A DNA stretch of 64,000 bases, from positions 620,001-684,000 of the forward strand of contig AP026164.1 in NCBI GenBank assembly GCA_030295235.1, written 5' to 3'. The stretch is from Fistulifera solaris. Lineage: Eukaryota > Bacillariophyta > Bacillariophyceae > Naviculales > Stauroneidaceae. Positions 1 to 64,000 of this stretch are shown here, in pieces. The position numbers and the translations under genes are program-made. How positions within the stretch are numbered: the stretch's first letter is position 1; each line of letters opens with the position of its first letter. The notes under the pieces were generated by a model, which searched no databases, was not told the DNA's origin, and saw nothing but the letters and a program-made list of their open reading frames with translations.

Positions 1-917
1 TGAATGGCGTGTCCGCAGGGCAAGTCCTGCGGCGATTGTCGAGAGGAAAACATATCTTCTCGACAAACGGGGCAGTTGTTTTTGTATTTGTCTTTTAAGC
101 ATTGATGTGTTTCAAAGACTGTGACGGAAATGCACATGCAGCACTGGTCACAATGACGAAAGGATTCCATTCCGCCCACGCGGCAGAAACCACATTGATC
201 GCAATGGAAGGGCTTTTTACCCTGTATGCAAATGCGTTAGCAACTACAATTTCAACATTTCAAAGTGAGAATTGACCAGTAGTTCTTACCAGTGACATCC
301 ATAGATTACAGATTCCACAATGATATTCTCCGAATATTGTGTGACAACTCGTGCACTGGTTTCTGCAAAAGAAGAGCGAAGAAAGTGTCAGAGAATGGTA
401 ACTTCTTTTCATTTTTATCAATCGATTTTACTTACGTCGCCGCTTGTCTCACGTTACAATTCTTACACACCACCTCACGAATTAAGAAACGATTCAACGG
501 CGGATGACCCGGAGGACTCAATTCATCATGACATATCCGGCAACCGAACACTCGGTTACAGCAAGGGGCTACAATGTTGCAATTTCTCTCGTAATGCACA
601 CACGCCGCACTCGCTTCTTGCGCAGGCAAGACCGGAGCCGGAGCGGGAGTCTGTATCGTGCGATTGCCCGTCATGAGTGACTGAATGCGAAATCGTTTTT
701 CATCCGCACTTAACGAAGTATCGGCCATGACCGCTTGAATAGCACGTCTTCTCGCGACAGCGGCATCTTCTTCTGCTGGAACAGGAGGAGTAGTGACATC
801 ATCCATGTCGTTCCCGTCTTCCATCGCGTCTTCGTCGTCGGAGAGATCATCCTCGTCGTTCGCACTGTGGTCGTCCATATCCATATCTTCGTCGCGAAAG
901 TCGTCGTCGTGATCCAT
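1..917 (-). CDS. CHY-type/RING zinc-finger E3 ubiquitin ligase, copy 1 (3' end cut by window)
   Basis: Resembles RCHY1/Pirh2-type E3 ligases, which combine a CHY zinc finger, a CTCHY finger and a RING-H2 domain. Three exons are visible: 917-436, 290-362 and 221 to the window edge, joined by GTAAG...AG introns. The N-terminus is very acidic (D/E-rich, about 50 residues) and is followed by a conserved RRRAIQAVMADTSLS block. The CHY finger starts at CVHYERNCNIVAPCC. Exon 2 carries paired C-x-x-C motifs, and exon 3 carries FHCDQCGFCRVGG and the RING (CPVCREDMF...LPCGHAIH). The RING second half and the C-terminal rubredoxin-like part lie outside the window. Intron positions and the 73-bp exon 2 match the copy at 12530. 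The ATG at 917 is the first in frame. A MULE lies about 170 bp upstream. The ligase role is inferred from the family. Confidence 0.85.
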
Positions 918-1089
918 CTTTCTGTTCGTTTGAAAGAAATGTATGAGAGCAAACTGTGTCGGTAAACAAAGATTCTTTCTGAGTCTTCTTTAGCAAAGAA
1001 GGGTGAATGCGATTACGTTTTTACATAAACCAAACGATGACTGATTTCCTTCATCTGCTGCTGCTGCGTCGATGTGTGACACTGGGGAT

Positions 1090-1098
1090 GACGGCGGC
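1090..1098. repeat. Left 9-bp target-site duplication of the MULE
   Basis: The 9-mer GACGGCGGC directly before the left inverted repeat recurs exactly after the right one at 6946. A 9-bp duplication is the usual size for Mutator-like elements, so it fixes the element ends. Confidence 0.9.
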
Positions 1099-1228
1099 GG
1101 GAGACTTCCGTTAGGTCTCCAACCAGGGTGAACCTCTTCCGATAGCTCTCCCGTTAGGAGAGACGTTAACTGACTACATTCAACTTTACAGTAGAGTACG
1201 CGCCATTGGATGTGGTACTAATTACTTA
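1099..1228 (+). repeat. MULE left terminal inverted repeat (130 bp)
   Basis: Read base by base, this is identical to the reverse complement of 6816-6945. Identity ends after ...AATTACTTA, where the two arms diverge. Confidence 0.95.
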
Positions 1229-1329
1229 GAATCTACTTAGGTTGCTCGATAAAGTAACAAAGCCTTATGAATGACAGTCCCGGATGATTCATGAATCACC
1301 CCTCTAAGATAACCAAATCCTCAATAAAC

Positions 1330-1475
1330 AATAGTCAGCGAGCGCGACCGCTCTTGATAAAGAAAAAGTCAGCGAGCGCGACCGCTCTCAATTGTCAATA
1401 AAGAAAAACCAGCCTACGTGACCCTGATGCAGCGAGCGACCTTCCAATAAAGAAAAACCCAGCCTACGTGACCTT
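1330..1475. repeat. Subterminal direct-repeat array of the MULE
   Basis: Just inside the left arm, a 21-bp unit containing CAGCGAGCGCGACCGCTCT occurs twice (1334-1354 and 1368-1388), with a shorter third version near 1430. These are interleaved with AATAAAGAAAAACC (near 1398 and 1446) and CAGCCTACGTGACC (1410 and 1460). Arrays like this often serve as transposase-binding sites in MULEs, but binding here is inference. A related AGCGACCGCTCT lies internally near 5577. Confidence 0.75.
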
Positions 1476-1592
1476 CCACCGATCAAGGCTTTCGTCGAAA
1501 ACTACTTCGTGTAAATAATCAAAACCCAATCTACACAATTTCAGTTTCAAACTAGACTTGGTTGATTAATATCACACATTACTCTATACGTG

Positions 1593-2260
1593 TCATTCAG
1601 CCAATTGAAACATAACATCAAATACAAAAGGTCGGAGATCATCTCCGACTCCAATCTCCGAAATAGAGTCAAGGAACCATGTCCTCTCATTGAGGGCACG
1701 TCGACCATGTTTCAGAATTGTCGCCGCATAAAAACATACATATGGTCCGCAACTATGGCCATCATGTTGCAATAGTTTATTGGGAAGACGCATTTCTTGG
1801 TATTCCCACGGTAATCGGGTAATGTTGATTCCTGCTGCTCGCTTGTTGACGGCATTCTAATTGCTGCCTCACCGCACGCAATTTAAATAAACCTGAAAGC
1901 CAGACAGCATTAGAGTAGTGATCGTCCGGATCTTCGAGGGAGTCGAGCGAATAAATAACTCGATTATCGGCATCAACCACCATCAACCACCAGTGCCTCT
2001 CCTTGCACATAGGGAATAAATGAATGCCCAAATTGTTCGATTTTGTCATAGAATTCAATGCCACAAACGCTGAACTAAGCTGCAGTCTACCCTCTCTCTT
2101 AATATTTTGGTTGGCGGAATCCCACAGATTACTCATGACATCTGACGGGTGTGCAATAACTCCCTCATCCGTTCACGGTCTTGCTTGTTATGCTTTCAAG
2201 GAAACTGTTCACAATCGCGTCATTGAAATAACATTGCGAGTTCATAATTTCAAGGCATTC
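1593..2260 (-). CDS. ULP1-like (C48) cysteine peptidase module of the MULE
   Basis: A SUMO-protease-fold peptidase carried by the transposon. All expected landmarks appear in order on the minus strand: the N-terminal block around YFNDAIVNSFLE (near 2230), the catalytic His in ERHWWLMVVD, the Asp in YSLDSLEDPDD, and the Gln/Cys pair in LLQHDGHSCGPYVC (near 1760). The module crosses frames: stops or offsets separate the N-terminal block, the His/Asp part (ending at 1777) and the Cys part (1793-1593). I therefore cannot tell whether this copy makes a working enzyme. Plant KI-MULEs carry equivalent modules whose substrate and purpose are not settled. No start codon can be chosen confidently. Confidence 0.8.
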
Positions 2261-2501
2261 ACTGGTTATGGATGCCGTGGCACCACTAGCACCTTGATAT
2301 GATGCTTCTTTCCCTCTTCAGGTCGTGACGACTCCGCGACCTTTATCAACGCCCTTTGCACTGGATTGCAAAAAGGAGTGACCGAAGAGATCCCCTGGCA
2401 TCTTCTTTGTTGTAAATCAGATCGTTTCCATTCTTTCTTGTCCCTACAGTGATAAATGATTCTATTCCACTTCTTTCCTTTTGCTGTCTCTGCAAGAGTA
2501 T

Positions 2502-3852
2502 TCAGCGCACGTGGATTGCAATATTGTTCTCACTCACAAGTCCTCGCTGGTTTGCGCCCTTGCGTTTTCGGGTTGAAGCCCTTCTTTTCATCGTTAAATC
2601 ATTTGTTTCCGTTTCCGTAAATGATTCTGGAATATCAAACTCGTGTTCTTGAACCAAACAATTTAATTGCTCAATGGTTCCCACAAATGGATAAGCTGTG
2701 TCGTAAAAATAGGATACGATCTTTGATGGTTCATCAGTAATGACTGGGGGTTGCAAAGGGGCTACTCCAATTTGCCTTACTTGTTGTCGACGTAATGAAA
2801 ATTGATTTTCATTTCTGGGATCTACAATCTTACGTCTCAGGTCGAAGGGTGTTCTCAAGAATTGTGATGAGGTCCCACTAGTGGCAGTAGCGGGACTTGT
2901 TATAGCTCTACGAGTTCTTCTGGTTTTCGGAATACCCACTGAAAATGAACTTGAGAGCTTCATTTTGTGCCAAGTTCTTTCTTAGCAGATCTAGCGGCAT
3001 TTTCAGGAAATGCGACGAATCGTCACTGAGATTACCGGATTTGGCGGGACTTGCATTCTTCTTTTGGATGTCTAATCGCCTTTTAAATACATGTGATGAA
3101 TCGTCACTAGCAGACGTGGGCGGGACTTGCATTAGTGGGTTCTGTCTTCGGTATCTTTATAATCATATCTTCAGGAATCGTGATACTTCGGTTGTTGGAC
3201 TGTTTGAATGAGATCTTGGCAGTGCTCTCAGATTACCCCTCTTCATAGTTGGCATCTCAACTATGGAAGAAACTGCTGTGGCGGGACTTCCTGCTTTTGC
3301 TTCTGCAATCGGTGGCGGTTTCAACTTCTTTTTTACGGGCATGAGTCGGGCCTTTGGCTCTGGAATTTGCTGTCAGTTTCGATCTTTTCCTTTTTTGTGT
3401 TGTATTCTCATTCATTGAAGACTTCGATAGTCAAGGCATGAGCTCTGATATCAGGTGGTGGCTTCAGATTTTGACTCTTCATGGTCGGCCTCTCAAAGAT
3501 TGACGAATCAGTTGTGGCGGGACTTGTTCCTTCAGCTTTTTGATTTGGTGGCTGTTTCGGCCGTTTCCTCTTTCTCGTTGCCATTTTGACTAATGAAAAA
3601 TCTGTTGTTGCTGGACTGGAAGCACAAGCTGTTGTGGTCGGGCGGTGGTTTCAAATTCGGTCTGGATGCGGTCGCTGTCTTCAATATCGATGACTTTGCG
3701 GTAGATGGACTTGCCTTCTGCGCTTTTAAATTCGTTACTTGTTTGGATCTCCTCTTTGTTCTAGTTGTTGGCATTTCATTTACTGAATATTCTGTTGTTC
3801 GCGGGACTTGAGGCAAAAGCATTATGTGCGGTGCTTGGTTCCACATCTTCAT
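2502..3852 (-). CDS. Repeat-rich linker region of the MULE, broken frames
   Basis: Several short minus-strand frames share a degenerate repeat of the type SxDSSxxFxxxxxxxxK. It is clearest as DDSSHVFKRRLD and DDSSHFLKMPLD around 3100-2980. At DNA level the plus strand shows a recurrent GGCGGGACTTG-like word near 2891, 3042, 3119, 3284 and 3517, and more loosely at 3612 and 3803. The spacing is irregular. The region joins the zinc-knuckle ORF to the peptidase and is probably part of one or both products. I recognise no domain. Confidence 0.45.
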
Positions 3853-3905
3853 CCTCTAGAATTGTCGACAGATGACCCGAGTGTGCACTGTTCAGACGGG
3901 AATCG

Positions 3906-4619
3906 TCATGGATGCCTACCCTCGACATCATCAACCATGGTCAATTCTTGTTCGTGACTTCTTCTTTCCGTGTAATCCTTGTCACGAATAATTACTACAA
4001 TATCTCGGTTACTACCTGACGGAGCAAGGTCCATATCCAGAAGATAGTTATTTTCGTTGTCGTCTTCAGCGTGAATTTCTGCAGCGTCTTCTCCAGTAAG
4101 CTTTAAAATCCGTGACTGGACAATGGCATTGGCTGCATCAGAGTCTTCTACTAAGCCAATCTTGTCAATATTGTGAAGGCCATGTCCTCCGGAGGTATCA
4201 TCGTTGTCCAAATCTTCAGAAGTAATTCCTGCATCCATGTCAATGACGCATGTTGGGAAATGGTTGACCAGAATTGCGCCAGTTTCAAGTAATGCAGGAT
4301 CCATGTACCTTCGATCATCTTTGAGGTAGTCCAGACACTGTCGAATTGTGTGATTCGGTGATCTGCAGTGAAAGCAGTGCCGAGGTAAGGGCTTGCCGTC
4401 TCTACGTTCGTCAAGAGTTGATTCTAGCTGTTGCATGTGTTCCGCCTTTGGTTTGGTCCCAAAATCAAACAGACCATCGGCGGCAATCGCTTCTGCTATT
4501 GCATCGTTATTTCGACTGAGCTTGTTCTTTGAACTTGGCTCATACTCCTTTGTCATTCGTGCTGATTCCAGCGCCCGATTGCTTCTTTTTCTTTGACTTA
4601 CGTGGTCCCGGTTCACCAT
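3906..4619 (-). CDS. CCHC zinc-knuckle ORF of the MULE (237 aa)
   Basis: An open frame starting with ATG at 4619. A basic N-terminus leads to a zinc knuckle, CFHCRSPNHTIRQC (C-x2-C-x4-H-x4-C), at about residues 83-96, followed by an acidic tail. Knuckles of this kind are common at the C-terminus of MULE transposases. The ORF starts about 150 bp downstream of the end of the transposase frame, so it may be the last part of the transposase or the first part of the peptidase-bearing protein. I cannot separate these two options. Confidence 0.6.
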   Translation of the reverse strand: MVNRDHVSQRKRSNRALESARMTKEYEPSSKNKLSRNNDAIAEAIAADGLFDFGTKPKAEHMQQLESTLDERRDGKPLPRHCFHCRSPNHTIRQCLDYLKDDRRYMDPALLETGAILVNHFPTCVIDMDAGITSEDLDNDDTSGGHGLHNIDKIGLVEDSDAANAIVQSRILKLTGEDAAEIHAEDDNENNYLLDMDLAPSGSNRDIVVIIRDKDYTERRSHEQELTMVDDVEGRHP

Positions 4620-4770
4620 TACTGATTATTCTGTTCCCCGAGTTAAGCTTGTCAGTGTAAGTTGGTGATGGATAAATGTTTTCTGATTGATAAGCAAGCT
4701 TGATATCCCCAAATCCCGGACGTCAAGTCGCTCGGATAGTTGTTAAGAAACTCTGTAAGGAAGCCGGCGA

Positions 4771-6645
4771 TCACCACTTGTCGGAACTTTTCCAAACTCT
4801 TCGTAGAATTGCGAAAACACAGAGGGTGGGATTGAGGGCCAAGTTGAGGATCTTGTCACGTGAAACAAGGTTGATGTGGCCGCGGTAGATTTCCCGCATC
4901 GCTGTTCTACTGCAGGAGCAGTACAGGGACGGAGTGCTCGTGGGTTCATAAGTAACATACTCCGTCTTCTTGTGCTTTTCAGCGTACAATTTGAATTTCA
5001 AACTGCCATCGGGGCATCCTTCAGCATCCTCTATTACAAAATCTAGATCTTCATTGCCTGTATCTTGCAAGCTTCGAAAGTATATGGTGAGGAACCTAGC
5101 AGATTTGGTTGTTATTTCATCTCGAAATTGTCGAAGAGATTCGGCAGCCATCAAAAAGTTAGAAATGGCTAGTGGAGGGGTATTAGTCCTCACTTCATGA
5201 TGTAGAAGCCACTGCTGGGCCGATTCGACATGATTTGTTGAACAGAAACCATATAAAGGGAACTTGTTTCCAACTGGCACGTGATCGTTGAGCAACCACC
5301 TCCATTCGTCGACGTCTCCACTTATCTCTGTGAAGCCATTCACTTCAGCTAGATAGGTAAAATATAGGGGCTCCCACATAGATTCATGTTGACTCGGTGT
5401 ATTTCCAAACACAGTCCAATGAGTAGGATGAATTGTCCCAAGAACATAGATAACAATTCGCGCACCGGTACTAAGAGTTTCGTTTTTCTTCAATTTGTGG
5501 AAGCGCTTTGACAAGCTTCTTCGCAGCATCCAAGAAGGCGTTAACATCTGGAGGCGCTTTGCATCTCATAAACCAAGCGACCGCTCTGCCCTCTCAGCGA
5601 TCGTTGATTGATATTGAATAGATGGTAAATGTTTGAAGAATATGAATCAAGCAATACTTCACGGAAACAACCAGTCCATAATGTTCTGCCAACGCTCGGA
5701 CAGCGGCGAGAATGTGTCCTCGGTCAGTGAATACTGGAAACTCTTCGAAATTGAACCCAGCTTGATACATCATGAGAAGGATATATATCATCCCTTGCTT
5801 GTTTTCCGAGGGAATCAACCCAAAACCAAGTGGAATGTTACTTCCATTTCCATCGACCCCTATGATCGGGACTCCAATTCCATCGTGTTCGGGTATACGG
5901 ATGTGTGTTCCGTCTAAAAGATTGCAGGAATGCAGGCATTTCTAAAGAAGTGCGCGGCATTCTCAATGAACACAGTTGACCGAAAAAAGCATGAGTTCTG
6001 GTCAGTTTCTAAATTGACGGAGGCATTTGGATTTAGCTCGACATATTTCCGAAGATACTGGGCCAACAGCTCATTGTACATCAACAAATCCTTTCGGTAG
6101 ACCTCACGGAAGTGTTTCTTGAGATTTGAATGCATTGTCGGGCCAACTTCGATGTCGAAACCCTCTTTCCTGAGGACGGCGTTGAGATTCTTGCGAGTAG
6201 CATGACTGTCGAAGTTTGGTGCCTGGAAGCATGTTTTGAAGAAGTCTTGAACAGCAGGAATGTTCTGCACTATCATTGATTTTCTGCGGCAGTCCTTTGG
6301 GAGGTCGTTTGTTGGAGTGCAAAACAAACTGTGCCTGAAGTTAGTACTAGGATGGTCGTGTAGCAATCGAAGTTCGCCGTTTTCTTCCTTGAACTTAAGT
6401 GAGAACGTTTTGCAGCAAGTGCACACGTAGCAAGGGCTTTCTCCGTGCTTGCTGACATCTCGTAAGAGCTTTCGATCGCATTACACAAAAGCGATGCTGC
6501 GGAGAAGCTCCTCGTGATCATCCTCAGGGATCGGTTTGTCATAGAGAAACTTTTCAAAATCATACGGACCGGTTGGAGGAAGTGCCCCATATTTTTGCAT
6601 AATCGTGACGAATGATCGTCGCTCCTTCGTTTCAATGATCGACAT
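4771..6645 (-). CDS. MULE transposase (DDE, MULE/MuDR family), frames offset
   Basis: Reading the minus strand: an N-terminal zinc-finger-like segment (CYVCTCCKTF...HDH...C, about 6435-6330); the helix YNELLAQYLRKYVELNPN; the first catalytic Asp in LLDGTHIRI (about 5910); PLGFGLIPSENKQG; the second Asp in VFTDRGHILAAV followed by CLIH (about 5735-5660); and the third acidic residue in GFCSTNHVESAQQ (about 5230). A SWIM-like CSC...GH motif near 4926-4872 lacks the usual second Cys (RGH in place of CRH). An in-frame TAA near 6480 and one-base offsets near 5915 and 5500 break the frame. The start ATG at 6645 was chosen because upstream codons encode an implausible hydrophobic stretch. Confidence 0.88.
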
Positions 6646-6815
6646 GTTAATGTTGTAAAAGAGCAACAGTAGGAACGGAAGGGCAACTATGACAATAAGG
6701 AATGCAGCGTTCTGATCATCTTGTCGGCAGTCGGAACGGAACAAACGCACAACGCGAACGATTGTGCGGTTATTGTGCGTGACCTAAGTAGAACTAATGA
6801 TGGATGGAAGGCCTT

Positions 6816-6945
6816 TAAGTAATTAGTACCACATCCAATGGCGCGTACTCTACTGTAAAGTTGAATGTAGTCAGTTAACGTCTCTCCTAACGGGAGAGCT
6901 ATCGGAAGAGGTTCACCCTGGTTGGAGACCTAACGGAAGTCTCCC
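6816..6945 (-). repeat. MULE right terminal inverted repeat (130 bp)
   Basis: Exact reverse complement of 1099-1228. It is bordered outside by the second copy of the 9-bp target duplication. Confidence 0.95.
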
Positions 6946-6954
6946 GACGGCGGC
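6946..6954. repeat. Right 9-bp target-site duplication of the MULE
   Basis: GACGGCGGC, identical to 1090-1098, followed by unrelated GC-rich host sequence. Confidence 0.9.
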
Positions 6955-7325
6955 GCGGCGCGGAGTGAGTAAACCGATTTCCAGATACAAGGCACGGTAC
7001 TTGTAATGACTTTCTTGTCAATCATGTATGACGTATTAAAAGTGAATCATCATTTGTTTGTATTGATAACTTTGACCTCACAGATCCACAGATTTTCCAG
7101 GCACGTGAAATCACCACACACCCAGATTTTCTGGGGACGTGATAAAAAGGATTAACACAACGCCACACGCACAGATTTACTTGTATTTGTAGGAAGCACA
7201 ATTTCTGAGACCCCTATCACCTATCACAGCACATTACTCCTACTTTTCGTCGTTATTATTACAGAGTAGAAGTTAAAATACCAAAAAGAAATATAAAGAA
7301 CTTCTTTTAAGTATGGTCCTTCAAA
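6955..7325. other. Intergenic sequence upstream of PEX6
   Basis: No gene seen. Two imperfect copies of a CAGATTTTC...CACGTGA/GACGTGA word occur around 7090-7145. They could be paired regulatory sites, but this is weak. Before the MULE inserted, this stretch and 918-1089 formed one divergent promoter region. Confidence 0.4.
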
Positions 7326-9674
7326 ATGATCCGAGCCAGCAACTTCTGTCGCTCTAGTGAAGAATTCAATGTGCAGCTCGTGTTGCACGAGGGAAACTGC
7401 GAGCCACAATCGTCGTTGGTTTCGTGGAGAGTTTTGCGACGCCTTTCTCGGCTGACTGGAACTCGGGTAACGCTGTCATGTCCTGCTACGAAAAAGTGTA
7501 TTCATACAAGGCTCGTACTCGCGGAGGATGACACAGATGATACATCAGTTGACGAGGAAAATCTAGTCGTTCGGGCGAATGTGTTAACCGCTTCCAACTT
7601 GTTGTCGGGGACACCGATCAGCCAGATTCACAATGTCAGATGCATACTCAACACGCTATCCAATGATGAAGATTTACCCACTGCTAAATGCATTACGTTA
7701 CGGATATGGGGTATTCCACTGCCACCTCCAAGGTTAACCTATTCGCCTCCGAAAGAAAATTTCCCGTTGCCTGCCCGCAAAACTCTGCTACAGAAGGATA
7801 TCTTGATAGCCGCTCGGCAAGGCGATAACATTTGCATTTACGAAGTGATAGATATAGATTGCAATGAAAATGGCAGTATCATGGCGTACGAAACGTCGTC
7901 AGATACCTCCTTCCGGATAGAGATGGCTGAACACAAATTAGCATGCCCACATTTACCGCCATTGAAAGCAACGTGCCACCTCTTTACAGCAACAACCAGC
8001 TCTCTTCCGCCACATCCCGATACTTCCGTATTGATTGAAGCGCTGTCACTACCGATACACTCTTCTCCTCAAGAACGTGTACTGCACGTGCGCGGCGAAT
8101 TGCAAAATGTTACGGAAGCGGTTCACGTTGCAGCGGATCGTTTGGGACGGCGACTGGTACCAGTTCGAGGACTCGCGTTTTACGCTCATTTTCACGGCCG
8201 CGTCAAAAATCCGACGGGCTCCTTGGTAGACAAGTTGATCGGGTTAGAAGTTGCTTTGGAGCAAGCTTTGTATCACGCACCGGCCGTATTGCTGTTGCAG
8301 GATTTGGATAAAGAACTTTCTATACAAGATCGTGAATTACAAGAAGACGAAGAAAGTAGAATTTTGTCGATACTCATGGACTACTTAAAGCCCTCGTCGA
8401 ACTCAAACTTTCGAAACGGAAAAGGATCTAATACGCCACCGATACTTGTCGTGCTCAGTTCCGAGAAAAAATTAAAGTCGGGCCCACTGACACGCAATAT
8501 AGTTCACCCGTCCGTTGTTTGCTCTATTCCGGACGCAAATTACATCAAGTATTTGTGGAAACAGCACATAAAAGATATCCCAGTAACTGAGCTGTTATGC
8601 GAGATTCTGTCGGGACGAACCCGAGAACAAGTTTGTCGAATTCTACAAAATGTACAGCGCCAGCTAAGCCCTGACGTTGCCGACCTCATTGCTTTGCTCC
8701 GTGAAATTTGCGAAGAACACGACAATAAAACGAAGCTATCCAGTATGGCCAAAATTCCAAAGGTGCATTGGGAAGATGTTGGTGGACTGTCTCATGTCCG
8801 CAGCGAAATCATGGAAGCAATTGAACTCCCTCTGCAGCATCCGAACCTATTCCCTCCTTCCACACGGTCTGGAATTTTGCTCTATGGTCCTCCGGGAACA
8901 GGGAAAACGCTCGTAGCCAAAGCCGTTGCAACGGAATGCAAGTTACCGTTTCTTTCGGTAAAAGGACCTGAATTACTTGGAAGCTACATTGGAGAAAGCG
9001 AAGGGAACGTTCGAGAAGTTTTCGCACAAGCTCGGACTTGCGCTCGTCAAAACAAGCCTCCTGCATGCATTCTCTTCTTTGATGAACTGGATAGTTTGGC
9101 GCCTCGCCGCGGAGAGCAAGCCAGTGGCGGAAATGTCATGGATCGCGTTGTCGCTACCTTTTTCGGCGAGCTTGATAAGGACGCAAAGGATTGCTCGATA
9201 TTTGTGATGGGAGCGACGAATCGACCCGACTTATTGGATCCGTCTCTTTTGCGTCCCGGTCGCTTCGACCGTCTCGTGTACTTGGGGATCTTTCCTGAAG
9301 ATCGAGCGCAAATCTTAGCCGCGCAGATTAGGAAATTGAATCTTAAGGATGAACCGCATGTTCTCGCAAAGTTTGTGGTGGACAAGCTACCGAATAATTT
9401 GACGGGAGCGGACTTGTCGACCATTGCGACGGGGGCGCAGCTCTTGGCTACGGAACGACTATGTGCGGAAGCGGAGAATGAATTCCAGATGCAGCAAGCA
9501 AATGGTAACAGTGAGCTGACTATGGACCAGCTTCTAGAATCTTGGAATGAAGAGCGTTTAGTACCGACTGTAACACTTGATGATTTAATCCAGGCTTCGG
9601 AAAAGGTGGTACCCAGCGTCAGTGAAGCTGACTTAAAACGTTATGAACTTCTGAGGGATCAGTTCCGAAGGTAA
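7326..9674 (+). CDS. PEX6: Peroxisomal biogenesis factor 6 (AAA ATPase)
   Basis: AAA ATPase of the PEX1/PEX6 complex, which extracts the receptor PEX5 from the peroxisome membrane. The product has 782 residues. The C-terminal D2 ATPase has Walker A GPPGTGKT (about residue 522), Walker [14 protein letters not shown] (about 582), and the second region of homology [19 protein letters not shown]. The end, [19 protein letters not shown], is typical of PEX6 and argues against Cdc48 or Afg2. The first AAA domain is degenerate: the Walker A position reads [13 protein letters not shown] and Walker B reads [11 protein letters not shown]. The product is shorter than the usual 900-1000 residues. ATG at 7326 is the first in frame, and I see no introns. 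Confidence 0.9.
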
Positions 9675-10156
9675 AAGGGATATTGAGATCCGACTGCGTT
9701 AGCAACAATCGCAAATGAACTTACCAGGTAAAATTCTTTGTGATCATTCAATCATTGTCGTCCATATTACCACGCCTGCATTTCAGTCATCTATTATAAG
9801 CGACAATGGTACCTGCACTTCGTTTGTTTCAGCACACTTTCTTGAGCTATATTTAACATTGTTGCGATGCAATAGACCTGAGCAGCGTTTGTAGTACACA
9901 CAGTTGTATTTTTACGTCGAAAAGCTTTGCAAAACATTGCCTGCCTTAGTTTACTATAGACCAAAGTGTTGTCTGTTTTTTGCCACGATTGCACTTCGAT
10001 CATGAGTGAATTTTCCCACCAAACTTCCGCCCCAACAGCTTGAACCAAAACAAAATCGGTTGACGACTCAGAAAAGAAGAAAAGCATTCTTCTCTTTCAA
10101 ATGATTACGCCTTGACATAGTTGCGACTTGACAGAATCGCATCCAAACAAGAAAAG
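9675..10156. other. Intergenic, no gene recognised
   Basis: About 480 bp between PEX6 and the oxidase gene. A 97-codon minus-strand open frame (9794-10087) resembles nothing I know and is probably chance. The stretch presumably holds the PEX6 3' end and the oxidase promoter. Confidence 0.5.
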
Positions 10157-12001
10157 ATGCTTACTATAGCCTTGTTGTTGTCACTATTTCCTCTTTTGAG
10201 TCACGGCGCAACAGACTTCATTCCTTGCTCGGCTTCATGCAATGGAGGAGATCTGAATTATGAACTCGTTGCGAATGTACGCAGCATGAAGCTGCTGAAT
10301 TACACCTACCGCGGCAGGACTTTTTTCTACGGAAGGATCCGATTCGTACTTGGGTCCGACGATGCGTGTGAAACCGGGTCAAACGCTCTGGATCAAGTTA
10401 ACGAATCAGATGCACGAGCCCGTCGGTCCGACTCGAGTAACGGTCGAGGATTACTGGAATATGTTACAAAAACCAGGCGAAAAGATCAAATATCAATATT
10501 ACAAAAAGCAGTCGCCAATGCATCCTTAATGACGGTCGATTTCCCGAACATTCCGTCGCACTTTGACGCCACCAATCTGCATCTGCACGGTCTAGACATT
10601 GAAGTACACATGTTTGATCCAGTCAATACACACAATCCCGATGCACCTCACATCGCGATCCATCCCGGCGAATGTTACTGTTACCGTTTCACGATTCCCG
10701 AGCATCATCCAGCCGGTATGTACTGGTATCACCCGCATCTCCACGGATCATCGGCGGTGCAAATGTGGGGCGGAATGTTTGGACTGCTGTATGTAGACGG
10801 TCCTTTGGAAGACGAACTGGCCGCTTATGGTATCACCAACACACAGGAGTTTGTGATTTGGGATCCGGCTTTCAAAGCAGTCGATAAACCGACGCACAAC
10901 ATTGAAGTGGATGAGTTTCTCATGGGACAAACGACGCTTTCCAAGATTCATCCCTTTTTGGTAAACGGAAAAATGACCCCGAACTTTGACATTGGAGTGA
11001 ATGAAGTTTTGCATCTACGATCGTTGTGTGCAACGACAGAGAATGAAAATACATTTATTATTTACAGGGAAGGTGAAGAAGATCTTCCCTGGGACGAAGC
11101 GTCGTTCCCTTTCTGGATCATTGGCAGCGACGGTGTCATGTACAGGAAGCCCGTTCAGAAGAACATTATTGTCATGGCTGGCGGGCAGCGCACTGAAATT
11201 CTTATTCAGTTGGAAGAACCGGGCAAGTATGTAATCAGTCAACAAGGAATTCAAGGCATGCAATTCTTCGACATGTACGGACACCCTCATGACCAAATAT
11301 TGGCTACCATTACGGTGGAAGAACGTCCGGGTGTTCAGACCCCGATCATTCCCATCTCAGAGATGGTCTTTACACCAGGATACAAGGAAGAAGAGTCTAT
11401 CCAAGCTCATGACATTGTTGCAACAGAGTCAATTGTGTTTTCCATGGGCGCGAACCGGAATCAGGCTCCCTTTCCGCAATATTATGTGAACGGAGAGCCG
11501 TTTGATCCCAACCGCATTGACTTTACGGCGCACCCGGGAGAAGCGCGCGAATACATATTAATCAATGCGAATCACAACGTGCACCCGTTCCACATTCACG
11601 TGAATCGATTTCAAGTCAAAGAGATGGGATCCGAGCTGTCCATAGAAAAATATCCCGCTCTCAAAGCTGTCATGGACTTTGAGCCCGATGTTTGGCGTGA
11701 TACGGTAGTGGTCCCACCCAACGGTAGAACGCGCATTTGGGTACAGTACAAGAACTACACAGGGAAAACGGTTCTTCATTGTCATTTCCTGGCGCATGAA
11801 GACACAGGAATGATGTCAACTGTCTTTATTGGGCCTCAAGATTTTGTATTTCGGTGGAAGGATCATCAACAGGCTTTCGTGGGTTTAGGAATAGGTTTCG
11901 TCGTTGCTTTGCTTCTAGTTTTCGTGTTCCCCAAGAAGGAGCAAGCACCGGCCTACGAGCCTGTGGCCATGAATCAACTGAAATCCAAAGTTATGGATTG
12001 A
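10157..12001 (+). CDS. Membrane-anchored multicopper oxidase
   Basis: Copper oxidase of the laccase/ferroxidase superfamily, probably at the cell surface or in the secretory path. It starts with a signal peptide (MLTIALLLSLFPLLSHGA). Copper motifs are complete: LHLHG, WYHPHLHG, HPFHIHV and HCHFLAHEDTGMM. A C-terminal membrane helix (about GLGIGFVVALLLVFVF) and a short basic tail follow. ATG 10157 was chosen; the upstream codon extending the frame is only TTG. In the first cupredoxin domain, roughly 10325-10530, the open frame gives no homology, while the frame one base away gives GPTMRVKPGQTLWIKLTN, the expected sequence. Two compensating one-base changes, one at the T6 run 10321-10326, would explain this. 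The substrate (iron, manganese or phenols) cannot be read from the sequence; the anchored form suggests a role like FET3. Confidence 0.85.
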   Translation: MLTIALLLSLFPLLSHGATDFIPCSASCNGGDLNYELVANVRSMKLLNYTYRGRTFFYGRIRFVLGSDDACETGSNALDQVNESDARARRSDSSNGRGLLEYVTKTRRKDQISILQKAVANASLMTVDFPNIPSHFDATNLHLHGLDIEVHMFDPVNTHNPDAPHIAIHPGECYCYRFTIPEHHPAGMYWYHPHLHGSSAVQMWGGMFGLLYVDGPLEDELAAYGITNTQEFVIWDPAFKAVDKPTHNIEVDEFLMGQTTLSKIHPFLVNGKMTPNFDIGVNEVLHLRSLCATTENENTFIIYREGEEDLPWDEASFPFWIIGSDGVMYRKPVQKNIIVMAGGQRTEILIQLEEPGKYVISQQGIQGMQFFDMYGHPHDQILATITVEERPGVQTPIIPISEMVFTPGYKEEESIQAHDIVATESIVFSMGANRNQAPFPQYYVNGEPFDPNRIDFTAHPGEAREYILINANHNVHPFHIHVNRFQVKEMGSELSIEKYPALKAVMDFEPDVWRDTVVVPPNGRTRIWVQYKNYTGKTVLHCHFLAHEDTGMMSTVFIGPQDFVFRWKDHQQAFVGLGIGFVVALLLVFVFPKKEQAPAYEPVAMNQLKSKVMD

Positions 12002-12529
12002 CGAAAGTTGACAATCGACCATGATCTTACACCTAGTTTGTAATTGTAATGGGGAGAGATTGTCACAAAAGCTGCAACTTCATTCAATTTAACTGCAAAT
12101 GCAAAGTTTCAAAGTTTGCCCTAGATTGCGGGGACTATTCGTATAAAATGTTTTTCGTTTAGCCTTCGATCTTCGATGGCCTTCGTACTCGTACTTCGTA
12201 TAGAAGAAGGAAAATGGAACACATAGAGCGAAACGAAGAAACAAGGAAAAATAGAAAATGGTTTAGTATAGGAGATAGAAACAGGAAAGGATTGAAGAAT
12301 GCCCATTGCTGAAAAGTATCAGTTGTAAAGTACAGGGACATTTGCCATCTGTACATTTCAACCGAGCTGATTTCTTCGTTTCCGATTATTGTGGACCATA
12401 GTTCATTGGCGAAAAATCATCAGCACTTTATTATCGCGACCGCAAAGGATTTGCTAAGATCACAAAAAAAAGAAACTTTCTTGATGTATGTTGTCGAAGT
12501 AATCAACCGCTGAGAAGCATAATAATAGA
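12002..12529. other. Intergenic, no gene recognised
   Basis: About 530 bp between the oxidase stop and the CHY/RING ATG. No RNA gene or conserved frame seen. It should hold the oxidase 3' UTR and the promoter of the CHY/RING gene. Confidence 0.5.
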
Positions 12530-13770
12530 ATGGAGGACGAACGGTTTGCTCATGATGAGCAAGATGAGGACGACATGCAGATTGTCGATAGTGACGACGA
12601 AAATTCCGACGACGACGATGAAATGGACAACATCGATGATTCTGAAAATCCACCGGCCCCAACTGAAGAAGATGCCGCCATTGATAGAAGGCGGGCGATC
12701 CAGCAAGTCATGGCGGATACTTCAATTAGTCCAGATGAGAAACGTTTCCGGATACAGGCTATCATGAGCGGCAATCGCACCGTAATTGCACCTGCACCGG
12801 CCCCAATTCAGGCCGCCGTCGAAGCGAACGCAACTTGTGTCCACTACGAGAGAAATTGCAATATAGTTGCCCCGTGCTGTGGTCGAATCTTCGGTTGTCG
12901 TATCTGTCATGATGAATTGAGTGCACCGGGACACCCACCTATGAATCGATTTTTGATCCGAGAGATCGTCTGTAAGAATTGCCATACCAGACAACCCACA
13001 TCGTAAGTATGACTAACTTTCGTGACGTTGATCAACTTGTCATACCTCATTTTTCACTTTATTTTTTGAAGTAACAATTGTATTCACTGTCACAGTATAT
13101 TCGGTGAATTTCATTGTAATATTTGCAACTTATGGATGTCAACGGTAAGTTTCGATTTGCAGTCTTACAATCGCATGGACGAACCGTCTTCTTAATTTCC
13201 ATCAATACGTTTAGGGCAAGAAGCCGTTTCATTGCGATCTGTGCGGCTTTTGTCGAGTGGGAGGCATGGAGTCCTTCCGTCATTGTAATCAATGCTGCAT
13301 GTGTATCTCGGTTAGTGTTTTTGATACCCATCATTGTTTTAAAGACAAATACAAAAATAGTTGCCCAGTGTGCCGCGAAGATATGTTCTCCTCTCGGCAA
13401 GCACCTCAAGACTTGCCTTGCGGACACGCCATTCATGCTCACTGCTTCCGTAAGCTAGCGGGGTTCGATTATCGGTGCCCTATCTGCAAAAAAGACAGTG
13501 GTCAGTCAGCAATCGATGGCCGCGGCCTGGGAAGCCAGAGCTCGTGACATTGCGGAGCATCCCATGCCGGCTGACCTGCACCGAATCGTTGATATCATGT
13601 GCAACGACTGCGAAGTGAAGTCGCACAATTGCCAATGGCACTTTCTCGGGATCCAGTGCCCTGGATGCTCGTCATTCAATACCGTCGTTGAGAATGTTGT
13701 GGCCTCTGGGCCCGATGCTGCACCGTCAAGGAACGACGGAGGTGCCCCTAGCAACGCTGGAGGTGCATAG
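12530..13770 (+). CDS. CHY-type/RING zinc-finger E3 ubiquitin ligase, copy 2 (complete)
   Basis: RCHY1/Pirh2-like E3 ligase, paralogue of the gene at the window start. Exons: 12530-13002, 13072-13144 and 13215-13770, with GTAAGT donors. Order: acidic N-terminus; RRRAIQQVMADTSIS; CHY finger from CVHYERNCNIVAPCC; CTCHY finger across exons 2 and 3 (GKKPFHCDLCGFCRVGG, HCNQCCMCI); RING-H2 CPVCRED...LPCGHAIHAHCF...CPIC; C-terminal zinc-ribbon part (IMCNDCEVKSHNCQWHFLG...CPGC). After CPICKK the frame shifts by one base at the A6 run 13488-13493; with that allowed for, the family C-terminus continues to 13770. Exon structure matches copy 1 exactly, so the two arose by gene duplication. Confidence 0.9.
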
Positions 13771-14004
13771 TCGTGCGATGTGTTTCAAGAGCCGATATCC
13801 AGCAGCCCGACTTCCTCATTATCAGCATGTCGCATTTTCCTTGCAAGGGCATTGACATGAGCTGCATTTTAGCTACCATGCTTATCATGGGAAGACGACA
13901 TCACAAGTATCCGGTCATGAATACAATCTTGTTTGTTACACCTTGTTGTATAGTATGTCAAAATGACTTCATCAAACTTCCCATTACCATTATCAAGCTA
14001 ATAA

Positions 14005-14707
14005 TTATCGTCTTCCGTGACCGGGTTGATTCGTACGACGACCTGGGGCTCTTCCCAATTGAAACTGTTCATGGAAGGAGAGCCCATCATCGAGCTGACT
14101 AGCCGTGTCTTCACCCGGCTTGGTCATTTCCTCCACCAATTCTTCCGCTTCCACGATTGCTTTCAACACTTCGCGCTTGTTAGACTCGCACAACATTCCT
14201 CCGATGAACATTTCGAACAGAATTAATAATGACTTGTGCAGTGAAAAGACCAAGTCCAATTCGCAGACTGCGTTACCAAGATGATGATCTCGTGTGAGAC
14301 GCCCAAGACAAAGATGAACGTAGCGGTGACTTCAAACATAACTCACCGGAATTGAAATATCCATCCAATGCTTCCACGAAGAGATGAATTTGCTCCAACA
14401 CAATCAATTCATTCATCCCTTCGGGGACACCGACCACAAAGTACAGCGAGGCATATCGGCGATACACGAACTTGTAGGTGCCTTTCTCAATAATGTTGCA
14501 CATTTTCGGCGCCCGCGGCAATATATCCGAAGAAATGTCGCGAAGAATGCGTCGTTTATCCGATTCCGAATAGGAGGAGAAGAACTCGCTGAGGCGAATT
14601 TTGCCTTGACGTGACATGAGCACGATAAAATTCCATCCACACGCCGCCAAATTGGGGTTTGCAGCAATCGCTTCCCCCGTCATATCTGTCATTGTTGTCG
14701 TCGGCAT
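14005..14707 (-). CDS. Clathrin adaptor (AP) complex small sigma subunit, probably AP-1
   Basis: The sigma subunit stabilises the AP core and binds dileucine sorting signals on clathrin-coated vesicles. Two exons: 14707-14347 and 14267-14005, joined as NS-VCELDL, which is the conserved sigma sequence. Recognisable blocks are WNFIVLMSRQGKIRLSEFF, PKMCNIIEKGTYKFVYRRYA, SLYFVVG and VLEQIHLFVEALDGYF. The RQGKIRL and KMCN...VYRRYASLYF blocks look most like AP-1/AP-2 sigma rather than AP-3 or AP-4. ATG 14707 was chosen; upstream in-frame codons start only with GTG. The C-terminal 30 residues are low-complexity and could include a missed short intron. Confidence 0.85.
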
Positions 14708-15276
14708 TCTCGAATCGAAAATGAGGAAAGAGGAATGAAATATAAACACGAAACTACCCTACAATACTTCGTCGCCGTTGAATTTGTGCGTGCTTTGTTG
14801 TGATCGACGCCGTGTGTGGCGTGTTACTTGTTACTGCGTGTTTTCTAGCTAGTAACAGTACTGGTAAGACTTTTAACGAAATAGAACTGTAAAGAGGAAT
14901 GCGAATGGTCATTGCATCGAGCTATAAGCTGTAATGAAAAATGTAGGCGACCTTTCCAATCGTGTCCTACTGCGACAGGGGATGAGAACTGCCTCGGACA
15001 ATAATCAATCGGCTCATGACGAATATCTGTCAAGAATCTGTCAAGAACAAAAAAGATACTTGTACTTGGAACCTTTTTACTTATCGCGATGCTTACATTA
15101 CAATTACAACAGAAGGACGCCCATAATTTGACCGCAAAGGATGCTGCATCAAATTCTAAAGCGCGCAGTAACATCAAGGCGAAGTCTGTCATCTGTAGCT
15201 GATAGATGCAGCCTTAATCTAATCACAAGGTACGCCCAGATACATTTCATGATCTTTCTACTGCCAAACCCAAGAA
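14708..15276. other. Divergent intergenic region between AP sigma and 4CL-like genes
   Basis: Holds the promoters of two oppositely oriented genes. Open frames here have no recognisable content and I see no RNA gene. Confidence 0.5.
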
Positions 15277-16949
15277 ATGTCTCTGAACGTGTCGCTACCG
15301 ACAAAATTTCGTGACTCCAGTCCTTTTCCCCCTATTCCAGATGGACCTTTCCCTCCGTTGTTTGAATTCGTTTCGGAAAATTGGGCGATAAGTAAGGGTG
15401 GCTACCTGAACGAGAACAATGTTGCCATCATTGACGGCCACACAGGGATGCAACGTACGTTTGAAGATTACGCTACATCCACTGTCAATATGGCGACTTG
15501 TTTTGTACGTGAATTCGGAGTCGAAGAAAACGATACAGTGGCTTTGTATTGCCCGAATCACGTCGATTATGCTCCCATTACTCTCAGTGTTGCCCTCGCG
15601 GGAGCGAAATTAACACCATCAATCCGCTCTGTACGGTACAAGAGTTACCTGTCATTTTGCAACGCAGTCACGCCACAATCCTCATTGCGCATGCGAAAAC
15701 ACTTCTCGTGGCTTTGGAAGCCGTTAAAGAGTGTCCTCGTGTGCAGCATGTCATTGTCGTTACCGATGACAATGTTGACGCAGACGTACCCTACGGTGTG
15801 ATCAATTTGAAGCAGTTGCGACAATTCGAAAGCGACGAATCGCTTACTGCAACTCCACATGCTGTTCATCGGAGTACGTCACACCATCCTGTCATATTAC
15901 CCTATTCTTCGGGCACGACAGGCATGCCAAAGGGAGTGTGTCTGACGCATTCGAATATTGTCGCCAATCTCTTGCAATTTGATCAAGTAGAAAGCATAGG
16001 CTTTCCTCCCGATCACAAGTTGATCAGTCCCCTACCCTTCTTTCACATTTACGCATTCACAGTTAGCATGTTGTTTCCAGCATGGAAAGGACATACGGTC
16101 ATTACTTCCAGTGGCCGTTTCGATCTACTTGAATTCTGCCAGCTGATAGAAACACATCGACCCAGAAGGGCGCATTTGGTACCACCGATTTTATTGGGAT
16201 TGGCGAAACATCCCAGTGTCGATAATTACGACTTGTCATCACTTGGTATGATCATCAGCGCGGCCGCTCCGCTGAGTAGCGAAACGGAAAAGGCCGTCAT
16301 GGATCGGCTTCCTCACACAAAAGTAAAACAAGGATGGGGTATGTCCGAACTATCACCCATTGGTGCCATGAATTCTGACTTTGCGTCAAAGAGCGGGAGC
16401 GTCGGACCGGTCGTGAGTTCTACCATTGCCAAGGTGGTCGATGAGCACGGGAATAGTTTACCACCGCATCAGTCGGGTGAGTTGTACATCAAGGGACCAC
16501 AGGTAATGATGGGCTACTTAAACGATCCAGACAAAACTGCAGAATGTCTAACAGAAACGGGCTGGCTTCGAACCGGTGATCTAGTGCATTATGACGACGA
16601 GGGTTATCTCTTCATTACTGATCGAGTGAAAGAGTTGATAAAGGTACGAGGCTATCCCGTTGCACCTGCCGAATTGGAAGCGGTACTTTTGAGACATCCT
16701 GCTGTAGCAGATGCGGCCGTTGTTTCTGTTCTCGACGAGGAGTCGGGAGAGTTACCAAGAGCTTTTGTCACGCTGAAGGCAGACAAAGAAATTTCGGATA
16801 AGGTGTTGTACGAGTTTGTCAAAGACCAAGTAGCGCCATACAAACGCTTGGATGGAGGTATTGCTTTCGTAGACGAGATCCCGAAATCGGCGAGTGGAAA
16901 AATCCTACGACGAATCTTGAGAGACCAGGTGCGGCAGGAACACAAGTAG
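15277..16949 (+). CDS. 4-coumarate-CoA-ligase-like acyl-CoA synthetase (ANL superfamily)
   Basis: Adenylate-forming enzyme that activates a carboxylic acid and transfers it to CoA. Motifs in order: ATP loop YSSGTTGMPKGV (about 15906), GWGMSELSPIGAMN, hinge/ATP motif TGDLVHYDDEGYLFI, RVKELIKVRGYPVAPAE, and the C-terminal catalytic Lys in PKSASGKILRR. The frame from ATG 15277 (ending ...VALAGAKLT) must pass to the next frame at about 15616, giving INPLCTVQEL; a single missing C in ACACC would do this. With that allowed for the protein is about 557 residues, normal for the family. Substrate cannot be assigned; 4CL-like enzymes in algae often act on fatty or aromatic acids. No peroxisomal SKL-type tail (ends QEHK). 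Confidence 0.88.
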
Positions 16950-17389
16950 AGGCCGAGCCGAAGACAAGATCGAATATTCAAGCGAGTTTAGTTGTTATTC
17001 TCGTTACATAGACCCGCTAGGATGTTTAAAGAAGATGTCGGTCTTGTTATTATGGAGGTACATTTTCATACTTTTTCCTTGATTTTGAACCTTAGTATTC
17101 TTTCTGCAACGGACCACGTGGAAGCTTTGTTCGTTCGTGGTACCGGTACAGACGACCTCCTTTGCTCTGCCTCCCTGCATTTCTCGTCCCATTCATGCGC
17201 ACTCGCACGCTGCACGCAGGCCTTTTTTATAGATCGCGGAACGAACCGTGGCAACGACGCTCTCTCCATTTTCTTATTTCAATTGCGAATCCTTCGGAGT
17301 AGTTCCTCTTTGATTCTTTACAAGCATCATATACGCAACAATAGACTTTACGCGACCAGTAACCACTCTCTAGATTCAAAAAGCAAAAA
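16950..17389. other. Intergenic, no gene recognised
   Basis: About 440 bp between the ligase gene and the thioredoxin gene. Overlapping small frames on both strands are uninformative. Confidence 0.5.
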
Positions 17390-18019
17390 ATGATATTTAA
17401 ACTCGTTACAAGCTTCATGTTGTTCTGTAATATTGCAGCGGAAGTCATTGTTCTAACCGACAAGACTTTTGAACATCAAACACAAGCTTCCACAGGACAG
17501 ACAACTGGAAAGTGGCTCGTTATGTTTTCAGCGCCCTGGTGTGGACGGACGTGTGCGGAAATGATCCCGACGTTGGAACAGCTGGAAAAGAGTGTCGGAG
17601 ATGGCTCGGTCCTCGTAGCTACCGTCAACACCCTGGAGAACCTGGAATTAGCGGATCGCTTCGGCATTTTGTCCCAACCGACGCTTGTTTTCTTTGCGGA
17701 TCGTAAGATGTACAAGTACCGAGGATTAAAAACGCTGGAGGCCATACAACAGTTTGTCGAGGGTGGCTACAAAGATGCTGTCGCACTGCCAGTACCAGCG
17801 CCCCCTAGTTTCTTGGATGTTACGAAACGAAAGATTGAACGCCTATTCGATGAAAACAAAGAGTTGCGCTTTCTTCGTGAAGATTTTCAGCACATTGTGG
17901 CTGTACGTAAGAACGCGGCAGTGATACTTATGATTCTGGGAGCCATACTCGGCATGTTCATTACATGCACCTTGTCGTGCCTCTTTTCGTCCAAGAAAGG
18001 AAAAGTGAAGCAAAGCTAG
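17390..18019 (+). CDS. TMX-like membrane thioredoxin/PDI protein with C-x3-C active site
   Basis: A 209-residue protein with an N-terminal signal peptide (LVTSFMLFCNIAAE), one thioredoxin domain and a C-terminal membrane helix (about residues 174-197) ending in a basic cytosolic tail. This is the layout of ER TMX proteins, which act in disulfide exchange. The active site reads APWCGRTCAEMIPT: the two Cys are separated by three residues, whereas PDI/thioredoxin have C-x2-C. The downstream cis-Pro region is present (SQPTLVFF). The codons are clear (TGT GGA CGG ACG TGT) with no homopolymer, so this looks genuine. Redox behaviour should differ from ordinary PDI. Confidence 0.8.
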   Translation: MIFKLVTSFMLFCNIAAEVIVLTDKTFEHQTQASTGQTTGKWLVMFSAPWCGRTCAEMIPTLEQLEKSVGDGSVLVATVNTLENLELADRFGILSQPTLVFFADRKMYKYRGLKTLEAIQQFVEGGYKDAVALPVPAPPSFLDVTKRKIERLFDENKELRFLREDFQHIVAVRKNAAVILMILGAILGMFITCTLSCLFSSKKGKVKQS

Positions 18020-18132
18020 AGCATGACGAAGAGTTATGATTTTAAACTGAGACTTCAATACACCTAATCCATTTAGTAATGTGTCCTTCAAATAAATCGT
18101 TTTTGAACATTTATCTCGCATTAGAAAAAGTA

Positions 18133-18873
18133 TCATGACGAAGCAGCTTTTGCTCGCTGGTCTCTTTCTTTCATCTTTCCTTCAAATGTAAGCTTTTGCG
18201 TTCGAGAAGCAGCACGTCGAATGTCATCGACCGAGGGCAAATCTCCCATGTCATCTTTCAAACCGGCAACCGTGCGATACTTCGACAAGGCCTCGGACAT
18301 ACCTTCGAGAGCTTCGGTAGCCAATGCCGTGTCTTTCTTGGTAATCGCTTTAAGCAGACGCTTCTGATTTGTCTCAAATTGATCAGCGCACACATACATA
18401 TCTTTGGTATACGACACTTTAACATTGGTGCCGCCACCGGTCAGCGAAGACGTATACAATTTGAGAGGTAAAATCGTATCATCCGCAACGGTTTTCGCAA
18501 AGCTATCTACGGCCTCCCAGTCCTGTGACCCCAGTAGATCAGCGACATTGGGGATCATGTTACTGCATTTTTGAATGCGAGGCAAGTAGCGCTTCTTGTT
18601 GGTGGGGTAGTAGTAGTTGGAACGCAAGTTGGGTTCGATGACGGACTCGGATTTTTTCTGCGGCACGACGGGAGTAATGGGCTTTTTCGATTCTTCTTGA
18701 ACAATTTTGGTCGGATCTGTTCCAAACTCATCCAACAAACCAGCATTGGCCAACGTAGGTGCACATGCCGATGCGGCAGCCACTTGGCCAAGGAACGATC
18801 GACGATTGACCGAATAAGCCACAATGCCGGGCGTTGTGACTGCGCCGATGAGAGCAACTGTGCTTATCTTCAT
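18133..18873 (-). CDS. Thylakoid-lumen PsbQ-family protein (PsbQ'/Psb31-like), putative
   Basis: A 246-residue protein with a layered targeting sequence: an N-terminal hydrophobic segment (MKISTVALIGAVTTPGIVAY), then a twin-arginine signal, NRRSFLGQVAAASACAPTLANA, with an A-x-A cleavage site. This is how lumenal photosystem II proteins reach the thylakoid in diatoms. The mature part is helical and fits a four-helix PsbQ fold: RYLPRIQKCSNMIPNVADLL, DSFAKTVADDTILPLKLY, then two more helices ending RTVAGL. PsbQ-family proteins stabilise the oxygen-evolving complex. I cannot separate PsbQ' from Psb31. Convergent with the thioredoxin gene. Confidence 0.6.
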   Translation of the reverse strand: MKISTVALIGAVTTPGIVAYSVNRRSFLGQVAAASACAPTLANAGLLDEFGTDPTKIVQEESKKPITPVVPQKKSESVIEPNLRSNYYYPTNKKRYLPRIQKCSNMIPNVADLLGSQDWEAVDSFAKTVADDTILPLKLYTSSLTGGGTNVKVSYTKDMYVCADQFETNQKRLLKAITKKDTALATEALEGMSEALSKYRTVAGLKDDMGDLPSVDDIRRAASRTQKLTFEGKMKERDQRAKAASS

Positions 18874-20535
18874 TTCTTAAAAAAATGGAGTTCCAAGATA
18901 ATTCTTTCGTTATCAAGTGCACTGCCGAGAGTTTAAAATAATTTTTCGATGTTGATGAGAACGCTAATAAGAATAAACTTACGTGAACGAGTGATCGATG
19001 ACGTAAGACCACGAAGCACGAAGGGATGACCGACGACGACACACCTTCCGGGACCCGGGAATCGACTTACTTCACATTTTACAATGACCAAGTTCCAATG
19101 TGCGCGGCTAAAGTAACTTATGAATTATGAAACTTCCTTCGAAATCGTCTATGGCTCGTTGCCGCAAGCTGGTGTTGTTTTTAGGTGAAGTAGAACTGAG
19201 CAAATTTTTGAACGCAAAAGGGACTGACAATTAAGATATTACCACATTTATCAGGATCAATCAGACACAAGCACTCCCACAAAATGCCTCACTGGACGTT
19301 ACCCGAAATGGACGGCAAGCGAAAAATACTCCGACGTACGACGTAGACATAACGGTCATTGTTGGACAGAAGACGGAAGATTGTATTGCTGGAGAGGCTC
19401 CGTGACGGGCAGTTTTAGCAGCTTTTAACGATTGTTTGTGTATGCATAAAAGTTCGGCAAGACATTAGGAAATGACCAGGTTTGTGCTTGCTCAAAAGCT
19501 GATCGAGATTGTCTGAGTTCTGGCGTTAGTACTTTGTGTTCTCTCGAAAGTAACGAATTACCCTAGAAGAGGATACGTAACACTTCCGTCCTTTCATTCG
19601 AATAAACCAGCCACGTGCAGTTCTCATAAACAAAAGCCATTATTGGGTATATCCTGGTAGTTACAAGTCCTTCGGATATACTTCCGTTGTGTTAGTTTTG
19701 GGGAGCTGTTTGTCACCTCCTTGTCTGACACAAACGACAAGGACGAGTTCTTCATTAATGATATTTCCCTATCAAAGAATAAGTTGAACGTCTAAGACGG
19801 CCATCTTTCGTATGAAGTGGCCAAGGATCAGAGAAAACTATGTTGATTGACGATTGATGATGCATGTCGACTTTGTTTCATGCAATCTTGGTCACTTTCA
19901 CGGGCCTCGGTCGACTCGAATTGACCGCAAGAGTGTCCACTTATCAGCATTAAACGGTAAAATGCACGCCTATGGCGTTGTTTTCGTCGTCATACCATAT
20001 TATTGAGGAAGAGTGATAATATAAATCAACGAAATGCGATGGAAAGGTTTTCCGTCCCAAAATCGATTGTTGCAAGCGAATGAAGTGGGTGCAAAGACTA
20101 AGCTAAAGATTGGGCCATAAATCATGGGCAATCCCCTTGCGTTTTGGAGCATAATTACACGGTTTACTACACTAGCTCTGTAAAGTATGTTTCAAAGCCA
20201 TGTAAGTCAAATAAGTAGTCTTGACTTCGAAGCGGTACTTCAATGCTGAGACATGTCGGAACGCGTATCGAAAATGTGTCCCAGGATGCACGGACAGGCT
20301 GGACCCTCTTTCGGACTCGTGACCAAATTGATAGATCGTGACTCGTATCATTGTACTACTTTTCCAATAGTCGACGTTTGGCATCGACGGATGATGGCGG
20401 TTGGTGGTGCGCGTCGCGTGACGATTGACGACGATGGCTTTTTTTCGCCGTGCAACATAACGCAACATTATTGCTTCTTTCCTTCGCCTTTGTCGGATCG
20501 TTCACAAGCAAATTCATTAATACGAAAACACCACA
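18874..20535. other. Long intergenic stretch (1.66 kb), nothing recognised
   Basis: The largest gene-free interval in the window outside the transposon. I looked for conserved frames and for tRNA-like or snRNA-like sequence and saw none. It separates the PsbQ-like gene (minus) from adenylate kinase (plus), so it carries both promoters. Confidence 0.5.
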
Positions 20536-21627
20536 ATGAACACTCTTAAAACAACCAATCTTCTTCGCATGGCGGGTCGCCATATTGGTAGCGGTGGACG
20601 TCGTGGTCTTTCTACTAGTACGGCGGCCTTTCGACAGGGCACCAGTAACACGAGCAAATCGCTTTTGACGGCGGCTGGGTTGGCTGTTGCGGCTACGACT
20701 ATTGTAGAGTTGCAGCGTCAGGAGGTATGTGTGATTTTTCATTGATAAATGAAATTGTGTATTATCTCGTGTCCTTGTTGCATATTGATGATTTTGTGTC
20801 ATTCCTTCTCACATACTCACCACTATCCATCCTTCCGTACGACGATATAGACACAGATTACGTGGAACTCGTTTTTTGGATCCACCGAAAAAGCAGTCAA
20901 GGCTGTCGAAGACAAGTTCGGAAAGTATTGGCCGCGCAACATTTTGATTTTGTTCGGACCTCCTGGTGCTGGCAAGGGAACACACGGTCCTGCCATTCAA
21001 GACATGTTGGGATTGCCGCAGCTATCGACTGGCGATATGTTGCGTGCGGCTGTGGCGGCCAAAACCGAAGTTGGTAAGCAAGCAGACGCTATCATGAAAG
21101 CGGGTGGTCTTGTTTCGGACGATATTGTTGTGGCGATCATCAAAGAGCGCATCAAGGATGAGGACTGCAAATTCGGTTTCATTCTAGATGGATTTCCACG
21201 CACTCTGCAACAAGCCAAAGCGTTAGATAAAATGTTAGCTGAGGAAGGAACTTGTGTCAGTAAAGTCATTGAGTTGCAAGTTCCCGATTCGGTTCTCGAG
21301 GAGCGCATCTGCGGACGTTGGATTCACAAGGAATCGGGACGTTCCTTCCATGTGAAATACGCGCCTCCCAAGTCGATGAAACTCGATAAAAACGGAAAAG
21401 CCATCCCCGAAACGATGAAAGATGATGAAACTGGCGATTTGTTGATGCAGCGTAAGGATGACACTGCCGAGGCACTTGTTGCCCGTCTCAAAAGCTACCA
21501 CAAGGAAACGGTCCCTATCTTAACGCATTACAAGCCGCACGGAGTGGTACGAACAGTCAACGCCAACCAAGGAATGGAAGGAGTTTGGAAGGAAATCAAC
21601 GAAGCACTACAGCGGGGCGGAAAATAA
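20536..21627 (+). CDS. Adenylate kinase, probably organellar
   Basis: Catalyses ATP + AMP = 2 ADP. Two exons: 20536-20724 and 20857-21627, total 319 residues. Exon 1 encodes an Arg/Ser-rich presequence (LRMAGRHIGSGGRRGLSTS) with a hydrophobic stretch (LLTAAGLAVAATTIVEL), which suggests a mitochondrial protein, perhaps held at the inner membrane. The kinase starts ILILFGPPGAGKGT (P-loop), followed by the AMP site LSTGDMLRAAV, FILDGFPRTLQQAKALD, and a long LID (CGRWIHKESGRSFHVKY...). The LID has no Cys4 zinc site. An alternative acceptor six bases upstream would add two residues. Confidence 0.9.
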
Positions 21628-21708
21628 TTATTATTCTTATTAATGATAAGAGAACGTCATTTCAAAGCGGATAATGAAGCTTAGAAATAGTCTTACAATC
21701 ATTATATA

Positions 21709-23313
21709 TCACCTAGATCTTCTATTTCGAAAGCGTCGCAGAGGTCTTTGTATTCGAAGTCGAAACCAAATCCATAGTCGTCTTCTTGATGGGAATTGGA
21801 TCGCACCTGTTTCAAGTCCTTGTTGAACGAGCCCGGCCAAGAAACCAAGCGCCGCTCCTGCTAGAATTAACGTCAACTCATCTTCTTCAAAATGGGGATG
21901 CAATACGCGTTCGAATTGGCGACTAGTCATTCTTTCCATTCGAACACGTAAGGTGTCTTGCAAACCTAGTTGATTGTCCATGTACGAGTATGTGACCGGA
22001 ACATGCTGTGGAAGTTTTTCAATTGCAGCGTTTGACCATGAGGATATAGTCTCTGGCTTTAGTCCCAACATCGTTCCAAACGTAAGTTTGCTTAAAAATC
22101 GCTCGACATGATCACGAAATAGAGCAGCAAATGCGGGCTTGGTTTCCAGATCCGTAAGAACACTCTTCCAGAGCTGCTCAGCATTGAGGACGTTGTTGGC
22201 AAAATAGCTAGAAAACTCCTGGGCCACTTCTTTTTGACGACGTAGAAACATTCCCTGAATCGTTCCAAAAGGACCAAGTGACACCGGATCCACTGGCTGA
22301 AAAATCCACTTCAAGGCAAGCCAGTTTGTTGCCAAGCCGACGATCCCCCCACCGATGGATAAACTCCATGGATTCTCCCAAAACAAAGCGACCACCATCT
22401 GGATGATCCCCAACAAGAAACCAAACCACAAGCCACTATTTGTAAGAAAGTCCAATTCTTTTGCCCACACTTGCGAAATAAGATCCCCAGTTTACTTCGG
22501 TCTTGAAGCATTTGATTCACGACACAGTTTTGTAGATTGAAGACGGTATCGATGTTCGCTTGTATCGAAATCGTCAGTTGTCTGAGAAATTCTATGTTGA
22601 GATGTCGAACCGCGCCCTGGGAGATACCTCCCAGGCCGGACATTAGCACTGCCGGCCGGCCTGTCAACCATCCTGGAGCAACATCTTTCAAAACAGATCG
22701 AGTCAATGCAGGGACTTCTGGTGCCAGTAAGTTAGCCACCTGACCAGGATCTAACCGAGCGAATGCGTCCTTTACGCTAAGAAGCTGAGATGTAACCCTG
22801 AAGAAAAACGATTGAACGGCCTTTGAGTGCAAAACAACGCGAAATTCTGTCTCATTCATCGACTTACATGTGCACCATTGCTTCCGTCATCGGTCTCGTT
22901 TTGCAAGGTATGATACCTTGCCATCCAAGCAAGCCCAGTGGTACTTCCTGTCGACGATACAATGGAATTCCGCGAAATTCAATAGGATAAAATATCATTT
23001 GCACCGCCAGCCAGTTGGTGAACCACCCGACAAAGGCAGCGATGAGAGGAATCATAAGATGAGTTCCGGGTCGGTCTCTAAATTTCTGAATGGCGCGCGC
23101 AATAGGACCATCATGAGCACTGCTGTAAATTCTGGACTGAAACTTTTGACTGGGAAATTTCATAGCGCGGGCATACGTTTTCGGTAGCCTTGTGCTAGTG
23201 GGAGGATTTGTATTTAAGAGAGCATGACAACTTGGGTATCTTAGGCATAGAATTAGTAGGAGATATAGGTATTTCTGAAACCTTCGACCTTTTTCCGTCG
23301 TTACGTTCCCCAT
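21709..23313 (-). CDS. DUF445-family membrane protein
   Basis: Two copies of the DUF445 signature are visible, FVGWFTNWLAVQMIFYPIEF and GLATNWLALKWIFQPVDP, each next to a membrane segment. Exon 1 (23313-22868) starts with a signal or organelle presequence (YLYLLLILCLRYPSCHA). Exon 2 begins at 22797 and the join restores MVTSQLLSVKDAF. Near 22485-22488 a CCCC run (GGGG on the coding strand) must gain a base to join ...DRSKLG to DLISQVWAKEL. The C-terminus ends with another hydrophobic segment and an Arg-rich tail. Known homologues are membrane proteins of unsettled function. ATG 23313 is the first in frame. Confidence 0.8.
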
Positions 23314-23995
23314 TTTAGATCGCTTTCGTTGCAATAAGATAGAGAACGACGAAGTGTATTCGAGTTGTCAAAGAATGCCGACACCACAACATCCATCACA
23401 AATCACAACACACTTTGTAAGCGACACCGCCGTTCAACGTTCCACCGAGCAAAAATTCAAAGAAACCATCAGTCGCAATCTGTCACACTGTTACCTAAGT
23501 CACTCTTTCCGGTCACGGAATTCAGTCACGTTTTTAGGATACGTTCATCGCACATGCCGAAAAAAGTTCAACTTCTCGGAATGCGTTCCGACACGAGTTT
23601 TGGCCCGCACTCGCGTGTACGTGGTCTCAGACACGGGACTCAACTGAGTCCATAACCGGAATGAACTGCATCGTATAGTAAAACTGTAGACGAGACTCGC
23701 CTGACTGACTGGACCTTCAGATATTCTAATTCAACTTGCATCACAACAACATTCATCTTTCGGATCATCCGTTTGGAAAGAAAGCAATTAGTCAATGAAC
23801 AAGTACTTGGCTTCATCATTTCAAGTATTAGAACTGAACTCGAAGGTAGAGCTAATCCGGAGTCTTGCCACCTTGCCAATAACAAAAGGTTTGCCAACGA
23901 ATTTCGAAACCTCGTGCTAAATAACAGAATCCGAGGCCGTTTTCAAGTAATTGTCTTTCGAATTGGCAGCTATCAAAGAACATATTCGAACTTAA
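23314..23995. other. Divergent intergenic region
   Basis: About 680 bp between the DUF445 gene (minus) and the La-motif gene (plus). Small open frames at 23354-23655 look like chance. No RNA gene seen. Confidence 0.5.
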
Positions 23996-25545
23996 ATGAC
24001 TGGATCACAGTTACTCACCGAGTCAAGTGACTTCCGAGAAATGAAGGAACTTCAAAAGACAACTGGTGCTTTCATTGAGGTATCGGAAGAAGCTGTCAGA
24101 AGGTTGAATTCCTCCACAAGCGTTACTTCTAGTCCATCAGCAAGTTGTTCGGGCTTTCCGAACGACCAGCCAAGCGAGTCTACGTCAACAACAACAGCAG
24201 CGACCAGCACAGATTCGGTTACTAACTCCACGGTCACCATTTCGAAGGCGACCAAGAAACAACTGCAAAAGCAAGAACGCGATGCGGCTCTGACGTATGT
24301 GTTGCAGCAGCAACTGGAGAGACAAATTGCTTACTACTTTTCACCCTCCAATATGAAAACAGATACGTATCTTCGAACTCTGCAGGAACTGAACGACGGC
24401 TGTGTCCCTGTGAGAGCCCTTGCTAATTTCGGTAAAGTGAAAGGAATTTTATGGGCGACACCTACGTTGACGAGGCAGTATCTAGAGGAGGAAGCGCGAA
24501 TGGACATGATTGTGCGGTCTATTCAGCAAAGTGAGACCTCCATCTTGCAAGTAGAAGAAATTGACACTTTGACTGGAAAGATCCTAGAGGAGAGCAATGA
24601 TCGACACGCCAGAAACACGATCGAAGGGATACGCATCAAGCCTGGTATTGAGTTGAGTATGGTTTCGTTTGGAGAGAGCAATGTCTCAAACAGCTTATCC
24701 GAGACAAATGTTAAAACAATACTTCTCCGAGATGTACACCCTGGTGTTAGTGAAGAGCAGGTTCGCCATTTACTGCTTAACGAAGTGGTAGATTGTCCTA
24801 GCGTCGTGAGCGTGCATCGAGACGTAGCAAACTGCTGGTGAGTGCGGCACTATTTGTACAGTACATGTTTCGCGACGACGCTATTGTGCTTATTAATTTG
24901 TTTCAATTTTCATGCAGGTTTATTAAGCTGGATTGTGACTCGAAGGAAACCATGCTGGCTGTCGTCATGCAACTGCGAAGTCTTACATTGGCGGGTGAGT
25001 ACATTCACGCCAGACTAAAATCTTCTACTCTTCACCAAGCTCCTCCCTTGGATCCTGTGGCAGTGGTGATTGCTGAGCAGGTCGCACGTAGGAGAAGGAA
25101 GAAGCGAGGACCTCGGCGGAATAAGAAGAAATCGCTAGAACTCGACAATCTGGTTCGAACTGGGGAACTGTCAAAGTCAGCAGGACCTCCCACACTAGAG
25201 GGTGATAACAAGCACAGCAGAGAAGTCAACGACCCACCTCGGCTGCTTGAAGAAAGTGACTTCCCAGGACTATCTGAAGAAACTGCGGACACGGTATCTT
25301 CGAACGAAAGAATTCGCTCATCATTAGAACCAAATAGCCCGACTGATTGTTTATGTTATAACGAAGTCCCTGGGAGATATGCTGCAGCTTTGCTTAAGCC
25401 AAAATCGTCTTCAAAGGAAGCTAGAGAAAATAAAGACGCCGCTCCCACTGGGGGCGGTCTCCAGGCAAAGTCTGCTGATGATCGGGGAAGAGCACAGCGG
25501 AAATCGTTCGCTGAGGCTGCGCGTGCTGTCTCCTTGAAGCCTTAA
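23996..25545 (+). CDS. La-related (La-motif) RNA-binding protein
   Basis: Two exons, 23996-24837 and 24918-25545, joined at NCW-FIKLD. A Ser/Thr-rich N-terminus precedes a La motif: LERQIAYYFSPSNMKTDTYL ... VPVRALANFGKVKGI. An RRM-like part follows (KTILLRDVHPGVSEEQVRHL ... VVSVHRDVANCWFIKL). The C-terminus is basic (RRRRKKRGPRRNKKK) and ends in a conserved-looking RKSFAEAARAVSLKP. La motif plus RRM makes up the La module of LARP4/6-type proteins, which bind RNA 3' ends or poly(A). Which LARP class this is cannot be settled. Confidence 0.8.
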
Positions 25546-25730
25546 TCCCGTTTGCTCTTATCTTTGACTCTTTGCCAATTGTTTACCGCATCGAACGAGT
25601 GCGCGATCCCGCGTATTGCAATATGGTCCTCCATATGTTGCTACTGACACATTAATAATATACTACAAGCCATTACTTAAGTTGAGCCGCGTTGTGTTTT
25701 TAAACTTTTCTGTCTTAGTAAGCTCTCTAG

Positions 25731-28148
25731 TTAAATAATAGCTATGGTTTTAGCCATTGATCGAACTTTCGCTTGTCGGCGGAGCTCGGCCATTTCAAAA
25801 AGAGACGGTATTTTTGGCACGCATCCACATGCACACCTATTGTCGTGTGTCACATTTTGTGTTGGTAGTACCAGGGCTCCATTGGTTTGAGGTTGAGTGG
25901 GATGGACTACACCAGACGGAGTCGTTGGCTCCTCTCTTGTCAGCCCAAAAGGCTGGCAGAAGTTCAATTGCGGGGCACGCGAGGCTTGTGCATCTCCGTT
26001 TTGAGAACCGGCCAACGAGATCTGATCATCTGCATTTGAATAAATTGGCTGGCAAAATTCAAGAGTTGAAAGGTCAAAGGTGAGTTCTCGTCTTTGCCTC
26101 GTTGCTGAGTAGCATTGGCGATCCTCGGTACCGGTGTTTTAGCTTGCTCAATTTGTGTTGGAAAACTTTCATTCAAAACGAAGCGAGACCCAACTGCTAG
26201 GTGGTCACTCGGCCATGAACTACTGGGGAGTAAGTGACCTCGGGCGATACTGCTTGAATTAAGATCGTTTACCCTTTGCGGAACGTAAAGCCGGTGCGTC
26301 AGTTCCATCTTCTTTGCATCGAAAAATATGTAATCCAGCGTATCCACGAAATCGTGTGTTACGTTGGTAAAAGGTAAGAGCTCACCGATCACATTGGCAT
26401 TGCTGTCTTTTTTTTGCATATGCGCTTTCCAGTCTGAATGGGCATGCTGTGTTTTCGCACTTTAGCCATTCAATGACATTTAACCGAGACTCGAGATTGG
26501 TTTCAGGAAAGTCGCCGCCATCCGAGTTCAATTGTTCTACTGAGACATGATCAAAGATGCCAAGTCTACCTGTATATGGAACACCCGCGCGTAGGCAAAT
26601 TTTCAGCAATCGCGTTGCTGTTGTCTTCACGCGCGATGCAGAACTCGTCGGAATATCACACCACCAGTAAGGCTGCTTGCAACCGTCACATTGATAAACC
26701 TCCAAGCTGTTTCCCTCGGCATCATTAATTAAAGTTTCTGGTGCTTCATAGGCTATAAGAATATTTTTAGCCTGATAGGCATCTTCGACACAAACAATGA
26801 GCCCGTTACACACGACGCATCGACTAAGAAATTTAGAAGGCTCCAACACGACGCCGTGTGTGACCAGCATTTGCGCTAGCGCCCCCTCTAGATTTCGCAG
26901 ACCAGTTGGGCTAATGCAATAAGCACTACTCGGACAATCTTTACGTTGTAAAAGACGATTTGAAGTGGTAACCAGTGTTCGGCGCTCTTTCCTACATCTT
27001 TCCAGAACAATCATTCTTCGTTCGTCTTTGTCCATTGTCGTGCGAAGCCGTTCCTCTTCTTCCGTTTCTAGTTCGGCGTCAATACCCATGATTCGCAGCC
27101 AGCGACATAGCTTATTTAGAGTGAAATCCAGTAGATATCGGGGTGCACAAGGAGTACTTTGTCTTGGAGCCGAATGTAAGATGAGCTGACCCATATCATC
27201 CACAATCTTTACAAGTTCATCCTTTTCTAGACCAGGCTCATTGTACCATGGAGCCACATGCTTCATGTTAATGATACCCTGCGTCAAATACGAATGAGTC
27301 GCTCCCCCTGGCCGTGAATTTAAGTCCCCCGCAAAAGAAAAGCTTCGTCATCCTTGCAGAATTTCCGGGCGCGCGTCAAAATATAATGCGCTTGACATAC
27401 TTTGACATACTCAAAGGCTGGATGCCAAAACAAATGGCTTTCTCAAGTTTCGTGAGGTGAATGAAATAGGGTGATTCCCTGTAAGAAAAACGGGGAAAAC
27501 TTACGCATTGGCCACAACTACGGTCTGCTTGGTCCTTCGATGTTGAATGCGAACGAGCAGGGCAACATTTCGACGAAGAAACGATTGCTGAATACCTTGA
27601 AGATTTCCATTGTTACCACTGCTAATCTGATCAGGTACATTGCAATTATCTGCCAAGAGAAAAGCCAGATCGTCTAGCCGAACGAGTTCGTCCTCCAAAA
27701 TCATCCAATCGGCATTTCGCACATAAACGACACAGGAATCGACTCTCCCCCCAGTACTGCCTCCACCCTTTTGACTGCGCGGTGTTTCGACACCAACATA
27801 ACCTTTCTCTCGTAGAGTGTCGCCAACATCGTCCATATCGACTTCTTGTAAACAAAAAACATCAGCATTCAACTTTCGCAAGCACCGACAAATGAGTGCT
27901 TTGCGTCGATGTGGAGAAAAGACCGTCGATTGATACGCGGCTGGTAGATTGCTCTGTGATCTTCGGCTACAGTAGCTATTCGCCAATATATTCCATGAGA
28001 TGATAGATATCTCTGTGGATTGTTGTGGATATTCTTTTGCTTTCACCGGATAAAAATCAATCCGATCGACCCACGTTTCTTCTTTCGGTTGCGTCTTTTC
28101 CTTCTTGGCACGCTTTGTTGCATTCCGGGCCTTTCGTGGCTTTGTCAT
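25731..28148 (-). CDS. EEP (CCR4/Angel-like) nuclease with inserted Mut7-C RNase domain
   Basis: Order along the protein: a Lys-rich start; first EEP half, ISIISWNILANSYC and LNADVFCLQEVD; a short intron (donor at the end of ...VVVANA); FWHPAFEYVKV; EEP motif GDLNSRPGGATHSYLTQG; a Mut7-C domain, RYLLDFTLNKLCRWLRIMG ... LVTTSNRLLQRK, with a Cys4 ribbon (CVVCNGL ... YQCDGCKQPYWW); then the EEP second half, FTNVTHDFVDTLDYIFF and the catalytic WPSDHLAV. Mut7-C is thus nested inside the EEP fold. Frames join through one-base changes at homopolymers 27326-27330 (C5) and 26408-26415 (T8). The last 100 codons straddle two frames, and the end at 25731 is tentative. Probably acts in RNA trimming or deadenylation (inference). 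Confidence 0.82.
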
Positions 28149-28494
28149 GTTGTTCGTGCTAATGAATGTATTTTTTCAATTCTCAGTAAGAAGTGGCGTG
28201 CAATTAATTGAATAGCAACGGCTTTTTATCGGAGATTATAGGACGACGAGCAGGAGCTCTCCTCACAGCGGCCACAGGCACACCGCGTGCAACAAAATGG
28301 AAGCTGAGTTTTCAGTACTATAAAACGTGAAAGAATTTCGGCGGATACAGTTTGAGTACCGTTAAAAAGTTGAGTACCCTACCATGGGTTTTAGCCGCCC
28401 CGCAATGAGGACGACGACAAAGAACTACCTGGTACCGTACCTTGTACTCCTAAAATAATGATAATATTGCGATTGTGAGCTTTGGCTTTTGCCG
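28149..28494. other. Divergent intergenic region
   Basis: About 345 bp between the nuclease (minus) and methyltransferase (plus) genes; presumably both promoters. Nothing else seen. Confidence 0.5.
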
Positions 28495-29928
28495 ATGCCA
28501 GAAACTGTAACCGTAAGCGTTCATGGAGTGCAGTTGAAGCGCTTTGAACAAGTTGTGGCAAAGTTGTTGACGCACATCACACCGCGGTATTCGCAATTGC
28601 CTTCTCCGCCTCATCCATTTCGAGAATGGAAGGGAACAGGGAAACAGGGACAGATTGAAGATCCCGTTCGCGCCCAGCGCAAACAAGATCAGATAAAATC
28701 GCTGATGCGCTGCATTTTGTCTCTTTTACCAGAACAAGTGGTTTCTTCCGAAACATCCACGAAAAAGGTGGAAGAATCTTATACAATTGTCGATTTCGGA
28801 GGAGGATCGGGACATTTATCAATCCCACTGGCGTTGACGTTGCCTCAATGTCGCATTATTTGTGTCGATCTCAGTGCTCCTGCTTTAACTTTATTGCACG
28901 AGAAAGTAAAGGAGTTTTGCACGGCCACGGCAGTGTCTTTTCGTGGAGCAGCCTCAACAGCAACAAACAACTCGAAGAACCTACAGGCAACCTGCATTCC
29001 CAATTTGTTCACCTTCCATGGCCCTGTTCAAGCTTTCGACTCTCATTTAGACATGGCGGTGGCCTTACATTTGTGCGGAGAAGCGACGGATGTTGCGTTA
29101 CGAGTCGCTGCCGAACGAAAGGCCTCGGCAATGGTTATATCTCCATGCTGTGTGGGGAAATTAGCTGGTGATGGTGGCAATCCGTATGTTTTTCAAGCGA
29201 GCGGTCAAAATCATTCCACAATTTCGTATCCTCAATCCAATACATTCTGTCAGCTCATTCTTGGGACTGCCGCATCGGTCAACAAGTACAATCGGAAAGT
29301 CAAAACATCGGAACATTCGAATCCAGCCGAATTGACAAATCACGTTGGTAGTGACAGGAGTGATTGGGATGCCTTGGCCAAAAGTGCGGACTACAGCTCC
29401 ATGCCAGAAACTCGAACGCCACGGAATGCGGCTCGGCGGACGGCAAAAGCCTTGCTAGAGACAGATCGAAGCTTGTTTTTGCAAGAAGCATTTCAATATG
29501 AGACTTGTCTGACGCGAATGGATCCGTGGGAAGCGAGTCCCAAAAACGATATTATACTGGCCTGGCGTCAAGTGAGTCAATATCCATCTTATCATCCAGT
29601 TAATATGCCACCGGACGTGCTGTGCGAACGCGATATTCTTCAAACTATGAATCATTTGTTGAATACGCATAATGAGAAAGACAGGGTTCACTGTGATACT
29701 GTAGATTGGACCAAGGAAGAAGAGGACGAAATAAGACAGAAAATAATAGAATTTTTAGAGTCACAATCGGGAAACAGTGGTGTATTATTGTTTCCTACAC
29801 GCATGGGTGGCCGGAAACGCAAGTTAATCCATTTTGTAGCGGAACAAATGCAGCTCGCGCACTGGTCACACGGTAGGAAAGAAGCGGAAAAAACTGTGGC
29901 TGTTTCTCGCGTACGTCAAGAAATATGA
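28495..29928 (+). CDS. SAM-dependent methyltransferase (GSTCD/METTL25-like) with R3H-like tail
   Basis: A 477-residue single-exon gene. Motif I is IVDFGGGSGHLSIPLAL, with the acidic post-I residue in IICVDLSAPAL. Then come ALHLCGEATDVALR and the family hallmark MVISPCCVGKL, which place it with the GSTCD/METTL25 type of class I methyltransferases, whose substrates are thought to be RNA. The C-terminus reads RKLIHFVAEQMQLAHWSHG, matching an R3H motif (R-x3-H) that binds single-stranded nucleic acid. ATG 28495 was chosen; the frame opens two codons earlier with TTG only. Substrate not determinable. Confidence 0.75.
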   Translation: MPETVTVSVHGVQLKRFEQVVAKLLTHITPRYSQLPSPPHPFREWKGTGKQGQIEDPVRAQRKQDQIKSLMRCILSLLPEQVVSSETSTKKVEESYTIVDFGGGSGHLSIPLALTLPQCRIICVDLSAPALTLLHEKVKEFCTATAVSFRGAASTATNNSKNLQATCIPNLFTFHGPVQAFDSHLDMAVALHLCGEATDVALRVAAERKASAMVISPCCVGKLAGDGGNPYVFQASGQNHSTISYPQSNTFCQLILGTAASVNKYNRKVKTSEHSNPAELTNHVGSDRSDWDALAKSADYSSMPETRTPRNAARRTAKALLETDRSLFLQEAFQYETCLTRMDPWEASPKNDIILAWRQVSQYPSYHPVNMPPDVLCERDILQTMNHLLNTHNEKDRVHCDTVDWTKEEEDEIRQKIIEFLESQSGNSGVLLFPTRMGGRKRKLIHFVAEQMQLAHWSHGRKEAEKTVAVSRVRQEI

Positions 29929-30138
29929 TAGCTTTGTTGAAAGCGGACAAAATGCACATCACCACGAGGCTGACACAATTCTTCTAACGTGCGATCTACT
30001 CGCATGCATTAGCCAAAATGTGTCACCTGCTGTTTGTTAAGCTACCTGGTAGTGTAGTAGACTCTGCCACCCAGTGGTTGTCTAAGATACATGCATTTGA
30101 GTAAAGGATACTACAGACTTATTACAGAGACTTCTTCT

Positions 30139-31116
30139 TTAAAGTTGTTCCTGCAGTTTCGCCAGCTCGGCTTGCTTCGCTGCCAGAATGGCTTGTAAGT
30201 CTGCCAAATCGACATCGGCATCTTCCTCTTCTTCTTCATCATCCTCTTCGTCGCCATCGGACTCGGCATTTTCATCGGCTCCCGCCTGTTCACCTTCCGG
30301 CTCCTCTGTGAGATCATCTTCCCCATCGTCCTGAATCTCAATCGCCGTCTCGATCTCTTCTGCGCGTGTTTCATTAGCCTGCTCACTCACTTCCGGCGTG
30401 GGTGTTGATTCGGTGACTACAGGCTCTGGTTCTACTGGTGTTTGAGGTAAAGGGATGGGTGCATTCACTACAGCAGACGGAACAGAAAGCGATTCATTCA
30501 TTTCCATTTGCATTCGGCGGCGGTAGTGCTTGTTTGGACTATCATCATACTGCCCTTGACGGATATTCTGACCCGCTGCAGTCGAGCGGAGCTTCGTTTT
30601 AGTCCAATTTGGTTTGAACGCCGGTCGCTCCGCCTGACGGCCGTATCTTCCGTAGTCAGTTTGATGCGAGTTGTTGGGAATACCTTCGGAACTATACATA
30701 GTCCTTAATTTCTCAATAAAGCCAGGAGGAAGTTTAGCTCCGCGTAAATAGGATTGATAGTCCGGATCTGATTCTTTGACACCAAATCCTTCGAGCACCT
30801 TCGGGTCGATTCGAAAGTTACGACCGCTGGCTCTCGGACTCGCCGGGCTTTCTTCTCCTTTTTCGCTACGGCCCTGCCAGTTGCTGTTGAAAGCAACAGG
30901 GATACCATCAGATCCCAGCTTCAAGTTTCCCTCTTCGTCAAACAGAGCCCCCATATCGTTGATTTCAGCAAACTGATTGAAGTATGTTGCCATTTGTTCC
31001 TCTAGCTGACGCTGCGCCTGCTCCTCGTCAAGATCCAAAATATAATGCGGTGTGCATTCCATCCACCACTCAGGAACGCGGCCGACTCCTACAGGTAAAT
31101 CTTCCACTTGAGCCAT
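30139..31116 (-). CDS. KPxW-repeat cluster gene A: GVGRVPxWWM-module protein
   Basis: Function unknown. The 325 residues divide as follows. Residues about 10-60 form a conserved module (VGVGRVPEWWMECTPHYILD ... EEQMATYFNQF). A middle part includes RIDPKVLEGFG and LPPGFIEKLRTMY. There is one KPxW-type repeat (FKPNWTKTKLRSTAAGQNIR, about 185-205). A Pro/Glu-rich acidic linker follows, and then a C-terminal coiled segment (LQAILAAKQAELAKLQEQL). The gene at 36521-38580 has the same order of parts, so the two are paralogues. No signal peptide or membrane segment, so it is probably cytosolic or nuclear. ATG 31116 is well supported by its match to an internal Met in the paralogue. Confidence 0.85.
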   Translation of the reverse strand: MAQVEDLPVGVGRVPEWWMECTPHYILDLDEEQAQRQLEEQMATYFNQFAEINDMGALFDEEGNLKLGSDGIPVAFNSNWQGRSEKGEESPASPRASGRNFRIDPKVLEGFGVKESDPDYQSYLRGAKLPPGFIEKLRTMYSSEGIPNNSHQTDYGRYGRQAERPAFKPNWTKTKLRSTAAGQNIRQGQYDDSPNKHYRRRMQMEMNESLSVPSAVVNAPIPLPQTPVEPEPVVTESTPTPEVSEQANETRAEEIETAIEIQDDGEDDLTEEPEGEQAGADENAESDGDEEDDEEEEEDADVDLADLQAILAAKQAELAKLQEQL

Positions 31117-31677
31117 GATTTGCTGTTTTTGAAGCTTTGTATGGTTGTAACGTGGCTAGGTTTGGTTATCCACGGTTGCGTTTTTGTTCTGGTCATTGAT
31201 AAACGGCTTTCGAGGGTCTTGGTTAAAGCAGCATCGGGGATCTTTTCACGAAAGCGAGGGGAGGTGGGTCATTTCTTTTCTTGAATGGCTTTCGATGGCA
31301 TGACAGACGAAAACTGATTAGGCTATGCTATACTGAGTACTAATAACGATGACTTATGACCTGAGCCTAAACCCGAGTGGTGACTCAATTCTTTCCGTAC
31401 AAGTAGGAACTCCGCCGCATTGATTTTTCAGAACGTTTGAGTTGGTGATCTGCTCCTATCGATTCTCTACCAAAGAATAATCAAACGAGTGATGTCTACT
31501 AGAATGGTGTATTTGGCTTCATCCAAACATGCAATACTATCAACGATTTGAATCAGCTAGATTCAAGCGTTATTCTTGTTAGTTAACATCGAAAAGGTCA
31601 TGTAATAGTAAATATGACTATAGAGGTCTAAACATTTTGAGCAAACGCAATCAAGACTGTTCAAAAATGAGGGTCGA
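31117..31677. other. Intergenic, no gene recognised
   Basis: About 560 bp between two minus-strand genes of the cluster. Contains the promoter of gene A. No conserved frame seen. Confidence 0.5.
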
Positions 31678-32309
31678 TCAGCTTGCAGCGCTCATGTTCG
31701 AGCTGCTGCCGCACAAATTTTGGGGTCCGAACAAGTCCTCGACCGACAATTTTCGAACCAATCCTTGACGAGGAGTTCGGGTTGCACTGCGCATGAACTC
31801 TAAGCTACCTGAAGACTTGTAACTTCTCGGTTTCGTCCGTTTATCCAAAGTGGAAAGAATCACTTTCCCTTCTTGGCCATCAAATGAAATGTTGCGAGTG
31901 ACACCCCGTCTTGGAGGCGAGTCGCATTCACGGCGAGGTTTAGGGAAACTTTCGTCCGAGAAGGAGGTGTTTCTTCCTGGTGGGATTCGAAGATGATGGG
32001 TTCGCCCGCTGGGATCCTTGGGGCTTGGTGTAGAACATGCGTGAATCATCTCAGTCTTCGATAGAACAGATCTGGGTGTTTTTGTACTCATTTCGTCCTC
32101 CATAGTATTCGATGTTTCCGCTGCAATGCTGCGATCCTCCTCGTTTGAATCCGTCCCATCGACCTCCTCATCACTTTCAACGACGACCACAGATTCGTCC
32201 TCAAAGTCTTCTCCGTCACTTCCCAATTCACTGATCGAGTGAAACGAGCCATGAAACGAGTCTCCGAGCGTTCCACTCTTCTTTTCGGGCTGCTCAAATA
32301 TTCGGCCAT
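31678..32309 (-). CDS. Ser-rich acidic protein of unknown function within the KPxW cluster
   Basis: No family recognised. The long frame 32226-31678 opens without an ATG. One base more in the TTTT run at 32282-32285 would join it to ATG 32309, giving MAEYLSSPKKKSG ... GDSFHGSFHSISELGSD, then an acidic stretch (ESVVVVESDEEVDGTD) and a Ser/Arg-rich half. That half has possible phosphorylation sites such as VTRNISFDG and VRKLSVEDLFG, both basic-x-x-S type. No KPxW repeat and no Trp seen, so it differs from its neighbours despite its place among them. Start and joining are inferred. Confidence 0.55.
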
Positions 32310-33365
32310 GTTCACTATGGACTCTGATTACACTGTTTTGGTAGTGAAAGATTGCAATTTATGATTTCTTCCAGCTTTCGGCACGAAATGTTTGCTTTGC
32401 ATTGAAAGGAAAGGGAAGTCGCGAAAATGCGTTATTGCGTATCGCGTACTGGTAGTCCTAAAAAAAGGCCCGGAGCGCTTTCATGTTACCAGTACAATGC
32501 CTCAAGTCACACACAATAAAGTGCACCCAGTCGAAGCCTGCTTCTTGCGCCGCGGCTTCTTACTTCTCAGTGCTCAGTTCATTGAACGGGTCATTCGTCG
32601 TTCTTCCGGAAAACGCAGCGGTACTTGATCTACATCCTACGCAATACGCAATGTTCGAATACAGTTATGACTTATGACCTCCGCTACTCTTAATAGGCTA
32701 TGGTCTATGGTCTGTCATCGATGTTGCCCCGAAACTGGTGAACTGTGGACTGTGGAGAATCCCTGGATCTCAAATCTCAGTGAACAACGAACAACGAACA
32801 GATATTTGTACTAATCGAAGGAGTGTGAATGTGTAACCAGTAATCAGGTACGGTACCGGTACGCTGATTGTACAAAGTACCTACCTACAACGGTCTACGT
32901 CCGTCCGCGTCCCACGTAGCACTGGTAAGTCCCGAGTCCCTCTAGTGATTGAGGATCAGTATGAGAACGAATGATGCATGATCTAATTAACAAATCTTCC
33001 AGCTACAGAACATGACGAGGAGCATCAACCAATATCTATAAATTAACATCAAAATAATAAAGCCTAAAGCTTACTTCTTGAAATATGATGTTCTATCTTT
33101 CTCCTTCACATTGGATCTGGGACACTCGTTCTCCTAGATTCTTCGACGACGAAGCTCTCGAGAAAAATTCCATTGACGTTATCTCTACTTACTCTTCCAT
33201 AACGATGTCATATCATTTATGAGAGAAAAAAGTTAATAGGTATGCTGAAATCTAATAATTATCAATTTATTTGCACGACCATTACACGACCGGGCGTCAG
33301 ACCCAAGACACAATGGAATGAGAAAGTTCGACAAGCAGAAGGTAAAACATAGTTTTCGTCGATTT
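32310..33365. other. Intergenic, no gene recognised
   Basis: About 1.05 kb between two minus-strand genes. The plus-strand frames near 32392-32677 look like chance. No repeats of note. Confidence 0.5.
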
Positions 33366-33752
33366 CTAATCATCGACAGGTTTGATGCCACCAATGGGTC
33401 TAGCAATTTCTTTTCCTTCTTTCAAAGCAGCACCCTTGTCACTGGTCTTGATCGGAGCATTCTTCGTCCAGTCGGGCTTTTCCCACTGGAGATTTCCTTC
33501 GGTGTGAGGAAGGCTCGTAATAGGCTTCGCAAGATCGCCTTGGATTCGCTGTCCTTCTTTGGCAGCAGCTTCACCAGTCCATTCGGGCTTCTTGAAATCC
33601 AGGTCTTCTTGTTTCTGATGCGGCAGATTTGTGATGGGCTTGGCCAAGTTGCCTCCCGATTTCAGGTCGGTGCCCTTTCCGGTAGACCGAAGCTTGGGGC
33701 CATTTGTAGCCCAGTCGGGTTTCTTCCAGGAAAGATCTTTATCGTCGTCCAT
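33366..33752 (-). CDS. KPxW-repeat cluster gene B: compact three-repeat protein
   Basis: A 128-residue protein made almost entirely of three tandem copies of the repeat: WKKPDW...KPIT (residues 9-41), FKKPEW...KPIT (53-79) and WEKPDW...RPIG (90-121). Each copy runs W/F-x-K-P-D/E-W, a short spacer, a G-x-x-L/I-K-x-G-like middle, and P-I-T/G. The second copy is shortened in the middle. The end, ARPIGGIKPVDD, matches the end of gene E (SRPIGGIKALED). ATG 33752 follows directly upstream of repeat 1. The frame stays open upstream to 33842 without an ATG, so an extra upstream exon is possible. Function unknown; no targeting signal. Confidence 0.8.
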   Translation of the reverse strand: MDDDKDLSWKKPDWATNGPKLRSTGKGTDLKSGGNLAKPITNLPHQKQEDLDFKKPEWTGEAAAKEGQRIQGDLAKPITSLPHTEGNLQWEKPDWTKNAPIKTSDKGAALKEGKEIARPIGGIKPVDD

Positions 33753-34658
33753 GGTTTTAGCGTCTCTGTGGTGATAGCAACGATCTTTGAGGTTGCTCTG
33801 CCGTTTGATGTTCTTTTGATTTTTTGTGCCAGCTGCACACAAGAAGCACGGAGGAGCGATCGAGGTCTACAATCGTGGTAAGACAAGGGCAGTTAAAAGA
33901 TCTTTTACACTGTCCGATAAAAAGTAAGCAGAGCAATCTTTCGGCTTGCCTTGGCAAGACTTCGATTTGGCGCGCGCTTTTAGAGGTCATTATTTCGGTC
34001 ATTTTGATTGGGGTCATTATTTTGCGTGCGTCGTGCGTCGTCCGTCGTCCGGCGTCCGGCCCTCTGAAACTTGCTTTCGTCTGGATGAAGACTTACCGGT
34101 TCTAAAAGTCATTGTGCCACTGAAAGAGAATGACGCCTGAAACGTCCTTTCTTTTTTCTTTTCTAAAAACTTTCCACAGGCCACAGGCCACAGGTACCGA
34201 TACCGGGTACTCATAGTCATAGGACTTTTGGTACTCGTTTTGCATTGTTTTAAGAAGAAGATCAAGCGCCATTAGCTCTACCTTCGAGCCCAACAGTAAT
34301 TCAATAATGTCAGTCTTTCATCCGCCCATCGAGTTTGTTCACGTAGGTTACGGTCGTAAATTATCGAATGAATAGTGTGTTGACGTAGTAAGCGGTTAAC
34401 AACAGCCTCATCTTGATCATGAATAAAAGGGAGCAAAATTATCCAACTTTGACTTCTTTTCTCCCTTCTGCTATTTCTTGTTCATAAACATTAGTTTGAA
34501 TTAAAAGAATAACAAGAAAAGAAAGAATAAAAGCTGAAACACGCGTCTAATAAAATTACTGCTGGTGAGCCCTTTACCGGCCGAGACATTTGCGACACCG
34601 CCGCTTGAATCTATAATTTACTGCGGCTTACCTGTTGAAACAAAACGACTGCTTTGAG
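33753..34658. other. Divergent intergenic region with simple repeats
   Basis: About 900 bp between genes B (minus) and C (plus). It contains a GTC/CGTC-rich low-complexity stretch at 34021-34060 and three perfect tandem copies of CCACAGG at 34174-34194. It probably holds the promoters of both genes. No coding sequence recognised. Confidence 0.6.
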
Positions 34659-36369
34659 ATGGCGGAAGAAGATGACATCGAAACGGATCCTCTGGCGCCC
34701 TATCAGAAGGAGAAAGTGATATGGAGCGAACATATGGCAGAAGCCCGACCTTTTCTGATGCCAGACGACGAAAATGAAGGGGAAGTTGTTGAAATACTTC
34801 CACCGGAAAAAGAGAATCGCAAAATAATGTGGGCGGACGAAATTCATATTTGCGAGATGCCGAATAGACGACAGCTTGGTATGATAACGGATGAAGAAGA
34901 TGACGAAGATGATAATAGCTACGAAATTGAAATCGTTGAAGATGATGGCGATGCCGACTTTTATCTTGAGATTGTCGACGGAGAAATCTTTTACGTGTTC
35001 GAAACCGAAGACGATTCGGATGAGGATATGGATGATGGTAGTCTTTCAGACACAGGGTCGGTCATTGAGGAACCTCGGCCGACGCTTTCTTTACCAACAT
35101 CGCAAATGATGGCACTCCCATTGGGTGACGATGACCGTGATGCGGTACATCAAACGGAGAGCTCTGCGATGGTTATCGATGATGTCCCGTTGCATTTAGT
35201 TGAACTAGAAGAGGAAGTGGTCAATATGGAGGATGATAAGGTAGTAGAGTCGATGCCGCAGCAAGAACAAGGTGACGATGAAGTGGCTAGGCCTGATGCA
35301 GAAGAAACAGATGCTCGCAAAGCAATGGATGCTACCATTCCTGTCGAAGAAATTCCTTCACCAGTTGACTTTATGTCTCCACTTACTACTCCTGAACAAG
35401 AACCGAAAGCTAAGATGGCACCCGGTCCGTCAGAACGGGTGGCTCTTATGATTCCATCATCACCGCAAGCCCCTGCACCGGTTTCGTTGAAAGCGCCACC
35501 TAAGTCTCCAACTAGCCCAGGACGGTCCATTTTGAAGGCATGTCCACCGAGCCCACAACGCAGACCTAGAGAAAACAAAGAGAAGAAGGCCAAAGGAATT
35601 AGAAAGACATACGTCAGAGCCGATACATTCGATGGTGAACATCAGGTATTTACGTGGACAAAGCCGGATTGGGTTCAAGAAAACAAGTTGAAGCAGACCG
35701 ATCGTGGTCAAGACGTACGCCAGGGAGTCAACCTGGCGAGTCCTATTACTTTTCCCAAGCAGGGCAAAAGGTACCACGAACAGAATGATCACCACGCCAA
35801 GGACGTATATGAAGACGAGAATGGTAATGTAATTGACAAGGAAGAACTCATTCGACGTATCCAAGCGGGCGAAGAAGGGGTCATGGCTTTTGTTCCTCGT
35901 CCTACTTACGGAGGAAAATATCAACGAAAGCTGCGTTTCAGTGAGAAAGGGCAGCAAATCCGGAGTGGCGTGAATCTAGAGAAGCCTATTACCAAGGCTA
36001 CTGTTGATCGAAAGCGTGACGATATAAACTTGTTGGCACAACCGAAGGATGTTCTGAAGAAGCATGTGCAGGTTGAAAAGAAAGAGTACGGTTGGCAAAA
36101 AACCGGAATGGGCGAAGAAGGCACCAAACAAACTCATGCATAGCCCTTCCAAAGCAAGGAAACATTACACGTGGGATGCTCCGGAATGGACGAAGCCGAA
36201 CCTAAAGGGATCAGGAAGAGGCGATGCGATGAAGAAGTTGGGGAAGTTAGAGAAACCTATTACGCATATTGCTGAACATGTAAGGCGTCACTCAGGAACG
36301 AAAACTGGGCTACCAATAGACACAGACCAGGAGTCGGAAGAAATGACTCTTACCGAGATTGAAGATTGA
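34659..36369 (+). CDS. KPxW-repeat cluster gene C: large acidic four-repeat protein
   Basis: Function unknown; about 569 residues. The first 120 residues are strongly acidic, with two Trp-containing spots (KVIWSEHM, KIMWADEIH). A Pro/Ser-rich middle has several S-P pairs (PKSPTSPGRSILK, CPPSPQRR). The C-terminal third has KPxW repeats: FTWTKPDW...SPIT; a variant starting FVPRPTYGGKYQ...KPIT; a short GWQKPEWAKKAP; and YTWDAPEWTKPNLK...KPIT. The frame shifts once at the A6 run 36097-36102, and with that allowed for it runs to 36369. ATG 34659 is the first ATG; the frame opens earlier with TTG. Convergent with gene D, 151 bp between stops. Confidence 0.82.
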
Positions 36370-36520
36370 TTGCCATGCGGTATTTGGAACAGCCTAGTTT
36401 TGTAACATATCCAGCAAAATCGTATAGCCACATATTGCCCATATCATACACCTAGGAAGCATCTTGCTAAAAAAGATTAAAATAAACGAAGAACTATACT
36501 GTTGGTTGGCCTGACGTTAA

Positions 36521-38580
36521 CTAACGAAATCGAGCCAGCTGAGCCTGCTTAGCTGCTAGCTTAGCTTCAAGCTCACTTATCGCTTCCTCCTCTTCCTCTT
36601 CGTGAATATTCAATCTCACCAGAATCGTCAATTACCTCTTCTTCATAATACGATGATCCATCTTCGACAGTCTCTTCATCCACAAATACTTCATGAATTG
36701 AAAGAACTTCTTCCTCTTCTTCGTAATAGAGATTTTCACCATTTACTTTCTCATTATGATCATAGTATTCCTCGACCTCCTCATATTCTTCTTCGTCGTA
36801 GCGTTCGTCGGTAGCTGGGGTTACCAACGCCAGCTCCGAATCATCTTCATCTGCTAAGAACATTAGCTTATGTGTCACTCGTGGCTCTTCTTGCTCTGGT
36901 CCACGCGTAACTGCAATGGGTTGCGCTTGTTTGTAATTTTGAGAACTTGGCGCCTGCGTAGGTCTCCAGGAAGGTGGTGGGTTACTAGGTGCGGGCTTCG
37001 GGGGCGTCTTTTTTCAATCCAGCACGTGCGTCCAGAAAGTGTGTTCCTTGTGCTACAGGTTGATAAGATGAGACGCGTATTGATGGTGGCTCACTCAGGA
37101 GTGAGCCATTCATCAGCCGCTCTGAATGGACATGTTTGTTGTTGGTAGTTACGGGCGTCTGCGCTTCCGACTCGTCGCTTATTTGCCTCATTTTACTTGG
37201 AGGTGGTGTTCTCGCTGGAACCTGCTTACTTCGAGGCGGTGACATTGCTTGGACGGGCTGCTTATTTTCTTGACGATTTAGGTTTGCTTTTTGTTGACCC
37301 ACAGCGTTAGCGTGTGTCGGAAAAGATGAGCGTGTTCCGTTAGTTGCGCTGTGCTCTAAAATCTGCGAATTCTGAGGCCTCTTTGGTGAACCATTCGTTG
37401 CTTTTAACGATGGCTTCTGCATAGGTGGAGGCGACACTCGTCGCCGTGGGGAAGCTGAGTTTCGTTTTGGTGAAGACGTTGTGCTCCTACCGTTTGCTTG
37501 CGGTGTTGATAATTTCTTTGCTTTAGCTCCTGAAAGTGCCCTGGGACTTCTTCTTGGTGATGGTTGGTCGTGGTGTGGCACCTGGGTAGCTGCTGATTTT
37601 TCGGGTGATAAAGGAGCTTTCTTCTTTGGCACTCGTCTTATTTTTCGAACTAGCCTTTTACCTCCAACAATCATTACCGCAGGCTTCTCACTGAAATCCG
37701 ATGACGGTGACCCACCGAAACGGCGCGTATAACCATTAGGGCCCTCGTCAATATCTACCCCACTTCGTATCATGTCTCCTTCCTTCGAATGCTTCAATTT
37801 CATCCTTGCCCAACTCGGTTTGTTATCGTCTTTTGATGCCCCATATTTCTTGTATTCAAGTTGATTTGGCGTAATACCACCGTACATTTCCTGCATCTTT
37901 AACTTGAATTCATGTGGCAAGAGTTCTCCAGTTTCATACAAGGGAAAATCAGGGTCTTTATCAGCAATTCCAAATAGCTTCGGATTCAATCGAATGCGCA
38001 GTTCTTGTATTCTCGACCAATCGGGTTGCCCATCCGGAAGCGTCACCAAATGACCGTCTTGTCCTACGAGACCCGCAGCGGCAAGTTTCAAATAGTAATG
38101 AGACATTTGTTCCTGCATCTTCGTTTGAGCCTCATGTTCCGCCAGGTCTAATGTGTCGTGAGGTGTGAGATCCATCCACCACTTTGGAACTCTCCCCACC
38201 CCGATCGGCAGGGGCGCCTGATTCTGCACTATCTGTTTTACAACGGGTTTCGCTGACATGATCGATCTCCGAAATGAAATAGGAATGTTTTTACGACGTG
38301 AATAATACGAATTTGTTGTCGGCACTGTCGAGGCACTTTTTCGAAACGTTCGTATTCCATGGATGTCATTTCGAATTGGTTTGTTCGCGTCAAAGAGTGG
38401 AGGGACCGGTACTGAAGGTGTTTCTTTTTCAAATAATCGGGTCATTTTCGTTGACGACCTCAACGAAAATGGTGGCAAGGAAAATGGCGTGAAAGTCGCA
38501 CCGTCGGACTTCCTAAAAGTACTTACAGGGCGCGTCGACGGAATTAGTTTAAGTACCCAACCCAACGGATTTATGAACAT
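36521..38580 (-). CDS. KPxW-repeat cluster gene D: paralogue of gene A
   Basis: Shares the full layout of gene A: IGVGRVPKWWMDLTPHDTLD, then LNPKLFGIADKDPDF, LLPHEFKLKMQEMYGG, one repeat (NKPSWARMKLKHSKEGDMIR), a long Pro/Ser/Lys linker rich in S-P sites, an acidic Tyr/Glu stretch, and a C-terminal ELEAKLAAKQAQLARFR that matches gene A. Frames join through the T6 run 37009-37014 and one further offset near 36600, so the stop is at 36521. The conserved part begins at an ATG at 38259. The frame stays open to an earlier ATG at 38580, adding 107 residues without recognisable content, so the true start is uncertain. Confidence 0.82.
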
Positions 38581-38976
38581 CTAATTAATTTTGTGGACTG
38601 TCTCTTGTCCTGTTCTGTCTCATCCCACTGTTACTAACTTTGATAGCAGATTGTACGAATGACCCAAACCATGACGACTCCTCTTGTCATGTTGCACTCC
38701 GCACCCTACCTCGCTAAGCAAATGTCTCAGATTTTTCACGGGAAGTACAATAGGAGTCACACAACCCTTCTCTAATGTCAGTACTGCTGAAATGGCTAAG
38801 CAAGGATGGAGAAAGCTCCCCTCGACCAAGACCTCATTCCTTCTTGGTTTGACGATGGTAAACAGAGGTACTGGTACGGTACTTGACAATCCATTTCCTC
38901 AGAAGTCAGAGATCAAACATAACAATATTATATACGCCGACAGCCACCATTTCCCTGACCTTTTATTTCCTTCGCC
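38581..38976. promoter_or_regulatory. Shared divergent promoter region of cluster genes D and E
   Basis: A 396-bp interval between head-to-head genes D and E. No TATA box or other element can be named with confidence. The head-to-head arrangement suggests the two may be expressed together, but that is inference. Confidence 0.4.
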
Positions 38977-39990
38977 ATGACAGTCTACGACCAAAGCGAT
39001 AGCGACGACTCATCCTATGAAGAACAGAGTGAGAGTGAAAGCGAATACACAGAAGAAGAAGTTGAGGACGAAAGTTTTGAAGAGGACGATACAGAATCTT
39101 CAAGTGTCGTTATAGAATCCAAACCAATCAAGATTACATCGTTCTGGGAAACATCCATTCCCACATCTCCCGGCAAAAAGGAGCAAGTTGAAAGTTCCAG
39201 TAGCGATGATGAAGACACGGACGACTCCAGTCGTAGCGACGCGAAAGAAATATCGGTACAAAAGACGTCAATTTCAAAGGTTCTTTACGTGTCACAAGCC
39301 TCACCGGTCCGGGTCAAAGAAGATCACCCTTCCGTGCTAAAACAGGGTCCTTCGACACCAGTAGCACCGTCTCCGCCTCCCGTTATTGTGGTTGGACCGA
39401 CAGCACCAGTCCCGACCCCAGAAGTTGTGGTGCAAACGCCGGTACAAGTACCGGCTTCCGTCGTTGTGGAGGAGCCTGCATCCCCTGTCTCTCCGCCGGC
39501 TCCTGTGATCCAATCTCCGGTGGCCGCTCCGACATCCGTAAAACCATCATCCCCAACGAAACTAGCCCAATCCCCCGTCAAAGTTCCATCTCCACCTGCG
39601 ACCAAGACAGAACCGTCACGAGCTCCGACAACTACGTTTCATCGACCTGCAGGCTTTGCACGAGAAAATGAACCAGCAGCAGCAGACGACGACGACGACG
39701 ACAAATTGGCCTGGAAGAAGCCGGATTGGGCGAAAAAGACGGTACTACGGGCCACCGAAAAGGGCGATTTGCTCAAGCATGGTGCCACTCTGGCAGTTCC
39801 AATTACGAAAATCAGTGAAGTAGTAGAAAAGGAAAAGAAAAATTTAGGCTTCGCCAAGCCTGAGTGGACCAAGACGGTAAATCTCAAAAAGTCACAGAAA
39901 GGAGATAAGATGAAAGCTGGCGAATACATTAGCCGACCCATTGGAGGCATCAAAGCGTTGGAAGATCAAGTCCATTCATCTAATTTGTAG
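38977..39990 (+). CDS. KPxW-repeat cluster gene E: acidic/Pro-rich two-repeat protein
   Basis: Function unknown; 337 residues, single exon, ATG 38977 in a good context (GCCATGA). Layout: acidic Ser/Glu N-terminus (about 1-85), a Pro/Val/Ser linker (about 105-225), a run of six Asp, then two tandem repeats: WKKPDWAKKTVLRATEKGD...VPIT and FAKPEWTKTVNLKKSQKGD...RPIG. It ends GGIKALEDQVHSSNL. The last repeat and tail resemble those of gene B. The protein is acidic at the front and Lys-rich at the back, with no signal peptide. Confidence 0.85.
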   Translation: MTVYDQSDSDDSSYEEQSESESEYTEEEVEDESFEEDDTESSSVVIESKPIKITSFWETSIPTSPGKKEQVESSSSDDEDTDDSSRSDAKEISVQKTSISKVLYVSQASPVRVKEDHPSVLKQGPSTPVAPSPPPVIVVGPTAPVPTPEVVVQTPVQVPASVVVEEPASPVSPPAPVIQSPVAAPTSVKPSSPTKLAQSPVKVPSPPATKTEPSRAPTTTFHRPAGFARENEPAAADDDDDDKLAWKKPDWAKKTVLRATEKGDLLKHGATLAVPITKISEVVEKEKKNLGFAKPEWTKTVNLKKSQKGDKMKAGEYISRPIGGIKALEDQVHSSNL

Positions 39991-40080
39991 TTGTGTGATA
40001 TTCAAAATAAGTTCGTTCTTCAACTAGTTATAAAGTATACAATATTATGCGTATCGGCTATCATTACATCTTTGATACCA

Positions 40081-42457
40081 CTAACGCCCTTGTCTTTGTC
40101 GCTTTGCAAAGAGGGGGTGCTTTTTCGAAGAACCTGACGAGCTTTCGCGATACCTGAGGCCAGTCCCGCCACTCATTTGTGCCATCGTAAGACCTGCTGT
40201 GCGTTTGACACTTGCATCGGCTAAAGCGGCTCCATCTGCATTGGTGCGTCGTATAGCAGTGTCCTCCGCCCTCTGGTCCTTTTCAAGTTCTGTTTCGCTG
40301 CCTAGCACTGTGCGAAGGAGATCTCGGTCGTTTTCTGGTGTAGAGTAAGCGTAGCCTTTCTCGACTGCTTCCTTATCTGCTCGTTCGCAAAGGTTCGTTA
40401 CGATTTTAAAGGTATAACCTTGGTCAATCAGGTACTGCTGACGCTTGGCAGAGTAAAACATCTCTTGAGTGTCGGTACTGACCAAGGTGTAAAAGAATGC
40501 ATTAAAAGACGACCGATTGCTACCATCTTGTTGAGTGTAAGACTTAGGTCTAAGAATTCGTCCTAACCGTTGTGCTTCTTGTCGCCGTGATCCGAAATGA
40601 GATGATACTTGAATGATGACATTCGCCTCGGGAAGATCGATTGACGTATCACCGACTTTGCTGATACAAATGGTTCTCACAGTATCCGTTGAACGAAACG
40701 TTCCTAGAATAGCTTGTCGTTCATACTCCGGTGTCTCTCCGTAGATCAAAGGCTTCTTCAACATTTCGGCGAACTTTTTCAGGCTGTACACCAGGTCAGA
40801 GAAAACTATAATTTTATCTCCTCTTTCCTCGTGAAAGCGAACGAGAAACTCTGTGGCTCTAAGCTTGCTCGGATTCATCACATAGAGAAGCTGCTTCAAA
40901 CGAGAGTTGGAGGCCATCAAGTATTCCTTCATAAATGGACCTGTCATGGGGCACCACACTTCGACACACTGCACGTTGGCAAGATAGCCTTGCGCAGTAA
41001 GATCCATCCAATTTGCTTCGTAAAGCTTGGGTCCGATCAGAAAGTTCAAGTCGCTGATAAGATCGTCTTCTCGGACTAGAGTTGCAGTCAAACCCAGTCG
41101 ACAATGGGCCTTTACGGAACCAACTACGCGACGAAACATCTTGGCTGGGACGACGTGGACTTCATCCATCAACAGCAACCCCCATTCACGGGAGGTGATT
41201 ATGTCCATAATTTCTTGTGCTTTGTCGGAGCGTTTCCCTGAAAAGCTAACCATGGTATAAGTGGTCACCAGTACACATGCACCTGGGTTAATTGTATCCT
41301 TACGATCGGATGTGAACACAGCAATGTTTTCATCGGGAATGTTAGTCCATAGCTGAAATTGAAACTTCCATTGTAATACAGAGACTGCGTTTGTGCAAAG
41401 ACATACAACAGATTTCTTAATTGTTTGTGCCGCGGTTACTCCGGTCAACGTCTTTCCTGCGCCGCAGGGTAGCACAATGATTCCCGATCTCGCTCTGCCG
41501 TTTCCGAACATTTTGGCTAGGGACCGCTCTTGGTACCGCCGAATCCGTGTGTGAGGTTTTAAATCGAATTGCGGTACATTAGGATTGATTTGATCGTTTC
41601 GGAAATCATACTCTTCCATGAGCGGATAATCCAATTCAATCGCTTGGCGCTTCACTTGCTCGACGGCTTCGGCTTTCACCTGAAAGCTTACCACGACTGT
41701 AGGTTTCTTGACTTTCTGTACTTCATCTCTGTCTTCGTCGTCGCTGTCTTCGTCGGGCTCTCGGAGTATTTGTAGATTCTCCTTCATTTCCTCTGCTTTC
41801 GTGTAGGTTGTAAAACCCTGCTCGTCTACGTTCTCCGTGTCCTCCATCAATCGAGCCTGAGCAATGGTCGGATCGCGAAGAAGCTCGCGAAGAACTATAG
41901 GAAATTCGGATTCCACATAAAATCGATTGTGTTTCAGTACTAATTTGGCTTTGCCATATTTCATGGTACAATCGCGAATGAACTTCTTCACTTCTTTGGG
42001 CAGTTCATTCTTTGACAACCGTTCCAAAACGCTAATGATCGCTTCAGTTTCTATGTTAGTTGCCACGGCAGCATAAAGACTATAAGGCGTGAGTTTGTAT
42101 CTTTGCAAAAAAATAAACAAGGCCGCTGGTGAGAAAAGGAAAGTCATAACACGCCTTGATACGATTGACAGCAACAACTTACTGATGTAGAAACTCTGGC
42201 CTCGCCACAGGCTCAGCAATTGCTACTAAAAAGTCGTAGGCAGCAACATAGAGATCATGAAACGCCTCCAGAAAAATACTTCCATCCGGACAAGTCCAAA
42301 CGGGACGCTGAATGTGGTCGGCTTTCAAAGGAAGGTGCGAAAAATCTGCTCCTAAACCGCCAGTGCTGTTCTTGGTTAAAGCAGCCTCGCGCTTCTCGGC
42401 TCTCAATACCAGCTTGCGCGCGCTTGTATATTCATCGGGGGTATCTATATCACCCAT
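40081..42457 (-). CDS. XPB: TFIIH DNA helicase/translocase XPB (ERCC3/SSL2)
   Basis: The XPB subunit of TFIIH opens promoter DNA for RNA polymerase II and acts in nucleotide excision repair. Two exons: 42457-42183 and 42100-40081, 764 residues in all, joined as [14 protein letters not shown]. Helicase motifs: Q/I region [15 protein letters not shown] and LPCGAGKT; Ia [42 protein letters not shown]; then the thumb region, [17 protein letters not shown], and [18 protein letters not shown]. The RED-type residues (VREDD) used in DNA unwinding are present. One of the few long genes here with no frame problem. ATG 42457. Confidence 0.95.
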
Positions 42458-42734
42458 GGCTGATGGTTACTTAAAAGTATTTGTACCAGGACTTTGCAAG
42501 GGATTGCTTTGCGCCGCCGATTGGGAAAGAATAAAAATAATAAACAACAACCAAAATATTGCGATCCGCCGCGTTTCATCGTACATCCGTCAACCGTAGC
42601 TTTAATTCGACCAGGTTTGTTGTTGTTACTGTTACGTTTCATTTGGTTGGCGACATCGTGGAACGTTGCCTCTGCAATAGATTACCTCTCGATTAAGTAG
42701 TTTCTTAGTAGAACACTACGTCGCTGTAGTGATC

Positions 42735-43048
42735 ATGGCTCCGAAATTTCAAAAAGGACCGGATTTAAAACGCTTCATGGTGAGTGTTTCGCAGCGCGGC
42801 TAACTTTTCTGATTTTGCTCTCGCGTTCCATTCACACCTAAGCTCGCATATCAATTTTACAGGACAAGCGCTTGCGTGTGTCTTTGAATGGTAATCGACG
42901 TATCATCGGAACTTTGCGAGGTTACGATGCGTTCCTTAATGTAGTTCTAGAGCAAGTAGAGAATGAGGCAAACGGCGAATATTTAGGACAAGTTGTCCTT
43001 CGAGGAAACTCGATTGTACAGTTTGAAGGCCTTGAACGAGTATCTTAG
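42735..43048 (+). CDS. SNRPG: Spliceosomal small nuclear ribonucleoprotein SmG
   Basis: A core Sm protein of the heptameric ring around U1, U2, U4 and U5 snRNA. Two exons, 42735-42779 and 42863-43048, encode 76 residues, the usual SmG length. Exon 1 reads MAPKFQKGPDLKRFM. Exon 2 has the Sm1 motif (KRLRVSLNGNRRIIGTLRGY) and Sm2 motif (GQVVLRGNSIVQFEG), ending LERVS. The intron has a GTGAGT donor and a TTTTACAG acceptor. Divergent from XPB, with 277 bp between the starts. Confidence 0.92.
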
Positions 43049-43251
43049 TTTTGGCTGTTTCATGAGTTTAAACTTTTATCATTTCTTTCGGAAAAACAAT
43101 GCTCTATCGCGTCAATGCTTATATCAGCTACGTGAGTTTGTGTAGCAACAACTGAAGCTATTATCAATTCAATGTAACTTATTCGGGGCGCTTAATTACT
43201 CGACTAACCAAGACTTAATTAAATGTTTGTGCAAATTCCAATGATCCTTCT

Positions 43252-45568
43252 CTAAACTTCGGAAACATCTGAACTTTCCGCACGGGTCACGTACTTCATT
43301 CCGATTGTTTCGTATGGACTGTTCGCTAGAGGCGTCCGACTGTGTGTGACAGACCATGCACCCGAGGCGATTGATGAGCTCGAGCTCATATTTAGATCGT
43401 TTCTATGTACAGGTAGCTTTTCCAAGAACGAAGAAAGAATGTAAAGGGTGTTGGGCAGCTTGAGCTCCACGGTACCTTCGGTCAATTGTTTGCGAATCGA
43501 GCGAACGAATGCTTTGCACGTCTTCGCCCAGATCTCAAGGGCCATGACACAAGACTTAGTTCTGAATGATGAGCTTCCTTTTTTCTTTTGGTATTGACGT
43601 AGCGCGGTAGTAAGCGCATTCCCACTACGATGATGTGCTTTGACCATTTCATCACCTCGGTAGATGCCGAATCCGGCTAGGAAATCAACTTGCCAAGGAC
43701 GTAGAATGTTTTCAAGCGAAGTTGGCTCTTCAGGATTACGTAGACCGGTTGAGTACTTACCGCACGTACATCCAGTCCCCATCAATGGTAGGAAGAAGTC
43801 GATCAAGTCATCCTTTCCAGCAAACAGTCCGCTCGAACAGAAACATTCGCCGTCCGCAGGAAATCTCGAATCACCAATGCTACCCACTCTGTTGATAACG
43901 ATGTCACGGTGCCACGGTCGTCCGTCTCGCGAAGCACTGCCAATGGCTGACTGCGTAGTATGTACCTTCGAGTGAATGTACCTGGTCCAAGGTGAATCGG
44001 CTGGAGTTTTAATTGGCGAAGGACCAAGACTTTCACACTCCGTTCGGATGTCGGTAAGCTTGCTATCAGCCACGGAATAGTGCTCATCATCGTCAATTTC
44101 TACGTGTGACGGGATAGAACAGTTATCATCGGTGTTGAACGTTTTCGTAACTTTTGTGAGGTTCATAAAATCCGTCGTGTGGCGTTTGCTGCCTTGACTT
44201 GGTTTTACATCCCTCTCTGGACTCGAAAAAACTAATCCACTGCTTTGTCGATCAGCATCCGACATGTTGTGAAGGGTGTTGCGATCGATAGAACGAGGTG
44301 CCGATTTCGACCGCTGGTATTTAGCTCCATTTCTCAACTTTCCCCTATGATCCAAAGGTGACGGGACGAAATCAACCTCAGCATGTGAATTATTAATGCT
44401 ATTTTCTCTCTGGTACTCAAAATGATCTCGGTGTGTCGGTGTGTTTGCGAAAAGTGGCGATTTTGAGCGGGGTAGCGGGTGTACAGCATCGACACTTTCA
44501 AGAACTTGTTGAACGGCAGTTCTAAAGTCACCGCGGCTTCTAGATGCAGATCTTGTTCGACGAATGTTTCGTCCAAGGCCATCCTGACCAGCCTCGGGAG
44601 CCTGGGTTCGAGTTCTTCCCCTCGAACTTGCTCTTGTGTCGCGACGACTCTGAAAGTACTGTTCCCTGATTCTAGATGCTTGACTAACACATGCAGAATC
44701 GTCGTCCGGTTTAATTTTTGACTCAGTTGTACGAACTACCGTTGTATCATGGACCCTTCCACGTGGAAAGCCACCCCCACAGGGGCTAGTGGCTCGTCCT
44801 TCGATGTACTTCGCGATGATCTCAGTGGGGAAAGCTTTCCAGGTGACAAAAAGTGAGCATTTGGCTTGTCATCACTCTTTTCACGCCAGTGCTGGAGAAT
44901 GTTGGCAAAGCTCTTTCTTCCTTCTTGTTTCTTTTGGGTAAGTTGCGAAGGTAGACTCATTCGTCGACGAGCACGCTCGTTGAAGGTGCTCGGGAATGTT
45001 GAGCTTTTTGGAGTGATCAGGGCTGCCATGTTCTGTTCTCGCCGTTCATTCTCCTTCTTTTTGTGCTGCAATTCTTGCTGCTTTCGCAACTCCTCTTGTT
45101 TTTCCTGTTGTTGCTGGTGTACTCTATCTTCGATCCCCCCGATAATGTCTGAAATCAGATGGGATTCAACAAGAAGCGTTGTCTGTGGTATCACCTTTTT
45201 CTCGATCCCATCAAGCCCATTTCTCTCCATATTTCATAGGCCCATTCGTGCGGATCTTCGGTAGTTTGAGGGGCTACAGTCGTTTTGGTTGCGCACAACG
45301 GATTTTGCGATTCCCTAATGCTTTCATGTGCAATGGAAGGAGCAGATTCCATGCACGGTTCTAACAGGAGATCGATATCTCTCAACTGCGCATTGTTCTG
45401 GCTCTTACACGATCGCTGAGGAGATTCCAAGTGTGTTGCGACGCCGTTTTCCTTTTCATTGCCATGGTTCGTGGCAGTTTCTTGCGGTTTGCTATTATTT
45501 AATTTGGCCCCTTCGTGGCCCTTCTTCCCCGAAGCAGTGTTTGGACTTCGATTCCAAAGACGAAGCAT
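43252..45568 (-). CDS. Large conserved-looking protein of unknown function (772 aa)
   Basis: Three frames join through single-base additions at CCC runs 45215-45217 and 44754-44756, which gives exactly 772 codons. The N-terminal half is Ser/Gln/Lys-rich with a coiled region (HQQQQEKQEELRKQQELQ) and SP sites. The C-terminal part looks like a folded domain: a Cys-rich motif FLPLMGTGCTCGKYSTGL, then LENILRPWQVDFLAGFGI, a block HHRSGNALTTALRQYQKKKG, and FRTKSCVMALEIWAKTCKAF. I have an impression that this C-terminal block occurs in other diatom hypothetical proteins, but I could not check. ATG 45568 is the first in frame; the frame opens at a GTG. No targeting signal. Confidence 0.72.
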
Positions 45569-46344
45569 TTGTAACCTCGTCTTATGTGGCACGCTATTAT
45601 GTTTCTTTGTTATTGAAGGGATGTATTTGTTGTTGCTATCAGATGGCGAGGCAAAAAGTGACGACAGAGACAGAGCTCATTCATCTTTATGGAGCACTGA
45701 GCACTAAGAGCTTAAGAGCGAAGGTGCGGACAAAAAAAGTGTCTTACAATTATACGATTACGAATACTTTAATTGCCAAAGGTGTTTTTTCTAGTTTCGT
45801 ACTTACAACTTTCGCGAAGCCGTCTGTCGTAAGAGTAGTAAATCTGAAAGTACTGAGAACTGAGACTCGAAAACAAACACTATTATTTCGAGAAAAGCAA
45901 CGCTCCTCCGCACCAGACTCCACACCTCTGCCGTTAAACTTTATGTTTAGCAGGTAGATGACCATTTCAAGAGTGAAACACGTACCGTACCTAACAATTG
46001 TTATCCAAGCAGGCAGACCGTCAATCATTAACAGCAATTTAGAAAAGCGTTGGCTATGGTTTCATGAACGTTAAGTTTTGAGTTCGATAGTCTCTGTCGA
46101 CAGTCGACAACCATCGATGTAGACAAGGCCGTGAAACATATGGAGTACTATAGAGTGTCTGAAAACTGCAACTGCAATCGTCCATCTCGGGCTAGGGAAC
46201 CACCTCTAGCTGGTACACGGGCTCTCGCAACTGGTTTCTAGCCTGTCGCATCTAGCGATCTAAGCCGTTTTAACTCGAAACGGACGTTGTTCGTAGAGTA
46301 TAGAACGCTTTTAGATCTAATAAAACAGAGTGTCGAAACAACCA
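45569..46344. other. Intergenic, no gene recognised
   Basis: About 775 bp between two minus-strand genes. A plus-strand open frame overlapping here (45328-45957) is largely a shadow of the upstream gene. No RNA gene found. Confidence 0.5.
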
Positions 46345-46914
46345 TCATTCATTATCTGACGTACAATTGTCTGAATTAACTAGGTGCATTGGCCCTTTCG
46401 TTGAAAAAGGAGTCGAATGCATCATCTGACATAGAAGCTGGAAGTCCGGTGTACGTGCGCCTCCAAGAGGCTCAGTATCAAAAAAATCTCCAGACTTCCC
46501 TACACCAGGCGCACTAGTCGTAGATTCTGCAAACAATAGATCCTCCACGACATCTGGTTGGGGAGCTGCTGCTACTGTTGTGGTAGCAGGGGTTTCGGTC
46601 AAAGCAACCGTGTCGATATCCGTCATAACTTTTGTAAGCCGATCATTGACTTCCAAACATTTCATCAGAACAGGCTCCGAAACAAATCCTTGAGCTGCGG
46701 CTTCAACTAACTGGACCATGCGTGGGGAACAAGCCTCTAAGAAACCAATTAACGACATGACAGTTGCGTCCTTTCGAACACTAGGAACAGGATTGCCGCC
46801 TCCTGGTCGCAAAAGACCCTCAATAATATCCATTTTCTCGCAAACGGTATTCAAGTCGCTCATGATTTTGCTATCGATCATGTCTTGCGAGGCGGTAACC
46901 ATCGTGGACGTCAT
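46345..46914 (-). CDS. Putative GAT-domain-like protein
   Basis: A 189-residue frame from ATG 46914. The helical middle (VMSLIGFLEACSPRMVQLVE ... EPVLMKCLEVNDRLTKVMTD) has the spacing and helix pattern of the GAT three-helix bundle of TOM1/GGA-type ubiquitin sorting proteins, followed by an acidic linker with VVEDLLFAES. No VHS domain is seen. In the last 50 codons another frame gives a more natural ending (SMSDDAFDSFFNERANAPS), so a one-base offset near 46400-46480 is likely. The GAT assignment is weak; the protein may be unrelated. Confidence 0.45.
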   Translation of the reverse strand: MTSTMVTASQDMIDSKIMSDLNTVCEKMDIIEGLLRPGGGNPVPSVRKDATVMSLIGFLEACSPRMVQLVEAAAQGFVSEPVLMKCLEVNDRLTKVMTDIDTVALTETPATTTVAAAPQPDVVEDLLFAESTTSAPGVGKSGDFFDTEPLGGARTPDFQLLCQMMHSTPFSTKGPMHLVNSDNCTSDNE

Positions 46915-47450
46915 TGTATGATTTAGTTCCGATGTGGTGAAATTCGGTAGACAGGCGGCGCGAAACGGTAATCGTACTTTGTATGAGTGCGAAGTTTAGC
47001 TTATTTGTCGTCGTTCTGATTAAATAATCTGAAACAGGCGCGAATCGTGTAGGTTTGTTGTTGCTCGCTAAGTGAAAAGACGAAGAGTTACGGTCGAATG
47101 AATGTTTTTATTATTTCCCCTAAAACGCAACGAGGACGTGCGGATCTTTTCGCAATCGTGCAGTTTTTGCTTGTTCATTTTCTCCCTCTAATCCTTGCAG
47201 CGTACCGGTACTCGCATCACTGTGCGGCTAGTACAGTCTGGGAATTACCTTAACCTTAAAGTACATGTGACCTGGTCACAGTCGACAGCTCGCTCGACAA
47301 CCTATTAGGTTCACATAGTTATTTGAAACTAAGCTATTAAAAAATGCTCAACATTTTAGCACAAAATTTTTAAATTAAGATGAGCTCGCACGTAAGTAAA
47401 TCAAATAGCTCCAGTAGGCACAACGTCATCGCTTCTCTACTTAGAGTGTG
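46915..47450. other. Intergenic, no gene recognised
   Basis: About 535 bp between two minus-strand genes; nothing recognised on either strand. Confidence 0.5.
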
Positions 47451-48170
47451 TCATTTGCCTTGCTGCAGAGACTTACATAGCTCCAGCAATTCTTTGGCTT
47501 CTTGGGCTTCTAATGGTGCCCCATCGGATGATTCACACTTTTCTTTTGAAGCTAAAGCGCGCTGACAAATGTCTCGAATCACTCGACACCAGCTCACTGT
47601 CCCTTCAATGTTTGCGTGCATCGCAGAAGGCGGAATCTTGACCATGTAAAGAACAGCCGGACCCGTGGTTTCGTTGTCGTTCTCGTGCACCCAACCTACG
47701 GCTTTCCCTTGGCGACTGGCCAAAACATGAGCACTCCCTGCAGTCCATGATTCCAATATGTGACGTCCATCCTCTTCGCTGCTAGACCCAACAATACCAG
47801 TTCCAATATGTTGTAATTTTCCTCCTAGACGTTCCACGCATATAATTCGATGATTGTTGCCAAATTCGAGTAAAGGTTCCGCTTCGCTCGGCAACGTCCA
47901 TTGCCAAATGGAAAACATAACTGTTTCTTCACCAATCTTGACAGCTTCTTGTCGCACAAGCTGGCGTTCCTGTGTTCGTTTCAAAGACCCCTTGATTCGC
48001 TTAAATCGATCAATCGCTTCCTTGATCTCATTCGGAAGGACAAATCCTCCGGGTTTGACACCGCATTCATCGCAATCACACGCGCCCAAATGGCGATCAC
48101 GTTTCCCCGCAAACGTCATGGACTGCAGAAAAGCGTTTGTCTCCTCTTTTTCATTCTCCTTGGAACTCAT
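47451..48170 (-). CDS. Conserved-looking hypothetical protein with CDCDECG motif
   Basis: 239 residues from ATG 48170. Not recognised. Visible parts: a charged start, a short Cys motif (GACDCDECGVKPGG, residues about 29-42) that could bind a metal, a helical basic stretch (EAIDRFKRIKGSLKRTQERQ), then a beta-rich middle (MFSIWQWTLPSEAEPLLEFG, RIICVERLGGKLQHIGTG) and a helical C-terminus with two Cys. No signal peptide or membrane segment. A clean single frame with good coding appearance. Confidence 0.65.
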   Translation of the reverse strand: MSSKENEKEETNAFLQSMTFAGKRDRHLGACDCDECGVKPGGFVLPNEIKEAIDRFKRIKGSLKRTQERQLVRQEAVKIGEETVMFSIWQWTLPSEAEPLLEFGNNHRIICVERLGGKLQHIGTGIVGSSSEEDGRHILESWTAGSAHVLASRQGKAVGWVHENDNETTGPAVLYMVKIPPSAMHANIEGTVSWCRVIRDICQRALASKEKCESSDGAPLEAQEAKELLELCKSLQQGK

Positions 48171-48628
48171 TGTAGGAAAGGTTTCTAATGGTTAGAACAG
48201 TTAATTTATTCCTGATGATGATTATTACAAGATTCTATTTCAATCATTTGTTCGTTCAGATTTCTGGCTCTCTTTGTTTTTTATTCAAGGTTGACTTAGT
48301 TCATTCATGAGACAGACGTCATTTCATGGAGAGTCATTGTTGTTGTACCAGTACAAGTATGATGATGTCTGTAAACTTATCTCTAGTGGGCGACCTTGTC
48401 TTGACGGGACTCCTCCTCAAGTCATTTTTGGTTGTCTGTATGGCGACCGGTAGGAGGAGTTGCCGTCGTCGTCGGACGCAGCACGAAACAAGCAGCGAGG
48501 CATTTTTTTGTATCCAACGTACTGTACAACGCCAGATCCGACAAGCCGCTTGCGCCGTTGTCATCCGCAGCAACAACAGGCTGTTTGGATGCCCCTGTTG
48601 GTCGTTTTAATTTCATTCTAACTTGAGC
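48171..48628. other. Divergent intergenic region
   Basis: About 458 bp between the hypothetical gene (minus) and the beta-COP gene (plus); probable promoters. No RNA gene seen. Confidence 0.5.
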
Positions 48629-51600
48629 ATGTCGATAACCAATAGTAACGAAAGCTATTGCACATTTACGCTCCCTTCGGATGTGGCGGCAGGAGGCTTG
48701 CCATCGCAGGAGGAAATTGCGAAAGATTTGGAATCCAATGATACGGAGGTACGTTGCATGGCTTTGTTGTCGTCTGCGTATTGCTTATTTGAACGATGTT
48801 GTGCAAGACCTAGTTATTCATAGCCTACCGTTTAAACTGAAATTTAGTAGTAGGAGAGGCGATTAATTGTGGTTCTTTTCGTACCAAAATATTGTGCGGT
48901 GTTGTTGACAGTGCAAATATACTAACACTCGGCTCACAACGCACAGGTCAAGAAGCTTGCGCTGAAGGCCGCTATTATGGCAATGCTAGGCGGTGAAGCG
49001 ATGCCAAGAATCTTGATGCAAGTCATCCGATTTTGCATCAATAGTAGTGACAAGCAACTCAAAAAACTTTGCATGTTGTACTGGGAAGTTGTCCCCAAGT
49101 ACCAAGAACCAACATCGGAAGAGTTGCTTGCTGCTCTTTCCGGTGGTCCTCCTGCTCCTAGGAAAATGCTGCCGGAAATGCTTCTTGTCTGTAACGCCCT
49201 CATGAACGATCTCAACCATCCCAACGAGTACGTCCGTGGTAGTATGTTGCGTTTTCTTTGCAAGGTTAAAGATGAGGAGATTCTAGGTCCTTTGATCCCT
49301 TCGATCAAGGCATGCTTGGAACACCGTCACCCCTACGTGCGCAAGAATGCGGCACTCGCTGTATTTCATGCTCACAAGCTGCACGGAGAGGCGCTCCTAC
49401 CGGACGCTGCGGAAATCATGGCAGCATTCATTCAGGCAGAAACGGACTTAGCCGCTCGTCGAAACGCTTTCCTCATGCTTTTTAACGAATATGAAGACCT
49501 TGCTATTGAATTTTTGGCCAGAAACATGGATAACGTCAGTCAATATGGCGATGGTTTTGCTTTACTTGTCCTGGAGTTGACTCGTCGTGTGTGCCGACGT
49601 GACCCGATGCAAAAGTCTCGGTTTGTGAGGGTTCTCTTCGTCATGTTGTCCTCCACCTCGTCGGCGGTTTCGTATGAGGCTGCATGGACACTGGTTTCGT
49701 TGTCGTCGGCTCCAACTGCGGTCCGTGCGGCGGCATTGACCTATGTGAATCTCCTGAACGGACAAAATGACAACAACGTCAAATTGATTGTCTTGGAACG
49801 CTTGGAAGGACTCAAGAAGAAGCACTCTAAAATATTGCAAGAGCTTCTTATGGATATTCTCCGTGCGCTCAGTAGTCCTAATATTGACATTTGCAAAAGG
49901 TGTTGGATATTGCCATGGACGCTGTTACGGTCCGCAACGTACAAGACGTTGTCACGGTACTGAAACGTGAAGTTACGAAGACCATGGAAGACTCCGACAC
50001 TGACGGAAAGGGATCGGTGTACCGTAACCTTCTTATCCGTTCCATCCATGGTTGTGCTGCTCGATTTCCTCAGGTTGCGGAAAGCGTAGTGCACACTTTG
50101 ATGGACTTCTTGAGTACTGATTCGGGAATGCAAGTTGTTATTTTTGTCCGTGCCATCGTTGAACACTATCCCGATTTGCGCGTTCCACTTCTCAAAAAGC
50201 TCTTAGGATCATTGGAAGATGTTCAGTCGAACCAGGTGCTCTGTGTTTCTCTCTGGATTTTGGGTGAATACAGCGAGACAGTGGAAGGTATTGTCGAAGC
50301 CTTTGATACCATCTCGGAACAAGCTGGATCTCCCCCGTTTGTCTCGCAAGCCAAGGACAAGGATGAGGATGTCAAAGCCTCCGAGCCAAAAATTGTTACG
50401 AAGAATGTGGTCTTGGCGGATGGTACGTACGCGACACAGACGATCTACAGCGAGGCTAAGGCCCCCGTTTTGAGCGATTCGACACCTGCGCTTCGTCGAA
50501 TGCTTGTAAATGGTGATGTTTTCCTTGGAGAAATCCTGGCATCATCCTTGACCAAGCTCTGCTTACGAGCTGAGGATATGCCTCAATTCGACGCAATTAT
50601 GTTGAAAAGATGACCGCCGAAGCTGTTCTCATGATGTGCGGTGTTGTCAAAATGGCCGAGCTTACGGTCACAGCTCAACGCTCGAGCCTCAATGACTGCC
50701 AAGAGCGTATTACAGTGTGCTGTCGTGCTCTATTAGATCCAAAGGCAAAGAATCTGCTCAAGAAGCCTCTGTTGACGGATGGGCGAAAACGTTTCGCGGA
50801 ATTTCTCAAAATCTTGAAAGACAAAGAAGCAAGTGAAGCTAAGACAAAGAAAATGAAAGAAAGCGAGGAAATAATGACACAGGCCGACGATCTAATTCAC
50901 TTCCGTCAGCTACGAAGTATGGCCGTTCAAGGAGGCGATGTTGACTTGGATGACGGTGCTGATTTGGCCCGGGCGACTGGTTACGATAGCGCCGACTCGC
51001 TCTTGAGTTCGGAGTTAAACCACGTTTACCAGTTGAGCGGATTTGCTGATCCTGTTTACTGCGAAGCATTGGTGACTGTTCATGACTACGACATCGTTCT
51101 GGAAATTCTTGTTGTGAACCGCACCGCAAATACCCTTTCTAATCTCACCGTAGAATTGGCGACGATGGGCGATATGAAAATTGTTGAACGTCCTCAATCT
51201 CAATCAATTGGGCCCATGGACCAAATCAACATTCGCGCTTCCATCAAAGTCAGCTCTACAGAAACTGGTCACATCTTCGGTACAATCGTTTACGACGACG
51301 CAGCCACACAAACGAAGTGTTACATCAATCTCAACGACATTCACATGGATATTATGGACTACATTCGACCGGCCACTTGCTCAGACGAAGCTTTTCGCTC
51401 GATGTGGGCTGAATTTGAATGGGAGAACAAGGTCGCTATTTCTACTTCGATCACCTCCCTTTTGGACTTCTTAAACCACATTGTCACGTCGACAAATATG
51501 CGTTGCCTTACGCCACATGATAAAACGGAGAAAGGTAGCTTTTTGGCGGCCAACTTGTATGCAAAGAGGTGAGTTTCACAGTGTTTCTGAACCCCGGATT

Positions 51601-51975
51601 CGTGTTGGATACCAGTTGCTTCTTCAATAGGTCGGCGTCCGTTAATTCCGGGGAATACAAATTGTAGTTCAGGGCGAACGCCGTCAAGGCGCTCTTCTTG
51701 ACTTCTACCCTATTGCAAACACTGGCTATGTTTGCGACTGTCGAGCCAGGGTATCATGCGGTTGAAACATATTCTGACACCCCACTCTCGTTTGATGTAA
51801 CAGTGTGTTCGGGGAAGATGCGCTTGTCAACGTGTCCGTTGAGAAAAAGGATGACAACGATGGGAAATTAGCAGGATACATTCGAATCAGGTCGAAGACA
51901 CAAGGTATTGCTTTGAGCCTCGGCGATAGAATCACGTCGGTTCAACGGGGACTTCCCGAGCCTAACAAGCAGTAA
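48629..51975 (+). CDS. COPB1: Coatomer beta subunit (beta-COP)
   Basis: A subunit of the COPI coat, which drives Golgi-to-ER retrograde vesicles. Three exons: 48629-48748, 48947-51568 and 51804-51975. Joins read [16 protein letters not shown] and [16 protein letters not shown]. The N-terminal adaptin-like HEAT solenoid ([35 protein letters not shown]), middle blocks, and the coatomer beta C-terminus ([38 protein letters not shown]) are all present. Two one-base additions, at the A4 run 49895-49898 and near 50595, restore one frame of 971 residues, close to the usual 950-970. Confidence 0.93.
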
Positions 51976-52036
51976 ATTGCGATTAAGATGGTGCGACATG
52001 GTAGAAAAATAACAATAACGCAATGCGTTTAATCTT

Positions 52037-53065
52037 CTACAAATGAAACTTGCGTCTACTCGTATCCATTTCTTTTCGCTTGTGAAACCATTCATATTCT
52101 CCGTGCATAGTGTCAAAGATCCCTTCCTGCACCCAACGTAATTTGAGCGAGAAACGAGGACCTAGCTCTTGTAGACGAGCTTTTACGGGAGGGCCTTCAT
52201 CCTTTTCGCCTCCTTAGACTTCTTTTTCTTCCTTTTTCTTCTCGTTGAATATGTAACGATGGTGTCGCACAAAAATGTAATCTCGCTGATTGTGAAAAGT
52301 TACGACCTGTCTTCCTTGAAACTGAGCTTGATGCGGGAATAGACTGCCCAATATCCGCCCGACTCGATGCCCTAACCGAGTGCCAAATCCGTGTAAATTT
52401 AGTTCTGGAATATGAGATGTCGCTTTGCCGTGTTTGGGAATGTTTTTGGCGGTCACTACGTTCGATACTTTAAAGAAAGCTGTGGGTCCGGCAAGTCCAG
52501 TATCGTGGTGTTTCTGTAAATGACTGATAGTGAAACCATTGCACACTTTGGACTTTTCCGACAAGACTATGAGATGCGTATAATCTCGATTTATTGCAAA
52601 CTGGCAAATTTCTTTTATCGAGTAGGACTGGCGAGGATAAAATTCAAGATTGGGGATCAACATCTGCAGATCCGCAATGAAGTAAAAGACGTTTTGCGAC
52701 GGGCGAGGACGTGTAGTAATCAATATCTTTGGCTTAACATCGTCGTCAAAGTAGGGGGCAAATTCATCGTCAGCTTCGTCGGCAGCGACTTCGAGATCGT
52801 TCTCAAGGACTGAAGTAGGCTCGACTTCACGTGTGTTGTCGATGGTCTTCGGTACTGGTTTCTGAACGTCTTCACCGAGCTGTTCCTCGCGTATCTTCTT
52901 CTGCTCATCTTTTGCTTTACGTTTCTGCTGCAAATACTTCCCGTACATTTCACTACGTTTGAGTTTGTTGTGAATGTGCGACGGATTCCTGTAAACCAAC
53001 GTTTTGGTTTTCGCCTTGTTGACGGGTTTCTTACCCTTCAACGAGGCATCGGGCTTCTTCTTCAT
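52037..53065 (-). CDS. RPF1: Ribosome production factor 1 (Brix domain)
   Basis: A nucleolar Brix-domain protein needed for 27S pre-rRNA processing and 60S assembly. The N-terminus is basic ([36 protein letters not shown]). The Brix domain follows: [79 protein letters not shown]. The frame meets a TAA after EKKKEEKEV (52214), yet the family C-terminus continues in the same frame to 52037: [18 protein letters not shown] ... [14 protein letters not shown] pair of A-run length changes around 52195-52225 would remove the stop, so I extend the gene to 52037. Confidence 0.88.
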
Positions 53066-53572
53066 GATCGCAACGTTGCTTAAAGACTCTTTGAAACGCT
53101 AGTAATCAAGATTCACGAAAGTGATCTTTAATGACGATTTAACTTCTTGTTCATGATGAGACTAATTTCGTCAAAATCGTTTCTTCTTTGCCTCCATGGT
53201 TGGTGGCGAAGTCTTTTGTCGGACGACGTACGCGACGCGGGATTCGAAATCTCCTCATTCCCTGGGAGACACGGGAACGCACCTCTGCTTGGTACATTTC
53301 TCTACGGGGGCCTACGCGAAAGTACACAATTTCCCGCACCGTCCTGTAATAAGAACAAGGAGTATGACATATTGTGTATGTGAGTAGCACTAGGACAAAG
53401 ACGCCATGAGTAAATGAGCTATGCTACCTAAGGCTACAAAAACGAATACAACATCGTAACAAATATTCTAACTGTAACTATACGGATTCCAAACAAAGAT
53501 ATTGAACAATCACCAAACAAACACTCCACAAGATGACTCAGATTCAATGAGTCAAAGCTTTTTACCCGTTCT
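53066..53572. other. Intergenic, no gene recognised
   Basis: About 500 bp between two minus-strand genes. It should hold the RPF1 promoter and the transporter 3' UTR. Confidence 0.5.
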
Positions 53573-55002
53573 CTAGATCATGTATAGTTCGAAATGGTCC
53601 AAAACTTCAATCCATGCCAATAGAGCTGGCAGCATAAGGATAGTACCCATTGTAACGTTCGCAGCCAGACTGGCTTCGCCAATATCAAACTGCTTTCCAA
53701 GAGAAAATGCTGCAAGCGAAATCGGTAGGGCGGCCACCAGCACAGCGCTTCGAGCATACGTATTGGGCAAGTCATAAACATCCACCAACCCGACCATTAG
53801 CAGCGGAATCAAGACAAGCTTAACGAGCATCGAACCAGCGAGTTCTAACCAGCTAATAGAAATCAAGTCTTTTCCTTGCTGATGCATCCAGACACCCATC
53901 GAAAATAGTGATAGTGGAGATACCATATCTCCCAGCCAGTTGAGTAAAGCGACAAACCATTCAAGACCCTCGACATAGTTTGTATTCGGTTCCTTCTGGT
54001 CGTTCAGAGGACGTAGATACGTCTTTCCAAATGTGGAAAGCGAGATAATGAACCCAATACAAATTCCCCACAAAACAGGATTTCGAATGACGCGTCCTGT
54101 AACCTGAGTCAGGATATCACGACGAGATATCAACTCGAGCCAAAGTGCTAGTCGGCTTTTCGGCGTTTCGAGCTTTGCATCGGATTCCATTTTAATTTCA
54201 GAATGTTCTTCTTCAAGATGCGTCTCTTCATCGACTTTGTTAATTTCATGCGGGGGAGTGGATTCCTTCTCTGCGGTCAGAGCCTCTTCGTCCGTAACTT
54301 CAGGCGCGAAGAGCAACTGACGCTCCAGAACAGAAGCTTCTAAGAAAAAGAGTTGCAGCGGCAACTGAAAAGAAAGCTTGAAATACCAGCCATGAGACCA
54401 AAAAATACAGCCATGGCCGGATCCGGCAGGATCGCGGTCAAAATTGGAACTGAGAAACAGTGAGCGCGGTCGTCAACAAAGATGCAGAGCACAGTAATCG
54501 AGCCACTTACTTCCATGAACGATGGTGGATATCCATGAAAAATTGAGAAACTGAACCGCCACATCACCGAGGCCTTTGCGCTCTCGGAATACTGCAATCA
54601 CTAAGAAGAAGCTCAACAGCAAGCTCGCCACCCGTATCAACAAGAAGACTTTAATAAAGTCCCAGACGAAAGCATCGGAATAGAAGTCTATGCCAACTCC
54701 AATACCATTAATCACGAGAGCAGGCAGCGCCACCTAAAAGACGAATTTTGTCGCATCAACGACAAAGGTGTTGTCAAAAACACCGATCCACGACGAAAGG
54801 GAACCCAAAACGACAGTCCCCACAATCTTTGATGAGCAAGCGAGCGAAACGAGTGAGTGGAAAGGGATGGCAAAGATACGCAACAATAATTCATTTCATG
54901 ACGTACCTGGATGCCGACGTTAACAACAGAAATGTATTTGTAAACCATGATGGATTTTGATTTTTGGCTTTTCTTTAAATAATGAGAAGTCAATCCATCC
55001 AT
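53573..55002 (-). CDS. Auxin efflux carrier (AEC/PIN-like) family membrane transporter
   Basis: A multi-pass carrier of the bile/arsenite/auxin-efflux fold. Three exons: 55002-54907, 54733-54511 and 54449-53573. Joins give NVGIQ-VALPALVINGIG and IVHG-IPILTAILPDPAMAV, the latter matching the family's G-[VI]-P-I-L motif. Then come FFGLMAGISSFLFQLPLQLF (needing one base in the A4 run 54368-54371), a hydrophilic acidic loop (about residues 125-190), and five more hydrophobic segments ending in NVTMGTILMLPALLAWIEVL. Substrate cannot be read; in algae these often sit in the ER or plasma membrane. ATG 54948 is an alternative start. Confidence 0.8.
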
Positions 55003-55456
55003 CACTTTTTTGTGCTTGCATAAAAATAAGGAACCGATTCGCGTTTCAGTCGGGTCGTAAAATTTCTACCAGCAACTTACGTACGCTACGGAACAATTCT
55101 GGTGTTCTGTGTTCTCTGGACATCGGTGTCTGGGTCTGTTCTCATTGCATCAAATCACCAATCACGTGAATCACATCTTTTTTCTTTTAAGCATTCATTG
55201 TTCTGCAAGGTGATGTCATTGTTCCAATGCGAACTCGGCAATCACAGGACATATCACGATGCTCGAGGACGACTCTTCTCTTTCTTTACGGAGCACGAAT
55301 CGAAAAGCAAATTGAATCCTGGTATTCCCTTGAATCGACTCTTCAAAGCGAAACGAACACAACCCATAATCGCAGCAAACGACTCCCACGCTCGTCACAA
55401 ATATCGACAATCCGTAAACATTTCAAAATATATTTTGAAAAGAAACACCAACAACC
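55003..55456. other. Divergent intergenic region
   Basis: About 450 bp between the transporter (minus) and hydrogenase (plus) genes. It holds the hydrogenase promoter; no named motif can be supported. Confidence 0.5.
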
Positions 55457-56955
55457 ATGAAATCTCTTTTAATAACTGTCCTGTTGGCCCTCATTTCTCG
55501 AACAGTTCCCTTTTCTATTCCTTCGAGAAGAATTCAGACGGCACTCAAGTCGACCACGGCCGAGAATCCGATGGAAACTACCGAAAAGATGACGCTTGAA
55601 GCAATCGAGTTTCAAAACCGTTTGGCCGACAAGAAAGACGCGCTGTTCATTGCTCAAACCGCACCGTCGGTGCGAGTCGCACCTCCGGAAGAATTCGGTT
55701 TGGAGCCAGGTAGGTTGATCGTATTTCGCCCGAGCAAGATATACTAACAAAACAACAATCAATTGTCTCACCGCCCAAAATGCGAACAGGTTCGCTTCCT
55801 TCCGGTATTATGGTCTCGGCTTTGAAAGAACTTGGCTTCGACAAAGTAATAGACACCAATACCATGGCCGATTTAACCATTTGCGAAGAGGCCACTGAAC
55901 TTTTAAACCGTGTTCTTCTCCGCATCGAGCGCAACGGCCAAAACGAAACGCAATATCCACCGGTGAATGATGCACCCCTTCCGCTGTTCACGTCCTGTTG
56001 TCCTGGTTGGATGTTTGGGCTAGAGAAAATGGCTCCGGATCTCGCACCCTATGTGTCCAGCTGTAAATCTCCTCACATGATGCTAGGCGCTTTGGTGAAG
56101 GAGTACAGCAAAGAATGGTATGGTCGCGATGATCCTAAGGATATCTATCTTGGTAAGCATGCATAAAATCGGACATGTGTGCTTTCGAAGTTGTGTTTCA
56201 CAAGTCCGCTCACCCTTTGTCACAAAGTATCGATTATGCCATGTGTCAAAAAGAGGCCAGAGAGTGACGAGAAAGTATTTCAGCATGGAGACGTTCGAGA
56301 AATCGACAATGTACTGACGACCCGAGATATCGGACAACTTCTCCGGATGCGCAATGTTGACCCGACTAAGCTGGAACCGAGAGAGTTTGACTCCATGTTT
56401 CAGTCGGAAGAAGATATGAACAGTCTTGGATCGGGTGCTGGGCAATTGTTTGGTACAACGGGCGGTGTCATGGAAGCGGCGGTCCGAACTGTATATGCGT
56501 GGCTGACTGGAAAACAACTACCTCGTCTTGAACTGACAGAGGTCCGTGGGCTCGAGGCGGTGAAGGAAGCTACCGTGTCTTTGCTGGACAAGGAAACTGG
56601 TAAGGGACTGGACACGGAAATACGCGTTGCCGTTGTCAATGGATTGGGTAATGCCAAGAAGTTGATTCAAGCATTGAAAAACGGGGAAGCGCAGTATGAC
56701 TTTATCGAAGTGATGGCTTGTCTTGGCGGTTGCATAGGAGGCGGTGGACAACCACGATCAAAAGACAAAGATATTCTACAGCGGCGCCAGGAAGTCATTT
56801 ACAAGCTCGACCGAAAACTTCCAATTCGCCAGTCGCACGAGAACCCCACGGTAAAGCACCTTTACGAAAAGTATCTCGGAGAAATTGGTGGTGAAAAAGC
56901 ACATCACTTGCTTCACGTCAAGCCAATTTACGGCGGTGGTGACGAGAAGTCTTGA
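55457..56955 (+). CDS. HYDA: [FeFe]-hydrogenase catalytic subunit, algal HydA type, probably plastid
   Basis: Reversible reduction of protons to H2 at the H-cluster. Three exons (55457-55709, 55790-56152, 56228-56955) encode 363 residues. The start looks like a diatom bipartite plastid presequence: signal peptide MKSLLITVLLALISRTVPF, then a basic Ser/Thr-rich stretch (SIPSRRIQTALKST). H-cluster motifs are complete: L1 FTSCCPGW with the proton-transfer Cys; SSCKSPHMMLGAL with the Lys; L2 SIMPCVKKRPE; GAGQLFGTTGGVMEAA; and L3 EVMACLGGCIGGGGQP. MACLGG has Leu where Pro is usual. No ferredoxin-like F-clusters precede the catalytic domain, as in green algae. The L3 form separates it from NAR1/NARF proteins. 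Maturases HydE/F/G are not in this window. Confidence 0.9.
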
Positions 56956-57018
56956 GGAGGATGACGGTGAAACATTTGTATCCTTTCATAACAATTTTCC
57001 ATGAAAGCACACTCGACT

Positions 57019-57838
57019 TTAACTGTATCGCCTTTGCATCCGTTTCTGTAGAAAAAGAACACGTGTGCCTCCGCCACTCTCCAATATAGTTCGTTCGTAA
57101 CCATTTCGACACGATGCTCGCAAATATGCTTCCGGGGCCAAGGGAGTTCCGTCTGACGTCCGCAAAGGCCATTCGGAATCAGAGAGTAGTAGAGGACGCA
57201 AACTTCGCGATTGGGCGACTGACAAAAATCCATTTATTTCTCCCTGCACATTAAAACCAGGGTGCCCCAGACTGAGATAAAGGATAATACCCGTGTTGGG
57301 CTTGACAAGACTCGCCATGGCGTCCGCCAACAAGGGCCAACTCCCCGGACTGTATGTCAAATCGGAACCGATCACCCAATCCGCTGATTCTTCCGGAATC
57401 GGGTCAGTATCATAGCCCCATTGATACGATACAGCCTTAACTACATTCTGCATGTTGTTGCGTTGTATATTTCGCTCCGCCAACTTGATAACATTGGGGT
57501 TTCCATCTGTAGCAAAGACGCGCTTGGCTCCCATCATAGCCGCTACTAAACTGGCCAATCCGGTTCCGCATCCCAACTCAACCACAGTAGTGTCTCGAAA
57601 AGAAAGTAACGGCAGGAGTCGGGTCAAAAGAAGACTGGAATTCCATACTGCGAGTCCGGTAGCTCCCGGTCCCGATGCTTGCTGTTCGATAGACAAAATG
57701 GTCGAGTCGTCGTCGTCGTCGTCGTCGTCGACGGCAATGGTTCGGATAGGCAAGGTCATGCAAACATTTTCGTACGCTCCAGGAATGGCCCGTTCTTCCG
57801 TCAAAATGCCATTTTTTGACACAAAGAAGTGTCATCAT
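57019..57838 (-). CDS. METTL21-type protein methyltransferase (Methyltransf_16 family)
   Basis: About 270 residues. Motif I is VVELGCGTGLASLVAA; post-I FATDGN; then ADWVIGSDLTYSPG, the family's D-x-x-Y motif variant; a beta strand ILYLSLGHPGF; and a C-terminal RVLFLQKR. These enzymes methylate lysines, or sometimes histidines, on proteins such as chaperones and elongation factors. An N-terminal loop has a run of eight Asp encoded by a GTC/GAC microsatellite (near 57705-57732). The long frame starts only with GTG at 57822. One base fewer in the T6 run 57812-57817 joins it to ATG 57838 (MTLLCVKNGILTEER). Confidence 0.75.
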
Positions 57839-58399
57839 TGGCCGATACAATCAATGTGGTTGCAGCAGCCGATGATGATGATGATGAGTCGAAGAGAAAT
57901 TGTCGACGACTCGCAATTAGCCACAGCAACGTCATTTCGACGAATGCCGGAAATAACAACATTGGTACCTTTTATTGAAGCAGATTTGAGACAACGAATA
58001 ACTCTGTTCACTGCAAGTCAAGCGGATGGGCAGGAAATGTTGAGCGAAATCGACCAAGGAGGGAATCACCTCGCTACAAGTATATTTCCAACGGTGCAAA
58101 TGGCTAAAGAAAAGAAGAGCGTCGTTCTCAGTGCGAAAAACACAACAGTTCAAAACTTCCACAATAGTTCCCAGTGTAGAAATCCCTAACCCTAAATTGA
58201 GCCTCTACGATAGTTGATGGTTCCCAGTGTAGAAATCCCTAACCCTAAATTGAGCACGCTTCGTAGTAGTGCGTCCGTCAACCGAAAAAAATGAAACGTG
58301 TAATTTTGCGACAAGGGCGATGAAAAGGCGTCGAAACTCGAAACGAGATAAAAAAGCAATGCAAAATCGGAGCGCTCATTCCTAACATCAAGTTCCGGC
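57839..58399. other. Intergenic region with a short direct repeat
   Basis: About 560 bp between the methyltransferase (minus) and the Pro-rich/ABC gene (plus). It includes a tandem pair described separately. The plus-strand open frame 57452-58189 is mostly antisense to the methyltransferase. Confidence 0.55.
58167..58255. repeat. Direct repeat with telomere-like CCCTAACCCTAA
   Basis: A 36-bp unit, GTTCCCAGTGTAG...TTGAGC, occurs at 58167-58202 and again, identical, at 58220-58255. Each unit contains CCCTAACCCTAA (58184-58195 and 58237-58248), two units of the TTAGGG-type telomere repeat. This may be a trace of a repaired break or a small insertion. Confidence 0.85.
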
Positions 58400-61300
58400 A
58401 TGAAACGACCAAACGTTATATCTTCCTCTTTCTCTGTCTGTTGGGTCGGTGCTGCTATAATATCGATATCATGGCTTGCCGCAGGGAGCCAATCTAATGC
58501 ACCCATACAGCCTCCTCCTCCCCCACCAAAACCAACCGACCGGAAAACATCTCCTTTTCATACCGTCGAACCCAGTGATACTGAACAAAAGCCACAACAA
58601 AAAAACAACTTAATTCGACATGTTGATCGACCACCTCCACCGCCGCAACGCTCGTCTTCTCCGGTTTTGTCGTCGTACCAGCAACAACCGAACTCAGTGA
58701 TTATGCCTCCACCTCCCCGAATTCAGTCCACCGCTAGTATATCTGATGCAAACAATTCCATACAAACTGAGAAGAAACTTCTCGATACAAAGATCTTAGA
58801 ATCTGCTGTAGGCATCAATTCTGAGCAAACTGCCGCTAGGCAGCAAACACAACAGCAACCCGAAATGACAACTCCTATCGAGAGAAGCCATAATATTACT
58901 CCGCCTGTCAGTGGTTTCGGTTCTCAACGTCAGGAGACCCAGTTGGAGCGACCACCAATCACACCGTCGAGGCCATCAATGAATCTTGAAGCAAGGAGGG
59001 ATCATGGAGGAATGGAAAAGCCACTGATAGATATCCCTTCCCGCCCAGGCGTTGATGCGACCTATCGACAACCTCCCAACGTCCGCCCCCCGGGAACATT
59101 CCATGCACAAGCACCTTGGCATGATCCACGGACTGGACCACCGCCAGCTGGCCCGAATCATCGACCATATTTGAATCGTTCTCCGTCGGCTGCTTACCGG
59201 CAACCACCGCCCAGGCGGCAACAGGCACTTCCGACTCTGACGCAGTTATGGAAAAAAGTAGAACGTGGCTTGGATGGATTAGCCGATTTGGAAGATGTCG
59301 TCACCGAGCGAGCGCAGCAGCTGTATTCAACGGCCAAAGAAAGTGTTTCGTCCGTCTACAAACGACCCTTGGATGGGAGAAGCGCGGACAATGACCATGA
59401 CATTGCTTCGTCGGTCGCGGTACCGTCCGTGCGGATATGGTCGAAGTCTCGTTCCAGTAAGCCAGCCTCGACACCGATTCCACAGATGGATATGTCACGA
59501 TTCACCAAGAAGATCGCCACTGGAGAACGTACACCCGAAGTGACGTCCGGGGCTGCCAAAGGAAAGTTACCGTGGGAAAGTACGGCTGCTTCTACTGAGG
59601 TTCCGGCCAGTCCTTTTGCTAACGCTATGATCCAACGGTCAGTAGTGACGACTGATACCAGCGGCGCACTGAAGGGTTCGGAAAACAGGCAGGATAGTTT
59701 GACACCATTTGGTCCCAGTTTTACCAAACAACCGTCTGATCACTCAGGCAACAACACGAAAAGGATGATCCGAGCCAATGGTGGTGCATCCACACCACCC
59801 TTTGGAAAGCTTACTGACCCACTTGACTCTCAACGGCAGTCGCGGCCTCCGTTGGAACGTCCAATGGCGCCTCCGGGCCGACATACGCCTCCAAGAAACA
59901 TTCCTCCCACGAGGGCAGGTCCTACACCGACACGAAAGTCCCCGCAAAAAGTTATTTGGACGATGATGATGAAGAAGATGGATCAATCGTCCAGAAAATG
60001 ATGAAAGCCCTTCCTGGTATTCCCAGGTTTTCCTTCTTTCGCCGAAAGCAGTTTGATTCCTCTGCTTCCGCTACATGGGATGCATGGAATGCCGGTGATA
60101 GCGATACTACTGAAGCATCAGCGGGTTTCTTTGGAAGAATATTTGGTTCGAAAGGAGGTCGGCGTTCCTCCCCAAAGCGCCGCACCAACCGTCCACGAAG
60201 CTCATGTCACCGCCATTACGAAGCTTCATGGATAGGTGCGACGATGGAAAAGGGTTGTCTCTACTAAAACCGACGGAAAGAACAAGAAGCAGAAGTATAG
60301 GGCGCACCCTAGCTGCTCTAGATACTGTTGCTCTTGTGTTCGCTCTCATTGGTCTGAAACAGTTACCGAAGCTCGAGCATATCATGCTTCCGCACTCTTT
60401 ATCAGAAGCATTCCGTGGTAGCCTTCCTCAATTTGCACATTGCGTTGTGGCTGGCATGGATACATGGGCACCCTTTGCTTTTCTTGCTGCCTTTCTGACA
60501 ATGCAAACGAGACAGCTTATTCTGAAAGCTAAATTAAGATCGTTGATGCAAACCTTGGATGCTTCAATTTCCGAAGAAGCACAGTATGGCGCCTTATTTT
60601 TGAGACTCTACACCTCATCATCATTTGTCCGAGATGTCAGTGAGAGGTTAAGAAAGGCTGCGAATTCTCAGCTCACGGCGCGAATAGACTTGACTCGATT
60701 GCGTGCTCTGGTAACAATTTTCCTGGTGTCCATGTTTTTGATGACAGTGCCCATCTTCACTCCCCCTAATGATGGCTTTGTTTGGGGCGTTGCAACATAT
60801 TTTCGATCTCAAGCTTTTGCGCTCATGGCCGATAGAATGGAAGGCTCTTATGGCGAATATTATCTTGTCATGGTCCGCATTTGCTAGCACGGCGAAAGAA
60901 TTAATAGCCGAAGAGCTCGAGCAAATGTCAGGTCATCCGAAGCAAGTCGTTTTCGGCTTGTCAATCGCTGCGGCTCTCTTACTAGTAAGCCGCTTGCCAG
61001 TAAGCAATCAACGCAGTATGGAAGCTGAAGTGACGGAAACAGACGAAGAGGAGGATGCACAATTCGTTAAGTTCACCGAGCAAGTTTCAAATTTAGGCAT
61101 ATCAAGTGCAAGTCGAATTGCTCTACTGTCTGATGCGGGCGGAATCGATTCGGCTCTTGAACGCTGGCGATTGTTGATCCCACGCGGAGCTGACCTCGCA
61201 TATTCGCGAAGGTCATTGAAAGCTATCTTGCACATCACGTGGAAAGGATTGGCATCAGCTATCATACTTGCACTACCACTGCTTTTTGAACATTATTACT

Positions 61301-62463
61301 CTGGCTTCTTTTCACCTTCCAAGGGCAATGCGTTTCCTCAGTGGGGATCATTGATGGATGTTTCATGTGTTCTTCTTTTGACGCAGTTTGTTTCATGGAA
61401 AGCTCTGTCGTCGTCACTGCTTGCAGACGAATACAAAGGAGCGGTAGCAGGGTTCGTCATGTCTTTGCGGAAGGCAACGAACGAAAGACTGAGCCAACTA
61501 AATGCACCACCTGCTAACTTACCTCAGCAAGTAGCGATTTCTCCGTCTGCGGGACTCGAAGTAAAGGATTTATGGGCCGCGCATACGACCAAAAGGGCGT
61601 GGGCAGTCCGTGGGGTTAGTCTCGAATGCCGCAGTGGAAACGTCCTCTTGATTTTGGGAGATGATTCAGCGGGCAAATCTCGTCTACTAACGACACTTGC
61701 TGAAACTATTGCGCGCCCTCCGCCTCAGGCATTAACGACGACTCGTGTGCGCGGAAGTATTCGCGTGGCTGGCATTGAGGTGAACCAGTGGGATGACAAA
61801 CTTCTCCAAAAGAGGGTATGGCCTGTTTTACACGACGTCCGGAGCATGAGTGACTTCGCCCAAGTTTTATCTGGCATGTCATTAGAAGAAATTTTGGAGC
61901 CTTCTGGCGGTATACGTTATTTGGAATTATCACATCGTCCTGGTCCGAATGAACGTGCGACCATGATTCTTGCGTTAAAACTTGTTGGCCTCTACTCATC
62001 GCTTCTTCCCAAACTTCCCTCTAAGCTTTCGACGGTTGTAACGGCCAATGAAGAAGACACTCGACCTTCTGCTCTCCGCCCCCTGTATTCTATGTTATCA
62101 CCGGCGGAATGGTCCAAGTTGTTGCTTGCGCGTGTTTTCTCGCAAGCTATCTACGAAAACGATAATTCAGCCAGTAGCAGTGATAACTTGGAAAATTGCC
62201 TTATTGGGTCGTTGCTTCTTTTGGACGATGCAACTTTGTACCTGCCAGAAGTGGAGGAAGCTCGTTTGATTCGCGATTTACGAGCAACAGGTGCCGCTAC
62301 TATCTTGACTTCGAACCGTTGGGCACTTGGTCGTCTTGCGGATCAGATAGTTGTAATGAGGGATGGAGCTATCTTGGAATGTGGCACGCATGCGGAACTG
62401 CTGAGTCGAGGACCGCAACAATCTCTATACGCTGCAAAGTGGCGTGCTATGACGTCTCAATAA
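58400..62463 (+). CDS. Pro-rich protein fused to a divergent ABC transporter half
   Basis: Starts with a signal anchor (ISSSFSVCWVGAAIISISWL). A disordered, Pro/Gln/Ser-rich region of about 450 residues follows, containing one structured-looking helix (LTQLWKKVERGLDGLADLED). Several membrane segments then appear (about 60320-60760 and 61230-61400). Last comes an ABC ATPase domain: Walker A GDDSAGKS, an LSPAEWSKLLLARVF signature in place of LSGGQ, Walker B SLLLLDDA, and TILTSNRWALGRLADQI, with Asn where the switch His is expected. The acidic residue after Walker B is missing (LDDATLYL), so hydrolysis may be weak. Frame offsets lie at the A5 run 59946-59950, near 60180-60240, and in 60770-60887. 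I join all parts as one gene; two genes is possible. Confidence 0.62.
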
Positions 62464-62724
62464 AGCTATTACGATTCAGATTGACTTCTGTCGATGAACG
62501 AAATACCAATTTCTATCATTAGAGCATTTGCTGAAAAAGTAGCGAAGAAAGTACTTATCTTGGAAAGTGGCGCGCATGCGCAACTGCCGAGTCGAAGACC
62601 TCAACTATCTCTATACGCTGCAAAGTGGCATGGTGTGACATCTCAATACAGCTATTACGATTCACTTTAACTTCTGTCGATGTACAAAATCCCAATTTCT
62701 ATCATTATAGCATTTACTGAAAGC
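62371..62724 (+). repeat. Diverged tandem duplication of the ABC gene 3' end
   Basis: Sequence from about 62371 to 62538 (last 30 codons, stop and 3' flank) recurs from about 62557 to 62724, offset by 186 bp. Shared words include CTCTATACGCTGCAAAGTGG, TCTCAATA(A/C)AGCTATTACG and AATTTCTATCATTA. The second copy has many substitutions and lies outside the gene. Confidence 0.85.
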
Positions 62725-62739
62725 TAACGAGGAATGGAG

Positions 62740-63573
62740 TTAAAAGGTAGCCTCTCCGTCACCATCCACGCTTATATCATTGTCAGAGTCGTAATAATTC
62801 GTTGTGTAATCTTCAACTTCCTCTTCGTCCATGTCTTCGAGTTCTTCGCCAATCTCTTCATCTTCTTCTTGTAGTTGTTCGTCCGTAGCTTGTATTTTCT
62901 CTTCTTCCGCCAAAAGATCCGTCAAAGTCTTCCGTTGTGGATTACGTGCCTCACGGGCGGATTCGAGTTGTTTACGGGTGCTCAATAACTCCGCTGGAAA
63001 ATATCGTTCATCGGTGGCTAATTTGCTGTACACCTTTTGCCTTTGTATAGACGCACTTGTTACTGTGTCAAGGACTTCTGTTTCGTTCTCATTCAATTCA
63101 TTACTGCTCATAGGATTAATTCCCTGGTGACCGCTCATGGACAAAAGCACATTTTGATCTGGTGCGGTTCGTATTGTTTGTTGGCCGTATCTAGCGACAT
63201 CGGTCATGGGATTCTGCTGCACAAAATGTGACGATTTGTTCAATGCTTCAAAGATCTGTCGCTGTTTTTGTATCATCGAAACGACAGTAGCTGGTCGCTT
63301 TGCTATAACAATTTGTTGTGCTTGTCTCAATTCTTCTGCTTCTTCTTCTTTTATCACAAATGGGTTCAAGGATGTCGGATGAGCCGCATCGTTGCCAGAC
63401 GACTGCCATAAAATATCCGGATATAAAGAAGGACGAACAATTTCTTGTATCGACATCATTTCACGATCATTGTCTAGACCAGCTTCTTGCGCTGACCGCT
63501 TGAGTAATAGCTTGGACTGAGACAACGGGCCGGATCCTCGTCCTCTGCCACGACCTCGACCGCGACCGGACAT
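62740..63573 (-). CDS. RNA polymerase III subunit C31/RPC7-like
   Basis: The C31/C82/C34 subcomplex helps Pol III start transcription of tRNA and 5S genes. The protein (277 residues from ATG 63573) starts with an RG-rich stretch (MSGRGRGRGRGRGSG), has LYPDILWQSSG in the first third, a helical middle, and an acidic C-terminus ending VEDYTTNYYDSDND ... GDGEATF. The RG start, the acidic tail with an N-Y-[FY]-D motif, and the D/G-E-A-T-[FY] end are typical of RPC7/Rpc31. Conservation in the middle is weak, as in this family generally. The upstream in-frame extension lacks an ATG. Convergent with the ABC gene, about 280 bp apart. Confidence 0.72.
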   Translation of the reverse strand: MSGRGRGRGRGRGSGPLSQSKLLLKRSAQEAGLDNDREMMSIQEIVRPSLYPDILWQSSGNDAAHPTSLNPFVIKEEEAEELRQAQQIVIAKRPATVVSMIQKQRQIFEALNKSSHFVQQNPMTDVARYGQQTIRTAPDQNVLLSMSGHQGINPMSSNELNENETEVLDTVTSASIQRQKVYSKLATDERYFPAELLSTRKQLESAREARNPQRKTLTDLLAEEEKIQATDEQLQEEDEEIGEELEDMDEEEVEDYTTNYYDSDNDISVDGDGEATF

Positions 63574-64000
63574 GCTTGCAATCGATTTTCTCTTCGAGAC
63601 AATGTACCTTTCCAACGGCTACTATTAGATAAGCTGCATGTTTACTTAGTTTGCTGATAATTAAGAAAGAAAAAAAGGTCGATTGGTTGGTTACAAATGA
63701 AGGACAATGCCACAATTGTGTAATTCTTCGGCCAATTTTCGCTTGGTTTCAAGGCAACCACCGATCTGGGCGCGATCGGAACGTGGTGAAGAATAGATCC
63801 GCCTGTCCTTCGTTCCGAGATCGACATTAGTGACTGCAAATGAAAATCATTCCCGTTGAAAGGTCGTCGTCGATACCGGTCCATCTTTAGTATAAGATAA
63901 GGTGTGAAACGATTTCACTCTATTGTAGATACACCAATACCGCTTGAATGGCATGCGCGCAGTTCGTGTCAAACGCTGACGTCTTCTCTCGAAAGGAGAT
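63574..64000. other. Intergenic to window end
   Basis: About 430 bp upstream of the RPC7-like gene. A minus-strand frame at 63642-63884 is not convincing. No part of a further gene can be recognised at the edge. Confidence 0.5.

Follow-up and report, generated by a model that had tools for sequence, protein, structure and literature searches.

A cluster of tryptophan-containing KPxW repeat genes in the diatom Fistulifera solaris, with a possible role as disordered multivalent scaffolds

In the window, i.e. the whole analysed stretch of 64,000 nucleotides of Fistulifera solaris nuclear DNA, six consecutive genes form a cluster (Table 1), five of which (A, B, C, D and E) encode proteins with a tryptophan-containing unit of about 33 residues, here called the KPxW unit; the sixth, gene X, is without it. 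The unit follows the pattern W/F-x-K-P-x-W-[TA]-x(4-6)-L-[KR]-x-T-x-K-G-x-x-L-K-x-G-x-[NDE]-[LI]-A-x-P-I-[TG]. That five of six adjacent genes share a repeat had been claimed in an earlier note on this DNA and was confirmed by running a HMM on the window, in the case of gene D via its paralogy to gene A.

Table 1 Genes of the cluster and their KPxW units (positions in the window)
Feature	Position	Strand	Details
Gene A	30139-31116	(-)	325 aa; dN/dS 0.075
KPxW unit of A (FKPNWTKTKLRSTAAGQNIRQG)	30550-30615	(-)	HMM 15.2 bits; conserved in alignment A2
Gene X	~31678-32226	(-)	ORF fragment, 182 aa; dN/dS 0.12
Gene B	33366-33752	(-)	128 aa; dN/dS 0.032
B unit 3, ends RPIGGIK	33390-33488	(-)	52.8 bits
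B unit 2, short type	33516-33596	(-)	34.6 bits
B unit 1	33630-33731	(-)	58.3 bits
Gene C	34659-36369	(+)	Frame broken in window
C unit 1	35655-35750	(+)	40.5 bits
C unit 2, without W-KP-W head	35925-35993	(+)	15.6 bits
C unit 3, partial	36097-36129	(+)	9.7 bits in window; 14.1 bits in C3 copy
C unit 4	36181-36264	(+)	31.3 bits
Gene D	36521-38259	(-)	Paralogue of A by alignment; frame broken in window
D unit (KPSWARMKLKHSKEGDMIRSGVD)	37750-37821	(-)	HMM 7.7 bits only; supported by gene A alignment
Gene E	38977-39990	(+)	337 aa; dN/dS 0.16
E unit 1	39709-39807	(+)	48.5 bits
E unit 2	39847-39945	(+)	49.5 bits

The HMM was trained on 224 units of homologues, with P0076 and all gene-A matches excluded, and was applied to the window, cut from stop to stop into 1,603 segments. 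Seven units were recovered at 31-58 bits (E 2e-8 or better), along with weaker ones in A, C and D. Because shuffling each segment 20 times gave 9.4 bits at best, nine of the eleven units are clear and the third C unit is marginal; the refuting outcome named in the earlier note, repeats scoring no better than shuffled sequence, thus did not occur. The D unit fails on its own by HMM, an unrelated segment (20812-21021) reaching 7.8 bits, and was kept because the N-terminal part of D is paralogous to A, with KPSWARMKLKHSKEGDMIRSG at the matching position. A degenerate DNA pattern, TKBNNNAARCCNNMNTGG, was discarded as a KPxW finder (208 matches vs 232 for the reverse control).

Gene B, most likely starting at ATG 33752, consists of three KPxW units and little besides, as had been described. 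Three units were also counted in 86 of 119 B-type homologues, the unit number often being constant. The unit anchors are the best conserved positions of gene B; since an LPH following units 1 and 2 shows conservation too, constraint is not limited to the units. The codon adaptation index of gene B was 0.689, based on only 129 codons, vs a best value of 0.657 among 33 window ORFs with 200 aa or more. In gene C, an acidic N-terminal half is followed by four units; gene E has an acidic Ser-rich front, a Pro-rich middle, two units and RPIGGIK close to its end. This ending, previously taken as a common trait, occurs in B and E only, and the acidic fronts noted before are present in C and E, whereas in A and D the acidic part lies nearer the C-terminal end.

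Gene A is composed of an N-terminal GVGRVPEWWM block with a helix, a conserved middle block, one KPxW unit, an acidic tail and a C-terminal helix (DLQAILAAKQAELAKLQ). Gene D shows a GVGRVPKWWM block, a basic KRLVRKIRRVPKKK stretch, a Pro/Ser-rich middle, an acidic tail and an A-like C-terminal stretch. The N-terminal part of D aligned to A with 40% identity (E 1e-22), which marks the two as paralogous over about 190 residues. Local duplication, suggested earlier for the genes in general, is accordingly clear for this pair, whereas B, C and E have only the KPxW unit in common. In a tree of A-type proteins (75 rows), A and D were weakly separated (88/76), with a very long branch for gene D (2.6). 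Much of the conservation of A-type proteins lies outside the KPxW unit, which the HMM detected (E<0.01) in only 43 of the 75 homologues of A type.

Contig C3 carries the cluster a second time. In the window, the frame of C is broken at a run of six A (36097-36102) and that of D at a run of six T (37009-37014) and, judged by eye, near 36610. Because the C3 copy reads through at these sites, with D open as 578 aa (L010:6114-7850, minus strand), and is broken elsewhere in its A, C and E, the breaks look like assembly indels. Comparison of the C3 and C4 copies gave dN/dS values of 0.02-0.18 across the cluster genes, which shows purifying selection.

Searches returned 75 homologues for gene A and, for gene B, 93 in one search and over 100 overall, at about 32-93% identity and from many contigs; gene A is 93% identical to a F. 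solaris protein. All six homologues with an organism name are from raphid pennate diatoms (Bacillariophycidae, the raphid clade), and by name the family has so far been seen only there. No viral relatives came from IMG/VR, queried with the alignments of genes A and B, and no prokaryotic ones from GTDB genomes, queried with that of gene B. A-type and B-type homologues occurred on equal-sized contigs of >5 kb as four pairs on three contigs, with 0.03 expected. This coincidence of contig sizes suggests that A- and B-type genes adjoin in other diatoms too, and, because A-type, D-like and B-type homologues lie on equal-sized contigs in other sequence sets, the cluster is probably old.

Pfam searches with A-E gave nothing over the curated cut-off (best stray matches E 0.05), and none of 29 single units matched. 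Member-wise scans, for which no cut-off was printed, gave scattered matches: 8 of 72 members hit Glyco_hydro127M (best E 0.0019) and 2 of 74 DUF4657 (E 0.0015), and IFT20 (0.00049), TEDC1 (0.001) and some further families each appeared in a single member. These were taken as chance matches. Against the PDB, sequence searches with genes B, C (first frame), D and E and with alignments A1-A3 yielded none at E<0.001 (best E 0.2). The statement that no named domain is known for this repeat was hence upheld, neither the members nor the single units pointing to a described one. Structure prediction of gene B, proposed beforehand, and of gene A with AlphaFold gave pTM values of 0.18 and 0.25, respectively, and neither model has a confident overall fold; low pLDDT can also arise when alignments, here of 72 and 74 rows, hold too little evolutionary information. 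Helices with pLDDT >80 were predicted in A only, including one close to the C-terminal end. Foldseek of the gene A model gave nothing usable (best E 1.9, prob 0.03), and no paper on the KPxW repeat was found in the literature searched.

We give about an even chance to the reading that the KPxW proteins are disordered multivalent linear-motif scaffolds, whose units dock on one common partner. They would be soluble and for the most part disordered, with a place in the cytosol or nucleus, and members of the family would bear one to five copies of a linear binding module some 33 residues long. Docking, in an extended or short-helical conformation, would rely on the tryptophans of each unit and on its LKxT and PIT anchors, and the common partner would present many sites, as a polymer or oligomer does; a scaffold or polymer-binding role, as guessed earlier, remains an inference. 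Gene B, which has three units and a codon bias above that of the other ORFs compared, could encode a soluble cross-linker of high abundance; one unit each and a C-terminal helix that could pair would be contributed by A and D, and in C and E the units would be hung on acidic tails. In favour of this reading are the unit scores, the conserved anchors and often constant unit number of gene B, its codon bias, the low dN/dS values, the models, the absence of hydrophobic N termini and membrane segments, the shared contig sizes and the degenerate units beside an SH3BGR domain; against it are the conservation outside the units, the share of A-type homologues without a detected unit, the lack of PYCO1 motifs and the few codons behind the codon bias. 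Many diatom genes are still without a known function. To diatoms, the cluster contributes a protein repeat with no match to described families here and a probably conserved gene neighbourhood.

An action on nucleic acids or chromatin, with the Lys-rich units contacting DNA or RNA and the acidic tails resembling those of histone chaperones, is considered unlikely. It would account for the way in which A, C, D and E combine basic units with extended acidic tracts, and for the basic VRKVRKV that the consensus of A-type proteins contains; however, gene B is almost neutral (net charge +1) though it has little but units, the near-invariant tryptophans and PIT suggest protein-protein contact, and no nucleic-acid domain was matched.

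Distinctly unlikely is an actin-binding module working like beta-thymosin/WH2 repeats, by which the proteins would organise the raphe-associated actin of gliding diatoms. Thymosin carries the motif KPDMA...KLKKT, WH2 has an aromatic/aliphatic spacing ahead of L-[KR]-x-T, and tandem copies occur in this class. The KPxW unit is likewise short and tandem with an L-K-x-T core after an aromatic/aliphatic stretch, its KPDWA...KLRST resembling the thymosin motif and its spacing recalling WH2. It differs in an extra PIT/PIG anchor and a pre-LKxT stretch shorter than that of thymosin, and no WH2 or thymosin Pfam match was found in 72, 74 or 29 members. Moreover, hhalign of the unit vs thymosin beta-4/-10 scored 8.6, which was equalled by 4 of 20 column shuffles, so that membership is not supported. 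The occurrence of all six named homologues in Bacillariophycidae would fit a raphe function, as would the raphid-specific myosins and the 241 genes with a high raphid signature reported in PMC11420354 and PMC7335047, respectively.

For the scaffold reading itself, an appealing though unproven candidate for the partner is raphe actomyosin. A raphid-diatom invention, in which clustered scaffolds assemble raphe-associated actomyosin or its coupling to secretion, is quite improbable; if true, gliding diatoms would have a cytoskeletal scaffold family found nowhere else. Should the partner be any cytoskeletal or cell-wall polymer, the units would provide a molecular handle on diatom-specific biology such as gliding and valve formation. 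Knock-out and tagging are possible in F. solaris and Phaeodactylum, CRISPR/Cas9 genome editing being described for F. solaris in PMC13276009.

That the proteins form a set of plastid or pyrenoid linkers like PYCO1 is very improbable, despite a diatom precedent. PYCO1 is described as the Rubisco linker of the Phaeodactylum pyrenoid, whose tandem tryptophan stickers bind Rubisco and whose sticker motif has an essential Trp (PMC10288592). Like the KPxW proteins, it is disordered and multivalent, with a repeated short motif in which Trp stands beside Lys and Pro (PMC10288592); a disordered chain with a repeated Trp motif is also found in gene B, if low model confidence is read as disorder. The PYCO1 motif is KWSP(R), as opposed to KPxW, with no homology detected between them, and neither KWSP nor GTGYNP occurs in any of 198 homologues or in A-E. 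In agreement with the claimed lack of targeting signals, A-E show neither a hydrophobic N terminus nor a membrane segment (by hydropathy only; D from the C3 copy), and among 184 homologues that begin with Met and have 60 aa or more, only 3 possess a hydrophobic start, in each case apparently, by eye, a misplaced one. In the scaffold reading, the KPxW proteins are analogous, not related, to PYCO1, which is a diatom precedent for tryptophan stickers. Chance similarity of low-complexity sequence, or neutral repeat expansion without function, would agree with the biased composition outside the units (acidic, Pro/Ser) but is scarcely credible, being contradicted by the shuffle control, by dN/dS far below 1 and by the range and number of the homologues.

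Protein queries for other KPxW genes, with the best candidates scored and divergent units possibly missed, returned only the cluster, its C3 copy, a C36/C37 protein and one C26 match, which contains stops (E 0.018); by HMM, no KPxW unit was found in L014-L016. The dispersed C36/C37 gene pair joins a thioredoxin-like SH3BGR domain (PF04908; 28.2 and 32.8 bits, cut-off 21), which is absent from A-E, to degenerate KPxW units, and the module would be used in degenerate form there. Both this gene pair and the second copy on C3 are additions to the earlier note.

The KPxW unit, a tryptophan-containing repeat of about 33 residues, was scored with an HMM trained on 224 homologue units, from which P0076 (89% identical to gene B) and every gene-A-type match had been excluded; it was run against 1,603 segments of the window with 20 shuffles per segment as control. 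Seven units scored 31–58 bits, two about 15 bits and one 9.7 bits; the repeat proposed in the earlier note thus stood above shuffled sequence, with ten units exceeding the best shuffle (9.4 bits), the tenth narrowly. The unit of gene D (7.7 bits) fell under this maximum and was kept because gene D is a paralogue of gene A, the score alone being insufficient. The collection pattern itself partly imposed K, P, W and the closing P of the unit; it allowed K/A/R and W/Y, yet K and W were invariant, and columns 15 (L 87%), 19 (T 80%) and 35 (A 78%) were conserved outside it.

Five of six consecutive genes carry the unit, as the earlier note had said, and its view that no named domain corresponds was also borne out: Pfam gave nothing above cut-off for genes A–E and zero matches for 29 single units, and scattered matches in a scan of 72 + 74 alignment members were taken as chance. 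A PDB sequence search reached E 0.2 at best, relatives of gene B were absent from GTDB genomes and relatives of A or B from IMG/VR. Kinship to beta-thymosin was not supported, the profile resemblance being at chance level. AlphaFold2 modelled gene A at pLDDT 62 and pTM 0.25 (better parts at about 30–70, 100–140 and 300–325; helices 29–54 and 300–324) and gene B at pLDDT 67 and pTM 0.18 with short helical turns only; a fold search with the gene A model gave no match.

Homologues numbered 75 for gene A and, for gene B, 93 by single query and 176 at E ≤ 0.1 with an alignment query, of which the best 120 were considered. The nearest cluster gene among 198 collected proteins was A for 75, B for 119, E for 3 and C for 1; few C, D and E orthologues were expected, since only A and B served as queries. 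Three units (HMM, E < 0.01) were found in 86/119 B-type proteins, the remainder having one to five, and one unit in 43/75 A-type proteins, with none in 32/75; A-type proteins have additional conserved blocks of their own. An organism was given for 6/198 homologues (F. solaris, Phaeodactylum tricornutum, Mayamaea, Epithemia, taxid 265537 (Entomoneis paludosa) and taxid 265536 (Amphiprora)), all six within Bacillariophycidae, the raphid clade. Linkage was assessed by comparing the sizes of source contigs >5 kb of 33 A-type and 32 B-type homologues: four pairs on three contigs were identical in size, with agreeing source each time (coincidence expectation 0.03 under 10% jitter; at least 3 pairs in 1/20,000 runs). 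One size, 10,815 bases, recurred for three proteins: one A-like, another A/D-like that carries a basic LVRKTRKVRR stretch, and one B-type. The matching sizes indirectly suggest that A-type and B-type genes adjoin in other diatoms too.

The assembly (eukaryotic, 51.7 Mb, 61 contigs), in which the window is C4:620001-684000, holds a second cluster copy on contig C3, of which 30 kb matched window 20689–49303 in seven blocks at 84–89% DNA identity, as an allodiploid Fistulifera genome (PMC13276009) would give. The closest match of gene A was F. solaris FisN_5Hh292 (93% identity). In the window, the frames of genes C and D are broken, with two breaks at runs of six identical bases; in the C3 copy A, C and E are broken at other places, D is whole and C is open at the window's break. 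Some tubulin and light-harvesting matches in the same assembly also contain stops, which introns or indels may explain. Assembly indels are the simplest reading of the cluster breaks, true gene loss in one copy being a possible alternative. At 21709–22859, 23996–25545 and 48977–51572, ORFs of the same strand adjoin or overlap in differing frames, as introns or assembly indels would produce; breaks in the window should not be taken for pseudogenes. Between the C3 and C4 (window) copies, dN/dS was 0.075 (A), 0.032 (B), 0.160 (E) and 0.121 (X, the neighbour between A and B), 0.069 + 0.023 and 0.161 + 0.182 for C and D in two parts each, and 0.030 and 0.013 for neighbours resembling, by eye, XPB and adenylate kinase. 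Against 20 light-harvesting genes (3,097 codons), the CAI of gene B (0.689) exceeded all 33 listed window ORFs of ≥200 aa (maximum 0.657); genes A, C, D and E are on that list, as is at least one antisense frame. As gene B is short, this is only a hint of expression. A (0.581), C (0.595), E (0.534) and D (0.529) were ordinary.

Among the candidates scored, protein queries of the genome matched nothing beyond the cluster, its counterpart on C3, one pair of genes on C36/C37 and, weakly and with stops, C26. The protein encoded by this pair, 613 aa long on C36, carries an SH3BGR domain that scores 28.2 bits in one copy and 32.8 in the other (cut-off 21); two degenerate KPxW units follow it (E 1e-4 to 5e-4). 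By eye, two more SH3BGR-like stretches were seen, and a short MYND-like zinc-finger ORF precedes the gene (L012 2806–3300).

A short conserved unit in varying copy number, set in variable chains without confident fold and in otherwise unrelated proteins, is the mark of a linear docking module; the KPxW unit would dock in this way onto a partner that is multivalent and common to the family. By analogy, it may be compared with PYCO1, the Rubisco linker protein of the Phaeodactylum pyrenoid, in which diatoms employ Trp stickers this way (PMC10288592). Raphe actomyosin is an attractive candidate partner, because the organism-assigned homologues (6/198) are raphid and raphid-specific motors (PMC11420354) and gene sets (PMC7335047) exist; this is the weakest step.

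Side observations concern the features tabulated below. Gene X is acidic, rich in Ser and Arg, and by eye contains phosphosite motifs resembling RNISFD and RKLSVEDLF; no in-frame upstream ATG was seen, perhaps through another indel. The ORF pair appears as local duplicates in opposite orientations, with a C terminus (CVHYERNCNIVAPCC...FGCRICHDE) resembling, by eye, a CHY zinc finger.

Features beside the KPxW cluster genes, with coordinates and strands
Feature	Location	Strand	Remark
SH3BGR protein with degenerate KPxW units	L013:3347-5188	+	C36/C37 pair
SH3BGR protein with degenerate KPxW units	L012:3294-5156	+	C36/C37 pair
Gene X	window 31678-32226		between A and B; KPxW unit absent; dN/dS 0.12
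ORF pair, first member	window 432-917	-	acidic front, Cys/His-rich C terminus
ORF pair, second member	window 12530-13006	+	similar to first member
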